DNA of 64,000 nt from Alloalcanivorax gelatiniphagus (GTDB taxonomy: Bacteria; Pseudomonadota; Gammaproteobacteria; Pseudomonadales; Alcanivoracaceae): positions 62,001 through 126,000 of the forward strand of contig NZ_VCQT01000036.1 of NCBI RefSeq assembly GCF_005938655.1, given 5' to 3'. Below, piece after piece: positions 1 through 64,000 of the stretch (within the stretch, counting starts at the first letter, position 1; the number at the start of each line of letters is the position of its first letter). Under the pieces are notes generated by a model. That model was given only the letters and a program-made list of their open reading frames with translations. It ran no database searches and was not told the DNA's origin. The position numbers were made by a program, and so were the translations under genes.

Positions 1-345
1 CCGGTGACCGTTACCGGGCAGGTGTATGAACCCGACACCCGCGCCCTGGTGCTGAAAAGCACGCCCCTGGCGGAGCACCAATGGCCATTGCGGGTGCAAA
101 AGGTGGATTTTGCAGCCATCGGGCGCCGACTTGGGGTAGAATTGGCGCCCTTCGAGATTCGGGTGCCGCCCGAACAGTCCCTGGGTGACGCCCCCGTGCT
201 GCCAAGGCCCTGGCAGGACATCACGGCGGCGATCAGCCCGGAACGCCACCAGGCCTATGCGCTGCAGTGGCTGGGGCTGGGGCTGGCCGCCCTGATCATG
301 TACCTGGTCGCCCGATTCCGCCGGCGCCCCCGACCGGATCACTGA
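1..345 (+). CDS. SURF1 family cytochrome oxidase assembly protein (C-terminal part)
   Basis: Only the last ~114 codons are in the window; the reading frame is open at base 1, so the gene starts upstream. The visible part carries the SURF1 C-terminal pattern: a GQVYEPDTRAL segment, a WPLRVQKVD segment, then HQAYALQW leading into a membrane helix (about residues 90-106 of the visible part) and a basic tail. SURF1 proteins are inner-membrane factors that help insert heme A into cytochrome c oxidase subunit I. The gene is followed after 6 bp by a small membrane protein and then by heme A and heme O synthases, the usual oxidase-assembly order. Confidence 0.9.
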   Translation, partial: PVTVTGQVYEPDTRALVLKSTPLAEHQWPLRVQKVDFAAIGRRLGVELAPFEIRVPPEQSLGDAPVLPRPWQDITAAISPERHQAYALQWLGLGLAALIMYLVARFRRRPRPDH

Positions 346-351
346 AACATC

Positions 352-963
352 ATGTCGCCACGTCTCAAAAACCGACTGACCCTGTTGGCCATCGTCAGCC
401 CCTTTGTCCTGTTCTTTATCGCCGGGCGCTATTTCGTCGACCCCTGGTCGCTGCCCCGGCAGAACCAGGGCCAGTTGCTCATTCCCCATGTGCAGCTCGA
501 GGCCCTGGACCTGCGCGACAGCGACGGCGAACCCTACGACGACGCCGACACCAGCGGACGCTGGAGCCTGATGTACGTGGCCGGCGCCGACTGCGACCGG
601 GCCTGCAAGAACGGCCTTTATTACCAGGTGCGCCAGGTGCAGCGCACCCTGGGCGAGAACATGGATCGGCTGCGCCGGGTGGTGGTACTCACCGCGCCGG
701 CGTCCGACGATCTGCGCGGCTTCCTGGACGATCAGGTGGCCGGCATGGTGGAAACGCACGGCGATGCCGGCACCGTGAAAGCGGCGCTGGCGCCGGCCTA
801 TGAAGAAACCGGCGGGGACGCGCTGGGCGATATATTCGTGGTCAGCCCGGACGGGCAGATCTTTCTGCGCTACCCCACCCACGAGGACATGGACGCCACC
901 CTGGAGGAGGCGGAAAACATCCGCCTGGATCTTGAACGTACCTTGAAGGGCTCGCTGATCTGA
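352..963 (+). CDS. Membrane-anchored CxxxC protein of the oxidase assembly cluster
   Basis: 203 residues. An N-terminal membrane helix (about residues 11-28) is followed by a periplasmic domain with a CDRAC motif (Cys81 and Cys85), the spacing used for copper or redox work in Sco/thioredoxin-like proteins. The LYYQVRQVQRTLG and VVSPDGQIFLRY stretches resemble a thioredoxin-like fold. Proteins of this type sit between SURF1 and ctaA in many pseudomonads and are annotated only as hypothetical or oxidase-associated. The neighbours suggest a role in cytochrome oxidase maturation; copper or disulfide chemistry is inference from the CxxxC motif. It lies in one transcription unit with SURF1 (6 bp gap) and ctaA (33 bp gap). 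Confidence 0.75.
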   Translation: MSPRLKNRLTLLAIVSPFVLFFIAGRYFVDPWSLPRQNQGQLLIPHVQLEALDLRDSDGEPYDDADTSGRWSLMYVAGADCDRACKNGLYYQVRQVQRTLGENMDRLRRVVVLTAPASDDLRGFLDDQVAGMVETHGDAGTVKAALAPAYEETGGDALGDIFVVSPDGQIFLRYPTHEDMDATLEEAENIRLDLERTLKGSLI

Positions 964-996
964 AGCGGCGCCCGCTATCCCTACAGGTTTCGACAC

Positions 997-2067
997 ATGC
1001 ATCCCGAACCCCGGCAACCTCTCACTTCCTCGCAACTGTGGCTGCGCCGCGTGGCCGTGCTGGCGCTGATCCTGGCCGCCGGCGTGATCATTCTCGGCGC
1101 CTGGACCCGGCTCTCCGACGCCGGCCTGGGCTGCCCGGACTGGCCCGGCTGCTATGGCCACCTGGACGTGCGCAAGGCCATTGAGCACGTCAATGAACAG
1201 AACGCCACCAGCCCCGGCCAGCTGCGCGAAGCGCACAAGACCGTGCCGGAGATGGTGCACCGCTATTTCGCCTCCACCCTGGGCCTGCTGATCCTGATCA
1301 TCGCCGCCCTCAGCCTGGTCAACCGCAAGCGCGAGAAGCAGCCGGTGAAGCTGCCCCTGTTCCTGGTGGCGCTGGTGATTTTCCAGGGCCTGCTGGGCAT
1401 GTGGACGGTGACCATGGGCCTGCAGCCCACCATCGTCATGTTGCATCTGCTGGGCGGCTTCACCACCCTCACCCTGCTGGCGCTGCTCACCGCCCGCCTG
1501 TATCGCTGGCCGCGCTTTCTCAACGATTGCGATGTGCGCAGCCTCAGAACCCTGGGCGGCCTGGCGCTGGTCGCGGTGGTGTTGCAGATCGCCCTGGGCG
1601 GCTGGACCACCGCCAACTACGCCGCCGTGGTGTGCACCGAGCTGCCGGTCTGCGAGGACGGCTGGGTGGACCACATCAACTTCGAGGACGCCTTCGTCTT
1701 CTGGGGCCATGAGCACGACCGGCCGGACTACGAGTTCGGCGTGCTGCAGAACGACGCCCGCACCACCATCCATGTGATGCACCGCTTCGGCGCCCTGCTG
1801 GTCACGGTGATGGTGTTGCTGCTGGTGGCCCGTATTCTGACCCGGGCCCGCAGCCGGTTCTTCCGCAATTTCGGCCTGGTGATCCTGGGCCTTCTGGCCG
1901 TGCAGATCAGCCTGGGCATCAGTAACGTGGTGTTCTCGGTGCCGTTGTGGGTGGCGGTATCGCACAACTTCGTGGCCGTGCTTCTGTTGATATCGCTGGT
2001 ACTCTTTATCCGCGCCATCAACGTAAAATGCGCGGCCCGCCACCCGCGCCCGGACGGGCAGCCCTGA
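997..2067 (+). CDS. ctaA: Heme A synthase (COX15/CtaA family)
   Basis: 356 residues with about eight membrane helices. Converts heme O to heme A for aa3-type oxidases. Visible family marks: GAWTRLSDAGLGCPDWPGC (Cys46 and Cys52), a second cysteine pair in VVCTELPVC, and heme-ligand histidines in MVHRYFAS, LHLLGGF, HVMHRFGAL and VSHNFVAV, one set per four-helix half as expected for the duplicated CtaA fold. Follows SURF1 and the CxxxC protein and precedes cyoE/ctaB, its partner enzyme, 33 bp downstream. The start is the first ATG in frame with a normal N-terminus. Confidence 0.95.
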   Translation: MHPEPRQPLTSSQLWLRRVAVLALILAAGVIILGAWTRLSDAGLGCPDWPGCYGHLDVRKAIEHVNEQNATSPGQLREAHKTVPEMVHRYFASTLGLLILIIAALSLVNRKREKQPVKLPLFLVALVIFQGLLGMWTVTMGLQPTIVMLHLLGGFTTLTLLALLTARLYRWPRFLNDCDVRSLRTLGGLALVAVVLQIALGGWTTANYAAVVCTELPVCEDGWVDHINFEDAFVFWGHEHDRPDYEFGVLQNDARTTIHVMHRFGALLVTVMVLLLVARILTRARSRFFRNFGLVILGLLAVQISLGISNVVFSVPLWVAVSHNFVAVLLLISLVLFIRAINVKCAARHPRPDGQP

Positions 2068-2100
2068 GGGGCACCGAGAACAGGTCGAGAGGGAGTCACC

Positions 2101-3042
2101 ATGAGCGCGAACGATAAGGCAATGGGCGCCAATCAGCCCGAGCAGCACAGCCGCCCCGCCGCCGGCTGGCGGGACTATCTGGCGCTGACCAAGCCCGGCG
2201 TGGTGATGCTACTGATGGTCACCGCCGTGGCCGGCATGTTCCTGGCCACCGATCCACCGGGCATGGTGCCCCTGCACATCTTTATCCCCGCCTTCGTGGG
2301 GCTGTCCCTGGCGATGATGGCGTCGGCGGCGATCAACCAGATCATGGACCAGAAGATCGACGCCATCATGAAGCGCACCGAGAAGCGCCCGCTGGTGGCC
2401 GGGGTGATCTCCCCGAAGGCGGCGGTGGCGTTCGCCGTGGCCCTGGCGCTGGCCTCCATGGCCATGCTCTATTTCCTGGTCAATCCGCTGACCGCCGGCC
2501 TGACCCTGTTCGGCTTCGTCGGCTACGCCTTCGTCTATACCCTCTATTTGAAGCGCGCCACGCCGCAGAACATCGTGATCGGCGGCATCGCCGGCGCCAT
2601 TCCGCCGCTGCTCGGCTGGGCGGCGGTGACCAATTCCCTGGACCCCTATGCCTGGCTGCTGGTGCTGATCATCTTCGTATGGACGCCGCCGCACTTCTGG
2701 GCGCTGGCGATCCACCGCGCCGATGAATACGCCAAGGCGGACGTGCCGATGCTGCCGGTGACCCACGGCATCCCCTTTACCCGGGAATCGGTGCTCTACT
2801 ACACCATTCTGCTGTTCATCTGTTCGCTGCTGCCCTACCTGACCGGCATGAGCGGGCTGATCTATCTGGTCAGCGCGGTGATCCTCAGCGGTATTTTCCT
2901 GGTGCACGCCATCCGTCTGCGTTTCAGCCAGGACCCGAAACTGCCGATGAAAACGTTCGGCTACTCCATTGTTTACCTGTTCGTGTTGTTCACCGCCCTG
3001 CTGGTGGACCACTACCTGCCACTGCACCCACTGCAATCGTGA
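2101..3042 (+). CDS. cyoE: Protoheme IX farnesyltransferase (heme O synthase)
   Basis: 313 residues, UbiA prenyltransferase superfamily, about nine membrane helices. Adds farnesyl diphosphate to protoheme IX, giving heme O, the substrate of the upstream CtaA. The first aspartate-rich motif is at MDQKID (Asp83, Asp87), followed by MKRTEKRPL, a strong CyoE/CtaB signature. The second conserved loop is RADEYAKADVPMLPV. Start ATG follows GAGAGGGAGTC. Last gene of the oxidase-assembly run; a Sco gene, often found next in pseudomonads, is instead located at 24424-25005. ctaB is an alternative symbol. Confidence 0.95.
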   Translation: MSANDKAMGANQPEQHSRPAAGWRDYLALTKPGVVMLLMVTAVAGMFLATDPPGMVPLHIFIPAFVGLSLAMMASAAINQIMDQKIDAIMKRTEKRPLVAGVISPKAAVAFAVALALASMAMLYFLVNPLTAGLTLFGFVGYAFVYTLYLKRATPQNIVIGGIAGAIPPLLGWAAVTNSLDPYAWLLVLIIFVWTPPHFWALAIHRADEYAKADVPMLPVTHGIPFTRESVLYYTILLFICSLLPYLTGMSGLIYLVSAVILSGIFLVHAIRLRFSQDPKLPMKTFGYSIVYLFVLFTALLVDHYLPLHPLQS

Positions 3043-3131
3043 CACGGTCGCCATCACGCCAATAGCCAGAACCTCTCGCTTGCAGTAACGTTATGCACGG
3101 TCATAACAACTCGGCAGGGAGAGGGGGAAAG

Positions 3132-3719
3132 ATGGGGACCTGGCTGTTCTTCGCCGTGATACTGGCGGGGCTGATTTATCTGGTGGTGATCTACAACCGC
3201 CTGGTCAGCCTTCGCAACCGTTTAAAGAACGCTTTCGCGCAAATCGACGTGCAGCTGCAGCGCCGCCACGACCTGATTCCCAACCTGGTGACCACCGCCA
3301 AGGCCTACCTGGAGCATGAACGGGAGACCCTGACCCGGGTCACCGAGGCGCGCAATCAGGCCGAGGGCGCCCGCCGCGAAGCCGCCGCCGAACCGGACGA
3401 CGGCGCCGCCGTGGGCCGCCTGGGCCGGGCGGAATCGATCCTCTCCGGCAGCCTGTCCCGGCTACTGGCGGTGAGCGAGAACTACCCGGACCTGAAGGCC
3501 GACCAGACCATGCAGGCGCTGACCGAGGAACTGACCGCCACCGAGAACCGCATCGGCTTCGCCCGGCAAGCCTTCAACGACGCGGTGATGAGATACAACA
3601 CCTACCGGGAGCAGTTCCCCAATAACGCGGTCAGCGGCCTGTTCGGTCCCTTCAAGGAAGCCTCCTTGCTGGATATCGAGAACCCGGAAGCGCGCCGGGC
3701 GGTCAACGTCTCGTTCTGA
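3132..3719 (+). CDS. lemA: LemA family protein
   Basis: 195 residues. One N-terminal membrane helix (about residues 4-20) followed by a long helical domain with the LemA pattern YNRLVSLRNRLKNAF, QLQRRHDLIPNLV and LTRVTEARNQA. I chose the internal ATG because a purine-rich GGGAGAGGGGG precedes it and the family starts with this helix; an in-frame upstream ATG at 3093 would add 13 unlikely residues. LemA proteins are membrane proteins of poorly known function that often pair with M48-type peptidases, as here: the peptidase gene begins 11 bp downstream. Confidence 0.9.
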   Translation: MGTWLFFAVILAGLIYLVVIYNRLVSLRNRLKNAFAQIDVQLQRRHDLIPNLVTTAKAYLEHERETLTRVTEARNQAEGARREAAAEPDDGAAVGRLGRAESILSGSLSRLLAVSENYPDLKADQTMQALTEELTATENRIGFARQAFNDAVMRYNTYREQFPNNAVSGLFGPFKEASLLDIENPEARRAVNVSF

Positions 3720-3730
3720 CCCTCCCCGCC

Positions 3731-5518
3731 ATGGACTTCTTCGATCATCAGGCGCAGGCAAGGCGGCGCTCCGCGCTGCTGGTGTTCTATTTCCTGTGCG
3801 CGCTGGGGGCGGTGGCCGCCGCCGTGGACCTCTGCGCCTGGCTGGTCAGCCGCTGGCTGTTCCCCGGGCCGTCCCTGGGCCAATGGCTGACCAGTAACAT
3901 CGGCCTGGCGGTCACCGCCACCACCCTGGCGGTGCTGGTGGGCGGCTCCCTGCGCAAAGCCTGGCAGCTGCGCGAAGGCGGCCCGGCCCTGGCCCGCCTG
4001 CTGCACGCCCATGAGCTGCCCGCCAACCCCCGCGACCCGGCCCAGCGCCGGCTGCTCAACGTGGTCGAGGAGATCAGCATCGCCGCCGGCACCTTGCCGC
4101 CGCGCATCTTCGTGCTGCCCGACGAGGGCGGCATCAATGCCCTGGTGGCCGGGCTGACGCCCTCCACCACCGTGCTGGTGGTCACCCGGGGCGCCCTGGA
4201 ACGGCTCGACCGGGACGAGCTGCAGGGCGTGGTGGCCCATGAGTTCAGCCATATCCTGAACGCGGATATGCGCCTGAATCTGCGCCTGCTGGCCGCCCTG
4301 GCCGGGGTGCTGGCGATCGGTAAGGTGGGCGAATTCATGCTGCACGGCGCCGCCGGCGAGGGGCGCCGGCGGGGCCTGCCGCTGTTCGCCCTGGGCGGTC
4401 TGGTGCTGATGGTGATCGGCTACGCCGGCCTGTTCTTCGGGCGCCTGATCAAAGCCGCCATCGCCCGCCAGCGGGAACGGCTGGCCGATGCCAGCGCGGT
4501 GCAGTTCACCCGCCAGCCGGCGGGCCTGGCCGGCGCCCTGATCAAGATCCGTGACCACGGCTCCCACCTGCGCAGCCTGCACGCGGAAGACCTGAGCCAT
4601 ATGGCCTTCGCCGACACCCTGGCAATCCGCTGGCGGCGTCTGCTGGCCAGCCATCCCAGCCTCGACCAGCGTCTGCTGGCACTGGGGCCGGACTGGCCGG
4701 CGCGGGCCCGGGTGCGCGGCCGGCGGCAGCAACGGCCGGCCGGCCACCGGCCCGGCGCGTCCCACCAGGTGGGACAGCTTGACCGGGCCAATCTGGGCTA
4801 TGCCCGCTCGCTGCTGGCCAGCATTCCCGAGGATTTGCGGCGGGCGCTGCACACCCAGGAGGGCGCCGAGTGCGTGCTGTACGCCCTGGTGCTGGGCCCG
4901 GTGGAGCCGCCGCCGGCGTTGCGCGCCGGCCGCCGGCGGGCGCTGGTGGAACAGGTGCGCGCCCAGGGCACCCGGCTGCGCCTGCCGCTGCTGGACCTGG
5001 CGGTGGCCACCCTGCGCCAGGCGCCGGAGCGGCGACGGCCGGTGATCATCGCCCAGTTGCAGGCGATCACCCGCCATCGGGGCGGGGATGACCTGCTGTG
5101 CCGGGCCCTGGCGGCCATCGCCCGGCAGGCGCTGACGCCCGCCCCCCGGGCGCTGCCGGGCATGGAGATCCGGCGTCTGAGCGCGGTGGCCAATGAAATC
5201 CAGGTGGTGTTCTCACTGCTGGCCTGGGCCGGCGATTCCGTCCGCACCACCGCCCTGGACGCCTTCCTGCGCGCCACCCACGGGCTGCTGCCGCCGGGCC
5301 GCCTGCTGCTGCCGCCGAACAACTGCAGCCCGGCCCGGCTGCGCACCGCCGTGGACCGGCTCAACCGCCTTACCCCGCTGTTGAAGGCACCGCTGATCGA
5401 CGCCGCCGCCGACCTGGTGCTCGCCGATGGCCGGGTGCAGGTGGCCGAGGCGGAGCTGCTGCGGGCCCTGTGCGCGCTGCTGGACTGTCCCATGCCGCCG
5501 CTCTTCCGGACCCGCTGA
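3731..5518 (+). CDS. M48 family membrane metallopeptidase with TerB-like C-terminus
   Basis: 595 residues. Two N-terminal helices, then an M48 catalytic domain with HEFSH (His170-Glu171-His174) and the third-ligand region RERLADASAVQF, with further membrane segments between them as in HtpX-type proteases. After about residue 310 comes a 280-residue helical extension whose end (AAADLVLADGRVQVAEAEL) has the acidic helix pattern of TerB-like domains. Probably a zinc-dependent protease of the inner membrane acting in envelope quality control; substrate unknown. Coupled to lemA upstream (11 bp). The C-terminal assignment rests on pattern only. Confidence 0.88.
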   Translation: MDFFDHQAQARRRSALLVFYFLCALGAVAAAVDLCAWLVSRWLFPGPSLGQWLTSNIGLAVTATTLAVLVGGSLRKAWQLREGGPALARLLHAHELPANPRDPAQRRLLNVVEEISIAAGTLPPRIFVLPDEGGINALVAGLTPSTTVLVVTRGALERLDRDELQGVVAHEFSHILNADMRLNLRLLAALAGVLAIGKVGEFMLHGAAGEGRRRGLPLFALGGLVLMVIGYAGLFFGRLIKAAIARQRERLADASAVQFTRQPAGLAGALIKIRDHGSHLRSLHAEDLSHMAFADTLAIRWRRLLASHPSLDQRLLALGPDWPARARVRGRRQQRPAGHRPGASHQVGQLDRANLGYARSLLASIPEDLRRALHTQEGAECVLYALVLGPVEPPPALRAGRRRALVEQVRAQGTRLRLPLLDLAVATLRQAPERRRPVIIAQLQAITRHRGGDDLLCRALAAIARQALTPAPRALPGMEIRRLSAVANEIQVVFSLLAWAGDSVRTTALDAFLRATHGLLPPGRLLLPPNNCSPARLRTAVDRLNRLTPLLKAPLIDAAADLVLADGRVQVAEAELLRALCALLDCPMPPLFRTR

Positions 5519-5525
5519 GCAATAT

Positions 5526-5565
5526 TTGACCAGGCACTTTTTTGTGATACTGTTCACAAAATATT
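5526..5565 (+). promoter_or_regulatory. CRP/Vfr-like dyad over a candidate promoter
   Basis: A perfect 8-bp inverted repeat, TTTTGTGA and TCACAAAA separated by 6 bp (5540-5561), contains TGTGA-N6-TCACA, the core of CRP-family sites. An outer AATATTT/AAATATT pair (5521-5527, 5559-5565) extends the dyad. A possible -35 TTGACC (5526-5531) and -10 TACTGT (5548-5553) are 16 bp apart, so the dyad would cover the -10, which suits repression or an unrelated regulator better than classical activation. It lies 38 bp before the next start codon. Confidence 0.6.
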
Positions 5566-5602
5566 CGGGGAATCAATCATCGGGGTGAGGGGAAACCACG
5601 CG

Positions 5603-5995
5603 ATGCAACTGTCCAAAATCAGTCACCGCAATACCTGGCAGGCGGTATGCGAATGTACCCACCTGGTTCGCAAGGGCGTGCTCGACCCCGCCCTGACCGC
5701 CTGGTTGGCCGCCCGGGGAGTGGCCGTCAACGACAGCGTGTTCGCCCTGGTGTGCCGCTGCGACGAGCGCATGTACACCGGCACCCTGGTGGACGGCGGC
5801 GGGCGGGTATTGGAGTACCTGGTGAACCTGGACGACAGCAGCGACGACACCCTGGACGACGTGACCGCCGCCCTGGGCCCGAAATGCCCGACCCACCCCC
5901 GTACCGATCCCCGCGACCCGGTGACCATGGCGCTGATGATTCAGCGCGGGCTGGCGCCGTCGGCGGAACCGCTGCCGGAACCGGCCATCGCCTGA
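5603..5995 (+). CDS. Hypothetical protein, 130 residues
   Basis: Not recognised. A soluble acidic protein with several cysteines (CECTHLV, LVCRCDE, KCPTHP), an acidic run LDDSSDDTLDDV and a proline-rich tail. I chose the ATG at 5603, which follows GTGAGGGGA; a GTG at 5585 is possible and adds six residues. A CRP-like dyad lies just upstream, so the gene probably has its own regulated promoter. Its 3' end overlaps the end of the convergent gene on the other strand by 55 bp. The cysteines could bind metal, but no known motif is complete. Confidence 0.7.
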   Translation: MQLSKISHRNTWQAVCECTHLVRKGVLDPALTAWLAARGVAVNDSVFALVCRCDERMYTGTLVDGGGRVLEYLVNLDDSSDDTLDDVTAALGPKCPTHPRTDPRDPVTMALMIQRGLAPSAEPLPEPAIA

Positions 5996-7026
5996 TCCGC
6001 CCGGAACGGCAACAGGGTGCGCGCCTCATCCCGGTAGGCCAGCACCTGGCGCGCCTCGCGCTGGCAGAAATCCGCCACCGCGTCATGAAACGCCGGCTCC
6101 GCCAGCCAGTGCAGCGAATAGGTCAGCACCGGCTCGAAGCCGCGCAGAATCTTGTGCTCGCCCTGCACCCCCGGGTCGAACTCCCGCAGACCCCGTTCGA
6201 TGGCGAACTCGATACCCTGGTAGTAACAGACCTCGAAATGCAGGCCGTCGTACTCCCGCACCGCCCCCCAATAGCGGCCGTACAGTGCCCCCTGGTCGAA
6301 CAGGTAGAGCCCCGCCGCCACCGGCTCCTCGCCGTGGCGGGCCAGCACCAGCAGCAGCTGGTCGCCCAGTTCCGCCGCCAGCCGGTGAAAGAACGCCTCG
6401 CCAAGGTAGGGCAACTGGCCGCGCACCAGATAGGTGTTGGCGTAGCACTGGTAAAAGAACCGCCAGCTGTCCGGGCCGATGTCGGCGCCGGTGAGCCGTT
6501 CCACGGTGAGCCCCTGCTCCGCCACCCGCCGGCGCTCCCGGCGCACGCTCTTGCGTTTACGGGAATTGAAGGTGGCCAGAAAGGCTTCGAAGTCTTGGTA
6601 GCCCCGGTTGAACCAGCGGAAATGGCAGGCCTGGCGCTCGATCAGCGGCAGCTCCGCCAGGGCCTCCCGGGCGGGGCGGTCCGGGAACAGCAGATGCCAG
6701 CCACTGGCGCCCTGCTCCCGGGCCCGCTCGCGCACCTGCCGCCACAGCTCGTCGGCCCGCCATTCACCGCGCCAGCGGGGCCCCACCACCGGGGTAAACG
6801 GAATGGCGGTGACCAGCTTGGGGTAATAGGGCAGCCCGTGGCGTTGGTAGGCATCGGCCCAGGCGAAGTCGAACACATACTCGCCCCGGGAGCCGTCGCG
6901 GGCATAGAGCGGCAAAAAAGCGTCGCCGTGGCGCAGGTGGCAGGGGCTCCAACCGCGCGCCGGGGTGGCGGCACCGGTGGCCTCCAGCGCGCCCAGAAAG
7001 GCGTCGGTGAGAAAGGGAAAGCGCAT
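5941..7026 (-). CDS. COG3146-type peptidogalycan/GNAT-like N-acyltransferase
   Basis: 361 residues. Family features: a start region FLTDAFLGALEATGA, GWSPCHLRHGD, a YYPKLVTAIPFTPV loop, HFRWFNRGYQDFEAFLATF, then KRKSVRRERR and a C-terminal FDPGVQGEHKILRGFEP. These proteins resemble FemAB/GNAT enzymes and are called predicted N-acyltransferases; the substrate is unknown. The start ATG at 7026 was chosen because the family begins near FLxxAFLxALE; an upstream ATG at 7068 adds 14 non-conserved residues. Compared with longer homologues the N-terminus is somewhat short. The 3' end overlaps the convergent gene. Confidence 0.85.
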   Translation of the reverse strand: MRFPFLTDAFLGALEATGAATPARGWSPCHLRHGDAFLPLYARDGSRGEYVFDFAWADAYQRHGLPYYPKLVTAIPFTPVVGPRWRGEWRADELWRQVRERAREQGASGWHLLFPDRPAREALAELPLIERQACHFRWFNRGYQDFEAFLATFNSRKRKSVRRERRRVAEQGLTVERLTGADIGPDSWRFFYQCYANTYLVRGQLPYLGEAFFHRLAAELGDQLLLVLARHGEEPVAAGLYLFDQGALYGRYWGAVREYDGLHFEVCYYQGIEFAIERGLREFDPGVQGEHKILRGFEPVLTYSLHWLAEPAFHDAVADFCQREARQVLAYRDEARTLLPFRADQAMAGSGSGSADGASPR

Positions 7027-7231
7027 GCCCGCATGATACTGGCCGTGGGGCGCGGCGGCGAGCGCCACGGGGCATGAGATTGCGCCGCCGCTTGGTTACA
7101 ATGCGCGGCGATAAGCAGAGAGGCGCCTTACTACAGCCTCCGGTATCCACGGATATGAGTCTTCCGACAGAGGGCCCCTTTTGACCCGGGCCCCACCACA
7201 CATTTGCTTCGAAAAAAGGTACGCCGATTCC

Positions 7232-7834
7232 ATGAAAGTCTCCAAACCCTTGGCGGCCGTGTACGCTCTGGCCGTCCTGTTACTGGCGTTGCCCGGCGCC
7301 GGGTTGCTGTTCGCCCCCGATTCCTTCGTGCTGTTCGCCCATGGCGGCGAGCAGGTGCTGGTGATCTCCCCGCTGCTGTCGCAACAGACCGGCCTGGGCC
7401 TGCTGCTGGCGGCGGCGGTCAATCTGGTGTGTCTGGCCGGCGGCCCCACCCGCCGGCCGTTGCACGCGGCGGTTCTGGTGTACCTGGCCGGTCTGGTGGC
7501 CAGCCACGGTGACGCCGCTTTCGGTGCCGCCGCCTGGCTGTGGGTTCCGGTGCTGCTGTACGCCCTGGCCCTGCTGCCCTGGGGTCGTCTGCCCGCGCCC
7601 CGGATGCCGGCCGCGGCGGGCAACGACGGTCGCCGCCGGGGCGAGGTGAAATGGTTCAATCCCAAGAAGGGATTCGGCTTTATCCTGGCCGACAATGGCG
7701 AGGAAGTGTTCGTCCATTTCAAGGCGGTGCGCGACGGTGGCCGCCGCAGTCTGCGGGCGGGCACGCCGGTGCGCTTCGTGACCCGGCATTCGGAACGGGG
7801 TGAACAGGCCGACCAGGTGGAAATTCTGGAATGA
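7232..7834 (+). CDS. Membrane protein with C-terminal cold-shock domain
   Basis: 200 residues. Residues 1-125 form about four hydrophobic helices. From about residue 133 a cold-shock domain follows: GEVKWFNPKKGFGFILAD (RNP1-like KGFGFI), VFVHFKAV (RNP2-like) and a final VEILE. The domain binds single-stranded nucleic acid in CspA-type proteins; here it would sit at the cytoplasmic face of the membrane. ATG at 7232 follows AAAAAAGGT. The stop overlaps the start of the symporter by four bases (ATGA), so the two are probably cotranslated. Function is unknown. Confidence 0.85.
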   Translation: MKVSKPLAAVYALAVLLLALPGAGLLFAPDSFVLFAHGGEQVLVISPLLSQQTGLGLLLAAAVNLVCLAGGPTRRPLHAAVLVYLAGLVASHGDAAFGAAAWLWVPVLLYALALLPWGRLPAPRMPAAAGNDGRRRGEVKWFNPKKGFGFILADNGEEVFVHFKAVRDGGRRSLRAGTPVRFVTRHSERGEQADQVEILE

Positions 7835-9351
7835 CCCTGGCGCCCCTGGACTGGGCGGTGCTGCTCGCCTACCTGGCCGTGATTCTGCTGATCGGCTTCG
7901 GGTTCGCGCGCCGCAACACCAGTACCGAGGAGTACTTCGTCGGCGGGCGCCGCTTTCGCGGCTGGGTGATCGGCCTGTCCCTGGTGGGCACCTCGATCAG
8001 TTCGGTCACCTTTCTGGCCTACCCCGCCGACGCCTTCAAAACCGGCTGGCTGCGTTACCTGCCCAATCTGGCCCTGCCCCTGGCGCTGGTGGTGGCGGCA
8101 CGGGTGTTTCTGCCGTTCTTCCGGCGCGGCAATATGACCAGCGCCTACGAGTTTCTGGAACTGCGCTTCGGCCCCAGCGTGCGGGTCTACGGGGCGGTGG
8201 CCTTTATTGTCGCCCAGCTGGTGCGCCTGGCCATGATCCTGTGGCTGCTGTCGGTGCTGATCCTGCAGCTGGTTGAGGTGTCGCCGACCACGGCGATCAT
8301 CGCCGCCGGTCTGTTCGTCGGGCTCTATACCGTGATCGGCGGCATCGACGCGGTGATCTGGACCGATGTGCTGCAGACCCTGGTGTTGCTGATCGGCGGC
8401 CTGCTGTGCCTGTGGGTGGTGGTGGAAGCGCTGCCCGGCGGACTGGGTCAGGTGTTCCGGGAGGCGGGGGCCGCCGGCAAGTTCGCCCTGGCGGAATGGC
8501 GCGACGGCGAGCCCCAACCGGTGCGCTGGGGACTGTCGTTGAGCGAGAAGACCGCCACCATGATGCTGTTTATCGGCCTAACCAACTGGCTCACCGAATA
8601 CTCCAGCAACCAGAACACGGTGCAGCGCTACTGCGCCTCCCGTTCCACCCGGGAAGCGCGCCGGGGCCTGTGGGTGTATCTGTTCACCGCGTTGCCGGTG
8701 TGGGCGTTCTATATGCTGCTGGGCACCGCCCTGTGGGTGTTCTTCCAGCACCATCCGGACCCGATGGCCAGCGCGGTGCTGGCCGGCACCGAGAAAGCGG
8801 AGACCATCCTGCCCTGGTTCATCACCGAGTACCTGCCCGCCGGCGTGGCCGGTCTGGTGGTGGCGGCGGCCCTGGCGGCGGCCATGAGTTCGCTGGATTC
8901 CAGCATCAACTCGGTGACCACGGTGTCCATCGTCGACCTCTACCGGCGCCATCTGCGCACCGGCCTGGACGACCGCCACTATCTGCGCGTGGCCCGCTAC
9001 GTGGCCACCGCCGTCACCGCGCTGATGATTCTCGGCGCCCTCTGGCTCAACGGTGCCCACACCCACACCCTGCAGGACACCTCCACCATCCTGGTGTCGC
9101 TGTTCGGCGGCGGCATGCTGGGGCTGTATCTGCTCGGGTTTCTGAGCCGGCGCGGTGACGGCCGGGCGGCCTGGTGGGGGATTGTCGCCACCCTGCTGTT
9201 CACCTCCTGGACGGTGCTCACCAATAAGGGGGCGCTGCCGGCGGCGCTGAGCGCGCCGTTCGATCTCTATTACACCGGGCTGATCGGCAATCTGGTGATG
9301 TTCATGGTGGGCTACGGCGCCGCCCTGCTGTGGCCACGCCGCCGGGTCTGA
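7831..9351 (+). CDS. Sodium:solute symporter (SSS family)
   Basis: 506 residues with about 13 hydrophobic segments, N-terminus LDWAVLLAYLAVILLIGF followed by the FARRNTSTEEYFVGGR loop typical of the SSS family. Further marks: SLVGTSISSVTFLAYPADAF, YTVIGGIDAVIWTDVLQ and an AAALAAAMSSLDSSINS segment with sodium-site serines. The substrate cannot be read from sequence; sugar, sialic acid and proline carriers share this fold. It overlaps the upstream cold-shock membrane gene by four bases. Its TGA abuts the stop of the convergent gene in a TGATCA palindrome, leaving no spacer. Confidence 0.92.
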   Translation: MTLAPLDWAVLLAYLAVILLIGFGFARRNTSTEEYFVGGRRFRGWVIGLSLVGTSISSVTFLAYPADAFKTGWLRYLPNLALPLALVVAARVFLPFFRRGNMTSAYEFLELRFGPSVRVYGAVAFIVAQLVRLAMILWLLSVLILQLVEVSPTTAIIAAGLFVGLYTVIGGIDAVIWTDVLQTLVLLIGGLLCLWVVVEALPGGLGQVFREAGAAGKFALAEWRDGEPQPVRWGLSLSEKTATMMLFIGLTNWLTEYSSNQNTVQRYCASRSTREARRGLWVYLFTALPVWAFYMLLGTALWVFFQHHPDPMASAVLAGTEKAETILPWFITEYLPAGVAGLVVAAALAAAMSSLDSSINSVTTVSIVDLYRRHLRTGLDDRHYLRVARYVATAVTALMILGALWLNGAHTHTLQDTSTILVSLFGGGMLGLYLLGFLSRRGDGRAAWWGIVATLLFTSWTVLTNKGALPAALSAPFDLYYTGLIGNLVMFMVGYGAALLWPRRRV

Positions 9352-9978
9352 TCAGCGCTCGACGATGCCCGCCGGCGCCGCCGCCGGGGCCGGGCTTTCC
9401 ACCGGCACGCGCTGGGCGCGGCGCACCAGCAACCGGTCCCGCACCAGCCAGCCGATGGCCCAGAACACCAGCCAGGGGTCGATCAGGTAATCCCACAGAT
9501 TGTCGGAGTGCAGCAGATTGGCGCCATAGGCGAGCTGCGCCACCACCAGCACCGCGCAACTGGCGTAGGCCCGGTTCAGCCAGGCGAACAGTCCCACCAG
9601 CAGCAGCACCACGCTGAACAGGGTATCACCAAAGCCCAGCGCGTAGGGGTCCGCGTAGCTGGAGCCCAGGCTCATGGGATAGAACCACAGCGCCAGCCCC
9701 ACCAGCAGCAGACAGACGGCGCGCAGTTCGCGCACCGGCAACCAGTAATGCCCGGTGAGGCGGTGTTGAATGGCCACCAGGGCCAGCAGCCCGGAGGACA
9801 GGCTGAAGTGGCTCAAATAGCTGAGCACCCAGCCGGACAGGCCATAGGGAAACGGCAGCAGCGCCGCCACCAGGGTGACCCCGGCCAGCGCCGCCCGGGC
9901 CGGCCGTGGCAGGCGCGCGCCCAGGCGCAGGGCCACCGCCATCAGCACCAGCGCGCAAATCAGTTCCGGCACCATCAT
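9352..9978 (-). CDS. Polytopic membrane protein paired with a sialidase-like gene
   Basis: 208 residues, about six hydrophobic helices, no motif I recognise. The start overlaps the stop of the upstream sialidase-like gene by four bases (ATGA), so the pair is probably translated together. The stop abuts the stop of the convergent symporter. The tail is basic, then Pro/Ala-rich. A role as membrane partner of the propeller protein is inference from the gene overlap only. Confidence 0.75.
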   Translation of the reverse strand: MMVPELICALVLMAVALRLGARLPRPARAALAGVTLVAALLPFPYGLSGWVLSYLSHFSLSSGLLALVAIQHRLTGHYWLPVRELRAVCLLLVGLALWFYPMSLGSSYADPYALGFGDTLFSVVLLLVGLFAWLNRAYASCAVLVVAQLAYGANLLHSDNLWDYLIDPWLVFWAIGWLVRDRLLVRRAQRVPVESPAPAAAPAGIVER

Positions 9979-11276
9979 CCGCTTTCCCCCGGGGTCTCGT
10001 CGGCGGGCAGCCAGGCGTGGCGAATGGCGGTCTTGTTCCAGGTGTAGAGGATGTGCACGTCGCCGTTACGGGCCTGCAGCACATAGGGATAGTCGTACTG
10101 GAACTCACAGCCGTCCCGGGCGCATTTGTTGTGATCCACCCGGCTGCGCAGCAGGGCCGGGTCCTCGGCGTTCAGCGTGTCGGCCACTTCCTCGTCGATC
10201 ATGCGCAGAAACGCGGCCTCCTCCACCCGGCCATCGCGCCAGGCCTCCCGGTTGTGGAAAAACAGCCGCTCGGTCCAGGTCTGGCCGCTGTCCTTGCTTT
10301 CGTGCACACAGAGATCGTCGCGCTCGTAGGCGTTGCAGTTGGCCACCACCAGCCAGTGCCCGGACGACAGCACCACGCCGCCCACCGCCGCCGACGGATT
10401 AGTCAGCTTGGAGCTGTACAGCGGGCTCCAGTCGTTGCCGCCATCGGCGGTATCACTGCGGTACAGGCGGCCCTGATCGTCCTCGCTTTCGTTGCGCAGC
10501 AGGGCGGTGGCGCGCTTCGGCCCGTCCACCAGGATCAGCGGCTGGATCGCCTTGCGGCCGTGGCCGATGCGTTCCTTGTCGACGATATGATTGTTGCGGT
10601 CCAGGCGCAGGATTTCGCCGAACTTGCCCACCATCTCGTGGTAGACCGGCAGGCCGACGGTGCCGTCCTGATAATGAATCGGCGGGGTCTTCACCAGGGT
10701 GCTGATATTCAGGAAGGGACTGGCGGTGAGCGCTTCGTCGAAGGTCCAGGTGGCGCCCAGATCATGGGAATCCATCACCACCAGGCGGCTCGCCGCCCAG
10801 CCGCCAAAACTCACCGCCACCACGAACAGCCGCATGCGGCCGTCGTCATCGAGCACCGGCACCGCGTTGCCCAGCTTGCGCACATGGCGGCCCCACTGGC
10901 GGCGGATCTGCTCGCGGGTCACCACCCGCTCCTCGTCGCTCCATTGGGAACGGCGCGGGTCAAACACCGCGGAGTGGATGCCCACATCCTCGGCCCCCTC
11001 GGCGGTGCCGGCGAACCAGAAGGCACGCAGCCGGCCATCGGGCAGCTCCACCATGGAAGCGGCGTGCACCAGGGGCGTTTCCGCATCGGAGGCGAACCGC
11101 ATCTGCCAGCGGCCGTCCAGATTGTCGTGGCTGTTCACGAAATGGGTGCGGAAGGCGGGCCGGTCGACCCGATCCTCATGTTCCGGCAGCGTCACCACGA
11201 AGGCCGCCACCACCATGCCCCCTACCAGCCAATGCAGCCACCGATGCGTCCATCGGAGCGGGAAACGCTTGGTCAT
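9975..11276 (-). CDS. Sialidase-like (BNR) propeller protein, membrane-anchored
   Basis: 433 residues. One N-terminal helix (about residues 14-30) looks like a signal anchor. The rest has the features of six-bladed sialidase-type propellers: SHDLGATW and SKDSGQTW Asp-boxes, HAASMVELPDGRLRAFWFAG, KTPPIHYQDGTVGLPVYHE and a final HILYTWNKTAIRHA. This is the predicted-neuraminidase (COG4692) type; enzymatic activity and substrate are not established by sequence. It overlaps the downstream membrane protein by four bases. The nearby SSS symporter gene converges on this pair, so a shared sugar role is only speculation. Confidence 0.8.
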   Translation of the reverse strand: MTKRFPLRWTHRWLHWLVGGMVVAAFVVTLPEHEDRVDRPAFRTHFVNSHDNLDGRWQMRFASDAETPLVHAASMVELPDGRLRAFWFAGTAEGAEDVGIHSAVFDPRRSQWSDEERVVTREQIRRQWGRHVRKLGNAVPVLDDDGRMRLFVVAVSFGGWAASRLVVMDSHDLGATWTFDEALTASPFLNISTLVKTPPIHYQDGTVGLPVYHEMVGKFGEILRLDRNNHIVDKERIGHGRKAIQPLILVDGPKRATALLRNESEDDQGRLYRSDTADGGNDWSPLYSSKLTNPSAAVGGVVLSSGHWLVVANCNAYERDDLCVHESKDSGQTWTERLFFHNREAWRDGRVEEAAFLRMIDEEVADTLNAEDPALLRSRVDHNKCARDGCEFQYDYPYVLQARNGDVHILYTWNKTAIRHAWLPADETPGESG

Positions 11277-11485
11277 ACACGGCGTCTCATGGTTGCGTTG
11301 TCATTGCTTTGTCGATAAGAAGGTTTGTTACTACCAACGAAAGCGCCGAGTCTAACACCGGCGTACTACCTTTACTCCATCATCGGCCGCCCGGCGGGCC
11401 TGAAAACCGGACCAACGGCCCAGCCTTGAGCGCATGCTGGGCCTATCATGGCCGCGAAAGCCCTAAGACGTTCGGATTAGACAAT

Positions 11486-12217
11486 ATGCAAAAACGCGGC
11501 CTCCGATTACCCATGGTGCTGTTGCTGCCTCTGCTGGCCGGCGCCGCCGATGGGGCGAAGCCTCTCCCGGACGACACCAGACGCAACTGGGTGCTGGTCA
11601 GTGACCGGCAACAGATCCAGGTATTCCAGCAAGGCGGCGGCGAAAGCGGCTTCGCCATTCATGCCACCACCCGCTTCCCCCTGCCCGACGAATACGCCCT
11701 GGTGGCGCTGCTGGATGACTACCCGGCCTACCCGGGCTGGCTGCACTTCGTGACCTCGGTGCAGGCGCTCAAGCCCGCCGAGGACGGCGCCCGTAACCTG
11801 CGTCTGGTCACCCGCCTGCCGTGGCCGCTGCACGACCGCGAGGCACTGCTGGAGAGCCGGGTGGTGCAAACGCCCACTCCGCCGCCGGGCCGGGTCACGG
11901 TGGCGCTCACCAACCGCCCGGACCTGCTGCCCCCGGACCCGCGCTATGTGCGGGTGCCGCATCTGCGCGGCAGCCTCACCTTCCAACGGGCCGAGCCCGG
12001 GCAGGTGCGGGTGGACTACCGGCTGCATCTGGACCCCGGTGGCGCCATCCCGGACTGGCTGGCCCGGCTGCTGCTGCGCGATGCCGCCCATTTCACCCTG
12101 CGCCGCCTGGGCGAATCCGTGCGCCAACCCCGCTATCAGGGGCACTACTACAGCAGCCTGGATCTGCGCGGCCCCGGCCGTCCGCCGGGCGTCGAAAACG
12201 TAACAAAACCCCAATAA
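11486..12217 (+). CDS. START-domain lipid-binding protein
   Basis: 243 residues. An N-terminal signal peptide (about residues 1-22, ending near AGAADGAK) is followed by a START/SRPBCC-type domain: WVLVSDRQQIQVFQQ, YPAYPGWLHFVTSVQAL, RLVTRLPWPLHDREAL and VDYRLHLDPGGAIPDWLARLL. Bacterial START proteins have a hydrophobic pocket for lipids or hydrophobic ligands; this one is probably periplasmic. The start at 11486 gives a clean signal peptide; upstream in-frame codons do not. It is followed after 103 bp by an acyltransferase gene in the same direction, a context compatible with lipid handling. Confidence 0.85.
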   Translation: MQKRGLRLPMVLLLPLLAGAADGAKPLPDDTRRNWVLVSDRQQIQVFQQGGGESGFAIHATTRFPLPDEYALVALLDDYPAYPGWLHFVTSVQALKPAEDGARNLRLVTRLPWPLHDREALLESRVVQTPTPPPGRVTVALTNRPDLLPPDPRYVRVPHLRGSLTFQRAEPGQVRVDYRLHLDPGGAIPDWLARLLLRDAAHFTLRRLGESVRQPRYQGHYYSSLDLRGPGRPPGVENVTKPQ

Positions 12218-12320
12218 CGCCTGTCATATTCGGCCATCTCCGCTAACATAATGTGGCTCACATCTCCCCACCAACCATAAGGGACAGCCCCTTTTCGCCG
12301 TCCGGACGGGGTCGACAGGC

Positions 12321-13061
12321 ATGGTGAACGCGCTCTTCTTCGTATATTCCTGGTTCGTTTTCGCGCCCCTGATGCTGGCCGCCACCCTGCTGGCCGGGCT
12401 GCTCTGCTTTGTTCTGGTGCCGTTCCTCGGCCCACGCCGGGCCGGCCGTCTCACCGCCGTGCCCTGGTCGCGGCTGGGCCTGCTGCTCAGCGGCGTGCAG
12501 GTGCGCTTGCACGGCCTGGAGCATCTCGATCCCAAACAAAGCTATGTGATCGTCGCCAACCACCTCAGCCAGTTCGATATCTGGGTGCTCTACGGGCACC
12601 TGAACAAGGACTTCCGCTGGGTCATGAAGCAGGAGCTGCGCAAGGTGCCGGTCATCGGTCCCTGCTGCGCCCTGCTCGGGCACATCTTTATCGACCGTGG
12701 CGACTCCCGCGCCGCCCAGGCCAGCCTGGAAAGCGCCAAGGCCCGGCTGGTGGACGGCACCAGTATTCTGTTCTTTCCGGAAGGCACCCGCAGCCGCGAC
12801 GGCGAACTGCGCCGCTTCAAGAAAGGCGCCTTCCGCATGGCCCGGGATCTGGACCTGCCGCTGCTGCCGGTGACCCTCACCGGCACCCGGGAAATCCTGC
12901 CGCCGGACAGCCTGCGCATGCACCCGGGCACCGTGGCCCTGACCCTGCACGCGCCGGTGACCGTGGACGGCGACGACGAGGCGGCCCTGGATCAGGCCGT
13001 GGAACGCTGCCGTTCGGCCATTGCCGGGGTCGCCGCCGAAGGTTGCCTGGAGCCGACCTGA
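12321..13061 (+). CDS. plsC: 1-acyl-sn-glycerol-3-phosphate acyltransferase
   Basis: 246 residues. N-terminal membrane helices (about residues 5-40), then the acyltransferase motifs in order: VANHLSQFD (the HxxxxD catalytic motif), FIDRGDSRAA, FFPEGTRSRDGEL and a VPV-like LLPVTL. Transfers an acyl chain to lysophosphatidic acid in phospholipid synthesis at the inner membrane. Length and motif order are normal for the family. Preceded by a START-domain lipid-binding protein and followed 105 bp later by an SDR gene. Confidence 0.92.
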   Translation: MVNALFFVYSWFVFAPLMLAATLLAGLLCFVLVPFLGPRRAGRLTAVPWSRLGLLLSGVQVRLHGLEHLDPKQSYVIVANHLSQFDIWVLYGHLNKDFRWVMKQELRKVPVIGPCCALLGHIFIDRGDSRAAQASLESAKARLVDGTSILFFPEGTRSRDGELRRFKKGAFRMARDLDLPLLPVTLTGTREILPPDSLRMHPGTVALTLHAPVTVDGDDEAALDQAVERCRSAIAGVAAEGCLEPT

Positions 13062-13166
13062 CACCGCGCCACGGCGTCAGGGTCATCGCTCACCGGATGA
13101 TTGGCCCCTTTGGAATGTGTGGAATCGCTACACTCCGGCCATTCCATCGCAACGGATGAACTCGCA

Positions 13167-14000
13167 ATGAAAGATTTCAACGATAAGGTGGCCGTGGTCA
13201 CCGGCGCCGGCTCCGGGATCGGCCGCGCCCTGGCGCAACAGCTGGCCGCCGCCGGCGCCCGCCTGGCCCTCTCCGACATCAACGAAACCGCCCTGCGCGA
13301 CACCGCCCGCGACCTGGGGCTGGGCAAGGACCGGCTGATCACCGAAGCCTTCGACGTGGCCGACCGGGACGCGGTCTACGCCTTCGCCGAACGGGTGGCC
13401 GGCCATTTCGGCGCCGTTCATCTGGTCATCAACAATGCCGGCGTGGCCCTGGGCGCCACCGTGGAAGACGTGAGCTACGAGGACTTCGAATGGCTCATGG
13501 GCATCAACTTCTGGGGCGTGGTGTACGGCACCAAGGCATTCCTGCCCCATTTGAAGCGCGCCCAGGAAGGGCATATCGTGAACGTCTCCAGCGTGTTCGG
13601 CCTGATCGGCGTGCCCACCCAGTCCGCCTATAACGCCGCCAAGTTCGCGGTGCGCGGTTTCACCGAATCCCTGCGCCAGGAACTGGAAATCGAAGGCGGC
13701 CAGGTGTCCTGCACCACCGTTCATCCCGGCGGCATCAAGACCAACATCGCCCGTAACGCGCGCATGGCCGACGGCATGGAGCGCATCACCGGCGATCCGG
13801 AAAAGGCCCGCCGGGACTTCGAGAAGATGTTCCGCACCACGCCGGAGGAAGCCGCCCGCACCATCCTCAAGGGAGTGCGCGGCAACAAGCGGCGCGTGCT
13901 GATCGGCTCCGATGCGCGCGCCATCGACAGCATGCAACGGCTCATGCCCACCGCGTACCAGCGCATCATGGTGGCCGGCCAGAAGATGGTCAGGAAGTGA
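13167..14000 (+). CDS. Short-chain dehydrogenase/reductase
   Basis: 277 residues, Rossmann fold. NAD(P)-binding TGAGSGIG is near residues 13-20, NNAGVALG lies in the middle, and catalytic Ser and Tyr-x-x-x-Lys are in VSSVFG and YNAAK. Asp in LSDINE after strand 2 suggests NAD preference. The C-terminal extension (EKMFRTTPEEAARTILKGV, IDSMQRLMPTAYQRIM) is common in SDRs found near lipid genes in related bacteria. The substrate cannot be assigned. The start at 13167 gives the usual short N-terminus before the glycine motif; an in-frame ATG at 13101 would add 22 residues. Confidence 0.9.
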   Translation: MKDFNDKVAVVTGAGSGIGRALAQQLAAAGARLALSDINETALRDTARDLGLGKDRLITEAFDVADRDAVYAFAERVAGHFGAVHLVINNAGVALGATVEDVSYEDFEWLMGINFWGVVYGTKAFLPHLKRAQEGHIVNVSSVFGLIGVPTQSAYNAAKFAVRGFTESLRQELEIEGGQVSCTTVHPGGIKTNIARNARMADGMERITGDPEKARRDFEKMFRTTPEEAARTILKGVRGNKRRVLIGSDARAIDSMQRLMPTAYQRIMVAGQKMVRK

Positions 14001-14020
14001 GTCCCTGAACAGGACCACCT

Positions 14021-14602
14021 ATGCTCCCCTTTTCCCAGGCGGCGGAAAACAACAAGGGCCCGATTCTTCAGGTCCTGCAAGAGTACCTCACCCGCCCCGG
14101 CAACCTGCTGGAAATCGGCGCCGGCACCGGCCAGCACGCCCAGTGGCTGGCGCCACAATTCCCGGAGATCGGCTGGACGCCTTCCGAGCAGCCGGAGAAT
14201 CTGCAGGCCCTGAACCAGCGCCTGGGCGGCGAGCCCGCCGCCAACCTGCGCCCGGCGATTCCCCTGCGGGTGCAGGACGCCTGGCCGCTGGGGCCCTTTG
14301 AGTACATCTTCACCGCCAACACCTTCCACATCATGTCCGCCGAGCAGGTGGCGCTGTGCATCGAGCAGGCCTGTCAGCGCCTGACCGGGCAGGGCCGCTT
14401 CCTGGTCTATGGGCCCTTCCACTACCAGGGCCGCCCCACCAGCGACAGCAACCGCCAGTTCGACGAAAGCCTGAAAGCCCGCGACCCGGCCATGGGCATC
14501 CGCGATCAGGAATGGGTGGTGGCGCGCTTCGCCGAACACCGCCGCGCCCTGCTCGGCGACCACGCCATGCCCGCCAATAACCGGGTTTTGGTATTCGCGT
14601 GA
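14021..14602 (+). CDS. DUF938 family SAM-dependent methyltransferase
   Basis: 193 residues. The S-adenosylmethionine motif LLEIGAGTGQHAQWLAP follows an N-terminal FSQAAENNKGPIL segment, the hallmark of DUF938. Later NTFHIMS, FLVYGPFHYQGR and SNRQFDESLK are also family-typical. The target of methylation is unknown. It lies 20 bp after the SDR gene in the same direction and may be cotranscribed. Length is normal for the family. Confidence 0.9.
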   Translation: MLPFSQAAENNKGPILQVLQEYLTRPGNLLEIGAGTGQHAQWLAPQFPEIGWTPSEQPENLQALNQRLGGEPAANLRPAIPLRVQDAWPLGPFEYIFTANTFHIMSAEQVALCIEQACQRLTGQGRFLVYGPFHYQGRPTSDSNRQFDESLKARDPAMGIRDQEWVVARFAEHRRALLGDHAMPANNRVLVFA

Positions 14603-14732
14603 GCCTGCTTTTTATACACTGTCTCCCCTGACCACGCCGCCGACCGGTGGACAACCACCCGGCGGCGCCCGGCGAAGGCCGGCCGAAAGAGCCGAATACC
14701 GCCGTTTCCGGCTTTCCTAACCGAGCGATTCA

Positions 14733-15956
14733 ATGCAAAACGAGACCACGCAAGACTGGACCCTGGAGCAATTCCAGGTGCCGGAAAAAGAGGGGGAAAC
14801 CCGGTTTCATGATTTCGACCTGGAACCGGCATTGATGCGCGGCATCGCCGACGCGGGCTTTCAATACTGCACGCCGATTCAGGCCACCGTTCTCAAGCAC
14901 ACCCTGGCCGGCGCCGACGCCATTGGCCGCGCCCAGACCGGCACCGGCAAGACCGCCGCCTTCCTGATCACCATGATCAATGATCTGCTGCGCAATCCGA
15001 TCACCGTGCAGCGCTTCGCCGGCGAACCCCGGGCGCTGATCGTGGCGCCCACCCGGGAACTGGCCATGCAGATCGAAAAGGACGCCAAACAATTGTCCGC
15101 CCACACCGACCTGCAGGTGATGAGCGTGGTCGGTGGCATGAACTTCAACCGCCAGCAGGAACGCCTGCAAACCCGGCTGATCGATATTCTGGTGGCCACC
15201 CCGGGGCGGCTGCTGGATTTCGCCAAGCGCCGTGACCTGTGGCTGGACCGGGTGGAATCCCTGGTGCTGGACGAAGCGGACCGGATGCTGGACATGGGTT
15301 TTATCCCGGACGTGAAACGCATCGTGCGCATGACGCCGCAGAGCCGCTACCGGCAAACCCAGCTGTTCTCCGCCACCTTCAACGACGATGTCATGGCGCT
15401 CTCCCAGCGCTGGACCGAGGACGCCGCGGTGGTCGAGATCGAGCCCACCCAGGTGACCACCGAAACCGTCGATCAGAAGGTCTACATCACCGCCACCAAC
15501 GACAAATTCAACCTGCTCTACAACCTGATCACCATGGAAAACATGGACAAGGTGATCGTGTTCGCCAACCGCCGTGACATTACCCGCCGCCTTAACGACC
15601 GGCTGCACAAGAAGGGCCTGAAGGTGTCGCTGATTTCCGGCGACGTGCCGCAGAACCAGCGCATGAAGACCCTGGAGCGGTTCCGGGCCGGTGACCTGCA
15701 GGTGCTGATCGCCACCGACGTGGCCGGCCGGGGCATCCATATCGAAGGGGTGTCCCATGTGATCAATTACAACCTGCCGGAAGACCCGGAGGATTACGTG
15801 CACCGCATCGGCCGCACCGGCCGTGCCGGCGCCAGCGGCGTGTCGATCAGCTTCGCCTGCGAGGACGACGCCTTTCTGTTGCCGCAGCTGGAAGAAGCCA
15901 TCGGCATGAAACTCAATTGTGAACACCCGGACGCGACCCTGGTCGCCGACCGGTAA
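14733..15956 (+). CDS. rhlB: DEAD-box ATP-dependent RNA helicase RhlB
   Basis: 407 residues. All helicase motifs are present in order: Q motif in [14 protein letters not shown] to [12 protein letters not shown] (motif I), PTRELAMQI (Ia), TPGRLLDF (Ib), [11 protein letters not shown] (II), SATF (III), VFANRR (IV), ATDVAGRGI (V) and HRIGRTGR (VI). The short acidic N-terminal extension and FVP-like region fit the RhlB group, an RNA helicase associated with the RNA degradosome, rather than the longer RhlE or DeaD types. It is followed after 11 bp by a rhodanese gene. Confidence 0.88.
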
Positions 15957-15967
15957 CGGAGTTTTTC

Positions 15968-16294
15968 ATGGCGGAACGTATCGGCCCCGAGCAGGGGCTG
16001 GAGCTCCTGCAAGCCGGCGGCACCTTGTTTATCGATGTGCGCGACCCGGAAAGCCACCAGCAGGCACGCATTCCCGGCGCCCTGCCCCTCAACCAGGCCG
16101 GCCTGGAGGCGTTTCTGGCCACCACCGACCGCGCCCATCCGCTGGTGGTGTACTGCTACCATGGCCATTCCAGCCAGGCGGCCAGCGATTACCTGAATGA
16201 ACAGGGCTTTCAATCGGTGGTCAGCCTGGACGGCGGCTTTGAATACTGGCGCCAGGCCTACCCGGACCAGGTGGAACCGGGCCCCGCCGGTTAG
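15968..16294 (+). CDS. glpE: Thiosulfate sulfurtransferase GlpE (rhodanese)
   Basis: 108 residues, one rhodanese domain. The active-site loop is CYHGHSS with the catalytic Cys, the sequence typical of GlpE. FIDVRDPESHQQARIPGA is the conserved N-terminal rhodanese motif. It moves a sulfane sulfur from thiosulfate to an acceptor such as cyanide or thioredoxin. It starts 11 bp after rhlB, so the two are probably cotranscribed. Confidence 0.9.
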   Translation: MAERIGPEQGLELLQAGGTLFIDVRDPESHQQARIPGALPLNQAGLEAFLATTDRAHPLVVYCYHGHSSQAASDYLNEQGFQSVVSLDGGFEYWRQAYPDQVEPGPAG

Positions 16295-16389
16295 CGCCAG
16301 CGCCCGGCCGGCCCGGCGCGATGGCTGCGCGGTCGGCCCCGCTTTTGCCGCATGATGGCGCCGTTCCCTGAAAAACAATGAGGAAGCGG

Positions 16390-17400
16390 ATGAACGCAGC
16401 CGATCTGGCCGACGCGTTACGCGCGGCCCACGTCGCTCACGCCCGTGAGCGTCTGCAGCAAAAAAACTACTGGCAAACGCAGCTGGATGACGGCGTCAAA
16501 GCCCTGGGCAAAACCCCCGTGGGCGCCCTGGTGGACGCCGACACCCTGGCCGCCGTGATCGACGACTGGCTCAAGCAGGTGCACACCGTGCGCGGGCTGG
16601 AACCGGTGATCCTGCAAGTGGCGGAAGCGGTGCGAAAACGGGCCGCCGACGAACCGGCCACCGTGGGTGAGCTGCTCGAGGAGCAGCATTTCGAGGCGAT
16701 TCTGGCCCAGGCCCTGCGTCTGAAAAGCCTGCGCGAAAAAGCCATCCATGCCTGCCTCAACCATCCACTGGTCAGCGACATGGTCAGCGAGATGCTCTAC
16801 ACCGGCATCAAGAACTTTCTGCTCGAGGAAAACGCCCTGGCCAAGCTGCCCGGCGTCAGCAGCATGATGAAGCTGGGCCGCAAGAGCGTGGGCCGCGCCA
16901 TGGGCGGCCTGGAAGACACCATCCGCGATTACCTGCGCAACAATATCCGCGCCACCCTGCGCACCGGTGAACAATGGCTCAATGCCCAGCTCACCGACCG
17001 CCGCATCGCCGAACTGGCCCGCGACGGCTACCGCCGGCTGGCGCCGCTGCGCCCCGCCGACGCCATCCGCCAGTCACCGGACGACCTGATGGCGCAAACC
17101 GTGCCCCACGCGGTGGTGGTGGCCGACGAAGCCTCCCGCCTGGACTACAGCCGCGCCCTGGTGAACGCCGGCGTCCACGCCGCCGTCCAGGCCCTGCTGG
17201 AACAGGACCTGCCCGGCCTGCTCAAGGCCATGGGCACCACCCCGAAACAACGCAGCAAAGTCCTCGCCCCCGCCCTCGCCACCGGCGCCCGGGTACTCGA
17301 CGAACAGGGCGTGCTCACGCCTTGGATCGAGAATGCTTTGGGGGATTTCTACGACAGTGAGGCTTGTCGGGGGGTTTTGGAGGAGGCTCTCGGGGGATAG
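16390..17400 (+). CDS. Conserved hypothetical protein, 336 residues
   Basis: Not recognised as a named family. Predicted soluble and mostly helical, with no signal peptide. Visible stretches: LADALRAAHVAHARERL near the N-terminus, HACLNHPLVSDMVSEMLYTG, and KLGRKSVGRAMGGLEDTIRDYL, which could be amphipathic. The start at 16390 has AGGA five bases upstream; an ATG at 16378 would add four residues. The TAG stop runs directly into the heptad-repeat region that separates this gene from the convergent PIN-PhoH gene. Confidence 0.7.
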   Translation: MNAADLADALRAAHVAHARERLQQKNYWQTQLDDGVKALGKTPVGALVDADTLAAVIDDWLKQVHTVRGLEPVILQVAEAVRKRAADEPATVGELLEEQHFEAILAQALRLKSLREKAIHACLNHPLVSDMVSEMLYTGIKNFLLEENALAKLPGVSSMMKLGRKSVGRAMGGLEDTIRDYLRNNIRATLRTGEQWLNAQLTDRRIAELARDGYRRLAPLRPADAIRQSPDDLMAQTVPHAVVVADEASRLDYSRALVNAGVHAAVQALLEQDLPGLLKAMGTTPKQRSKVLAPALATGARVLDEQGVLTPWIENALGDFYDSEACRGVLEEALGG

Positions 17401-17629
17401 CTGCAGGCTTCAAGTTGCAAGCGGCAGGCGGGCCGTGGCACGGAACGGCCAGTTGAAAGTTTAAAGTTAAAAGTTGAAAGGGGCGGGGGCGGGGACGTGT
17501 TCCCGCGGCCTTCGGCCGTGAAGTCGGGGAAATACTATTAGAGCTAGGATTTCCTGTTGAGCGCGGGCACGGCCTGGTGGGTGGCGGGGCCGTGTCCGCG
17601 TTTTAACTTTTAACTTTTAACTTTCGACT
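17399..17629. repeat. Inverted heptad-repeat element at a tail-to-tail junction
   Basis: The start contains degenerate 7-mers (AGCTGCA, GGCTTCA, AGTTGCA, AGCGGCA) beginning within the stop codon. Four more follow at 17451-17478 (AGTTGAA, AGTTTAA, AGTTAAA, AGTTGAA). After a GC-rich spacer with a GCGCGGGCACGGCC stretch, four heptamers in the opposite orientation occupy 17602-17629 (TTTAACT three times, TTCGACT). The two arrays could pair as a long hairpin between the convergent genes. With the REP pair at 17638-17704 it fills the 306-bp gap; I see no gene here. Confidence 0.8.
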
Positions 17630-17637
17630 CCGCGTCT

Positions 17638-17704
17638 ATCGCGGCTGAAGCCGCTCCTACAACACCCCCAACCCCGCTGCTGTAGGAGCGGCTTCAGCCG
17701 CGAT
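17638..17704. repeat. REP pair (BIME)
   Basis: Two inverted copies of the REP hairpin at 17638-17661 and 17681-17704. Each copy has GCGGC-TTCA-GCCGC self-complementary arms next to TAGGAGC. Lies immediately before the stop of the PIN-PhoH gene on the minus strand. Confidence 0.9.
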
Positions 17705-17706
17705 CA

Positions 17707-19164
17707 TCAGAGCCAGGTTTCCGCGTACTCCGCCAGCAACGACCTGGGCACTCCCATCAATTGCACCGAGCCGCCGTGTTCGAAGCCTTTGAAGCGTTCG
17801 GTCATGTAGGTGAGGCCGGAGCTGATCGGCGACAGGTAGGGGGTATCGATCTGCGCCAGGTTGCCGAGGCACACCACCTTGGAGCCCTCCCCGGCCCGGG
17901 TGATGATCGCCTTCATCTGGTGGGGGGTCAGGTTCTGGCTTTCGTCGATCAGGATCAGGGATTTCTGGAAGCTGCGGCCACGGATGTAGTTGAGCGCCTT
18001 GAACTGAATGTTGGCGCGCTCCTTGACGTACTGAATGCTGCCCTGGGGATTCTCGTCGTTGAGGTGCAGCGCCTCGATGTTGTCGTTGATGGCGCCCAGC
18101 CAGGGGTCCATCTTTTCTTCCTCGGTGCCCGGCAGAAAGCCGTGCTCCTCGGCCAGCGGCGGCGTGGAGCGGGTGGCGATAATCTTGTTGAAGCGGCGCT
18201 GCTCCACGGTCATTTCGATGGCCGCCGCCAGGGCCAGGATTGTTTTGCCGGAGCCGGCGGCGCCGGTCAGGGTGACCAGGTGGATGTCCGGGTCGAGCAG
18301 TAAGTGCAGCGCCACCGCCTGCTGGATGTTCATCGGCTTGAGGCCCCAGGCCTCCTGATCCATCAGCGTTTCGGCCTTATGGTGCCGCAGGGTCACCACG
18401 CCGTCGCGCACGCTGACGATGCGGCCCACGAAGCCCTGCTCGTCGAGAATGAATTGGTTGGGATAGACCTCTTCGCCGAGGATGTCCCCTACCACCAGGC
18501 CGTGGGGCAGATGGTGCAGGGTTTCCGCGCCTTCCTGCACGGTGTCCACCTCGGTGACCTTGTCCCAGAACGAGCCCGGCACTTCGAAGAAACCCCGGGT
18601 CAGTTGCTTGATGTCGGAGACCAGCTGGTCGTTCTGGTAGTCCTCCGCGTCGATGCCACAGGCGCGCGCCTTGAGGCGCATGTTGATGTCCTTGGTGACC
18701 AGCACGTAGCGGCTGTCCGGGTCGGCCATCTTCATGGCCATCACGTCATTGATGATGCGGTTGTCGTTGACGTGCTCCGGTAGCCCGGTGCCGCCGGCGC
18801 CGCCGCGCGGCATCAGCACCGTGAGGGTGCCCTGGTCGGTGCGGCCCCGGTTGATGGGGATACCGGCTTCCACCTCCGCCGGGCTGGCCTGGCCCAGCAC
18901 CCGGTCGATCTGGCGGATCGCCGCCCGGCAGTCCGAGGCGGTGTGGGATTTACCGGTTTTCAGACGGTCCAGTTCCTCCAGAACGGTCATCGGAATCGCC
19001 ACCCGGTGCTCCTCGAAGTTGAGCAGCGAGTTGGGATCATGGATCAACACATTGGTATCAAGAACGTAGGTTTTCGGCGTGGCGTCGGGTTGGCCGTGGC
19101 GGGCGTTGGACGGTTGGGATTTGGCTGCGGAGACGGAATGCAAAGTGGCCGCGCGCTCTTCCAT
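17707..19164 (-). CDS. PIN domain plus PhoH-type ATPase protein
   Basis: 485 residues. An N-terminal PIN ribonuclease domain (about residues 31-170) starts with TYVLDTNVLIHDPNSLL and has the acidic residues expected in this fold. The C-terminal PhoH ATPase domain has Walker A GAAGSGKT, Walker B LILIDESQNL and VVCLGNLAQIDTPYL. This PIN-PhoH architecture (YlaK/PhoH2 type) is linked to RNA unwinding and cleavage in other bacteria; a similar role here is inference. It is a different gene from the ybeZ-type PhoH at 35815. A REP pair lies just beyond its stop. Confidence 0.9.
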   Translation of the reverse strand: MEERAATLHSVSAAKSQPSNARHGQPDATPKTYVLDTNVLIHDPNSLLNFEEHRVAIPMTVLEELDRLKTGKSHTASDCRAAIRQIDRVLGQASPAEVEAGIPINRGRTDQGTLTVLMPRGGAGGTGLPEHVNDNRIINDVMAMKMADPDSRYVLVTKDINMRLKARACGIDAEDYQNDQLVSDIKQLTRGFFEVPGSFWDKVTEVDTVQEGAETLHHLPHGLVVGDILGEEVYPNQFILDEQGFVGRIVSVRDGVVTLRHHKAETLMDQEAWGLKPMNIQQAVALHLLLDPDIHLVTLTGAAGSGKTILALAAAIEMTVEQRRFNKIIATRSTPPLAEEHGFLPGTEEEKMDPWLGAINDNIEALHLNDENPQGSIQYVKERANIQFKALNYIRGRSFQKSLILIDESQNLTPHQMKAIITRAGEGSKVVCLGNLAQIDTPYLSPISSGLTYMTERFKGFEHGGSVQLMGVPRSLLAEYAETWL

Positions 19165-19413
19165 GCGTTTCCCCTGTTGGTCTGCACCTGGCGGTGCGGT
19201 TGGGCGACCGGGGCGAACGTCCCTTGCGGTTTCTCACGAACGGATCAAGCGGATCGCGAGAGTGACGCGCGCTCCTGCCGCCGTGTTTTGCTTACCGGCG
19301 GTGGCTGGTCTGGCACAGTTCGGATCGCGATCCCTCCCGCGCGGGCGGGATGTGAATTACCATAACCCAGCTTTTCACAACTGACAACGAGACCGATAAC
19401 AAGAGAGCCGATC

Positions 19414-19917
19414 ATGTCCCAGGAACCGACCGGCCAGCGGGAGCCAACCCGCGAGCCCGCACCGGAACACCCCGAGGTACGCATGCCGCCGCCGCTGCTG
19501 CACCTGGGCGGTCTGCTGATCGGCCATGGCCTGGACCAGGCCCTGGGCTGGACCCTGCCGGACTTCCCCGGCCGCCAGACCCTGGCCACGGTGCTGGCGG
19601 TGACCGGCGCGATTCTGGTGGTGGCGGCGCTGCTGCAGCTGGCCCGCCACCGCACCACGGTGATGCCGCACCGGGCCGCCCGGGTGCTGGTCACCGGTGG
19701 CGTGTTCCGGCTGAGCCGCAATCCGATCTATCTGTCGTTCGCGCTGTTGCATCTGGCCTGCGCCCTGAGCCTGGCCAGCCCAGGCATGCTGTTGATGCTG
19801 CTGGCGGTATTGTGGGTCATGCAAACTCACGTGATCGCCGCGGAAGAAGCGTTTCATGCCCGGCGCTTCGGGGATCAGTGGCTGGACTATCGCCGGCGGG
19901 TACGACGCTGGCTGTGA
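19414..19917 (+). CDS. Isoprenylcysteine carboxyl methyltransferase-like membrane protein
   Basis: 167 residues with about four helices. The RLSRNPIYLSFALLHLA motif and the following helix, then EEAFHARRFGDQWLDYRRRVRRWL, match the PEMT/ICMT fold, which binds S-adenosylmethionine at a membrane. Bacterial members rarely have known substrates. Its last 101 bp overlap the 3' end of the convergent cysteine hydrolase on the other strand, in a region where both encoded proteins look normal. Confidence 0.85.
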   Translation: MSQEPTGQREPTREPAPEHPEVRMPPPLLHLGGLLIGHGLDQALGWTLPDFPGRQTLATVLAVTGAILVVAALLQLARHRTTVMPHRAARVLVTGGVFRLSRNPIYLSFALLHLACALSLASPGMLLMLLAVLWVMQTHVIAAEEAFHARRFGDQWLDYRRRVRRWL

Positions 19918-20527
19918 ACCGGCCCCATTGGCCGCCGCTTACCGGAGGTTTCAGATATTCGGGCGCCGCCAGCTCGCCGTCGCACAGCCGCAACCTGGGG
20001 GAATCGAAATCGCCGGGCACGAAACCGGCCACCCGCGCCTGCCGGGGCAGCCAGCCCAGCCGCCGGTAGATCTCCGCCACCAGCTCCGAACAGAACCAGC
20101 CGCGCCGGTCCGGCGGCCGGGTATAGCCGCTCAGCAGGTCCAGGGCATTGCACCAGAGGAAGTTCTTGTAGGGACGGTGCAGCAGGCGCCGCACCAGCCG
20201 CGCCACCAGCCGCTGACGGCGGGCGCACAGCGGCGGGCCGAGACGGCGGCGCACCACGATGACCCCGGGGTAGTCACGCAGTTTGTCGGCCAGGGGCACC
20301 AGCGCCACCCCGTTCACCGGCCGGCCCAGGTGCAGGTCGGCGGATTCGCTGGTGCCCATGGCTTCAAGCACCAGCGGCCGGTCGTCGCCGGGCAGGCGCA
20401 CGATCATGGCGATATGGCTCCAGCGGCTGCGGGTGAACAGCCGGATGGTGGCACTGACCAGACCACGGCCGGCGAACAACAGCAGATCACCGGTTTGCAG
20501 GGACGAAACGAGCGAAGCAGAGGTCAC
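19817..20527 (-). CDS. YiiX/YaeF-type NlpC/P60-like cysteine hydrolase
   Basis: 236 residues. Permuted NlpC/P60 (YaeF/YiiX) pattern: LQTGDLLLFAGRGL at the start, active-site His in SRWSHIAMIV, YKNFLWCNALDLLSGY, then catalytic Cys in RGWFCSELVAEIYRRLG. These enzymes act on amide or ester bonds of peptides or lipids; the substrate is unknown. I chose the GTG at 20527 because the longer frame to 20626 would run through a row of Pho-box half-sites and adds an Arg/Cys-rich non-domain segment. The 3' end overlaps the convergent ICMT-like gene by 101 bp. Confidence 0.75.
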   Translation of the reverse strand: MTSASLVSSLQTGDLLLFAGRGLVSATIRLFTRSRWSHIAMIVRLPGDDRPLVLEAMGTSESADLHLGRPVNGVALVPLADKLRDYPGVIVVRRRLGPPLCARRQRLVARLVRRLLHRPYKNFLWCNALDLLSGYTRPPDRRGWFCSELVAEIYRRLGWLPRQARVAGFVPGDFDSPRLRLCDGELAAPEYLKPPVSGGQWGRFTASVVPAGDSPATDPRSAGHETLLPRRSREFA

Positions 20528-20574
20528 GACGATACCCACCGAAGAGCCGGGACTCGTCTGGCAGACTGGCCGGC

Positions 20575-20618
20575 GGCGGTGACAGCGCCCTGACAGTTTG
20601 GTCACGCTTGCATGACAG
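20575..20618 (-). promoter_or_regulatory. Tandem Pho boxes facing the YiiX-like gene
   Basis: Read on the minus strand, four half-sites are spaced exactly 11 bp apart: CTGTCAT (20618-20612), GCGTGAC (20607-20601), CTGTCAG (20596-20590) and CTGTCAC (20585-20579). This is the layout of PhoB-binding direct repeats (7-bp half-sites with 4-bp AT/GC spacers). It ends about 50 bp before the chosen GTG start. PhoB control is inferred from the match to the known consensus. Confidence 0.7.
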
Positions 20619-20635
20619 GCCCGCACCGGGAACCA

Positions 20636-20669
20636 CTGTCATAAAACCGTGATCCCGCCGTGCCAGTAT
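20636..20669 (+). promoter_or_regulatory. Pho box and -10 facing the M14 peptidase gene
   Basis: On the plus strand CTGTCAT (20636-20642), AAAA, CCGTGAT (20647-20653) and a weaker CCGTGCC (20658-20664) follow an 11-bp period. A possible -10 CAGTAT lies at 20664-20669. If transcription starts near 20676, the translation start must be one of the later ATGs. Weaker than the opposite array. Confidence 0.5.
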
Positions 20670-20694
20670 GGTGGCAACGATGCCGGTTGCCGCC

Positions 20695-21735
20695 ATGCAA
20701 GAACGCCTTTATCTACTGCAACGACACCTTCCCGAATTGCTGCACCTGGACAGTTTGATCCGGCTTGGCGAACGCCATCTCCGGGTCAGCGACGTGCTTA
20801 CCGTGCACCAGGACCAGGTGCCGTTACCGGTGCGCGTGATCGAGATGGGCAGCCAGTCGCCGGGGGCGCCGGTGATCGGTTTCTTCGGTGGCGTGCACGG
20901 GGTGGAACGGATCGGTACCCAGGTGATCCTGTCGCTGCTGCACAGCCTGATTCACCGGCTGCAATGGGACGATCAGATGCACCGGCGGCTGGAGAGCGTG
21001 CGCCTGGTGTTCATGCCCATGGTCAACCCGGGCGGCATCTGGCGGCGCACCCGCAGCAACCCCAACGGCGTGGACCTGATGCGCAATGCCCCGGTGGACG
21101 CCGATGGCCAGGTATCGTTTCTGGTCGGCGGCCAGCGCCTGAGCCGGCGGCTGCCCTGGTACCGGGGCCGGGCCGGCGCGCCCATGGAGGCGGAGGCCCA
21201 GGCGCTGATCCAGGTGGTGCGCGAGCGGCTGCTCAATGCGCCGGTTTCCCTGAGCCTGGACTGCCACAGCGGCTTCGGCCGCCGCGACCGGATCTGGTGC
21301 TGCTATGCGCGCACCCACAAACCCATTGAGCATCTCGCCGAGGTGTTCCGGCTCAAGCAGCTGTTGGAAAACACCTACCCGCACCATCATCCCTACCTGA
21401 TCGAACCCCAGTCGCTGAATTACACCACCCACGGCGACCTCTGGGATTATCTGTACGACCAGGCCCTGGAGCAGCACCCGGAGCGCACCTTCCTGCCGCT
21501 CACCCTGGAAATGGGGTCCTGGCTGTGGGTGCGTAAAAACCCCCGCCAGATGCTGGATTTCTTCGGTTACTTCAACCCGATCATCGGCCACCGCCACGAC
21601 CGGGTATTACGCCAGCATCTGCCGCTGTGTGATTTTCTGATCGCCGCCACCGCCAACGCCGGCAACTGGCTGCCCACCGGCGAGCGCCGCCGCGCCCTGG
21701 CGCGGGACGCGGTCCGGCATTGGTTCGAAGAATAA
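20695..21735 (+). CDS. M14-family zinc carboxypeptidase-like protein
   Basis: 346 residues. The zinc site of M14 peptidases is visible: FFGGVHGVERIG (HxxE ligands), LDCHSGFGRRD (third His) and LTLEMGSWLW with the probable catalytic Glu. MVNPGGIWRRTRSNPNGVDLMRN is also family-typical. No signal peptide is seen. The start is uncertain between 20668, 20680 and 20695; 20695 was taken because a Pho box and -10 precede it. Divergent from the YiiX-like hydrolase, with Pho-box motifs between, so both may respond to phosphate. Possible substrates are peptides or amidated compounds. Confidence 0.8.
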   Translation: MQERLYLLQRHLPELLHLDSLIRLGERHLRVSDVLTVHQDQVPLPVRVIEMGSQSPGAPVIGFFGGVHGVERIGTQVILSLLHSLIHRLQWDDQMHRRLESVRLVFMPMVNPGGIWRRTRSNPNGVDLMRNAPVDADGQVSFLVGGQRLSRRLPWYRGRAGAPMEAEAQALIQVVRERLLNAPVSLSLDCHSGFGRRDRIWCCYARTHKPIEHLAEVFRLKQLLENTYPHHHPYLIEPQSLNYTTHGDLWDYLYDQALEQHPERTFLPLTLEMGSWLWVRKNPRQMLDFFGYFNPIIGHRHDRVLRQHLPLCDFLIAATANAGNWLPTGERRRALARDAVRHWFEE

Positions 21736-21743
21736 CCTCCCTA

Positions 21744-21831
21744 CCCGCTGGTGGCTTTGCTCAATCCGGCTGGTGGCTTGCCTCAATCCCGCTGGTGGCC
21801 CTCCATAATCCCGCTGGTGGCCCTCCTCTTG
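21744..21831 (+). repeat. Four 22-bp tandem repeats
   Basis: Units at 21744-21765, 21766-21787, 21788-21809 and 21810-21831, each beginning CC(C/G)GCTGGTGGC. The first two share the end CTCAAT, the last two share GGCCCTCC. They begin 8 bp after the M14 stop and end 38 bp before the lipoprotein start. Confidence 0.9.
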
Positions 21832-21869
21832 CATCCGTACACTCGTTTCAATCGTTCAGGAGGACCAAC

Positions 21870-22349
21870 ATGATCAGAATAACTACCGCTCTGCTGCCGC
21901 TGGCGCTGCTCAGCGGCTGCCAGATGTTCACCTATCAGGAACCCACCGGCTCGCAAACCGCCACCGTCACCTTCACCGGCGATGCCGCCGCGCAGCCGGC
22001 GGTGTGCGTGCCCGGCCAGGGCTTCAAGGACACCCGCGAGGCGGTGGCCGTGAAACCCTGGGAAACCAACGCCTTCGACAAGCTGTTCCAGACCATGAAG
22101 AAAAGCGAGGCGGTAACCGTGGCGGTGACGCCATCGGAACAGGCCCGGGTGGGCGTGGTGTTCAGCGAAACCCGCGCCGGCGGTGGCCGCGACCGCTGCC
22201 GGGTGGCGGCCCAGTTCCAGGCCCGTGCCGGGGAACGCTACAAGGCCCACTTCACCCGCACCGACACCGGCGCCTGCGGCCTGGAGATCCGTGGCGAGGA
22301 CGGCGCCCGCGCCGAGGCCGTGCCGGTGGACTGGCAGTGCCCGGACTGA
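21870..22349 (+). CDS. Small lipoprotein of unknown function
   Basis: 159 residues. Signal peptide with lipobox LLSGC (Cys17 or so) after a short MIRITTALLPLAL leader, so probably anchored to the outer membrane by lipid. The mature part has several cysteines (AVCVPGQGF, RDRCRVAAQF, GACGLEIRG, DWQCPD) that could form disulfides. No family recognised. ATG follows a strong AGGAGG. The four-copy 22-bp repeat lies just upstream. Confidence 0.8.
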   Translation: MIRITTALLPLALLSGCQMFTYQEPTGSQTATVTFTGDAAAQPAVCVPGQGFKDTREAVAVKPWETNAFDKLFQTMKKSEAVTVAVTPSEQARVGVVFSETRAGGGRDRCRVAAQFQARAGERYKAHFTRTDTGACGLEIRGEDGARAEAVPVDWQCPD

Positions 22350-22390
22350 GACCCGCCAGCGGGGCGGCGCGCATCAGTGCCGCCCCATTA

Positions 22391-22405
22391 TGGTGCCGCG
22401 CACCA
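22391..22405. promoter_or_regulatory. TGGTGC-N3-GCACCA palindrome upstream of the porin
   Basis: A perfect inverted repeat of TGGTGC and GCACCA with a 3-bp spacer, 96 bp before the sigma-54 element. The half-sites resemble NtrC half-sites, but in the reversed order (NtrC sites read GCACCA first). An activator site is possible but unproven. Confidence 0.3.
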
Positions 22406-22500
22406 AAACAGGGCCAAAGCCATTTCCCGTTTTCGTTATTTTACCTTTCCCTTCTCTCCCGCCTTTCTCCAACCCCCTGATACAGCACGCTTTTCTATTT

Positions 22501-22517
22501 TTGGCACGCTCCCTGCT
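22501..22517 (+). promoter_or_regulatory. Sigma-54 (RpoN) promoter for the TorF-like porin
   Basis: TTGGCACG-CTCC-CTGCT has GG at -24 and GC at -12 exactly 10 bases apart, and differs from the TTGGCACG-N4-TTGCW consensus at one key base. The predicted start site is near 22527, about 65 bp before the ATG. No competing sigma-70 element is obvious. Confidence 0.7.
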
Positions 22518-22592
22518 AAATAACGTTCAGCCTCCCAGGCCGTGCGCCAGGAGCGCACAACTTAGAACAGTTATTTGCAAAGAGGGTTGCAC

Positions 22593-23294
22593 ATGAAACA
22601 CGTATCTAAGATGAAGAAGACCGTTTTGGCCGCCACCGTGGCAGCCACCGCCGCCACCGGCCTGATCGCTCCGTCCATGGCCGCCGCCGAAGTCAGCGGC
22701 AACGTGGGTGTGGCCAACATCTACCTGTGGCGTGGTCAGGATCTGTCCGCCGGTAATGCCCAGGTCTTCGGTGGCTTGGACTACGCGCATTCTTCCGGCC
22801 TGTACGCCGGTGTGTGGGGCAGCTCCGAGAACGACAGCGACGCTGACGGCGATGCCAGCACCGGCGGCATGGAATATGACCTGTACGCCGGCTACGGCGG
22901 CGCCGTGGGTGACTTCTCCTACGACCTGTCCTTCGTCGACTACAACTACCCGAACGCCACTGACGCCGACTTCCAGGAAGTGGTCGCCGCCTTCGGCCTG
23001 GCTGGCTTCTCCGCCGCCGCCTATATCGGCGTGGGCGACTACGGCCACGGCAGCAGCGCCGTGGACAACAAGGACAACTACTACAACCTGGGCTACAGCT
23101 ACGATCAGTTCGGCATCAACGTGGGCTACTTCGACTTCGACGCGGATTCATCCGACTACACCCACGTGGACCTGACCTATGCCATGACCGACGAGCTGGG
23201 CTTCACCGTCTCCAAGATTGTCGACTCCGATGACGACAACATGGACGACGCCAACGACACCCTGTTCGTGGTCTCCTATGCGCTGTCTTTCTAA
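22593..23294 (+). CDS. TorF-type putative porin (outer membrane)
   Basis: 233 residues. Signal peptide (about residues 1-33, ending PSMAAAEV) followed by alternating beta strands rich in Tyr, Gly and Asp: GNVGVANIYLWRGQDLS, SGLYAGVWGSSEN, YDLYAGYGGAVGDFSYDL, and a final Phe (SYALSF) as in outer-membrane barrels. This is the TIGR02001/TorF-like family, sometimes located near glnK-amtB. ATG follows AGAGGG. It has a sigma-54-type promoter and a strong terminator, so it is probably a single-gene unit. Solute unknown; nitrogen control is inference. Confidence 0.85.
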   Translation: MKHVSKMKKTVLAATVAATAATGLIAPSMAAAEVSGNVGVANIYLWRGQDLSAGNAQVFGGLDYAHSSGLYAGVWGSSENDSDADGDASTGGMEYDLYAGYGGAVGDFSYDLSFVDYNYPNATDADFQEVVAAFGLAGFSAAAYIGVGDYGHGSSAVDNKDNYYNLGYSYDQFGINVGYFDFDADSSDYTHVDLTYAMTDELGFTVSKIVDSDDDNMDDANDTLFVVSYALSF

Positions 23295-23356
23295 GCAAGC
23301 CATTCTGTAAGTCACGATCTTCGGGCGGGCCATCTCCCCCCGCCCAACCTTTTTCA

Positions 23357-23415
23357 CACCGTGGGGCCCTCCCTGGTCCTCGCTGGAAACGCAAGCAGGC
23401 CCCACGGTGTTTTTT
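23357..23415 (+). terminator. Intrinsic terminator after the TorF-like porin
   Basis: A 12-bp perfect stem, CACCGTGGGGCC (23357-23368) and GGCCCCACGGTG (23398-23409), with a 29-nt loop, followed by a run of six T. It lies 63 bp after the porin stop and before the convergent PCu(A)C gene. Confidence 0.85.
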
Positions 23416-23454
23416 AATTCCCTTCCCTGATTTTCCCGCAACCGTCCGCCCCAC

Positions 23455-23901
23455 TCACGGGGTGCTGTGACGTACCTGAAAGTCCCCGCACACATCGTCG
23501 TGATTGCTGAACGTCAGGCACACCTCCACCCGGTCGCCGGCGCGCGGCACATCGGTGAGCCCGGTCAATTGCAGAAAGCGCCGGCCGGGCCGGAAACGCA
23601 GCCGGTCGCCGGGGTCCAGCCGCACCGAATCCAACGCCCGATCCCGGCGCCGGCCATCCTTGCCGGTGCGCGTTTCCAACAGCGCGGCGCCAGTGGCGGA
23701 ACGGGCCTCGGCGCCTTCCAGGCGTACCGAGCGGTTGCCGTTGTTGCGCAGTTCGAAATAGCCGGCCATGGCCGGGGCCACCGGCGGCACGGCGCGCAGC
23801 CAGGCGTTTTCAAGAATGACATCGTCGGAGCTGGCGCCACTGGCCAACGCCAGGCCGGCGGCGGCGAGCACGGCGCGCCAGGCGCGCGGAGCAAACAGCA
23901 T
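23455..23901 (-). CDS. PCu(A)C-family protein lacking the copper ligands
   Basis: 148 residues. Signal peptide (about 1-25), then the PCu(A)C fold: ENAWLRAVPPVAPAMAGYF, VRLEGAE and VEVCLTF. In functional relatives, His, Met, His and Met bind copper. Aligned with the neighbour at 24003, those positions are Leu75, Asp87, Phe109 and Gln111, so all four ligands are gone. It has an Arg-rich central loop instead. It lies 101 bp after the canonical copy on the same strand and looks like a tandem duplicate that has lost copper binding but kept the reading frame. Confidence 0.85.
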   Translation of the reverse strand: MLFAPRAWRAVLAAAGLALASGASSDDVILENAWLRAVPPVAPAMAGYFELRNNGNRSVRLEGAEARSATGAALLETRTGKDGRRRDRALDSVRLDPGDRLRFRPGRRFLQLTGLTDVPRAGDRVEVCLTFSNHDDVCGDFQVRHSTP

Positions 23902-24002
23902 GGTCCCTCTCCCTGATCAGTCGGAGTGTGTAGGAGTGGGGTCCAGGCTAACAGAAAGGGCCGCGCCCGCGGTCAACCCTGCGGGCGCGGCGGAGGGGGC
24001 GC

Positions 24003-24446
24003 TCAGGGCGCTTCGCGGCGCACCGGGAAGTCGCCGCAGAGGTCTTCGCGGTCACGGAAAGTGAGGCAGATTTCCACGCTTTCGCCGGCTTCCGGAATGG
24101 TGTCCACCTTCATCAGCATCAGGTGCTTGCCACCGGGGGCGAAGGTGGCCTCGTCACCGGGCTCCAGGGTGATGCCACTGAGATGCACCATGCGCGCCTG
24201 GCCGTCATCGGTGGTTTCGGTGTCGTGCAGCATGGCCATGCCGGCGATGTCGGTTTTGGCGCCGATGAGTTCCACCGCCTGGTCGCCATCGTTGCGCAGG
24301 GTGAAGTAGCCGGCCATGGTCGGCGACACCGGCGGCACGGCGCGCAGCCAGGCGTCTTCCAGTACCAGATCGTCGGCGGCGGCGGCGCCGGCCAGGGCCA
24401 GCAGCGCCGCGCCGGTGAGGGCGTTAAAGAAGGCTTTGTACATCAT
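24003..24446 (-). CDS. Periplasmic copper chaperone PCu(A)C
   Basis: 147 residues. Signal peptide (about 1-24) then the PCu(A)C domain. The copper motif is intact: His74, Met86, His108 and Met110, giving the H-X11-M-X21-H-X-M spacing. PCu(A)C delivers Cu(I) to the CuA or CuB sites of cytochrome oxidases together with Sco proteins, and the Sco gene upstream overlaps it by 23 bp. The start is ATG at 24446, within the Sco 3' end. Confidence 0.92.
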   Translation of the reverse strand: MMYKAFFNALTGAALLALAGAAAADDLVLEDAWLRAVPPVSPTMAGYFTLRNDGDQAVELIGAKTDIAGMAMLHDTETTDDGQARMVHLSGITLEPGDEATFAPGGKHLMLMKVDTIPEAGESVEICLTFRDREDLCGDFPVRREAP

Positions 24447-25005
24447 GGATCACCTCGTCGATGTCGAAGTCCGACGGGTACAGCTTGCGCACCCGCCCCT
24501 GCTGGTCCAGCAGGTAAACGTAGTCACTGTGGGTAAAGTCGTAGCCCGAGCCGTCGTCGGCGGATTGCAGATAGACCACGCCATACTGCTCCGCCACCGC
24601 GCGGATTTGCTCCTCGTCGCCGGTCAGGCCGATCACATTGGCCTTGAACCAGGGCACGTACTCGCTGAGGTGCTCGGGGGTATCCCGTCGCGGGTCGAAG
24701 GTAATGAACAGGGGCTGCACCCGCTCCGCGTCACCGGCCTCCTTCAGGTTGCGGTACACCTGGGAGACCCGGGCCAGGGTCGCCGGGCAAATGTCCGGGC
24801 AATGGGTATAGCCGAAGAACATCAGCACCACACGGCCGCGCTGGTCGGCCAGTTGGAACGGCTCGCCACGGTGGTCGGTGAGGGTGAAATCCCCGCCCAG
24901 GCGGGTGTTCACCGGTAATTCCGGCGGCGGCTCGGCGCAGGCGGCCAGGGCCAGTAACAGGCCCGGCAGGCCCAGCCGGCCGGCCAGGGCGGGCAGCAAA
25001 GTCAT
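24424..25005 (-). CDS. Sco1/SenC family copper chaperone
   Basis: 193 residues. N-terminal hydrophobic leader ending in LALAAC, a possible lipobox, then a thioredoxin-like Sco domain with the copper-binding FGYTHCPDICPATL (two Cys) and the distal His in YDFTHSDYVYLLD. Helps build the CuA site of cytochrome c oxidase. It is the first gene of a minus-strand unit with two PCu(A)C genes; the oxidase-assembly genes ctaA and cyoE are 21 kb away, so copper delivery is encoded apart from heme synthesis. Confidence 0.92.
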   Translation of the reverse strand: MTLLPALAGRLGLPGLLLALAACAEPPPELPVNTRLGGDFTLTDHRGEPFQLADQRGRVVLMFFGYTHCPDICPATLARVSQVYRNLKEAGDAERVQPLFITFDPRRDTPEHLSEYVPWFKANVIGLTGDEEQIRAVAEQYGVVYLQSADDGSGYDFTHSDYVYLLDQQGRVRKLYPSDFDIDEVIHDVQSLL

Positions 25006-25163
25006 GGTTGGCTCCGGATCAGGAACGGCGCGCCGGATGATACCGCGCCGGGCGGGTCCCGCCCAGGGCGCCGCTGTGGCGTTTTGCCACGGCCGGGGTT
25101 CGCAGTTTGCCCCCTCCGGCGGTACAATCGGCGCCCATTTTCCAGCGATCGACGGTGTTCCCC

Positions 25164-26507
25164 ATGGCCCGCAAGCTGTTTATCCAGACCCACGGCTGCC
25201 AGATGAACGAATACGACTCCACCCGCATGGCGGATCTGTTGGGGTCGAGCCACGATCTGCAGCCCACGGACAATCCGGAAGAGGCGGACGTGTTGCTGCT
25301 CAACACCTGCTCGATCCGCGAGAAAGCCCAGGAGAAGGTGTTCCATCAGCTGGGCCGCTGGAAGCGTCTGAAGGACCGCAACCCGGACCTGATTATCGGC
25401 GTGGGGGGCTGCGTGGCCAGCCAGGAAGGCGAGGCGATCCGTGAGCGCGCCCCCTATGTGGACGTGGTGTTCGGCCCGCAGACCCTGCACCGCCTGCCCG
25501 GCCTGATCACCCAGGCCGCCAGCACCCGGTCCCTGGCCATCGACGTGACCTTCCCGGAAATCGAGAAATTCGACAATCTGCCGGAACCCAGCGTGGACGG
25601 CCCCAGCGCCTTCGTGTCGATCATGGAAGGCTGCTCCAAGTACTGCACCTTCTGCGTGGTGCCCTACACCCGGGGCGAGGAAGTGAGCCGTCCGGTGCAG
25701 CCGGTGCTCGACGAGATCCGCCATCTCGCCGACCTGGGGGTGCGCGAGGTCAACCTGCTGGGCCAGAACGTGAACGCCTACCGGGGCCGGGGCGCCAACG
25801 GCGAGACCCTGGATTTCGCCGAGCTGTTATTGCTGGTGCGTCAGATCGACGGCATCGACCGCATCCGCTACACCACCAGCCACCCGATGGAATTCTCCGA
25901 CGCCCTGATCGAGGTGTACCGGGAGATTCCGGAACTGGTGGATCACCTGCATCTGCCGGTGCAGTCCGGCTCCGACCGGATTCTGGCGCTGATGAAGCGC
26001 AACCACACCGCGTTGGAGTACAAGGCCAAGCTGCGCAAGCTGCGCCGCATCCGCCCGGACATCTCCTACAGCTCCGATTTCATCATCGGCTTCCCCGGCG
26101 AAACCGACGCGGATTTCGAGGCGACCATGAACCTGATCGCCGACATCGGCTACGACGCCTCGTTCAGCTTTATCTACAGCCCGCGCCCCGGCACCCCGGC
26201 GGCGGACCTGCCGGACGACGTGCCCATGGAGGTCAAGAAGGAGCGCCTGCGCATTCTGCAGCAGCGCATCAACCAGCAGGCCCTGGATATTTCCCGCAAG
26301 ATGGTGGGCACCACCCAGCGCATCCTGGTGGACGGCTTCTCCAAGAAGGACCCGGGCCAGCTCAAGGGCCGCACCGAGAACAACCGGGTGGTGAACTTCA
26401 CCAGTGACGATATCGACCTGATCGGCGATTTCGTGGACGTGGAGATCCTGGAAGCGCTGCCCAACTCCCTGCGCGGCGGCTTGAAAGCGTTTTCCGAAGC
26501 CGGCTGA
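25164..26507 (+). CDS. miaB: tRNA-2-methylthio-N6-dimethylallyladenosine synthase
   Basis: 447 residues. UPF0004 domain with [23 protein letters not shown] and [10 protein letters not shown], then radical [18 protein letters not shown] (CxxxCxxC, 4Fe-4S), and a C-terminal TRAM domain (about residues 380-440). It adds a methylthio group to i6A37 of tRNAs. The chosen ATG has the family N-terminus ([11 protein letters not shown]). In many relatives miaB directly precedes ybeZ, ybeY and lnt; here 9 kb of sulfate-transport and sigma genes lie between. Confidence 0.95.
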
Positions 26508-26521
26508 AGGCTTGGGATTGT

Positions 26522-26629
26522 TGTAGGAGCGACTGGGCGGCACTCCGCTTCAGTCGCGATCAACGGTGGCGAACGCCGCGACCCGCCTGAAGATGGCGCC
26601 GGGCCATCGCGACTGAAGTCGCTCCTACA
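26522..26629. repeat. REP pair with one long-loop copy
   Basis: Copy 1 (26522-26560) is the long form: TAGGAGCGACT, then GGGCGGCACTCCG, then CTTCAGTCGCGAT. Copy 2 (26606-26629) is the short form in inverse orientation. Both use the GCGAC/GTCGC stem. Lies 15 bp after miaB. Confidence 0.88.
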
Positions 26630-26712
26630 CAGCGCGGTCCGGCCCGGGGAGTCGCCGCCGGCGGGCGGCATCCGTTGCTCATATTGAAATTCCAAATTCG
26701 TTTAAGCGTGTT

Positions 26713-26741
26713 CTTTATTTAAACCGGCGGTTATATAAACT
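26713..26741 (+). promoter_or_regulatory. Sulfate-uptake promoter element, copy 1
   Basis: CTTTATTT, 12 bp, ATATAAACT. The same layout recurs at 32604-32632 before cysW. The second half can serve as a -10. It lies 36 bp before the start of the sulfate-binding protein gene. A CysB-type activator is a plausible reader; this is inference. Confidence 0.55.
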
Positions 26742-26777
26742 GGCGTCCATTCCACTCTTTCCGCAAGGAGCCGACAA

Positions 26778-27779
26778 ATGCGTGTTTGGCTGACCGCCGC
26801 TTTGCTGTCCCTGGCCTCCCTGGCCGGTGCCCAGCAGACCATTCTCAACAGTTCCTACGATATCGCCCGGGAACTGTTCCAGGCCTATAACCCGGAATTC
26901 CAGGCCCACTGGAAGGAAAAAACCGGTGAGGACATCACCATCAAGCAGTCCCACGCCGGCTCCTCCAAGCAGGCCCGCGCCATCCTTCAGGGTCTGGACG
27001 CGGACGTGGTGACCTTCAACCAGGTCACCGACGTGAACGTGCTCCACGACAAGGGCAACCTGATTCCGGCGGACTGGAACACCCGGCTGCCGAACAACTC
27101 CAGCCCCTACTACTCCACCACCGCCTTCCTGGTGCGCAAGGGCAACCCCAAGAACATCCAGGGCTGGGCCGATCTGGCCAAGGACGGGGTGAACGTGGTG
27201 TTCCCCAACCCCAAGACCTCCGGTAATGGCCGCTACACCTACCTGGCCGCCTGGATGGCCGCCGAGGAACGGTTCGACGGCGACGAGGAAAAAATCCGCG
27301 ACTACATGGCCCACTTCCTGGCCAATGTGTCGGTGTTCGACTCCGGCGGCCGGGGCGCCACCGTGACCTTCGCCGACCGGGAAATCGGCGACGTGCTGAT
27401 CAGCTTCGAGTCCGAGGTCAACAACATCCGCAAACAGTACGGCACCGGCGACTACGAGGTGGTGGTACCCAAGACGTCCGTGCTGGCGGAATTCCCGGTC
27501 ACCGTGGTGGACAAGGTGGTGGACAAGCGCGGTACCCGCGAGGTGGCCACCGAGTACTTGGAATACCTGTACAGCAAGAACATTCAGCAGCTGCTCACCA
27601 CCTTCAACTACCGGGTGCACAATCCGGAAGTGGTGAAGGCCACCGAGGACCAGTTCCCGCCGGTGAAGCTGCTCAAGGTCGAGGATTACTTCGGTTCCTG
27701 GGAAAACGCCCAGCAGACCCACTTCGCCTCCGGCGGCGAACTCGACAAACTTCAGGCCAAGGCACGGAGCCTGCGTTAA
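26778..27779 (+). CDS. Sulfate ABC transporter periplasmic binding protein
   Basis: 333 residues. Signal peptide (about 1-19), then the Sbp/CysP pattern: [34 protein letters not shown] (sulfate-contact region), [27 protein letters not shown] and [17 protein letters not shown]. It captures sulfate or thiosulfate in the periplasm for the CysTWA transporter. The next gene, the permease CysT, starts at the adjacent base. Named sbp or cysP in relatives. Confidence 0.93.
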
Positions 27780-28616
27780 TTGGCGATCCTGCGCACCCGA
27801 CATTCGGTTCTGCCCGGCTTCACGCTCAGCTTCTCGCTGAGCGTGTTGTTTATCTCTCTGGTGATCCTGGTGCCGCTGTCCGGGCTGGTGCTGCATGTCA
27901 GTGATATGAGCTGGGACCGCTACTGGTCGGTGATCAGCAACCCGCGCAGTCTGGCCAGCTTCAAGGTCACGGTGCTGGCCGCCGCCGGCGCCAGCCTGAT
28001 CAACGCCGTGGTCGGCATGCTGCTGGCCTGGGTGCTGGTGCGCTACCGCTTCCCCGGCCGCCGGGTCATGGACGCCCTGGTGGACCTGCCCTTCGCCCTG
28101 CCCACCGCCGTGGCCGGCCTGACCCTGTCGGCCCTGTTCGCCGCCAACGGCTGGCTCGGCCAGTGGTTCGAGGCCGTCGGCATTCCGGTGGCCTACACGC
28201 CGCTGGGCATCATGATCGCCATGAGCTTCACCAGCCTGCCGTTCGTGGTGCGCGCGGTGCAGCCGGTGCTGGAAGACCTGACCCCGGACGTGGAAGAAGC
28301 CGCCGCCACCCTGGGCGCCTCACCCATGGCGTCGTTCTTCAAGGTGGTGCTGGCGCAACTGATGCCGGCCCTGCTCACCGGCACCGCCCTGGCGTTTACC
28401 CGCAGCCTGGGCGAATACGGCGCGGTGATCTTTATCGCCGGCAACATGCCGTTCGAAACCGAAATCATTTCGCTGCTGGTGAACATCCGTCTGGAAGAAT
28501 ACGACTTCGCCGCCGCCAGCGCCCTGGCATCGGTGATCCTCGGCGCATCGCTGGTTCTGTTGTTCGGGATTCAGGTGGTGCAGGGGCGGATGATCAAGCG
28601 CTGGCAGGGGGGCTGA
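27780..28616 (+). CDS. cysT: Sulfate ABC transporter permease CysT
   Basis: 278 residues, six membrane helices, ABC permease (BPD_transp_1) type. Family segment PGFTLSFSLSVLFISLVIL, DLPFALPTAVAGLTL, then the EEAAATLGASPMASFFKVVL coupling loop. It has no ATG; TTG at 27780, directly after the TAA of the binding-protein gene, gives the normal N-terminus. Its partner permease CysW and the ATPase CysA are not next but 4 kb downstream, across a minus-strand cassette. The final A of the stop is the first base of a REP element. Confidence 0.92.
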   Translation: MAILRTRHSVLPGFTLSFSLSVLFISLVILVPLSGLVLHVSDMSWDRYWSVISNPRSLASFKVTVLAAAGASLINAVVGMLLAWVLVRYRFPGRRVMDALVDLPFALPTAVAGLTLSALFAANGWLGQWFEAVGIPVAYTPLGIMIAMSFTSLPFVVRAVQPVLEDLTPDVEEAAATLGASPMASFFKVVLAQLMPALLTGTALAFTRSLGEYGAVIFIAGNMPFETEIISLLVNIRLEEYDFAAASALASVILGASLVLLFGIQVVQGRMIKRWQGG

Positions 28617-28675
28617 TCGCGGCTGAAGCCGCTCCTACAACCGCTAATCCACGTAGGAGCGGCTTCAGCCGCGAT
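28616..28675. repeat. REP pair after cysT
   Basis: Inverted short REP copies (28616-28639 and 28653-28675), stem GCGGC/GCCGC. The first copy overlaps the cysT stop; the second joins directly to the 7-mer array. Confidence 0.9.
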
Positions 28676-28849
28676 GCAAGCTGCAAGCTGCAAGCTGCAA
28701 GCTGCAAGCTGCAAGCTGCAAGCTGCAAGCTGCAAGCTGCAAGCTGCAAGCTGCAAGCTGCAAGCCAGAACAGCGTGACACCCCCTAAAAGCCCGTCAAG
28801 CCTCTCTGGAGGTGTTTTGCTTGTAGCTTGAAGCCTGCAGCTTAAAGCT
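28675..28849. repeat. Thirteen-copy heptad array and inverse partner
   Basis: TGCAAGC is repeated 13 times without a mismatch from 28675 to 28765. After a 53-bp spacer, 28819-28849 read in reverse gives degenerate heptads AGCTTTA, AGCTGCA, GGCTTCA, AGCTACA, able to pair with the first array. It fills the tail-to-tail gap between cysT and the anti-sigma gene. The stretch CTGCAGGCTTCAAG here (reverse strand) is shared with 17401-17414. Confidence 0.88.
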
Positions 28850-28854
28850 CTCCC

Positions 28855-29532
28855 CTATATCTCCACCGCCCGCCCGATAAACAACACCGGCCCGGTGGGA
28901 CGATCCTTGGGCGAGCCGCCCTGCGGTTCCAGGGTCAGTTCGAACAGTTGGCCGCTTTCCACGCCGCCCACCTGGCTGGCGGGGATCACCAGGGTGCGGC
29001 CCGGTTGCACCAGGCCCAGGGAGCGGGGGCCGGGGGCGTTGTTTTCCAGGGTCCAGAACTGCACGCTGCGGTCGCTGGCGTACTGGCCTTCCACCAGGGG
29101 CGTAAGCCGCAGGTCGCCGTTGTCGGAGACGGTAACGCGCCAGCCCGGATTGGCCGCCTCACCGGGGGCCTGCAGCACAACGGTGTAGACCGGCGCCGGG
29201 GCGCGCAGGGGCCCGGCCAGCAACACCACCGCCACCAGCAGCGCGGCACTCACCGTGCGCCATAGCGAGGCACTGGCCCAGCCGGCCCGCCACCAGGGCT
29301 GGGCCAGGCCGGCCTGGCGCGCCACCCGCCGCCAAAGATGGGGCGGCAGGCGCTCCTCCGGCAGCAATTCGGCGGCGCCGGTCCAGGCTTCGCGCCAGTG
29401 CTGGGCGAGCCGGGCCGCCTCCGCGTCCAGCGCCAGCCAGCGTTCGATTTCCTGCACACGCTCGCCCTGATGCAAGCCGAGCACGTACTCGGCGATCAGC
29501 AGCCGGCGCTCTTGAGGGTGGTCGGGAATCAT
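28855..29532 (-). CDS. Anti-sigma factor (RskA-like)
   Basis: 225 residues. N-terminal zinc-less anti-sigma segment (RRLLIAEYVLGLHQGERVQEIERWL), one membrane helix (about residues 93-112), then an extracytoplasmic RskA-type domain: WTLENNAPGPRSLGLV, FELTLEPQGGSP and a final GPVLFIGRAVEI. It would hold the cognate ECF sigma factor at the membrane. The start ATG at 29532 overlaps the sigma stop (ATGA). Its signal is unknown; the lipoprotein encoded in the same unit is a candidate. Confidence 0.88.
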   Translation of the reverse strand: MIPDHPQERRLLIAEYVLGLHQGERVQEIERWLALDAEAARLAQHWREAWTGAAELLPEERLPPHLWRRVARQAGLAQPWWRAGWASASLWRTVSAALLVAVVLLAGPLRAPAPVYTVVLQAPGEAANPGWRVTVSDNGDLRLTPLVEGQYASDRSVQFWTLENNAPGPRSLGLVQPGRTLVIPASQVGGVESGQLFELTLEPQGGSPKDRPTGPVLFIGRAVEI

Positions 29533-30155
29533 AGCCTCAGGCACTCCTCAAGGCCCTTCAGGCCGGAGCGAATCCGGCTTTTGATGGTGCCCAGGGGCAC
29601 CGCCAGGTGTTCGGCGATCTGTTCATAGGTATAGCCCAGATAGAACGCCATCAGGATCGGCCGCCGGCGTTCGCCACGCAAGCCACGCAGGCACAGGCGC
29701 AGGGCCCGGTCGCGGCGCTCATCCAGGGAGCACTGCTCCGGGGAGGGCCCGGGGTCGGGCCAGTCGTCGCCGGGCAGGTCGTCATGGCGCTGGTGCCGCG
29801 CGCCCCGATACTGACTGAGCAGGCGCAGCCGCAGAATGCCGTGCAGCCAGGCCCGGGCGCTGCCCCGTTCGCTGTGGAAGCGATCCGCATTGCTCCAGGC
29901 CTGCACGAAGGTTTCCTGCACCGCGTCCTCGGCGGCCCCGCTGTCGCCGGTGAACCGGCGGGCCAGGGCCAGAAGTCGCGGTGCTTCTCGAAGATAGAGC
30001 CGATGGAAGGCGCCGCGATCTCCGCCGGCACTGGCCATCAGCAGGGTATTACCGTGTTCCAGGTCTTGCTGGCCGTCATCCATGGCGGGGTCCGGGTGGG
30101 AGGCGTTGACGTGATCGTGCCGGTAAAGACGAGAAGAGACTGTCAAGGCGGTCAT
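29529..30155 (-). CDS. ECF sigma factor (SigK-like)
   Basis: 208 residues. Region 2: LYLREAPRLLALARRFTGD, AEDAVQETFVQAW, HSERGSARAWLHGILRLRL. Region 4: IAEHLAVPLGTIKSRIRSGLKGLEECL, the helix-turn-helix for -35 recognition. It directs RNA polymerase to a small regulon, probably including its own unit. Start ATG at 30155 follows GGGGGTG; later starts (30083) would trim a nonconserved N-terminus. Overlaps the anti-sigma gene by four bases and follows the lipoprotein gene by 62 bp. Confidence 0.9.
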   Translation of the reverse strand: MTALTVSSRLYRHDHVNASHPDPAMDDGQQDLEHGNTLLMASAGGDRGAFHRLYLREAPRLLALARRFTGDSGAAEDAVQETFVQAWSNADRFHSERGSARAWLHGILRLRLLSQYRGARHQRHDDLPGDDWPDPGPSPEQCSLDERRDRALRLCLRGLRGERRRPILMAFYLGYTYEQIAEHLAVPLGTIKSRIRSGLKGLEECLRL

Positions 30156-30173
30156 TGCATCACCCCCGGAAGC

Positions 30174-30211
30174 GCGGGCCGCCCTTCCTTGATCCGGAAG
30201 GGTCGGCCCGC
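30174..30211. other. Strong hairpin between lipoprotein and sigma genes
   Basis: A 15-bp stem with one bulged base: GCGGGCCGCCCTTCC (30174-30188) pairs with GGAAGGG-T-CGGCCCGC (30196-30211), with a 7-nt loop. There is no U-tract, so it may be a processing or stability element that sets the ratio of lipoprotein to sigma mRNA rather than a terminator. Confidence 0.65.
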
Positions 30212-30217
30212 CGGTCC

Positions 30218-32221
30218 TTATTCGGGCGCGCGGCCCAGGTAGTCGGCGATCAGGGATACGGATTCCGGCGACGCCTGGTCATAGCTCAGTGACGGCGCGA
30301 TGTCGCCACCGGCGGAGTCCAGGATGTTGTCGAAGCGCAGTACCTTGCCCTGGGACTTCTCGGCCACGTACAGGTGCTCCCCGTCGAAGGCGATGTCCAC
30401 CGGGTTGCCCAGCATGGTGTTGCCCACGCTGTTGTTGTCGCCGTTGTCGATGCGCACCGCCACATTGGTGATGCCGGCGGCGGTGGACGCGCCGTTCAGC
30501 ACATACAGCTTGCCGTCGGTGGGGTTGGCGCCGCTGCCCACGTCGGACAGGATCAGCTGGTTGGTGGCGGCCACATGGACGATGCCGTGCAGGTTGGTGG
30601 GCGCGGCGAAGGCAACGCCACCCTCGGCGGGGGTGATGATGCGGTCGGCGCCGGAGGCTCCGCGCTCGCTGCTGTAGTTATCGAACACCGCCACGGTGCC
30701 ATCGGTCAGCGCCACATACAGGCGGTCCGCCGCCGGGTCGTAATCCAGGTCCCAGGGCGCCACGGTCAGATCGGTGACGAACAGGGGCTCGGCGTCACCG
30801 CCGGCCTGGGCGCCGAATACCCGCACCGCCGGGTCGCCCTGGTCGGTGACCAGTACCCAACCCCGGCCGTCGGCCACGTCGAAGCCCTTGGGCGCCACCA
30901 GACCGGTGCTGGCCCCCTGGATGGCCCGGTCGCGGCTGTCGTTGGCGGTGTCGCCGTCGCGGTCGGTGGCCAGACGGTTAAGCACCGCCAGCCCGGTATC
31001 AAAGGTCAGGTAGGCATCGCCCATCTGGTTGAACGCCAGACTTTCCCGATCCTGACCGGTGGAGAAGCCGCGCAGCTCACTGGTCAGGCCGGTGTCCAGG
31101 ATCACCACGTCCGGGTCGTCGGGCAGCGCCGGCGGGTTGCTGGTCACCGCGACCCCGGTGAAGGTGACGCCGGTGCTGTCGATGTCGGACAGGCCGGCCC
31201 GCTCATCGCGCTCCAGGATCAGCGCCAGGGATTCCGGCTTGACGCTGTCCACCGCCAGACTGGGGGCCACATTGCCGCTGGCGCCGCTGAACACGTTGCG
31301 ATAGACCAGCACCGCGTCGTTGGATTTTTCCGCGATATAGGCGGTGGTGCCGTCGAGAACCAGATCCACCGGGTTGCCCAGGCGGGTGGCCGGGCCGGCC
31401 ACGGTGCGCGCCGGGGTCACCGAGCCGCTGGCGGTGGAGGCGTTCTCGATCACGTACAGGGCGCCGTCATCGGCGCTGGCGGCGTCGCCCACGTCGGTGA
31501 TCACCAGGGTATCGGTGGCGGCGCGGTAGTCGATGCCATGAATGTTGGAGGGCGTGCCGGCGCTGTCCGGGGTGATGGTGCGCGACGGGGTGGCCATGAA
31601 ACCGCCGGCCACGTAGTCGTCGATTACCAGCACGGTGCCGTTGGTCAGCGCCAGGAACACCCGGTCCGCGTCTTCGTCATAGACCAGGTCCCAGGCGTTG
31701 GCCGGCAAGGCGGTGCTGGCCAGGGGCACGGCGTTCTCGCCGGTGGCGGTGCCGAATACCTCCAGGCTGTTACCGCCCACGTTGGCGGCCATCACCAGGC
31801 CCGCCCGGTGGGCGATGGCGATGCCCTTCAGGGTCATGGAGCCGTCCGCCGGAATGCCACGGTCCAGGCTGGCATCGGGGCTGGCGCCGTCGGCGCGCGT
31901 GGCGATGCGGTCCAGCACCTGCAGGCTGCTGGGGGCGCCGCCGCTGTCGTTGGCGGCGTACAGGTTACCCAGCAGGTCCAGGGCGATGCCTTCGTTGGCG
32001 TCCGCCGCGAAGGTGGAGACCACGTTCAGATTGGCGTCCAGGCGGTCCACCTGGCCGACCATGCCGCCGCCGTTGTGCATCACCAGCAGGGGCGTGCCGC
32101 GCGGGGCCGCGTCGCCGCCCCCCGGCGCCCGCCGGCTGTCGCTGTTGCCGCCACAGGCGGCCAGGGCCACCGCCATCGCCAGGGGCGTCATCCACCCCAA
32201 ACCTTTGCCTTTCGCGTTCAT
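30218..32221 (-). CDS. Lipoprotein with two-fold internal propeller repeat
   Basis: 667 residues. Signal peptide with lipobox ALAAC (Cys about 23), then a Gly/Asp-rich beta-propeller-like protein. Two halves of about 300 residues repeat the same motifs: AWDLVYDEDADRVFLALTNGTV and PWDLDYDPAADRLYVALTDGTV (partial quotes of homologous strands), NIHGIDYRAATDTLVITDVG against NLHGIVHVAATNQLILSDVG, and GNPVDLVLDG against GNPVDIAFDG. It resembles NHL/lactonase-type propellers. The ATG at 32221 follows AAGGAG. First gene of the unit with the sigma and anti-sigma factors; a sensor or target role is inferred from that. Confidence 0.8.
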   Translation of the reverse strand: MNAKGKGLGWMTPLAMAVALAACGGNSDSRRAPGGGDAAPRGTPLLVMHNGGGMVGQVDRLDANLNVVSTFAADANEGIALDLLGNLYAANDSGGAPSSLQVLDRIATRADGASPDASLDRGIPADGSMTLKGIAIAHRAGLVMAANVGGNSLEVFGTATGENAVPLASTALPANAWDLVYDEDADRVFLALTNGTVLVIDDYVAGGFMATPSRTITPDSAGTPSNIHGIDYRAATDTLVITDVGDAASADDGALYVIENASTASGSVTPARTVAGPATRLGNPVDLVLDGTTAYIAEKSNDAVLVYRNVFSGASGNVAPSLAVDSVKPESLALILERDERAGLSDIDSTGVTFTGVAVTSNPPALPDDPDVVILDTGLTSELRGFSTGQDRESLAFNQMGDAYLTFDTGLAVLNRLATDRDGDTANDSRDRAIQGASTGLVAPKGFDVADGRGWVLVTDQGDPAVRVFGAQAGGDAEPLFVTDLTVAPWDLDYDPAADRLYVALTDGTVAVFDNYSSERGASGADRIITPAEGGVAFAAPTNLHGIVHVAATNQLILSDVGSGANPTDGKLYVLNGASTAAGITNVAVRIDNGDNNSVGNTMLGNPVDIAFDGEHLYVAEKSQGKVLRFDNILDSAGGDIAPSLSYDQASPESVSLIADYLGRAPE

Positions 32222-32280
32222 GCTTTTCTCCTTGTTCCACCAGGAATGCATCACTGTGAAGTCGGGCTTCGCGCCCGTTT

Positions 32281-32297
32281 GGAACCGCTCTGGTTCC
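32281..32297. promoter_or_regulatory. GGAACC-N5-GGTTCC palindrome
   Basis: Perfect 6-bp arms, 60 bp upstream of the lipoprotein start. GGAAC is the usual -35 word of ECF promoters, but no good -10 follows at 16-17 bp on the minus strand. It could instead be an operator. Confidence 0.35.
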
Positions 32298-32350
32298 CGG
32301 GGTGATACGCAGCCGGGCGGACTTTGGATGTAACCGAGGGTAAAAAAATG

Positions 32351-32403
32351 TTCGTCGCTCTTTAGCGGGACGCTTTTATCCGGGGCGCGGATCTGTGTGG
32401 GTT
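32351..32403 (+). repeat. Dispersed repeat, short copy
   Basis: Matches the repeat at 49541-49608 (which is in the opposite orientation): TTTAGCGGGACGC, then CCGGGGCGCGGATC and TGTGTGGGT. It ends where the REP at 32409 begins, as if cut short there. A partial relative is at 49218-49265. Confidence 0.65.
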
Positions 32404-32408
32404 GGGGG

Positions 32409-32489
32409 GTAGGAGCGGCTGGGCGGCACTCCGTTTTAGCCGCGATGACGGTGGCGCCGTCGTTTGTCGCGACTAAAGTCGCTCCTACA
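32409..32489. repeat. REP pair with one long-loop copy
   Basis: Long form at 32409-32446 (with the GGGCGGCACTCCG insert) and a short inverse form at 32466-32489 (stem GCGAC/GTCGC). Marks the right side of the sigma cassette. Confidence 0.85.
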
Positions 32490-32603
32490 GAGAGGGGGCG
32501 GAAGGGCGTCGCAGGCAGTATTGCCGTTAACGCGCGATGAACCGCAAACGAAGCGAAAGGTGGCCGGTGATCTAACCGAAGACCCAGATGTTCTAAAACA
32601 GCG

Positions 32604-32632
32604 CTTTATTTTGCTGATACGGAATATAGAAT
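32604..32632 (+). promoter_or_regulatory. Sulfate-uptake promoter element, copy 2
   Basis: CTTTATTT, 12 bp, ATATAGAAT, with the same spacing as 26713-26741, and 41 bp before the cysW start (36 bp for the first copy). The 12-bp spacers differ, so the shared ends look conserved rather than a recent copy. Confidence 0.55.
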
Positions 32633-32673
32633 CGGGGCCCGGCTTTTTACCCCCGAAACGGAGTCACCACCCC

Positions 32674-33507
32674 ATGCCCCGACACTGGCACCAATGGGCC
32701 CTGATCCTGGCCGCCTTCGGCGCCGTGGCGGTGCTGCTGGTGCTGCCGCTGGTGCTGATCTTCAGCCAGGCGTTTTCCCAGGGCGCCACCGTGGTGGCGG
32801 AGAACCTGACCAGCACCGATATGATCAGCGCCATCAAGCTGACCCTGATCGTGGCGCTGGTGACGGTGCCGGTGAACCTGGTGTTCGGCGTGCTGCTGGC
32901 CTGGTGCGTGACCCGCTACGAATTCCGTGGCCGCAAGCTGCTTACCACCCTGATCGATATTCCGTTCGCCATGTCGCCGGTGGTGGCCGGCCTTTGTTAT
33001 CTGGTGGTCTACGGCGGCCAGAGCGTGGTGGGCCAGTGGCTGGACGACACCCTGGGCCTGCAACTGATGTTCGCCCTGCCCGGCATGATCATGGTCACCG
33101 TGTTCGTCACCTGCCCCTATGTGGCCCGGGTACTGATTCCGCTGATGCAGTCCCAGGGCACCGAGGAGGAGGAAGCGGCGATTCTGCTGGGCGCCTCCGG
33201 CTGGCAGGCGTTCTGGTACGTGACCCTGCCGAAGATCCGCTGGGCGCTGCTCTATGGCGTGGTGCTCACCAATGCCCGGGCGGTGGGCGAGTTCGGCGCG
33301 GTGAGCGTGGTGTCCGGGCTGATTCGCGGCGAGACCCTGACCCTGCCGTTGCTGATCCAAATGCTCAACGAGGACTACAACACCGTGGGCGCGTTCACCG
33401 CCGCCGGCCTGCTGGCCGCCCTGGCACTGATCACCCTGCTGCTGAAAACCGTGCTGGAATGGCGCCAGCGCCACAAAATCGATGCCGCCCAGGAGGTAAC
33501 CCCGTGA
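32674..33507 (+). CDS. cysW: Sulfate ABC transporter permease CysW
   Basis: 277 residues, six helices, ABC permease type. [22 protein letters not shown] and [21 protein letters not shown] (the coupling loop) fit CysW. ATG at 32674 follows ACGGAGTC; an open frame upstream to 32464 lacks domain content. It forms the channel with CysT, encoded 4 kb upstream. The stop overlaps cysA by four bases (GTGA). Confidence 0.93.
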
Positions 33508-34598
33508 GTATCCGCGTCGAGTCGATCCGCAAACGCTTCGGCGGCTTCACCGCGCTGGACGACATCAACCTGGACATCTCCGACGGCGGGCTGGTGGGCC
33601 TGCTGGGCCCGTCCGGGTCCGGCAAGACCACCCTGCTGCGCATCATCGCCGGCCTGGAACAGCCGGACCGGGGCCGGGTGTTCTTCAACGACCGGGACGT
33701 GACCACCCTGGACGCCCGCCGCCGCCGGGTGGGCTTCGTGTTCCAGCAGTACGCCTTGTTCCGCCATCTCACCGTGGCCGACAACGTGGCCTTCGGCCTG
33801 CGCATGCTGCCCCGCGGCGAGCGCCCCGGCCGGGACGCTATCCGCGCCCGGGTCCGCGAGCTACTGGAACTGGTGCAGATGGACACCATGAGCGGCCGCT
33901 ATCCGGCCCAGCTGTCCGGCGGCCAGAAGCAACGGGTGGCCCTGGCCCGGGCCCTGGCGCTGAAGCCCGAGGTACTGCTGCTGGACGAACCGTTCGGCGC
34001 CCTGGACGCCAAGGTGCGCAAGGAGCTGCGCCGCTGGCTGCGCCATCTGCACGAGCAGATCGACGTGACCAGCCTGTTCGTCACCCACGACCAGGAAGAG
34101 GCCATGGAGGTCTCCGACCGGGTGGTAGTCATGAGCCAGGGCCATATCGAGCAGGTGGGCACGCCGCTGCAGGTCTACGAGCAGCCGGCCAGCCGCTTCG
34201 TGTTCGACTTTCTCGGCCATATCAATGCCCTGGAAGGCCGCTACGACGGCCACCAATGGCGTGACGGCGACGCCTATCTGCGTCTGGACACCCGGGGCGC
34301 CTGCCCCAACGGCGACCTGACCCTGTATCTGCGTCCCCACGAAGCGGAGCTGGCCCGCCAGCCCAGCGACAGCGCCTCGCTGCCGGTGCGGGTGGCCGGC
34401 CGCAGCGTGTTCGGCGGCACCGTCACCGTGGAACTGGAGCCGCGCGGCTGGGGCCAGGGCATTCTGGAAGTGGAAGTGGACCGGGAAGCCTGGCGCGACC
34501 TGGACCCGCAACGGGACGAACCGCTGTTCCTGCTGCCCCGGGATCTGCAGACGGTGACCTGCGACGGCGACCTGGGCCCCCGGGTGCGGCCGGCCTGA
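33504..34598 (+). CDS. cysA: Sulfate/thiosulfate ABC transporter ATPase CysA
   Basis: 364 residues. Walker [24 protein letters not shown] signature, Walker [14 protein letters not shown], and H-loop [10 protein letters not shown]. The C-terminal ~120 residues (from about 240) form the regulatory TOBE-like domain. Start GTG at 33504, with AGGAGGT upstream, overlaps the cysW stop. It powers sulfate uptake together with CysT and CysW. Confidence 0.94.
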
Positions 34599-34671
34599 TC
34601 GACCTTTGTAAAATCGGTAAAAGCGCGGCGCCTCACGGGTTACACTGCGGTCTGAATCCCAAGGAGTCTCC

Positions 34672-35631
34672 ATGCGAGCACTGATTTTTTCCGCCACCGG
34701 CAGCCTCGGCAACCTGACCCTCACCGAGCGACCGGACCCGGAGCCGGGCGAGGGCGAGGTGCGGGTGGCGGTCCGCGCCGCCGGCCTTAACCCCAGTGAC
34801 GTGAAAAACGTGCTCGGCCGCTTTCCCTACACCACCACCCCACGCATTCCCGGCCGCGATTTCGCCGGCGTCATCGATGCCGGCCCGGCTCACATGATCG
34901 GCCTGGAAGTGTGGGGCAGCGGCAAGGGCCCGGGCTTTACCCGGGACGGCAGCCACGCGGAGTATCTGGTGGTGCCGGCGAACGGCGTCAGCCGCAAGCC
35001 GGCGGCCCTCTCCTTCGCCCAGGCGGCGGTCAGCGGCGTGCCCTACCTGACCGCCCTGGAGTCCCTGGAGCGCTGCCAGGTAAAGGCCGGCACCGCGATG
35101 CTGATCATCGGCGCCGGCGCGGTGGCACGGGCGGCGGCGGGGCTGGCGCGGGCGCTGGGTGCCCGGGTGATCCTGGCGGCGCGGCGCGCCGACCAGGTGG
35201 AGCATTTTGGCGACCAGGGGCTGCGCGCCCTGACCCTGCCGCAGGCTAACAATCTGGCCGACGAGGTGCGCGCCCTGCTGGGCGAGGCCCCGGAAGTGAT
35301 CCTCGACACCACCGGTTTCTGGCTGCCGGCGGCGGTGGAAACCCTGGCCCCGTTCGGGCGCATCGCGGTGATCGCGGCGCCCACCAGCGGCCGGGTGGAT
35401 ACACCGATCATTAATCTGTACCGCCGGGGTGGCAGTATCGTGGGCATCAATTCCATGCTCCACGAGCTGCCCGCCAGCGCCGCCATGCTGGACCGGATCG
35501 GTGCTTTTTTTGAAAGCGGCGAGGTGCCGGCACCGCTGGAATTCCAGGAAATCCGGTTCTCCGACGCCATTGACGCCTACCATCAGATCGACGCCGGCAG
35601 CAGCAAGAAACGGGCGCTGATCCCGGACTGA
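34672..35631 (+). CDS. Zinc-type alcohol dehydrogenase / quinone oxidoreductase-like protein
   Basis: 319 residues, MDR superfamily. GroES-like N-terminus (AAGLNPSDVKNVLGRFPY, RIPGRDFAGVI), then the NADPH Rossmann region LIIGAGAVARAAAGLARALGA. The catalytic zinc Cys/His set of true alcohol dehydrogenases is absent, which fits the quinone-oxidoreductase branch. Substrate unknown. ATG follows AAGGAG. It lies 73 bp after cysA and has no clear functional link with sulfate uptake. Confidence 0.88.
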   Translation: MRALIFSATGSLGNLTLTERPDPEPGEGEVRVAVRAAGLNPSDVKNVLGRFPYTTTPRIPGRDFAGVIDAGPAHMIGLEVWGSGKGPGFTRDGSHAEYLVVPANGVSRKPAALSFAQAAVSGVPYLTALESLERCQVKAGTAMLIIGAGAVARAAAGLARALGARVILAARRADQVEHFGDQGLRALTLPQANNLADEVRALLGEAPEVILDTTGFWLPAAVETLAPFGRIAVIAAPTSGRVDTPIINLYRRGGSIVGINSMLHELPASAAMLDRIGAFFESGEVPAPLEFQEIRFSDAIDAYHQIDAGSSKKRALIPD

Positions 35632-35814
35632 GGCGGCCGCCGGCCGGCACTGTCCGACAACCGGGCCCGCGCCTCTTGCCCCGGACCTGACCGGGCGGCT
35701 AGAGTGCGCGTGAAAGTGAGGCCGGCGCACCGGTCTCCAAGCGCTTTCCCCGGGCCTGGCTTAGGGGTATGCTCAAATTCATCGTCAACAGCCCGCGGGG
35801 CCCCCTTTCCCAAC

Positions 35815-36775
<961 letters not shown>

Positions 36776-36804
<29 letters not shown>

Positions 36805-37297
36805 GGTCCAATGGGCCAGCAACGCCGATGACACCCCTGAAGAAGCGGATTTGCGGGCCTGGGCCCTGAAAGCGGCCGAAGTGGCCGGCGGCGTGGTCGG
36901 CGACATCACCCTGCGGGTGGTGGACGACCAGGAAATCCGCACGCTGAACCGGGAATACCGGGGCAAGGACAAGCCCACCAATGTGCTGTCCTTTCCGTTC
37001 GACATGCCCGAGGGCCTGCCCGAGGACGCCCTGGAACCGCTGCTTGGCGATATCGTGATCAGCGCGCCGGTGGTGCGCCGCGAAGCCGCCGAGCAGAACA
37101 AAACCCTGGACGCCCACTGGGCCCACATGGTCACCCACGGCGTGCTGCACCTGCTGGGCTACGACCATATCGACGACCAGGACGCGGAGCTGATGGAAGC
37201 TTTGGAAGTCCGCGCCCTGGCCGAATTGGGCTATCCTGACCCCTATCAATCCTTTAACGATCAACTTTCCACAGAAAGCATGGAGCTCAATCCCTGA
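36776..37297 (+). CDS. ybeY: Endoribonuclease YbeY
   Basis: 173 residues. Zinc motif [11 protein letters not shown] (three His), near the C-terminus, typical of UPF0054/Ybe[19 protein letters not shown] is the other conserved block. YbeY trims the 3' end of 16S rRNA and acts in ribosome quality control. It overlaps ybeZ by 29 bp and corC by 1 bp (TGATG). Confidence 0.95.
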
Positions 37298-38166
37298 TGT
37301 CGGACGATTATTCCGATAGCGGTACCGGCCGAAGTTGGCTGGAGCGCGTCGGCCAGTTTTTCACCTCCACCCCCGGCTCCCGGGAAGAACTGCTGGCTCT
37401 GATGCGCTCCATGCGCGACAGCGACGTGATCGACGGCGACACCCTGGGCATTATCGAAGGCGCCATCTGCGTCTCCGATATGCAGGTGCGGGAAATTCTG
37501 ATTCCGCGCTCGCAGATGGTCAGCATCCGCGCCTCGGATGATCCCCGTGACTTCCTGCCCACCATCATCGACTGCGCCCACTCCCGCTTTCCGGTGCTGG
37601 GCGACGACCCGGACGAAATCATCGGCATCCTGCTGGCCAAGGACCTGCTGGCCCTGATCCTGGAACCGGCCAAGATGGAACGTTTCTCGATCAAGGACCA
37701 TGTGCGCTCCGCCATGGTGGTGCCGGAATCCAAGCGCCTGGACTCGCTGCTGCGGGAATTCCGCATCACCAAGAACCATATGGCCATCGTGGTCAATGAA
37801 TACGGCGGCGTGGCCGGCCTGGTGACCATCGAGGACGTGCTGGAACAAATCGTCGGCGAGATCGAGGACGAGCACGACATCGAGGACGACGATTACCTGA
37901 TCAAGGATCTGGAAGGCGACGACTTCACCGTCAAGGCGCTGACCCCCATCGACGAGTTCAACGAACACTTCAAAACCGGCTTCAGCGACGAGGAATTCGA
38001 CACCATCGGCGGCCTGGTGATGCAGGCCTTCGGCCATCTTCCGCAACGGGAAGAGGCGGTGGAAATGGGCGGCTTCCGCTTTACCGTGCTGAGCGCCGAC
38101 GGGCGCACCATCCGGCTGCTGCGGGTCACGCCGCTGGACGCCAACGCCACCGCCGGCGCGGACTAG
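37297..38166 (+). CDS. corC: CorC/HlyC CBS-domain protein
   Basis: 289 residues. Two CBS domains (about 67-190; MQVREILIPRSQMVSI and MVVPESKRLDSLLREF begin them), then a CorC_HlyC transporter-associated domain (IDEFNEHFKTGFSDEEFDT). There is no membrane domain. In E. coli CorC (YbeX) is linked to magnesium/cobalt efflux and ribosome assembly. The start overlaps ybeY by one base. Cotranscribed with ybeZ, ybeY and probably lnt. Confidence 0.93.
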   Translation: MSDDYSDSGTGRSWLERVGQFFTSTPGSREELLALMRSMRDSDVIDGDTLGIIEGAICVSDMQVREILIPRSQMVSIRASDDPRDFLPTIIDCAHSRFPVLGDDPDEIIGILLAKDLLALILEPAKMERFSIKDHVRSAMVVPESKRLDSLLREFRITKNHMAIVVNEYGGVAGLVTIEDVLEQIVGEIEDEHDIEDDDYLIKDLEGDDFTVKALTPIDEFNEHFKTGFSDEEFDTIGGLVMQAFGHLPQREEAVEMGGFRFTVLSADGRTIRLLRVTPLDANATAGAD

Positions 38167-38283
38167 CGCCGGCCTCCGGGCCACCAGCCGATGGCGTGAC
38201 CGACTGAATTTGCGTATAACGTGGCGTCATCAGCCCGGGGCCCCGCCCCGTTTCGCCATCCAGCACCGGGACCGACCACACCC

Positions 38284-39771
38284 ATGCTCAACCTGCTGCT
38301 TGCCCTGATCGCCGGGCTTCTGTTTCCCCTTGCCTTCGCCCCCTATGACCTGTGGCCCTTGCTGCCGGTGAGCCTGGCCCTTGGTTATCTGACCCTGGTG
38401 CGCGCGCCCACGCCGCGCCGGGCCCTGCTGTACGGCTGGTTGTACGGGGTGGGCCTGTTCGGCTTCGGGATCAGCTGGCTGCATGTGTCGATGACCGACT
38501 ACGGCTTTATGCCGCTGTGGATGGCGATTCCCTTTACCGGCGCCTTTGCCGCCCTGATGGCCCTGTTCTACGGCGCCACCTTCTGGCTGACCCGGCGGCT
38601 GGGCGGCGGCGCGCTGATGTTCGCCGGGGTCTGGGTGCTGCTGGACTGGGTGCGCGGCTGGCTGTTCACCGGCTTCCCCTGGCTGTACGCCGGCTACGCC
38701 ACCATCGACACACCGCTGTCCGGGCTGGCGCCGCTGGGCGGCATCTGGGCGATGACCCTGGCGGCGGTGCTGCTGTCGGCCACCGGCATCGACCTGATCG
38801 CCCGGCGCGGGCGCGCCACCGGCCCGCTGGTGCTGTCGGCGCTGCTGGTGGTGGCGGCCCTGGTGGGCGGCCAAATGACCTTTACCCATCCCAGCGGCGA
38901 GCGCCAGAAGGTGGCCCTGGCCCAGGGCAATGTGCCCCAGGATCTCAAGTGGCTGGCCACCATGCGCCAGGAAACCCGCGAGATCTACGCCGGCCTCACC
39001 GACCAGGTGCCCGACGACACCCTGGTGATCTGGCCGGAGTCGGCGATGATCGAGTTCTACCAGGACATTCGCGGCTTCGTGGACGGTGAAGGCGAGGCCC
39101 TGGCCGCCCGTGGCGGCGCGCTGATCAGCGGCCTGCCCTGGCGCGACGACCGCCACCTGCCCACCACCTACCACAACAGCGTGGCGGTGGTCGGCACCGA
39201 CCACGACGACGGCGTCTACCATAAGCAGAAGCTGGTGCCATTCGGTGAGTACGTGCCGTTCCAGGACCTGCTGCGCGGGCTGATTCCGTTCTTCGATCTG
39301 CCCATGTCCAGCTTTACCCCGGGTGATCCCAACCAGCCCAACCTGCACGCCCTGGGCCACGAGATCGCGCCCTTTATCTGCTATGAGATTCTCTATCCGG
39401 ATCTGGTGGCCACCCGCAGCGCCGGCGCCGATGTGCTGCTGACCATCAGCAACGACGCCTGGTTCGGCACCTCCGCCGGGCCCCATCAGCATTTTCAGAT
39501 GAGCCGGCTGCGCGCCATCGAAACCGGCCGCTGGCTGCTGCGTGACACCAATAACGGCATCACCGCCGTGGTCGATGAACATGGCCAGGTGCGCGACCGC
39601 CTGCCCCAGTTCGAGCGCGGCCTGCTGATCAGCGAATACCAGCCCCGCCAGGGCGAAACCCCGTTCATGGTGGCCGGCGCCTGGCCCACCCTGCTGCTGG
39701 CCCTGGCGCTGGTGGTACTGAACCGGGGCCGCCGGGCACGGGCTTTGCTGGATACCTTTCCGCGCCCATAG
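38284..39771 (+). CDS. lnt: Apolipoprotein N-acyltransferase
   Basis: 495 residues. Seven or so N-terminal helices (about 1-215), then a carbon-nitrogen hydrolase domain with the catalytic triad: Glu in WPESAMIE, Lys in KQKLVPFGEYVPF and Cys in FICYEILYPDLV. Adds the third acyl chain to outer-membrane lipoproteins. The ATG at 38284 begins a normal first helix. Follows corC as in many gammaproteobacteria; leuS, often next, is 4 kb away behind sulfur-related genes. Confidence 0.95.
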   Translation: MLNLLLALIAGLLFPLAFAPYDLWPLLPVSLALGYLTLVRAPTPRRALLYGWLYGVGLFGFGISWLHVSMTDYGFMPLWMAIPFTGAFAALMALFYGATFWLTRRLGGGALMFAGVWVLLDWVRGWLFTGFPWLYAGYATIDTPLSGLAPLGGIWAMTLAAVLLSATGIDLIARRGRATGPLVLSALLVVAALVGGQMTFTHPSGERQKVALAQGNVPQDLKWLATMRQETREIYAGLTDQVPDDTLVIWPESAMIEFYQDIRGFVDGEGEALAARGGALISGLPWRDDRHLPTTYHNSVAVVGTDHDDGVYHKQKLVPFGEYVPFQDLLRGLIPFFDLPMSSFTPGDPNQPNLHALGHEIAPFICYEILYPDLVATRSAGADVLLTISNDAWFGTSAGPHQHFQMSRLRAIETGRWLLRDTNNGITAVVDEHGQVRDRLPQFERGLLISEYQPRQGETPFMVAGAWPTLLLALALVVLNRGRRARALLDTFPRP

Positions 39772-39780
39772 ACTTTTTGG

Positions 39781-39794
39781 TTATATGCTTATAA
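39781..39794. promoter_or_regulatory. AT-rich palindrome before the sulfide module
   Basis: TTATA-TGCT-TATAA, a perfect 5-bp dyad in an AT-rich stretch that is unusual in this GC-rich window, 91 bp before the start of the MBL hydrolase gene. BigR/SqrR-type sulfide-sensing repressors bind AT-rich palindromes upstream of such genes; no such regulator gene is in the window, so this is inference. Confidence 0.4.
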
Positions 39795-39884
39795 CTTAAT
39801 TTGACTTTCCACTGGCCGGGCTCTATAACAAGAGTCCGGCCGGCGCTATCCAGGCGCGGCCGCCATCATTCCAGGAGGCCCGTC

Positions 39885-40778
39885 ATGAGCACAGCTCCGT
39901 CCCATCCCCGGGAAGCCCGGCCGCAGGTGGAAAGCTTCTTCGACACCGACACCAATACGGTGAGCTATGTGGTGATCGATCCGCAAACCAACCATTGCGC
40001 CATCATCGACTCGGTGCTCGATTACGACCCCCACTCCGGCCGCACCAGCCACCAGGGCGCCCAGCGTCTGGTGGACTTCGTACAGGCCCGGTCGTTGACC
40101 GTGGAATGGTTGCTGGAAACCCATGTGCATGCCGACCACCTGTCGGCGGCGCCCTGGATTCAGGCCCGGGTGGGCGGCAAGCTGGCCATCGGTGACCAGA
40201 TCCGCACCGTGCAGGAGACCTTCGGCACGGTGTTCAACGCCGGCCCGGATTTCCCCCGGGATGGCAGCCAGTTCGACCATCTGTTCCGGGACGGCGAGCA
40301 ATACCAGCTCGGCGAGCTGACCTGCCGCGCCCTGCACACCCCCGGCCACACCCCGGCCTGCATGAGCCATCTGATCGGCGACGCCGTGTTCGTGGGCGAC
40401 ACCCTGTTCATGCCGGACTACGGCACCGCCCGCTGTGACTTCCCCGGCGGCGACGCCCGCACCCTGTATCGCTCGATCCAGAAGCTGCTGGCCCTGCCCG
40501 ACGACACCCGCATGTTCCTGTGCCACGATTACCTGCCCGACAACCGCCAGGAGTTCCACTGGCAGACCACCGTGGGCGAACAGCGCCGTGACAATATTCA
40601 TGTGCACCAGGGCGTCGGCGAGGCGGAGTTCGTGGCCATGCGCGAGAAGCGTGACGCCACCCTGGGCATGCCGCGTCTGATCCTGCCCTCGGTGCAGGTG
40701 AATATGCGCGCCGGGCATTTGCCGCCGGCGGAGAACAACGGCACCCAGTACCTGAAAATCCCTCTTAACGTACTCTGA
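39885..40778 (+). CDS. MBL-fold hydrolase, Blh / persulfide dioxygenase-like
   Basis: 297 residues. Metallo-beta-lactamase motif THVHADHLSAAPW, then HTPGHTPACMSHLIGD and a late CHDYLPDNR give the metal-binding His/Asp set. ETHE1/Blh proteins oxidise persulfides such as glutathione persulfide in sulfide detoxification. ATG has AGGAGG upstream. Gene order with the DUF442 protein (15 bp) and a SulP permease supports a sulfide role. Confidence 0.88.
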   Translation: MSTAPSHPREARPQVESFFDTDTNTVSYVVIDPQTNHCAIIDSVLDYDPHSGRTSHQGAQRLVDFVQARSLTVEWLLETHVHADHLSAAPWIQARVGGKLAIGDQIRTVQETFGTVFNAGPDFPRDGSQFDHLFRDGEQYQLGELTCRALHTPGHTPACMSHLIGDAVFVGDTLFMPDYGTARCDFPGGDARTLYRSIQKLLALPDDTRMFLCHDYLPDNRQEFHWQTTVGEQRRDNIHVHQGVGEAEFVAMREKRDATLGMPRLILPSVQVNMRAGHLPPAENNGTQYLKIPLNVL

Positions 40779-40792
40779 TTCCGGGAGGCTCC

Positions 40793-41134
40793 ATGGCCGA
40801 CTACACCCAACTGACCCCCGACCTGGCGGTATCACCGCAGCTGCGTCCCGAGGACATGGCCGGGCTGGCCGAAGCCGGCTTCCGGGTGGTCATCAACAAC
40901 CGGCCGGACGGCGAAGGCGAGGACCAGCCCGACCATCAAGTGATGGAACAGGCGGCCCGCCAGGCCGGCCTCAGCTACCACTACCAGCCGGTGGTGGCCA
41001 GCGAGATCAACGACGACGATGCCCGCCGGTTCGCCGAGCTGGTCCGCCAGCAACCGGGACCGGTGCTGGCGTTCTGCCGCACCGGCAACCGCTGCGGCAA
41101 ACTGTGGGAACGGGCCCAGAACCTGAACCCATGA
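40793..41134 (+). CDS. DUF442 / TIGR01244 sulfurtransferase-like phosphatase
   Basis: 113 residues. Dual-specificity-phosphatase-like fold with the Cys loop FCRTGNRCGKLWE (CxxxxxR type). In other bacteria this domain is fused to, or encoded next to, Blh hydrolases and has been suggested to act as a sulfurtransferase. Here it is a separate gene 15 bp downstream of Blh and 10 bp upstream of the SulP gene, so the three form one unit. Confidence 0.85.
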   Translation: MADYTQLTPDLAVSPQLRPEDMAGLAEAGFRVVINNRPDGEGEDQPDHQVMEQAARQAGLSYHYQPVVASEINDDDARRFAELVRQQPGPVLAFCRTGNRCGKLWERAQNLNP

Positions 41135-41144
41135 GTCCCGCCCC

Positions 41145-42872
41145 ATGGCTCTGAGCCGCTGGCTGCCGGCCATCGATTGGCTGGCTGGCTACCGCCGTGA
41201 CGACGCCGCCGCCGACGGCATGGCGGCGCTGATCGTCACCCTGATGCTGATCCCCCAGAGCCTGGCCTATGCCCTGCTCGCCGGGGTGCCGCCGCAGGTG
41301 GGGCTGTACGCCAGCATCCTGCCGCTGGTGGCCTATGCCCTGTTCGGCTCCAGCCGCACCCTGGCGGTGGGCCCGGTGGCGGTGGTGTCACTGATGACCG
41401 CCGCCGCCGCCGGTCAGGTGGCCGGCGGGGACAGCGCCCGCTATCTGGCCGCCACGGTGGCGCTGACGCTGATGTCCGGCGGGCTGCTGGTGATCATGGG
41501 AGTGCTGCGCCTGGGCTGGATCGCAAACCTGCTCAGCCACTCGGTGATCAGCGGCTTTATCACCGCCTCCGGCATTCTGATCGCCGCCAGCCAGCTCAAA
41601 TATCTGCTCGGCATCCCCATGCACGGCGACACCCTGTGGCAGCTGGCGCTCTCCGCCGCCGGCCAGCTCGGCGGCATCCACGGCCTTACCCTTCTGCTCG
41701 GCGCCGTCACCGTGCTGTTCCTGCTGTGGGCCCGGGGGCCGCTGAAACGGGCCCTGGCGCGCACCGCCCTGCCGCCCTGGCTGGCGGAACTGCTGGCCAA
41801 GGCCGGGCCGGTGGTGGCGGTGATCGTCACCACCCTGGCCGCCGGCCCCGGCGGTCTGGCCGCCCGCGGCGTGGCGGTGGTGGGCCCGGTGCCCGGTGGC
41901 CTGCCGGCCCCCACCCTGCCGCCCTTCGACGCCGGCCTGTGGCAGGCCCTGTGGCTGCCGGCGGCGCTGATCAGCCTGATCGGCTTCGTGGAATCCGTGT
42001 CGGTGGGTCAGACCCTGGCCGCCAAGCGCCGCCAGCGGATCGACTCCAACGCCGAACTGATCGGCCTGGGGGCCGCCAACCTGGCCTCCGGGGTCAGCGG
42101 CGGCATCCCGGTCACCGGCGGCTTCTCCCGCTCGGTGGTCAATTTCGAGGCCGGCGCCCGCACGCCCCTGGCCGGGGTGTTCACCGCCGCCGGCATCGCC
42201 GTGGTGGCGCTGTTCTTCACCCCCTGGTTCCAGTTCCTACCCAAGGCCACCCTGGCCGCCACCATTATCGTGGCGGTGCTGACCCTGGTGGACCTGCCGG
42301 CCCTGACCCGGGCCTGGCGCTACTCCAAGGCGGACTTCACCGCCATGCTGATCACCGTGCTGGGGGTGCTGGGCGCCGGCGTGGAGGCCGGCGTGCTGGC
42401 CGGGGTGGTGGCGGCGGTGGCCCTGCATCTATGGCGCACCAGCCAGCCGCACATGGCCGAACTGGGCCAGATGCCCGGCACCGAGCACTTTCGCAATGTG
42501 CTCCGCCACCGGGTGATCACCTCACCCCGGGTGCTGTCGATCCGGGTGGACGAATCGCTCTACTTCGCCAACGCCCGGCGCACCGAGGACGCCATCTACG
42601 ACCGCGCCCTGCACTGCGACGGCCGCCGCCACGTGGTGCTGCTGTGCTCCGCCATCAACCATATCGACGCCAGCGCCCTGGACAGCCTGCAAGCCCTCAA
42701 CCGCCGCCTCGCCGACGCCGGCGTCACCCTGCACCTGTCGGAGGTCAAAGGCCCGGTGATGGACCAACTGCAACGCAGCGATTTCCTCCAGCAACTGACG
42801 GGGGAGGTTTTTCTCAGCCACTATCAGGCGTTGGAGACGTTGGACGGGGAGACGACAAGGGAAGCGAGTTGA
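41145..42872 (+). CDS. SulP-family anion permease with STAS domain
   Basis: 575 residues. About 11-14 helices; the SulP signature region is LIVTLMLIPQSLAYALLAGV. A C-terminal STAS domain begins about residue 455 (HRVITSPRVLSIRVDESLYFANA, quoted in part). SulP proteins carry sulfate, sulfite or bicarbonate. Position after Blh and DUF442 suggests export or import of the sulfur product. The stop TGA is supplied by the first heptamer of the repeat element that follows. Confidence 0.9.
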   Translation: MALSRWLPAIDWLAGYRRDDAAADGMAALIVTLMLIPQSLAYALLAGVPPQVGLYASILPLVAYALFGSSRTLAVGPVAVVSLMTAAAAGQVAGGDSARYLAATVALTLMSGGLLVIMGVLRLGWIANLLSHSVISGFITASGILIAASQLKYLLGIPMHGDTLWQLALSAAGQLGGIHGLTLLLGAVTVLFLLWARGPLKRALARTALPPWLAELLAKAGPVVAVIVTTLAAGPGGLAARGVAVVGPVPGGLPAPTLPPFDAGLWQALWLPAALISLIGFVESVSVGQTLAAKRRQRIDSNAELIGLGAANLASGVSGGIPVTGGFSRSVVNFEAGARTPLAGVFTAAGIAVVALFFTPWFQFLPKATLAATIIVAVLTLVDLPALTRAWRYSKADFTAMLITVLGVLGAGVEAGVLAGVVAAVALHLWRTSQPHMAELGQMPGTEHFRNVLRHRVITSPRVLSIRVDESLYFANARRTEDAIYDRALHCDGRRHVVLLCSAINHIDASALDSLQALNRRLADAGVTLHLSEVKGPVMDQLQRSDFLQQLTGEVFLSHYQALETLDGETTREAS

Positions 42873-43020
42873 AAGTTGAAAGTTGAAAGTTAAAAGGGGC
42901 GCCATCTTCCGGGTTTGTGCGATTTGCAGGGTGGCCTTGCATCCTTGCAAGGTAAAGGCGCGGGCACGGCCCATAAGGTGAGGCGGCCCCTCCCGCGCTT
43001 TCAACTTTTAACTTTCAACT
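42867..43020. repeat. Inverted heptad-repeat element at a second convergent junction
   Basis: Four heptamers (AGTTGAA three times, AGTTAAA) at 42867-42894 face three inverse heptamers (TTCAACT, TTTAACT, TTCAACT) at 43000-43020. The spacer contains GCGCGGGCACGGCCC, shared with the spacer of the element at 17399-17629. It fills the gap between the SulP gene and the convergent YdcF gene; the SulP stop lies in the first heptamer. Confidence 0.85.
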
Positions 43021-43025
43021 GACTC

Positions 43026-43652
43026 TCAGAAATACCGAACCCGATACCAAACCAACGCCACCCACTCCCGCCAGATCACCGGCACCTCCGCCAGGGCGCC
43101 GGCGGAGGGCAGCCAGGCGTCGCGGGGCAGGGTCTCCACCGCCAGCGGGGTGACGGTGAGGCCCTGGCGACGGAAGCTGAGGGTGGCCCGGGGCAGGTGG
43201 GCGCGGTCGGTGACCAGCAGCACCGATTGGATGCCGTGGCGGCGCAGCAGGGGCGCGCTGTTAAGGGCGTTCTCCCAGGTGCTGCGGCTGCGCGGCTCGA
43301 TCCATAGCCGGGCCTCCGGCCACAGCCGCCGGGCCTGGTCCGCCATCATCGCCGCCTCGGAGTCGTCCGGGTCCCGGGGCGTGCGGTCCCCGGCACCGCC
43401 GGTCAGCAGCAGCGGCAGGCCCAGCCGGCGCGCTTCCTCCACGCCCCGGTGCAGGCGCCGCAGCCCGGCGGCGGTGAGGCGGTAGCCATCGCCGTGACGC
43501 TGGCGGCCGGCGCCGGGCACCACCACCGCCCGCGGGCCGGGGCCGTCCACCCGGGCCGCCGGCAGCGGCGGATAGAACTGGCGCACCACCACCGGCAGCG
43601 TCGCCGCCGCCAGTGCCAGGCCCAGCACCACCGTGATCAACACTCCGCGCAT
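43026..43652 (-). CDS. YdcF/DUF218 family protein
   Basis: 208 residues. One N-terminal helix (about 3-20), then the DUF218 domain: RAVVVPGAGRQRHGDGYRLT, LLLTGGAGDRTPRDPDDSEA, EPRSRSTWENALNSAPLLR and VLLVTDRAHLPRATLSFRRQG. SanA/YdcF-like proteins act in envelope or nucleotide-related processes; the exact role is unknown. The ATG at 43652 starts the membrane helix; longer versions run into the leuS promoter region. Confidence 0.8.
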   Translation of the reverse strand: MRGVLITVVLGLALAAATLPVVVRQFYPPLPAARVDGPGPRAVVVPGAGRQRHGDGYRLTAAGLRRLHRGVEEARRLGLPLLLTGGAGDRTPRDPDDSEAAMMADQARRLWPEARLWIEPRSRSTWENALNSAPLLRRHGIQSVLLVTDRAHLPRATLSFRRQGLTVTPLAVETLPRDAWLPSAGALAEVPVIWREWVALVWYRVRYF

Positions 43653-43705
43653 CCGCTGTCTGCCCGCCGTTGGCTCATGTATCCTATAGGGCTTTCCACA
43701 CCTGA

Positions 43706-46180
<2,475 letters not shown>

Positions 46181-46182
46181 TC

Positions 46183-46677
46183 ATGTCCATTCGTTCCGCG
46201 CTCACGCTGCTGCTCGCCGCCCTGCTGCTGTCCTCCTGCTCCGGCTGGCAGCTGCGCGGCCAGACCTCGGTGCCCAGTTTCGAGAGCATCACCCTGCAAG
46301 GGGCCAGCGCGCGCCTGCGCTACACCCTGGAAGACCTGCTCGAACCCAATGGCGTGCTGGTGCACAACCAGTCCCCTCATGTGGTGCAGATCATCGACGA
46401 GGAATGGGACCAGCGCACCGCCGCGGTGGACGACCGGGGCCGCGCCGCCGAGCGTGAACTGCGCTACGAAGTCACCTGGCAGCTGATCGACCGGGACACC
46501 GGCGCCATGCTCAACCCGCCGCGCCGCCTCACCGCGATCCGCAGCTTCGCCTACTCGCCGGACAACGTGACCGCCACCTCCGACGAAGAGGACCTGGTGC
46601 GCACCGACCTGATCGAGGACATCAGCTACCGGCTGGTCAACCAGCTCGCCAACGCCTCGCGCAAGATCCAGGACTAA
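46183..46677 (+). CDS. lptE: LPS-assembly lipoprotein LptE
   Basis: 164 residues. Signal peptide with lipobox LLSSC, then GWQLRGQTSVPSFESITLQG, the conserved LptE N-terminus. LptE plugs the LptD barrel in the outer membrane to insert LPS. Starts 2 bp after leuS and is followed 3 bp later by holA, the standard gammaproteobacterial order. Confidence 0.92.
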   Translation: MSIRSALTLLLAALLLSSCSGWQLRGQTSVPSFESITLQGASARLRYTLEDLLEPNGVLVHNQSPHVVQIIDEEWDQRTAAVDDRGRAAERELRYEVTWQLIDRDTGAMLNPPRRLTAIRSFAYSPDNVTATSDEEDLVRTDLIEDISYRLVNQLANASRKIQD

Positions 46678-46680
46678 GCC

Positions 46681-47682
46681 ATGCGGCTGCGCGCGGAGCA
46701 TCTGGCCAAACACCTGCAAGGGGAGCTGCTGCCGGTCTATCTGGTGGCCGGCGACGAGCCCCTGCAGCAGGACGAAGCGCTGGACGCCCTGCGCGCCAGC
46801 GCCCGCCAGCAGGGCTTTGACGAACGCCACCGCTTCAGCGCCGACACCGGCATCGACTGGAACGCCGTGCGCAACGAGGCCCAGAGCCTGAGCCTGTTCG
46901 GCGGCCGCCGTATCCTGGAAGTGGTGCTGGGCGAAAAGCGGCCGGACAAGGCCGGCAGCGAGACCCTGCGCGAACTGCTCGATCCCCCTTCCCCGGACAC
47001 CCTGCTGCTGATCCGCTGTTCCAAGCTGGACCGCCGCAAGGACTGGAACAGCGCCTGGGTCAAGGCGCTGGACGCCTGTGGCGCGGTGCTGGAAATCTGG
47101 CCGGTGGAAGGCAAACAGCTGCAGCACTGGCTGCGCGACCGGCTCGCCAGCCGTGGCCTGAACATCGATGACGACGCCCTGGAACTGCTGATCCAGCGCA
47201 GCGAAGGCAATCTGCTGGCGGCCGCCCAGGAAGTGGACAAGCTGGCCCTGCTCAGCACCGACGGCCGCGTCAACGCCGACACCGTGCAGCAGGCGGTGGG
47301 CGACTCCAGCCGCTACACCCCCTTCGACCTGACCGATGCCACCGGCCGTGGCGACGCGGAACGGGCCCTGCGCATTCTGCGCACCCTGCGCGCCGAAGGC
47401 GTGGAAGCGCCGGTGGTGCTGTGGGCCCTGGGCCGGGATATCCGCGCCCTGGACGCCCTGGCCACCGGCGGCCCGCCGCCGCGCCTGCCGCCCCAGCGGC
47501 TGCGCGCCCTGGAAGCCCGCGCCCGGCAACTGCCGCCGCGCCAGCTGCACCGCGCCCAGGCCCTGGCGATCCGCGCCGACCAGGCGATCAAGGGCATGGG
47601 CCCCGGCGACCCCTGGCAGTACCTGTCCGGCCTGGTGCTGCGCCTGTGCGGCCGGCCCCTGCCCGCGATCCTGGAAAAGTAG
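46681..47682 (+). CDS. holA: DNA polymerase III delta subunit
   Basis: 333 residues. Family features: YLVAGDEPLQQDEALDALR near the start and a helical collar domain with VGDSSRYTPFDLTDA. HolA opens the sliding clamp in the clamp-loader complex. Length is normal. It is cotranscribed with leuS and lptE. Confidence 0.94.
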   Translation: MRLRAEHLAKHLQGELLPVYLVAGDEPLQQDEALDALRASARQQGFDERHRFSADTGIDWNAVRNEAQSLSLFGGRRILEVVLGEKRPDKAGSETLRELLDPPSPDTLLLIRCSKLDRRKDWNSAWVKALDACGAVLEIWPVEGKQLQHWLRDRLASRGLNIDDDALELLIQRSEGNLLAAAQEVDKLALLSTDGRVNADTVQQAVGDSSRYTPFDLTDATGRGDAERALRILRTLRAEGVEAPVVLWALGRDIRALDALATGGPPPRLPPQRLRALEARARQLPPRQLHRAQALAIRADQAIKGMGPGDPWQYLSGLVLRLCGRPLPAILEK

Positions 47683-47691
47683 CTACCCCCT

Positions 47692-47793
47692 ATCGCGGCT
47701 AAAGCCGCTCCTACAGATAAGCGCCCCCCCCGTAGGAGCGGCTTCAGCCGCGATTATAGGTGTCGCTATCGTAGGAGCGGCTTCAGCCGCGAT
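47692..47793. repeat. REP cluster, three copies
   Basis: One inverse copy (47692-47715) and two direct copies (47732-47754, 47771-47793), all with GCGGC/GCCGC stems. It starts 10 bp after holA. Confidence 0.9.
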
Positions 47794-47832
47794 CCCCACC
47801 CAACCGGCCAATAAACCGGCCAAAATAGCCCC

Positions 47833-48144
47833 ATGATCAGCAGCCTTCTGGACCTCACGCCCTTTATCCCCAGCGATCAGCAACTGGGGCAAAGCGGGCT
47901 TGCGGATAAGGCCCTGGTGTTGAACCGGCAAGCCGCCGCCCTGGAGGGCCAACTGGACCGCGCCGAAGCGCTGGAACTGGCCGGTCAGAACTCCGAGCGA
48001 AACAACCGGCGCCTGATCAGCCAGCTCCGCGACGAGGGACTGCTCAGTGAAACCAACAACCGCTCGCCGCTACAGTGGGCCATCCCCGAGCACGCCGAAC
48101 CCTGGTACTTCCCCGAACTGGCGCCGCATTACCCTCCCCAGTAG
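47833..48144 (+). pseudogene. Fic-protein remnant (N- and C-terminal ends only)
   Basis: 103 residues. The first ~38 residues (LTPFIPSDQQLGQSGLADKA, QAAALEGQL) resemble the start of Fic-domain proteins, and the last ~60 (RAEALELAGQNSERNNRRL, SQLRDEGLLSETNNRSPL, IPEHAEPWYFPELAP) resemble their C-terminal winged helix. The catalytic HPFxxGNGR core is missing, consistent with a large in-frame deletion. It still has a start and stop, the latter in a REP. No Fic core is found elsewhere in the window. The family call is from pattern memory; if wrong, it is a short hypothetical gene. Confidence 0.5.
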
Positions 48145-48207
48145 GAGCGACTTCAGTCGCGATCAACGGCGCTGCCGGCCCCCATCGCGACTGAAGTCGC
48201 TCCTACA
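48141..48207. repeat. REP pair overlapping the stop of the Fic remnant
   Basis: Direct copy at 48141-48163 and inverse copy at 48184-48207, both with the GCGAC/GTCGC stem. The TAG of the short gene is the TAG of the REP. Confidence 0.88.
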
Positions 48208-48347
48208 CACCTTCCAGAGCCCATACCGAGTCGCAGCACGGATAGCGCGCGCCCTCACGGGTTGAAACTCGCCGTTTTTATTGGCCCGCGCGGAGGCGGC
48301 GGCTTTGCTAGGGTCGCGGGAATACCCGCTGCCCCGCGAAGCACCCT

Positions 48348-49199
48348 ATGGCCCAACGTCTGGATACCTCGTCGATCAGCTTTACCGCCCTCTATACCGG
48401 CCAGGTGTGGGTGCGCAACGGCCTGTCCGGGCCGGGCTTCCGCACCCGTTCGGGGGCGCTGCTGTACGGCGCCATGACGCCCTTCGAGGCCGCCGGCAAG
48501 CGGCTGATGGGCGGCAATATCCGCACCTTTCTGCTGCAGCGGCACCATCTGATCGACGCCCGCCTGGAAGCGCTGATCGCCGACCACCCGGATCTGCAGA
48601 TCCTGGAGCTGGCCTGCGGTCTGAGCCCCCGGGGTCAGCGGCTGTGCCGGCGCCATGCGGGCATCACCTATGTGGAGGCGGACCTGCCGGATATGGCGCG
48701 GCGCAAGCAGCGGCTGCTGGCCGGCCTGGGGCTGCTGGACGGGCGCCACCGGGTGGAGGTGGTGAACATTCTGGCGGAGCACGGCGAGCAGAGCGTGGCC
48801 ACCCTGCTCGGCCGGCTCGATCCGGCCCGGCCGGTGGCGGTGGTCACCGAGGGATTGATCAACTATTTCGAGCTGGCCAGCCTCAGCCCGTTCTGGGCCC
48901 GGCTGGCGGGGGCACTGGAAGCGTTTCCCCGGGGCATCTACCTGACCGACAACTATCCGCTCTACGCCAATATGCGCTTCCAGCGCACGCTCAAGGCCCT
49001 GGGCGGCCTGCTCGGCGCCGTGTCGCGCAGCCACGTGACCTTCCATTTCGATTCCGACCGGGCCACCGAGGCGCATTTCCGGGGGCTGGGTTTCAGCGGC
49101 CTGACCGTGCACGACCCGGCGGATTACTACGCCAGCCTGCCGATCCCGCGCACCCGGGGCACGCCCATGGTGCGGATTCTTGAGGCGCAGGCGCCCTGA
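48348..49199 (+). CDS. LCM-type SAM-dependent methyltransferase (COG3315)
   Basis: 283 residues. ILELACGLSPRGQRLCRR is the SAM-binding motif I and YVEADLPDM follows; VVTEGLINYF is typical of the Ppm1/LCM group that methylates carboxylates or hydroxyls. The substrate is unknown. It stands alone between repeat clusters and the proA unit. Confidence 0.85.
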   Translation: MAQRLDTSSISFTALYTGQVWVRNGLSGPGFRTRSGALLYGAMTPFEAAGKRLMGGNIRTFLLQRHHLIDARLEALIADHPDLQILELACGLSPRGQRLCRRHAGITYVEADLPDMARRKQRLLAGLGLLDGRHRVEVVNILAEHGEQSVATLLGRLDPARPVAVVTEGLINYFELASLSPFWARLAGALEAFPRGIYLTDNYPLYANMRFQRTLKALGGLLGAVSRSHVTFHFDSDRATEAHFRGLGFSGLTVHDPADYYASLPIPRTRGTPMVRILEAQAP

Positions 49200-49284
49200 T
49201 TCCCCACGCCGGTTTTTTCGGTTCATCGCGGTTTAGCGGGAATTTTCCCTCCAGCCGGGGCGCGACGCCCTTCCGGGCCCCTTG

Positions 49285-49365
49285 GTAGGAGCGACTTTAG
49301 TCGCGATGACGATGGCACCCGAGGGGGATCGCGGCTGAAGCGGAGTGCCGCCCAGCCGCTCCTAC
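49285..49365. repeat. REP pair with one long-loop copy
   Basis: Short copy at 49285-49307 (GCGAC/GTCGC stem) and an inverse long copy at 49328-49365 carrying the CGGAGTGCCGCCC insert. Confidence 0.87.
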
Positions 49366-49455
49366 TCAAAGATGGGCTCTACGAAGCCGCCGCCTATACC
49401 CACCCTGGTTCATCGTTGTTGGTACCCGTAACGGTTTCGCTACCTCGAAGCGGAG

Positions 49456-49550
49456 CTGTGTGGGTGCCTTCCGGGACCCTTTTTGGCAGGGATGCCAAAA
49501 ACGGGAGCGCCCATGGACGGCTTGAGCGATCCCGGAAGGCACCCACACAG
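49456..49550. repeat. 21-bp perfect inverted repeat with inner hairpin
   Basis: Arms at 49456-49476 and 49530-49550 match base for base over 21 bp (left arm begins CTGTGTGGGTGCC). The 53-nt loop holds a second perfect hairpin, TTTTTGGCA and TGCCAAAAA with a GGGA loop (49480-49501), bordered by CCC and CGGG. The right arm continues into the dispersed repeat also seen at 32351-32403. Confidence 0.9.
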
Positions 49551-49654
49551 ATCCGCGTCCCGGCTAAAGGCGTCCAGCATCGACTTCACGCTAAAACGCG
49601 ATGAACCTTTTCCTCAGCGCACCGGGGTTGTTTCGCGGGCCACCCGGAACCCCG

Positions 49655-49660
49655 TATAAT
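49655..49660 (+). promoter_or_regulatory. proA -10 element
   Basis: TATAAT, a perfect -10, 31 bp before the proA ATG. A weak -35 TTTCGC lies 18 bp upstream. Confidence 0.5.
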
Positions 49661-49691
49661 GCGCCTTTTCGTTTCCCGACAGGCGTGTCAC

Positions 49692-50951
49692 ATGAATATC
49701 CAGCAGTACATGGCCGACGTGGGCCGGCAGGCCCGCGCTGCCTCCCGGGCCATGGCCCGGGCCACCTCCGGCGAGAAGAACGCCGCGCTCGGCGCCATCG
49801 CCGCCGCGCTGCGTGCCCATCGCAGTGCCATTCTCGATGCCAACCAGCGTGATCTGGCGCGGGGCCGGGACAATGGCCTGGAGCCGGCGCTGCTGGACCG
49901 TCTGGAACTGACCCCGGCGCGCTTCGACGGCATGGTCGAGGGGCTGGAGCAGGTGGTCGCCCTGGCCGATCCGGTGGGCGCCATCACCGACCTGAATTTC
50001 CGCCCCAGCGGCATCCAGGTGGGCAAGATGCGCGTGCCCCTGGGCGTGATCGGCATCATCTATGAGTCCCGCCCCAACGTGACCATCGACGCCGCCGCCC
50101 TGTGCCTGAAGTCCGGCAACGCGGCCATTCTGCGGGGCGGCTCCGAGGCCATCGATTCCAACCAGGCGATCGCCGAGTGCCTGCGCGCCGGCCTGCGCGA
50201 GGCCGGCCTGCCGGATACCGCGGTGCAGGTGATCGAGACCACCGACCGGGCCGCCGTGGGCGAGCTGATCAGCCATCCCGAGTTCGTGGATGTGATCGTG
50301 CCCCGGGGCGGCAAGGGCCTGATCGAGCGCATCAGCGCCGAGGCCCGGGTGCCGGTGATCAAGCATCTGGACGGCAACTGCCACGTCTATATCGACGCCG
50401 ACGCCGACCCGGCCAAGGCGCTGAAGGTGGCCTACAACGCCAAGACCCAGCGCTACGGCACCTGCAACACCCTGGAAACCCTGCTGGTGCACGCCGGCAT
50501 CGCCGAGCGGGTGCTACCGGAACTGGCCGACCAGTACCGCCAGGCCGGCGTGGAACTGCGCGGCTGCGAGCGGGTGCGCAAACTGCTCGGCGACCAGGTG
50601 GCGGAAGCCACCGAGGCGGACTGGGAAGAGGAATACCTGGCGCCGGTGCTGGCGATTCGCATGGTGGACGATCTGGATCAGGCCATGGACCACATCCATC
50701 GCTACAGCTCCGGCCACACCGAGTCCATTATCACCGAGAACTACAGCCACGCCCGCCGCTTCCTGGCGGAGGTGGACTCCAGCTCGGTGATGGTGAACGC
50801 CTCCACCCGCTTCGCCGACGGCTTCGAATACGGTCTGGGCGCCGAGATCGGTATTTCCACCGACAAGCTGCACGCCCGCGGCCCGGTGGGCCTGGAAGGG
50901 CTGACCAGCCAGAAGTGGGTGGTGTTCGGCGACGGCCACGTGCGGCAATAG
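49692..50951 (+). CDS. proA: Gamma-glutamyl phosphate reductase
   Basis: 419 residues. Aldehyde-dehydrogenase fold with the catalytic Cys in the segment [17 protein letters not shown]; other marks are [17 protein letters not shown] and [17 protein letters not shown]. It reduces gamma-glutamyl phosphate to the semialdehyde in proline synthesis. Start ATG at 49692 follows GACAGGCGTGTC. It is followed after 3 bp by nadD in the same unit. Confidence 0.96.
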
Positions 50952-50954
50952 CGC

Positions 50955-51647
50955 GTGCCGGCTCTGAAACCCTTGATCCTGTTCGGCGGCACCTTCGACC
51001 CGATCCACCGGGCCCATGTGCACGCCGCCCTGGCGGTGTCGCGGGCGCTGGGCAACGCGCCGGTGCATCTGCTGCCCAACGCGGTGCCGCCGCACCGGCC
51101 CCAGCCCCAGGCCAGTGGCGCCCAGCGCCTGGCCATGGTGCGCCAGGCCTGCGCCGGCCACCCGCAGCTGATCGCCGACGACTGGGAACTGCGCGAGCGC
51201 GGCGGCGCGCCCTCCTTCACCCTCAACACCCTGAAGCATTTCCGGCGCCTGATCGGCCGGCGCCCGCTGGTGTTCGTGGTTGGCGCCGACAGCTTCGCCC
51301 AGCTGGACCGCTGGCACCGCTGGCGGGAATACGCCGCCCTCTGCCATCTGGCGGTGGTGCCGCGCCCCGGCGCGGCGCCGGCGCCGCTGCGGGTGCAGCG
51401 GGCTTTTCCCCGCGCCCCTGGTCGCCTGCTGCGCGCCCGCCCCGCCGGCCGCCGGCTGATGCTGGCCCGGCCGGTGCTGGACGTGGCCGCCAGCGATATT
51501 CGGGAAACCCTGCGCGCCCACGGCGACAGTCCGCTGCTGACCCCGGCGGTGCGCGCCCATATCCATCGCCATGGGCTGTATAATCAGTCCGTTCATCGCG
51601 GCAACGCCGCCGACAACCCTGTGCACGCACTCAACGAGGCCCCATGA
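50955..51647 (+). CDS. nadD: Nicotinate-nucleotide adenylyltransferase
   Basis: 230 residues. [15 protein letters not shown] is the nucleotidyltransferase HxGH-type motif and SDIRETLR the C-terminal ATP-binding motif. It makes deamido-NAD. Starts with GTG at 50955. The stop overlaps rsfS by four bases (ATGA), consistent with coupled translation. Confidence 0.93.
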
Positions 51648-52003
51648 GTTCCCAACCCCCTTTGCTGGATCTGGTGCTCGACGCCCTGGAAGAAATGAAA
51701 GCCAAGAACGTAGCCAGCCTGGACGTGCGCGCCATGACCAGCGTGGCCGATGACATGGTGATCGCCAGCGGCACCTCCAGCCGCCACGTCAAGGCGATGG
51801 CCGACAACGTGATGGAAAAGGCCAAGCAGGCCGGCTACTCGCCCCTGGGCACCGAAGGCGAACGCGGCGCGGAATGGATCCTGGTGGATCTGGGCGACGT
51901 GATCGTGCATCTGATGCTGCCCGCCACCCGCGAGTTCTACGACCTGGAGCGGCTGTGGAAAACCCCGGACCACCACCCGGACCGGGACCAGCGCGACCAG
52001 TGA
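51644..52003 (+). CDS. rsfS: Ribosome silencing factor RsfS
   Basis: 119 residues. Family segments: [25 protein letters not shown] (quoted in part), [19 protein letters not shown] and FYDLERLW. RsfS binds L14 and blocks subunit joining in starvation. It overlaps nadD by four bases and precedes rlmH by 63 bp. Confidence 0.94.
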
Positions 52004-52066
52004 GGCGGCGCCCGGCGCCGCCGCTTCGCGCTATCGCCGGTCCATCGTGTTATCGGGAGCCACGCC

Positions 52067-52537
52067 TTGCGCATTCACATCCTCGCCATCGGCACCAAAA
52101 TGCCCGCCTGGGTCAACCAGGGGTTCCAGGAGTACCAGAAACGGCTGCCGCCGGACATGCGTCTGGAACTTGAGGAAATTCCGTTGCCTAAACGTTCCAG
52201 GGGCGACACCGGCGCGCTGGTGCGGGCCGAGGGCGAGGCGCTGGAAAAACGCCTGGAGAAGTACCCCGGCGCCCACCGGGTGGCCCTGGAAGTCACCGGC
52301 CGCGCCCTGGATACGCCGGCCTTGAGCGAGAAGCTGGCCACCCTGCGCGACCTGGGCCAGGATCTGATTCTGCTGGTGGGCGGCCCGGACGGGCTGTGCC
52401 CGCGGGTCTCCGCCGCCGCCCACGAGCGCTGGTCCCTGTCGGCGCTGACCCTGCCGCACCCGCTGGTGCGGGTGCTGCTGGCCGAGCAGCTGTACCGGGG
52501 CTGGACACTGCTGACCGGCCATCCTTATCACCGCTAA
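52067..52537 (+). CDS. rlmH: 23S rRNA pseudouridine-1915 N3-methyltransferase
   Basis: 156 residues. SPOUT fold with LVGGPDGLCP near the knot and the C-terminal ALTLPHPLVRVLLAEQLYRG block. It methylates pseudouridine 1915 of 23S rRNA. TTG start at 52067 gives the family N-terminus (MRIHILAIGTKMPAWV). mrdA starts 21 bp after the stop. Confidence 0.94.
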   Translation: MRIHILAIGTKMPAWVNQGFQEYQKRLPPDMRLELEEIPLPKRSRGDTGALVRAEGEALEKRLEKYPGAHRVALEVTGRALDTPALSEKLATLRDLGQDLILLVGGPDGLCPRVSAAAHERWSLSALTLPHPLVRVLLAEQLYRGWTLLTGHPYHR

Positions 52538-52558
52538 CGATTCGAACAACGGGGCCGA

Positions 52559-54448
52559 ATGCGCCGACCACTGACCCTCAAGGACCATCATCACGAGCAG
52601 CGGATCTTCAGCTTCCGCCTGCTGGTGGCCGCCTTTCTGGTGGTCGCCCTGTCGCTGGTGCTGGTGGGGCGCATGGCCTGGCTGCAGATCTCCCAGCACA
52701 GCCGCTATACCACCCTGAGCGACGAAAACCGGGTGCAGACCCAGGCGGTGCCGCCGCCCCGGGGGCTGATCACCGACCGCAACGGCGAGATCCTGGCCGC
52801 CAACCGGCCGGACTTCGCGGTGGAGCTGATCATCGAGCAGGTGCCGGACCTGGAAGCCACCCTGACCCGCATCGGTGAGCTGGTGGCACTGGCGCCGGAC
52901 GACCTGGAGCGCTTCCACCGGCGCCTGGCCAGCCCGCGCCGGCCCTGGGACCCGATTCCCCTGCGCGGCCGCCTCAGCGAAGAGGAAATCGCCCGCCTTA
53001 CCGTCAACCAGCACCGCCTGCCCGGCGTGCGGGTGGCGGCCAACCTGGTGCGCCATTATCCCCACGGCAAGCTGTTCTCCCACGTGCTCGGCTATGTGAA
53101 CCGGCTCAACGTGGAGGACCTGGACGCCATGACCCTCACCGAGCAGTCCAACTATGCCGGCACCCATTACTACGGGCGCACCGGCATCGAGCGCTATTAC
53201 GAGCAGCGCCTGCACGGCAAGGTCGGCTACCGCCAGGTGGAGACCAATGCCCGGGGCCGGATTCTGCGGGTGCTGGAGGAGCAGCCGCCGGAACCCGGCC
53301 AGAACCTGCGCCTGACCCTGGATATGAAGGTGCAGCAGGCCGCCTACGACGCCCTCGGTGACCGCCGTGGCGCGGTGGTGGCCATCGACCCCCGGGACGG
53401 CAGCGTGCTGGCCTTTGTCAGCCGCCCGGGGTTCGAGCCCAATCTGTTCGTCAACGGCATCTCCCACCAGGATTACGCCCGCTACCGGGAAGACCACGAC
53501 AACCCGCTGTTCAACCGGGCCCTGCAGGGCCGCTACCCGCCGGGCTCCACGGTGAAGCCGTTTATCGGCCTGGCCGGCCTGGATGCCGGGGTCACCGACT
53601 GGCAGCGCACCATTTTTGATCCGGGCTACTACCAGCTGGAGGACAACCCGCACCGCTACCGGGACTGGAAGCGCTGGGGGCACGGCTGGGTGGACATGAC
53701 CAAGGCGGTGGTGGAGTCCTGCGACACCTACTTCTACGACCTGGGCTTCAAGCTGGGCATCGCCCGCATGCACGACTTCCTGTCCGACTTCTCCCTGGGC
53801 CAGCCCACCGGCATCGACCTGCTCAATGAGTCCGCCGGCCTGCTGCCCTCCAAGGAATGGAAGCGCGCCGCCCGGGGCAAGCCCTGGTTCCACGGCGACA
53901 CCATCAACGCCAGCATCGGCCAGGGGTTCGTGCTGACCACGCCGTTGCAACTGGCCACCGCCACCGCCATCCTCGCCCACCATGGCAAGCAGGTGACGCC
54001 GACCCTGGCCGCCGACGAACTGCGGCCGCCGCCCCGGCCGGATATCGTGCTCAACAATGAGCGCGACTGGTCGCGCATGGAGCACGCCATGGAAGAGGTG
54101 GTGCACGGCGACCACGGCACCGCCCGGGTGATGGCCAAGGGCGCCCCCTACCGGATGGGCGCCAAGAGCGGCACCTCCCAGGTGTTCTCGGTGGGCCAGG
54201 AGGAAACCTACAACGAGGACGAGCTGGCCGAGCGCCTGCTCGACCATGCCCTGCTGATCAGCTTCGCGCCGGTGGATCACCCGGCCATCGCCGTGGCGGT
54301 GCTGGTGGAAAACGGCCGCCACGGCGGCTCCACCGCCGGCCCGGTGGCGCGCCAGGTGATGGACGCCTGGCTGCTCAATGATCAAGGGGAACTGGACGTG
54401 CCGGCGCCGCTGCCACGCGTCCCCACGCCGGGAGGAACGGTGCCATGA
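52559..54448 (+). CDS. mrdA: Penicillin-binding protein 2 (elongasome transpeptidase)
   Basis: 629 residues. One N-terminal helix (about 16-36), a dimerisation domain with the FVKRLNVED-type region, and a transpeptidase domain with STVKPF (SxxK), SCD (SxN position) and KSGT. It cross-links peptidoglycan during rod elongation with RodA. The stop overlaps rodA by four bases (ATGA). Length and motifs are normal. Confidence 0.96.
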   Translation: MRRPLTLKDHHHEQRIFSFRLLVAAFLVVALSLVLVGRMAWLQISQHSRYTTLSDENRVQTQAVPPPRGLITDRNGEILAANRPDFAVELIIEQVPDLEATLTRIGELVALAPDDLERFHRRLASPRRPWDPIPLRGRLSEEEIARLTVNQHRLPGVRVAANLVRHYPHGKLFSHVLGYVNRLNVEDLDAMTLTEQSNYAGTHYYGRTGIERYYEQRLHGKVGYRQVETNARGRILRVLEEQPPEPGQNLRLTLDMKVQQAAYDALGDRRGAVVAIDPRDGSVLAFVSRPGFEPNLFVNGISHQDYARYREDHDNPLFNRALQGRYPPGSTVKPFIGLAGLDAGVTDWQRTIFDPGYYQLEDNPHRYRDWKRWGHGWVDMTKAVVESCDTYFYDLGFKLGIARMHDFLSDFSLGQPTGIDLLNESAGLLPSKEWKRAARGKPWFHGDTINASIGQGFVLTTPLQLATATAILAHHGKQVTPTLAADELRPPPRPDIVLNNERDWSRMEHAMEEVVHGDHGTARVMAKGAPYRMGAKSGTSQVFSVGQEETYNEDELAERLLDHALLISFAPVDHPAIAVAVLVENGRHGGSTAGPVARQVMDAWLLNDQGELDVPAPLPRVPTPGGTVP

Positions 54449-55590
54449 GCGTACGCGAATATCTTCGGCAGATGCCCGGCCAGGGCGGCGCCATCCTCGG
54501 CAACGGCCTGAGCGCGCGCCTGCACCTGGATGCGCCGCTGCTGGCGGCGTTGATGCTGCTGGCCCTGGGCGGCCTGACGGTGCTGTACAGCGCCGGCGGC
54601 GGCAGCCTGGACCTGGTGGCCCGCCAGGCGGTGCGCTTCGGCGCCGGCGCCGCCCTGATGGTGGTGGTGGCGCAGATACCGCCGCGCAGCTACCGGTTCT
54701 GGGCGCCGCTGATCTACGCCATCGGCGTGGTGATGCTGATCCTGGTGGTGGTGATCGGCTTCGAGGCCAAGGGCGCCGCCCGCTGGCTGCACATCCCCGG
54801 CATCGGCCGTTTCCAGCCGGCGGAGATCATGAAGCTGGCGGTGCCGGCCATGGTCGCCTGGTTCTTCAGCGAGCGGAACCTGCCACCCCGGCTGCTGGAC
54901 GTGCTGATCGCCCTGGCGCTGATTTTCCTGCCGGTGGTGCTGATCGCGGTGCAGCCGGACCTGGGGACCTCGATTCTGATCGCCGCCGCCGGCCTGGTGG
55001 TGCTGTTCGTGGCCGGCCTGTCCTGGCGTCTGATCGGCCTGGCGGTGGTGGTGTTGCTGGTGGCCGCGCCGTTGATGTATTTCTTCGTGCTGCATGACTA
55101 CCAGCGCAGCCGGGTGGACACCTTCCTGAACCCGGAGGCGGACCCGCGCGGCGCCGGCTGGAACATTATCCAGTCGAAAACCGCCATCGGCTCCGGCGGC
55201 GTCACCGGCAAGGGCTGGCTGGACGGCACCCAGTCGCACCTGGATTTTCTGCCGGAATCCTCCACCGACTTCATTCTCGCCGTGCTCGGCGAGGAGTTCG
55301 GGCTGGCCGGCTTCGTGCTGCTGATGATCGTCTATCTGGTGATCGTCGGGCGCGGTTTCTTTATCAGCTGGCAGGCCCAGGAGACATTCTCGCGCCTGCT
55401 CGCCGCGTCACTGACGATGACGTTTTTTATTTATATTTTTGTGAACGTCGGCATGGTGTCCGGACTCTTACCGGTGGTGGGGGTACCCTTGCCGCTGGTC
55501 AGCTATGGCGGCACATCCATCGTCACCCTGATGGCCAGTTTCGGCATGCTCATGTCCATGCATACCCATCGCCGACTGATGAGTTACTGA
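54445..55590 (+). CDS. rodA: RodA glycosyltransferase (SEDS)
   Basis: 381 residues, ten helices. SEDS features: KGAARWLHIPGIGRFQPAEIMKL (quoted in part), VAVQPDLGTSILI with the catalytic Asp, and LPLVSYGGTSIVTLM. It polymerises glycan strands during cell elongation with PBP2. Overlaps mrdA by four bases and is followed 23 bp later by mltB. Confidence 0.96.
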   Translation: MSVREYLRQMPGQGGAILGNGLSARLHLDAPLLAALMLLALGGLTVLYSAGGGSLDLVARQAVRFGAGAALMVVVAQIPPRSYRFWAPLIYAIGVVMLILVVVIGFEAKGAARWLHIPGIGRFQPAEIMKLAVPAMVAWFFSERNLPPRLLDVLIALALIFLPVVLIAVQPDLGTSILIAAAGLVVLFVAGLSWRLIGLAVVVLLVAAPLMYFFVLHDYQRSRVDTFLNPEADPRGAGWNIIQSKTAIGSGGVTGKGWLDGTQSHLDFLPESSTDFILAVLGEEFGLAGFVLLMIVYLVIVGRGFFISWQAQETFSRLLAASLTMTFFIYIFVNVGMVSGLLPVVGVPLPLVSYGGTSIVTLMASFGMLMSMHTHRRLMSY

Positions 55591-55613
55591 CAAGGACTTC
55601 CAAGGAGAACCAC

Positions 55614-56663
55614 GTGAAAAAAACCGGGCTGTTGTTCGCCGCCTGTGCCGTCCTGGCCGGTCCCGCTCCCGCTTGGGCCGAAACCTCCAATTACGCCGAG
55701 CACCCGGAGGCCAAGGAGGTCCTCAAGGCGGTGCGCGAAAGCGGTCTCGATGAGGACCGGGTACGCGCGCTGCTGGCCGACGCCAAGCGCAAGGACAGCA
55801 TTCTCGAAGCCATTGCCCGGCCGGCGGAACGGACCCTGACCTGGGCGAAGTACAGCCGCATCTTCCTGCAGGAGGACCGGGTGCGCCAGGGCGTGGCGTT
55901 CGCGGCGGAGCACGCCGAGGCCCTGGACCGGGCCGAGCGTGAGTACCAGATTCCCCGGGAGATCATCCTGGCGATTATCGGCGTGGAAACCCGCTACGGC
56001 CGCCACAAGGGCAACTACCGGGTGCTCGACGCCCTCACCACCCTGGGTTTCGACTACCCGCCCCGGGGCGCCTTCTTCCGCAAGCAGCTGGTGGCCCTGT
56101 TCAAGATGGAGCGCGACGCGCACATCGACGCCGGCACCATCACCGGCTCCTACGCCGGCGCCATGGGCTTCCCGCAGTTTATCCCCACCAGCTATGAAGC
56201 CTACGCGGTGGACTTCGACGGCGACGGCGTGATCGACCTGGTGAACAGCCCGGAGGACGCCATCGGCAGCGTGGCCAACTACTTCAAACAGCACCGCTGG
56301 CAGCCCGGTCTGCCGGTGGCCGCCCGCGCCCGGGTGGACGGCGACGGCTACGTGAAAATGGCCGAGGCCGGCTACAAGCCGTCCTTCACCCTGGACCAGG
56401 CCCGGAAAAACGGCGTAGTGGCACTCTCCTGCGGCGATGATACGCTGACTAGCCAATACTGCTTCGACCTGTCGGAGAACGGCCTGCCCGGCACCCAGCC
56501 GGTGGCGGTGCTCGACCTGACCGGCGAGGACGGCCACGAATTCTGGCTGGCCACCGACAATTTCTATGTGATCACCCGCTACAACCACAGCGAACTTTAT
56601 GCCATGGCCGTGTTGCAGCTTTCCCATCGTATCGCCGACGCCCTGAAGGACGCCCAACCGTGA
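55614..56663 (+). CDS. mltB: Lytic murein transglycosylase B
   Basis: 349 residues. Signal peptide (about 1-22). The catalytic Glu lies in IIGVETRYGRHKGNYRVL and substrate-binding blocks are GAMGFPQFIPTSYEAYAVD. It cleaves the glycan to 1,6-anhydro ends. No lipobox Cys at the cleavage site, so it is a soluble form rather than the lipoprotein. GTG start with AAGGAG upstream. Overlaps rlpA by one base. Confidence 0.94.
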   Translation: MKKTGLLFAACAVLAGPAPAWAETSNYAEHPEAKEVLKAVRESGLDEDRVRALLADAKRKDSILEAIARPAERTLTWAKYSRIFLQEDRVRQGVAFAAEHAEALDRAEREYQIPREIILAIIGVETRYGRHKGNYRVLDALTTLGFDYPPRGAFFRKQLVALFKMERDAHIDAGTITGSYAGAMGFPQFIPTSYEAYAVDFDGDGVIDLVNSPEDAIGSVANYFKQHRWQPGLPVAARARVDGDGYVKMAEAGYKPSFTLDQARKNGVVALSCGDDTLTSQYCFDLSENGLPGTQPVAVLDLTGEDGHEFWLATDNFYVITRYNHSELYAMAVLQLSHRIADALKDAQP

Positions 56664-57583
56664 TGCGACCGTTACTGATCCTGGCCGTCAGCCTGGCGCT
56701 GGGCGCCTGTGCCACCGCGCCGGGCCCGGGCACCGGCGCGCCGCCGGCGTCCGCCCAGCCGGACCGGTCGGCCTCCGGCGCCCCCGGCTCCGACCGCTAC
56801 AAGCACAGCGTGGACGCCGGCCCGGACCAGCGCCGCGATGTCAGCAGCCAGCCGGAGCCGGTGCCCAAGGTGGAACCGCGCAGCGCCTACGGCAACCCGG
56901 ACACCTACACGGTGTGGGGCAAGACCTACCAGGTGCTGCCCACCGCCGAGGGTTACCACGAGGAGGGCCTGGCGTCCTGGTACGGGCGCAAGTTCCATGG
57001 CTACCGCACCTCCAGCGGCGAAGCCTTCGACATGTACCGGTTCACCGCCGCCCACCGCACCCTGCCGCTGCCCACCTATGCCCGGGTCACCAACCTGGAC
57101 AACGGCAAGAGCCTGGTGGTGCGCGTCAATGACCGGGGCCCGTTCCACTCCGACCGCATCATCGATCTGTCCTGGGCCGCCGCCGTGCGCCTGGGCATCG
57201 AACAGAACGGCACCGGCCGGGTGCGGGTGGAGGCGCTGACCGCCAGCAAGGACCCCACCCCCAACAAAAGCGACGGCCGCGTGCCCACCGCGGTGCGCGC
57301 CGCCGTGGACAGCCCGCCGCCGGCGGACGACCGGACCACCGCGAACAGCGCCAACGGCGACCTCTATCTGCAGGCCGGCGCCTTCCAGGCCCTGGACGGC
57401 GCCCGCGCCCTGGAGAAACGGCTGCGCGAGCAACTGCGTCTGCCGGTCAGCGTGCGCCAGCCCGGCGCCGGCAAACTGTACCGGGTATGGCTGGGCCCGT
57501 TCGCCAGCAACGAGGACCGCGACCGCGCCCGTCACTCCGTGACCGCGGCCGGCTTCGGCAAGCCGATCCCCGTGAAACCCTGA
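56663..57583 (+). CDS. rlpA: Septal lytic transglycosylase RlpA
   Basis: 306 residues. Lipobox LGAC (Cys about 16), a DPBB domain (ASWYGRKFHGYRTSSGEAF, YARVTNLDNGKSLVVRVND, GPFHSDRIIDLS), then a C-terminal SPOR domain (YLQAGAFQALDGARALEKRL). It cuts stripped glycans in the septum. ATG overlaps the mltB TGA (TGATG). Confidence 0.94.
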   Translation: MRPLLILAVSLALGACATAPGPGTGAPPASAQPDRSASGAPGSDRYKHSVDAGPDQRRDVSSQPEPVPKVEPRSAYGNPDTYTVWGKTYQVLPTAEGYHEEGLASWYGRKFHGYRTSSGEAFDMYRFTAAHRTLPLPTYARVTNLDNGKSLVVRVNDRGPFHSDRIIDLSWAAAVRLGIEQNGTGRVRVEALTASKDPTPNKSDGRVPTAVRAAVDSPPPADDRTTANSANGDLYLQAGAFQALDGARALEKRLREQLRLPVSVRQPGAGKLYRVWLGPFASNEDRDRARHSVTAAGFGKPIPVKP

Positions 57584-57617
57584 TCCGTCCGGAAGCGAAA
57601 AACACTCAAAGGCCCCG

Positions 57618-58793
57618 ATGATGATGCAAACCCGTTCTTCCCGTTATTCCGCGTTCTGGCTGCTGCTGTGCACCATGCTGGCCGCCGCGCCGCTGCTGGC
57701 GCGGGCCGAAACCATGATTCCCCGGCCGCCCCAGGTGGAAGCGCGCAGCTATCTGCTGCTGGACGCCAAGAGTGGTCAGGTGCTGGTCGAGCACGACGCC
57801 AACAAGGAACTGCCGCCGGCCAGTCTTACCAAGATGATGACCGCCTACCTGGTGGAGAAGGAGATCCAGGCCGGCAATATCCACGAGCAGGACATGGTGC
57901 CGATCAGCGTCAAGGCCTGGCGCATGGGCGGCTCGCGGATGTTCGTCAAGGAAGGCACCCAGGTGCCGCTGATCGAACTGCTCAAGGGCGTGATCGTGCA
58001 ATCCGGTAACGACGCCAGCGTGGCCCTGGCGGAGTACGTGGCCGGCTCCGAGGACGCCTTCGCCGACCTGATGAACAACCAGGCCCGCCAACTGGGCATG
58101 GAGCACACCCATTTCGTCAACGCCACCGGCTGGCCGGCGGAGAACCACTACACCACCGCCCACGACCTGGCCTGGCTGGCCCGCGCCATCATCCGCGACT
58201 ACCCGGAACACTACGACATCTACGCGGAGAAGGAATTTACCTACAACGGCATCACCCAGCCCAACCGCAACCTGCTGCTGTGGCGGGACGAATCCGTGGA
58301 CGGCCTGAAAACCGGCCACACCGAGGAAGCCGGCTATTGCCTGGTGTCCTCCGCCAAGCAGGGCGGCATGCGTCTGATTTCGGTGGTCATGGGCACCGAT
58401 TCCGAGACCGCCCGGGCGCGGGAATCCCAGAAGCTGCTCAGCTACGGCTTCCGCTTCTATGAAACCTACGAGGGCTACGGCGCCGGCGACGTGCTGGACA
58501 CCCCGAAGGTGTGGCTGGGCCAGGCCGATCAGGTCCGTCTGGGCCTGGAAGAGCCGCTGGCGCTGACCATTCCCAAGGGCAGCCGCGACCAGCTCAAGGC
58601 GGAAATGTCGATCCAGCCGGAACTGCGCGCGCCGATCCAGAAAGGCCAGCAATACGGCACCCTGACCGTGCGGCTCGGCGACGAGCAGCTGGTGCAGCGC
58701 CCGCTGGTGGCCCTGGAGTCGGTGGACCAGGCCGGTTTCTTCGCCCGCATCTGGGACCATATCGTGCTGTTCTTCAAGGGTCTGTTCAGCTAG
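57618..58793 (+). CDS. dacA: D-alanyl-D-alanine carboxypeptidase (PBP5/6 type)
   Basis: 391 residues. Signal peptide, then SLTKMMTA (SxxK), SGNDAS (SxN) and KTGHTEEAGYCL (KTG), and a C-terminal domain with a membrane-binding amphipathic end (ARIWDHIVLFFKGLFS). It trims the terminal D-Ala from peptidoglycan. Follows rlpA by 34 bp and precedes the D-amino-acid transaminase by 10 bp. Confidence 0.95.
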   Translation: MMMQTRSSRYSAFWLLLCTMLAAAPLLARAETMIPRPPQVEARSYLLLDAKSGQVLVEHDANKELPPASLTKMMTAYLVEKEIQAGNIHEQDMVPISVKAWRMGGSRMFVKEGTQVPLIELLKGVIVQSGNDASVALAEYVAGSEDAFADLMNNQARQLGMEHTHFVNATGWPAENHYTTAHDLAWLARAIIRDYPEHYDIYAEKEFTYNGITQPNRNLLLWRDESVDGLKTGHTEEAGYCLVSSAKQGGMRLISVVMGTDSETARARESQKLLSYGFRFYETYEGYGAGDVLDTPKVWLGQADQVRLGLEEPLALTIPKGSRDQLKAEMSIQPELRAPIQKGQQYGTLTVRLGDEQLVQRPLVALESVDQAGFFARIWDHIVLFFKGLFS

Positions 58794-58803
58794 CAGGGGC
58801 GCC

Positions 58804-59676
58804 ATGGGCACGGTTTACCTGAACGGAGACTTCGTCGACGCCGACCAGGCACGGATCTCGCCGATGGATCGCGGGTTTCTGCTGGGCGACGGGGTCTATG
58901 AGGTGATCCCGGTGTTCAACGGCGTACCGTTCCGGCTCGACGAACACCTGCAACGGCTGGCCCGCTCGCTGCGCGAAGTGCGCCTGAACGACCCCCATGA
59001 CGGCGCCGGCTGGCGCCGTCTGTGCCAGGAACTGGTGGCCCGCAACGGCGGCGGCCACCTGTCCCTGTACCTGCAGATCACCCGGGGCGTGGGCGCCACC
59101 CGCGACCACGGCTTTCCCGAGCCGCCGGTGGCGCCCACCGTGTTCATGACCACCTCGCCGCTGCCGGTGCCGGTGCCGGCGGCGGACCAGCCGGCGCGCA
59201 CCGCCGGCGTGGCCGCCATTACCCTGGACGATATCCGCTGGGGCCGCTGCGACATCAAGTCGGTGTCGTTGCTGGCCAATCTGCTGCTGCGCCAGCAGGC
59301 GCTGGACGCCGGCGCCGCCGAGGCGATCCTGATCCGCCAGGGCCAGGTCACCGAGGGCGCCGCCAGCAATGTGTTCCTGGTCCGCGACGGCGCCATCCAT
59401 ACGCCGCCGCTCAGCCACCATCTGCTGGGCGGCATCACCCGTGACCTGGTGATCGAACTGTGCCAGGAGCACGGTCTGCCGGTGCGGGAGCGTCCCCTGC
59501 AAGCCGCCGAACTGGCCGACGCCGATGAAATCTGGCTGTCCAGCTCCACCCGCGATGTGCTGCCGGTGACCCGGCTGGACGGGCAGCCGGTGGGCGACGG
59601 CAGCCCCGGCGACACTTGGAAAACCCTGGCGAATCACTATATAGGGTTCAAACGTCATTTGTGCGGCCTGAACTAG
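58804..59676 (+). CDS. dat: D-alanine transaminase
   Basis: 290 residues, class IV PLP enzyme. The PLP lysine lies in CDIKSVSLLANLLL and EGAASNVFLVRDG and GGITRDLVIELC are the other conserved blocks. It interconverts D-alanine and D-glutamate, both cell-wall precursors. Its place between dacA and ybeD is common in pseudomonads. Confidence 0.93.
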   Translation: MGTVYLNGDFVDADQARISPMDRGFLLGDGVYEVIPVFNGVPFRLDEHLQRLARSLREVRLNDPHDGAGWRRLCQELVARNGGGHLSLYLQITRGVGATRDHGFPEPPVAPTVFMTTSPLPVPVPAADQPARTAGVAAITLDDIRWGRCDIKSVSLLANLLLRQQALDAGAAEAILIRQGQVTEGAASNVFLVRDGAIHTPPLSHHLLGGITRDLVIELCQEHGLPVRERPLQAAELADADEIWLSSSTRDVLPVTRLDGQPVGDGSPGDTWKTLANHYIGFKRHLCGLN

Positions 59677-59701
59677 CCGCCGCCACCCCGAGGACACCGC
59701 C

Positions 59702-59971
59702 ATGGCCATCCGCGAAGAACTGTGGGATTTCCCGCACGTCATGCAATTGAAAGTGATGGGCGCCGCCGACGCGCCGCTGGAAGAAGTGGTGGTGACGGTG
59801 CTGGAAACCCATCTCGGCGACTTCGACCGCTCACTGAACCTGAGCAGCAAGCCCAGCACCAAGGGCACCTTCGTGTCGATCACCGCCAATATCACCGTGC
59901 ACAACAAGGAGCAGGTGGAAAGCATCTACCGCGACCTGGACGCCAGCCCCCACGTCAAGATCACCCTGTGA
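59702..59971 (+). CDS. ybeD: YbeD/DUF493 family protein
   Basis: 89 residues. Family blocks: WDFPHVMQLKVMGAAD and KGTFVSITANITVHNKEQVESIYRDL (quoted in part). An ACT-like small protein of uncertain role, often between dacA and lipB. Overlaps lipB by one base (TGATG). Confidence 0.93.
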   Translation: MAIREELWDFPHVMQLKVMGAADAPLEEVVVTVLETHLGDFDRSLNLSSKPSTKGTFVSITANITVHNKEQVESIYRDLDASPHVKITL

Positions 59972-60627
59972 TGGACGTTCTGGTCCGCCGCCTGCCAAGC
60001 GTCGATTACCCGCCCTGCTGGGAGGCCATGCGCGCCTTCACCGGGCAGCGCGACGCCAGCACCGTGGACGAATTCTGGGTGCTGGAGCACCCGCCGGTGT
60101 ACACCCTGGGCCAGGCCGGCAAACCCGAGCATGTGCTGGCCCCCGGTGACATTCCGGTGGTGCGCAGCGACCGGGGCGGCCAGGTCACCTACCACGGCCC
60201 GGGCCAGACCGTGGTCTATCTGATGGTGGACGTGCAGCGCCTGGGCATCGGCGCCCGCGCCGTGGTCACCGCCCTGGAGGACAGCGTGGTGGACTACCTG
60301 CGCCAGCGGGGCCTGGACGCGGTCAGCCGGCCGGACGCCCCCGGCGTATACGTGAACGGCGCCAAGATCGCCTCGCTGGGGCTGCGTATCCGCCGCAGCG
60401 GCAGCTACCACGGGCTGGCCCTGAACCGGCTGGACGACCCGGCGCCCTGGCGGCGCATCAACCCCTGCGGCTATGCCGGCCAGCCGATGACCAGCCTGGC
60501 CGCCGAGGGCCTGGACCCGGACCGGGCCACCGTGGAGCAGGATCTGGTAACGATTCTGGCGGGCCGGCTGGGCCTTACCCCCCGGACAGCGCCTCCGCCG
60601 GACTGGTACAATTCTCTGCCAGGCTGA
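59971..60627 (+). CDS. lipB: Octanoyltransferase
   Basis: 218 residues. RGGQVTYHGPGQTVVYLMVD and GVYVNGAKIASLGLRIRR hold the catalytic motif, with Cys in NPCGYAG. It transfers octanoate from ACP to lipoyl domains; lipA adds the sulfurs. The ATG overlaps the ybeD stop by one base. Confidence 0.95.
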   Translation: MDVLVRRLPSVDYPPCWEAMRAFTGQRDASTVDEFWVLEHPPVYTLGQAGKPEHVLAPGDIPVVRSDRGGQVTYHGPGQTVVYLMVDVQRLGIGARAVVTALEDSVVDYLRQRGLDAVSRPDAPGVYVNGAKIASLGLRIRRSGSYHGLALNRLDDPAPWRRINPCGYAGQPMTSLAAEGLDPDRATVEQDLVTILAGRLGLTPRTAPPPDWYNSLPG

Positions 60628-60657
60628 CGGAAATCCTCCATGATTCCCGCCAGCCCT

Positions 60658-60695
60658 GCCGGCCAAGGGCCGGCGAACGGCACATCCCTGTGCCG
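60658..60695 (+). other. Two hairpins in the lipA leader
   Basis: Two perfect 7-bp stems lie back to back between lipB and lipA: GCCGGCC-AAG-GGCCGGC (60658-60674) and CGGCACA-TCCC-TGTGCCG (60678-60695). There is no U-tract after them. They may shape the lipA leader or stabilise lipB mRNA. Confidence 0.55.
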
Positions 60696-60763
60696 CCGGG
60701 GCCTGCGCCCCGAATGACGAAACAGGCGCCCAAAAGGCACCCAACCGCGAGAGAGACATCTCC

Positions 60764-61768
60764 ATGAGCGAAGCCCAGGCCAAACGCCCGGCGAAAGCGA
60801 AGGTTCAAGTCGGCGACAAGCTGCGCGGCGCCGATAAGGTCCGCACTATCCCGCTGATCAATGAAAGCGCCCCGGTGCGCGAGCGCAAACCCGACTGGAT
60901 TCGCGTGCGGGTCCCCGCCAACGGCGAGATCCAGCGCATCAAATCAATGCTGCGCCGGCAGAAGCTGCACACCGTGTGCGAGGAAGCGGCCTGCCCCAAC
61001 CTGCCGGAATGCTTCGGCGGCGGCACCGCCACCTTCATGATCATGGGCGACATCTGCACCCGCCGCTGCTCGTTCTGCGACGTGGGCTTTGGCCGCCCCA
61101 ACGGCCTGGACCCGAACGAACCGCTGCATCTGGCGGAATCGGTGGCCGACCTGGGCCTCAAATACGTGGTGATCACCTCCGTGGACCGGGACGACCTGCC
61201 CGACGGCGGCGCCCGCCACTTCGCCGACTGCATCGAGGCGGTCCACGAAAAAAGCCCGGGCACCAAGATCGAGATTCTGACCCCGGACTTCCGGCCCTGC
61301 CTGGAAGACGCCCTGGATATTCTCCAGGCCACCCCGCCGGACGTGTTCAACCACAACATCGAGACCGTGCCGCACCTGTACAAGAAAGCCCGCCCCGGCG
61401 CCCGCTACGAGCACTCCCTGAAGCTGCTCCAGCAGTTTGGCCAGCGGGTGCCGCAGGTGCCCACCAAATCCGGCATCATGGTCGGCCTGGGTGAAACCAA
61501 CGATCAGGTGCTGGAAACCCTGCGCGACCTGCGCGACCACGACGTGGACATGATCACCATCGGCCAGTACCTGCAGCCCAGCAAATTCCACGCGCCGGTG
61601 GAGCGCTACGTGCACCCGGACGAATTCAGAATGTTCGCCGACGAAGGCCGCAAGATGGGCTTCACCTCGGTGGCCTCCGGCCCCATGGTGCGCAGCTCCT
61701 ACCACGCGGACCTGCAGCACAAGGGCATCGACGTGGGCGACCCGGATAACCTGGGCCACCAGGCCTGA
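60764..61768 (+). CDS. lipA: Lipoyl synthase
   Basis: 334 residues. Radical [16 protein letters not shown] (CxxxCxxC) and the auxiliary cluster [12 protein letters not shown]. It inserts two sulfurs into octanoyl groups. Final gene of the cluster; the stop overlaps the first base of a REP array. A 136-bp leader with two hairpins precedes it, so it may also be controlled separately from lipB. Confidence 0.96.
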
Positions 61769-61938
61769 TCGCGGCTAAAGCCGCTCCTACGGGAGGGGCA
61801 TGCGGCGGTGGGGATCGCGGCTAAAGCCGCTCCTACAATGGCGTATCGGCCCCTGTAGGAGCGGCTTCAGCCGCGATCCCCGCCAGCGTATCGGCACCCG
61901 GCAGGAGCGGCCGGGCGGCGTACCGCTTCAGCCCCGAT
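61768..61938. repeat. REP array, four copies
   Basis: Two inverse copies (61768-61790, 61814-61837), one direct copy (61854-61877) and one long, diverged copy with GGGCGGCGTACCG insert (61901-61938), ending at the stop of the DUF6164 gene. It fills the convergent gap after lipA. Confidence 0.9.
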
Positions 61939-62300
61939 CAACCAAAGGTCAAAAACGGCACCACCGCCAGCAGCAACACCGCCACCGTGGCCACCAGAAA
62001 CGCCAGGGTACGCAGCGGATGGCGGCGCAGATTGCGCGTCACCGTGGTCACTTCCCCCTCCCGATGGGCCTGCTCGAAGGCCGCCCGTTCCTGCTGATAC
62101 CGGCGTTGCTGATACTCCGCCAGCAGCGGCCGCGCCCGCTCCCGGTCCTCATCGTGGCGCAGCCACAACCCCCCGGCGGAGACGCCCCAGACACTGGGCG
62201 GCGTCAGGAAGTACTCGATGCCGTGCTCATCCAGCAAGGCACACACCTGGTCCCGTTCCTGGTCCGGCACCCGACGCAGATTGATCAGCAAGATGGACAT
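61938..62300 (-). CDS. DUF6164 family membrane protein
   Basis: 120 residues. N-terminal soluble part MSILLINLRRVPDQERDQV with GIEYFLTPPSVWGVSAGGLW, then one C-terminal helix (about 98-116). Function unknown. Likely a DUF6164 member by its N-terminal pattern. Transcribed toward lipA, separated by the REP array. Confidence 0.8.
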   Translation of the reverse strand: MSILLINLRRVPDQERDQVCALLDEHGIEYFLTPPSVWGVSAGGLWLRHDEDRERARPLLAEYQQRRYQQERAAFEQAHREGEVTTVTRNLRRHPLRTLAFLVATVAVLLLAVVPFLTFG

Positions 62301-62415
62301 GAAAACTCGGCCCTGGCGGCATGGCGGGCCACTATATCACGACGCAGAATTTACAATTCCAGTACCCGCGGCCTCCTGACCGGCTGCCGCTTTTCCTCTA
62401 CGCTATTAGCACGCC
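62301..62415. other. Intergenic DNA before the nested repeat
   Basis: 115 bp between the DUF6164 start and the inverted-repeat element. It should hold the DUF6164 promoter; no clear motif seen. Confidence 0.6.
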
Positions 62416-62683
62416 AGGGCCTGTTCACCCTACTTCCATTACGCCTGTTGTGGCTAAAAACCCACCCATCAAGGCACGAGGAGAGAAGTTTGGTGGCGCC
62501 AAATGAACGACGAGTAACGCGGAGGGGTGGGTTTTTAGCCACAACCCGAAGGGCTGGCGCCCTTTTGGCCTCCAGCGTCGTTGTCGGTCGCTTATTTGGA
62601 ATGACCAAACCGCGCTCCCTCCGCCTAGCTGGAGACCAAAATGACATCCAGCAGGCGTAATGGAAGTAGGGTGAACAGGCCCT
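62416..62683. repeat. Nested inverted-repeat element (MITE-like), 268 bp
   Basis: Outer perfect 32-bp inverted repeats at 62416-62447 and 62652-62683 (left arm starts AGGGCCTGTTCACCC). Inside, a 20-bp perfect hairpin arm (62448-62467 with 62525-62544, starting TTGTGGCTAAAAACC) and a 14-bp arm with one mismatch (62563-62576 with 62628-62641). The whole can fold as a three-way cloverleaf. No transposase or clear target duplication. It ends 17 bp before the dacB ATG. Confidence 0.85.
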
Positions 62684-62700
62684 AACCTAAACAGAAGAGC

Positions 62701-64000
62701 ATGCAGTATATGGGGCTTGTCGCGCGATTTCCGGTGCCGTTGATGTTGTTGCTGGTGATGATGGTCACCGTGCCGGTGGCCGGGCCGGCGGAAGAACGGC
62801 CGGCCACCGCGTCCAGCCCGGACTGGCCGCTGGCGATCCAATCCCGGCTCAAGGAACTGGAACTGCCGGACGACGCCCTGGCGCTGGCGGCGGTGCCCCT
62901 GGACGGCCCCGGCCAGTCCCGCTTCGTCAATGCGGACCGGGTGATGAACCCGGGCTCCACCATGAAGCTGCTGACCACCTACGCGGCCCTGGAACTGCTC
63001 GGCCCCACCTTCAAATGGCACACCCGGGTGTACACCAACGGCGAGCTGAACGGTGATGTGCTGGACGGCGATCTGATCTTCGTCGGCGCCGGCGACCCCA
63101 AACTCACCGAGGAACGGCTGTGGAAACTGCTGCGCGACCTGCGCGCCTACGGCATCCGTCAGGTGAACGGCGACCTGGTGCTCGACGACAGCTATTTCAA
63201 ACTGCCCAAGGGCGGGCTGCCGCACTTCGATGACGACGGCGACAACCCCAACGCCCCCTTTCTGGTGCAGCCCCACGCCCTGCTCACCAACCTGAACCTG
63301 TTTCATATCCAGATGATGGGCCGCGCCGACCGGGTGCAGGCCTGGGTGGAGCCGGTCACCGACGGCCTCACCCTGGACAACCAGCTGACCCTGTCCAAAA
63401 GCCGCTACTGCCCCTCCGGGCGCAGCCTCAAGATCACCCATGGCGTGGATGAGCGGGGCGACCGGGTGGTTACCCTCAAGGGCGCCATCCCGGAGGGCTG
63501 CCGGGCCGACCGTTACCTGTCGCTGCTGGACCAGGGCGACTACACCGCCGCCCTGCTGCGCGGCCTGTGGCGGCAACTGGGCGGCGAAATCCATGGCGCC
63601 ACCCGCTTCGACCGGCTGCCCCGGGGCGTGGACCTGCTGGCCACCACCTCATCCCCGGATCTGGTCACCATGGTCCGCGACATCAACAAGTGGAGCAGCA
63701 ACGTGATGGCCCGGCAGCTGTTCCTGACCATCGGCGCCGAGCACCGGCTGGCCGGTGACAGCGACGACCTGGCCGCCGCCCAGCGGGCGGTGCGCGAATG
63801 GATGGCGCTGAAAGGCATGAACCCGGATCAGGTGGTGCTGGACAACGGCGCCGGCCTGTCCCGGCAGGCGCGCATCAGCCCCATGGAACAGATCAAAATG
63901 CTGCAGCAGGCCTGGCGCAGCCCGTTCGCCGCCGAACTGATTGCCTCCCTGCCGCTGGTGGCCATGGACGGCACCATGCACAACCGGCTGCGCGACACCG
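62701..64000 (+). CDS. dacB: D-Ala-D-Ala carboxypeptidase/endopeptidase DacB (PBP4), partial
   Basis: 433 codons, then cut by the window end. A hydrophobic leader (about 9-28), then NPGSTMKLLTTYAALELLG (SxxK at Ser86-Lys89), a large insert domain, and the SxN motif WSSNVMARQLF (Ser332-Asn334). The KTG motif lies beyond the window. PBP4 cuts cross-links and trims peptides. ATG at 62701 follows AGAAGAGC. The nested repeat element is only 17 bp upstream, so it probably lies in the promoter or leader. Confidence 0.92.
   Translation, partial: MQYMGLVARFPVPLMLLLVMMVTVPVAGPAEERPATASSPDWPLAIQSRLKELELPDDALALAAVPLDGPGQSRFVNADRVMNPGSTMKLLTTYAALELLGPTFKWHTRVYTNGELNGDVLDGDLIFVGAGDPKLTEERLWKLLRDLRAYGIRQVNGDLVLDDSYFKLPKGGLPHFDDDGDNPNAPFLVQPHALLTNLNLFHIQMMGRADRVQAWVEPVTDGLTLDNQLTLSKSRYCPSGRSLKITHGVDERGDRVVTLKGAIPEGCRADRYLSLLDQGDYTAALLRGLWRQLGGEIHGATRFDRLPRGVDLLATTSSPDLVTMVRDINKWSSNVMARQLFLTIGAEHRLAGDSDDLAAAQRAVREWMALKGMNPDQVVLDNGAGLSRQARISPMEQIKMLQQAWRSPFAAELIASLPLVAMDGTMHNRLRDT

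Follow-up and report, generated by a model that had tools for sequence, protein, structure and literature searches.

In Alloalcanivorax gelatiniphagus, the intergenic region between two divergent hydrolase genes very probably (about 90%) contains a divergent pair of PhoB-activated promoters of classical type, one for a C92-type cysteine hydrolase and the other for an M14 metallopeptidase-like enzyme. This reading draws on the rank of the arrays under a control-trained matrix, a strict pattern search, the spacing of the -10 hexamers and conservation in the family. In the mechanism we propose, tandem PhoB protomers would bind 7-bp half-sites in 11-bp steps, the bound protein would substitute for a -35 element, and RNA polymerase would be recruited to a -10 hexamer 10 nt downstream, with one promoter driving the C92-type enzyme and the other the M14-type enzyme. 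Both hydrolases are probably induced by phosphate starvation across Alcanivoracaceae. They would join the Pho regulon as new predicted members behind promoters of ordinary PhoB anatomy.

Tandem half-sites between two divergent hydrolase genes

The window (the whole 64-kb stretch of DNA analysed) lies on contig 30 of the 4.2-Mb genome. Passages of PMC4415409 define the Pho box as 7-bp half-sites in 11-bp steps, and tandem CTGTCAT-like 7-mers with an 11-nt period are what the C92/M14 intergenic region contains (Table 1). The original prediction had placed four such half-sites on the minus strand and a further two-site box on the plus strand, and every motif is found where it was placed. When the window is aligned with its five nearest relatives, 32 of 42 columns inside half-sites are invariant, versus 28 of 107 elsewhere.

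Table 1. Features of the C92/M14 region, in window coordinates.
Feature	Position	Strand	Remarks
C92 (YaeF/YiiX-type) permuted papain-like hydrolase, 236 aa	19817..20527	-	GTG start 20527 (GTG 20539 possible)
-10 hexamer CAGTCT	20563..20568	-	10 nt past minus array
Four PhoB-type half-sites (CTGTCAT, GCGTGAC, CTGTCAG, CTGTCAC)	20579..20618	-	faces C92 gene; from 20618 down to 20579, CTGTCAT-gcaa-GCGTGAC-caaa-CTGTCAG-ggcg-CTGTCAC in exact 11-nt steps
Pho box CTGTCAT-aaaa-CCGTGAT	20636..20653	+	faces M14 gene
-10 hexamer CAGTAT	20664..20669	+	10 nt past plus box
M14-family zinc peptidase-like protein, 346 aa	20695..21735	+	ATG start 20695

We scored these sites with a half-site matrix trained on the regions upstream of phoB and pst in Alcanivoracaceae, with the target region excluded; a site was found in 59 of 60 such regions, 39 distinct. 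The minus array is the top four-site array of the window with a score of 23.5, against a maximum of 12.7 in a null of 3 Mb of first-order Markov sequence read on both strands (6 Mb in all). Scored as a two-site array, the plus box reaches 11.9, a level matched 54 times in the 6-Mb null, and its match strength on its own is moderate. The second-best two-site Pho-like match in the window (12.5, at 11298-11315) lies just upstream of a minus-strand ORF, is oriented away from that ORF and is probably due to chance. Counting consensus matches over the whole window was tried as a test and set aside for the control-promoter matrix: CTGTCATNNNNCTGTCAT with up to 3 mismatches occurs 2 times in the window alone versus 2.98 expected, which is not significant. 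The significance of the arrays is accordingly taken from their tandem register, genome-wide rank and conservation, not from that count.

Over the whole genome, CTGTCATNNNNCTGTCAT with at most 2 mismatches occurs in ten places that fall into eight regions: the C92/M14 region (two), ppk1 (two overlapping), phoB, pst, a CHAD-domain gene, a DUF2057 lipoprotein gene, a 5'-nucleotidase-family lipoprotein-like gene and the gene of a choice-of-anchor I protein. The strict pattern NTGTMAKNNNNNTGTMAY is rarer still, with 5 places genome-wide (the C92/M14 region and the regions upstream of phoB, pst, ppk1 and the CHAD gene) and 0 for a mirrored control pattern. The genome encodes PhoB, matched above the family cut-off, and a pst-type binding protein, which matches the PBP family and stays below the cut-off of the TIGR model. 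The motif between the two hydrolase genes is thus the one that this genome has in its phoB and pst promoters, and the earlier proposal that this layout represents PhoB sites gains support from the control-trained matrix, the genome rank, the -10 spacing and the relatives.

Spacing of the -10 hexamers

Along the control promoters, similarity to TATAAT is greatest at exactly 10 nt past the 18-bp box (mean 4.39 of 6). Offset 10 also scores best in the target sets, at 3.14 on the plus side and at 2.4 on the minus side, where the runner-up is 2.3 at offset 8. On the plus side, all but two of 30 sequences (28 of 30; L066 and L067 differ) keep the A at position 2 and the T at position 6 of the -10 hexamer, and the minus hexamer 10 nt after the two-site box has both bases in 27 of 28 relatives (exception L066). 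In L065-L067 the boxes on the M14 side are strong, and their -10 spacing is irregular or differs between two analyses. Both arrays of the window have a -10 hexamer at the control spacing of 10 nt, so each is placed where PhoB would replace a -35 element, and we infer that PhoB binds and activates at both. A search for a plain sigma-70 promoter found none in 19900-20800, an uninformative result given that 0.1 were expected by chance.

Conservation within and beyond Alcanivoracaceae

We fetched the loci of the best 80 of 476 M14 relatives; by identity and record names, 29 (L039-L067) form an Alcanivoracaceae-like group and 51 lie outside it. In stretches of 150 nt, and with L050 left out because its flank is too short, all family loci (28 of 28) carry a tandem Pho signal towards the C92 gene at E<=0.001, with 0 of 28 gene-internal control stretches passing even E<=0.01. 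On the other side, 27 of the 29 family loci have a box facing the M14 gene that passes E<=0.01, and only 10 of 29 reach E<=0.001; many Alcanivorax boxes score 7-10 here, and those of L044 and L046 are degenerate (1.6, E about 0.07). The 11-bp arrays proposed for this region are hence kept in homologous intergenic regions of relatives, on both sides.

Two automatic results were corrected on inspection. A first M14-side count of 29 of 29 (control 1 of 29) was too generous, because the best match in L044, L045, L046 and L057 was the minus array on the opposite strand; L045 and L057 pass on their own M14-side boxes (E about 0.008 and 0.006), and 27 rather than 29 of 29 leaves the Pho reading unaltered. 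The apparent lack of the minus array in several Alcanivorax was wrong: the 250-nt scan was too short, and scanning the full intergenic region shows the array. Nine loci (L048, L049, L051, L054, L055, L058, L059, L060 and L065) have a long intergenic region of 394-642 nt, and both arrays are present in each, with low scores for the minus arrays of L049 and L060. Repeat-like DNA lies between the arrays in the first eight of these, and by eye it looks alike across several Alcanivorax genomes. Sequences this close are not independent, so what the family counts demonstrate is constraint or common descent inside a single family, not a large number of separate events.

Beyond the family, the threshold of p<=0.01 is passed by 12 of the 51 upstream regions and by 0 of 51 mirrored controls. 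Inside the family, 6 of 29 mirror controls pass p<=0.01; they are poor controls there because mirrored half-sites resemble the motif. Inspection of 10 of the 12 passing outside loci gave nine two-site boxes scoring over 12. Only three of these (L077, L083 and L113) face the M14 gene, and all three lack a fitting -10 at 10 nt; the other six face away from it, two with a fitting -10 (L074 and L114). Pho control is therefore not a general trait of this M14 group, and our claim is confined to Alcanivoracaceae. In L074, from an Undibacterium metagenome-assembled genome (positions 1-387), the M14 gene diverges from a DUF3419 gene, presumably BtaA-like, and a strong Pho box faces the latter; no match to the BtaA family (PF11899) was found in the A. 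gelatiniphagus genome.

Alternative regulatory readings

Control of the C92 gene alone, with the weaker plus box a minor site and the M14 gene expressed in some other way, would fit the imbalance between the two sides at E<=0.001 (28 of 28 versus 10 of 29), the degenerate boxes of L044 and L046 and the fact that M14 homologues outside the family mostly have no convincing box. We consider it unlikely, as the plus box still passes E<=0.01 in nearly all family loci, stands 10 nt before a fitting -10 in all but two of 30 sequences and is retained where the two arrays lie far apart. A different regulator of the OmpR family with a PhoB-like motif might instead read the sites, so that the genes would answer another signal, and besides PhoB the genome does have 14 further full-length OmpR/PhoB-type matches. 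This reading seems quite improbable: a matrix trained on phoB and pst promoters fits the region, and the strict pattern is confined to the region and four phosphate-related genes. Least credible is chance resemblance in a GC-rich intergenic region, which could point to the non-significant consensus count in the window and is contradicted by the tandem register, the genome rank, the -10 spacing and the conservation. We therefore retain two divergent promoters, each probably activated by PhoB, as the preferred reading.

The two enzymes

Both gene assignments of the original prediction, a YiiX-like cysteine hydrolase and an M14 zinc peptidase, proved correct, as did its claim that the start of the minus-strand gene needed correction. 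The longest minus-strand ORF (GTG at 20626) runs through the four-site array, and relatives start further in: the seven that offer only one possible start within the scanned stretch (L043, L047, L051, L052, L053, L056 and L057) begin 12 to 16 residues before a conserved T/S-G-D motif. GTG 20527 lies 11 residues before this motif and GTG 20539 lies 15 before it; both fit, and the former is taken as the start.

The protein so defined is of the permuted papain-like C92/YiiX type. On its own it scores 23.6 bits against Pfam PF05708, under the cut-off of 27, and it does not reach the cut-offs of the YiiX and YaeF NCBIfam equivalogs (29 of 216 and 28 of 279 bits), an outcome that the shorter start leaves unchanged. 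A profile of 25 C92-type sequences matches 3kw0 at 7.1e-13 and YiiX at 1.7e-8. H38, E55, Y120 and C146 are invariant in these 25 sequences, giving the permuted His...Cys order together with a Tyr and a polar residue, and the fold of the predicted model agrees with YaeF/YiiX-like permuted papain enzymes. Its C-terminal tail (residues 202-236) has pLDDT under 50. At 19817-19917 the 3' end of the gene runs for about 100 bp into that of a convergent PEMT/ICMT-family methyltransferase gene, which is present in 25 of 29 family loci and not in L050, L065, L066 and L067.

Most relatives of the M14 protein align from residue 8-10 of the longest ORF, so the start at 20695 was preferred to 20668. The protein is 91% identical to its counterparts in Alloalcanivorax marinus NMRL4 and in an Alcanivorax metagenome-assembled genome, and it matches Pfam PF00246 with 61.8 bits (cut-off 21.6); a search of NCBIfam gave no match at 0.001. 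H68, E71, H191 and E272 are invariant in 52 M14 sequences; we take the first three to be the zinc ligands of an HxxE...H arrangement and E272 to be the catalytic Glu. Sampling of 35 family genomes of good quality found the gene in every one. Its partner is not the same in all lineages: inside the family the C92 gene lies divergently next to it, whereas an alpha/beta hydrolase gene follows it in 45 of the 51 loci outside (L068-L118) and in 0 of the 29 family loci, judged from the DNA around each. A 37% relative of that alpha/beta hydrolase is encoded on another contig of the A. gelatiniphagus genome, with no Pho box in the surrounding 3.7 kb.

Elsewhere in the window, 3.9 copies of a 22-bp tandem repeat lie directly past the M14 gene (21744-21828). 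Two similar tandem small genes and a third (23455-25005) look PCuAC-like and Sco-like by eye, which are guesses; none has an NCBIfam match above cut-off. A PIN-PhoH (PhoH2-like) gene two genes away (17707-19164) has no box among the top eight matches of the window.

Other predicted Pho-type promoters of the genome

Pho boxes lie upstream of ppk1 (G000:C39:14617, L009), the CHAD-domain gene (C32:194584, L013), the DUF2057 lipoprotein gene (C39:108176, L016), the 5'-nucleotidase-family gene (C27:68615, L010) and the choice-of-anchor I gene (C33:2379, L014). The hexamer 10 nt past the box is CACACT at the DUF2057 gene and TAGCCT at the nucleotidase gene. The make-up of this set suggests that the Pho regulon of the genome includes polyphosphate functions.

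A further tandem array precedes an OlsB-like acyltransferase gene (G000:C41:33564-34379), which matches PF13444 and whose best NCBIfam match is L-ornithine N-acyltransferase OlsB with 155 bits, under the cut-off of 350. Its half-sites also stand in 11-nt steps, with the -10 hexamer CAGACT 10 nt past the fourth. Matches occur in 37 family genomes; among the 30 loci fetched from these, the gene has a tandem Pho array upstream in 30 of 30, and gene-internal controls gave 0 of 30.

Possible functions of the pair

We tentatively favour a role for the pair in phosphate-saving lipid remodelling, in which it would hydrolyse acyl bonds, either in phospholipids or in the aminolipids that the OlsB-like enzyme produces. 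The preference derives from the like promoter of the OlsB-like gene, from the links of the C92 fold to acyl and lipoamino-acid chemistry and from the seemingly rapid loss of lyso-aminolipids; the M14 enzyme would be tied to such a role only by predicted co-regulation and its divergent position. According to parts of Xu et al. (PMC3142127), a fatty acid was found in YiiX, and cleavage of amides between fatty acids and amino acids or peptides was proposed. Passages of PMC7387801 and PMC12994826 connect other permuted relatives with acyl transfer or with the activity of a phospholipase. Portions of PMC11828411 describe a rise of olsB at low phosphate in Acinetobacter and a putative Pho box of that gene, and remark that lyso-aminolipids seem to be degraded rapidly; in a Pseudomonas, the OlsB protein is Pho-dependent (excerpts of PMC5082522).

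A narrower version of this role, which we advance as speculation with low odds, is a PhoB-induced module for aminolipid editing. The C92 enzyme would cleave the amide that joins fatty acid to amino acid in (lyso)ornithine-type lipids, the activity proposed for YiiX on structural grounds, and the M14 enzyme would process the product or a related amide. If true, such editing would supply the removal step for lyso-aminolipids when the OlsB-like enzyme is induced from its like promoter.

The pair might instead recycle cell-wall peptides or proteins during starvation, a possible role that we rate as somewhat less likely. The carboxypeptidase fold of the M14 protein is compatible with it, as is the cutting of peptidoglycan by canonical NlpC/P60 enzymes (passages of PMC7387801), but the narrow hydrophobic S1 pocket of YiiX, a member of the permuted C92 branch, was judged unfit for peptides (parts of PMC3142127), and by eye neither protein has a signal peptide. 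The alpha/beta hydrolase that follows M14 outside the family fits an ester or acyl substrate about equally. Lipid remodelling stays the role we favour.

The original prediction regarded the pair as new to the Pho regulon, which fits the open-licence literature, where no report naming either gene as a member was found. That literature gave no report joining a Pho box, PhoB or phosphate starvation to M14 or a zinc carboxypeptidase, and none of the matches listed there contains the name YiiX, which is weak evidence. The words yiiX, yaeF and peptidase are absent from the main text of a paper on the E. coli PhoB regulon (PMC10294691), and peptidase terms from that of PMC5082522; among the matches listed for Alcanivorax with Pho regulon, ornithine lipid or phosphate starvation, titles and abstracts held nothing on the pair.

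With these genes, two conserved, uncharacterised enzymes would join the predicted phosphate response of dominant marine oil degraders. The growth of such bacteria on oil is often limited by phosphorus. Bacterial YiiX-type enzymes, which are poorly understood, would gain a physiological setting, namely predicted control in common with an OlsB-like lipid enzyme, so that a substrate of lipid or lipoamino-acid type can be tested directly.

Comparison with known systems

The C92/M14 region shares half-sites in 11-bp steps and a -10 hexamer at 10 nt with the PhoB-dependent promoters of pst and phoB, and differs from them in holding two divergent promoters and, on the C92 side, an array of four half-sites of which the second is weak. 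The OlsB-like gene of the same genome has the same 11-nt tandem half-sites and 10-nt spacing, but a single promoter and an acyltransferase as its target. With YaeF/YiiX-like enzymes (YiiX 2if6, BcPPNE 3kw0), the C92 protein shares the fold and His38, Glu55, Tyr120 and Cys146; it departs from them in a Pfam score below cut-off, in scores far below both equivalog cut-offs and in its low-confidence C-terminal tail. The M14 protein is only 14-21% identical to M14 carboxypeptidases such as CPT and CPB in the structural alignments listed and, unlike these two, appears cytoplasmic by eye.
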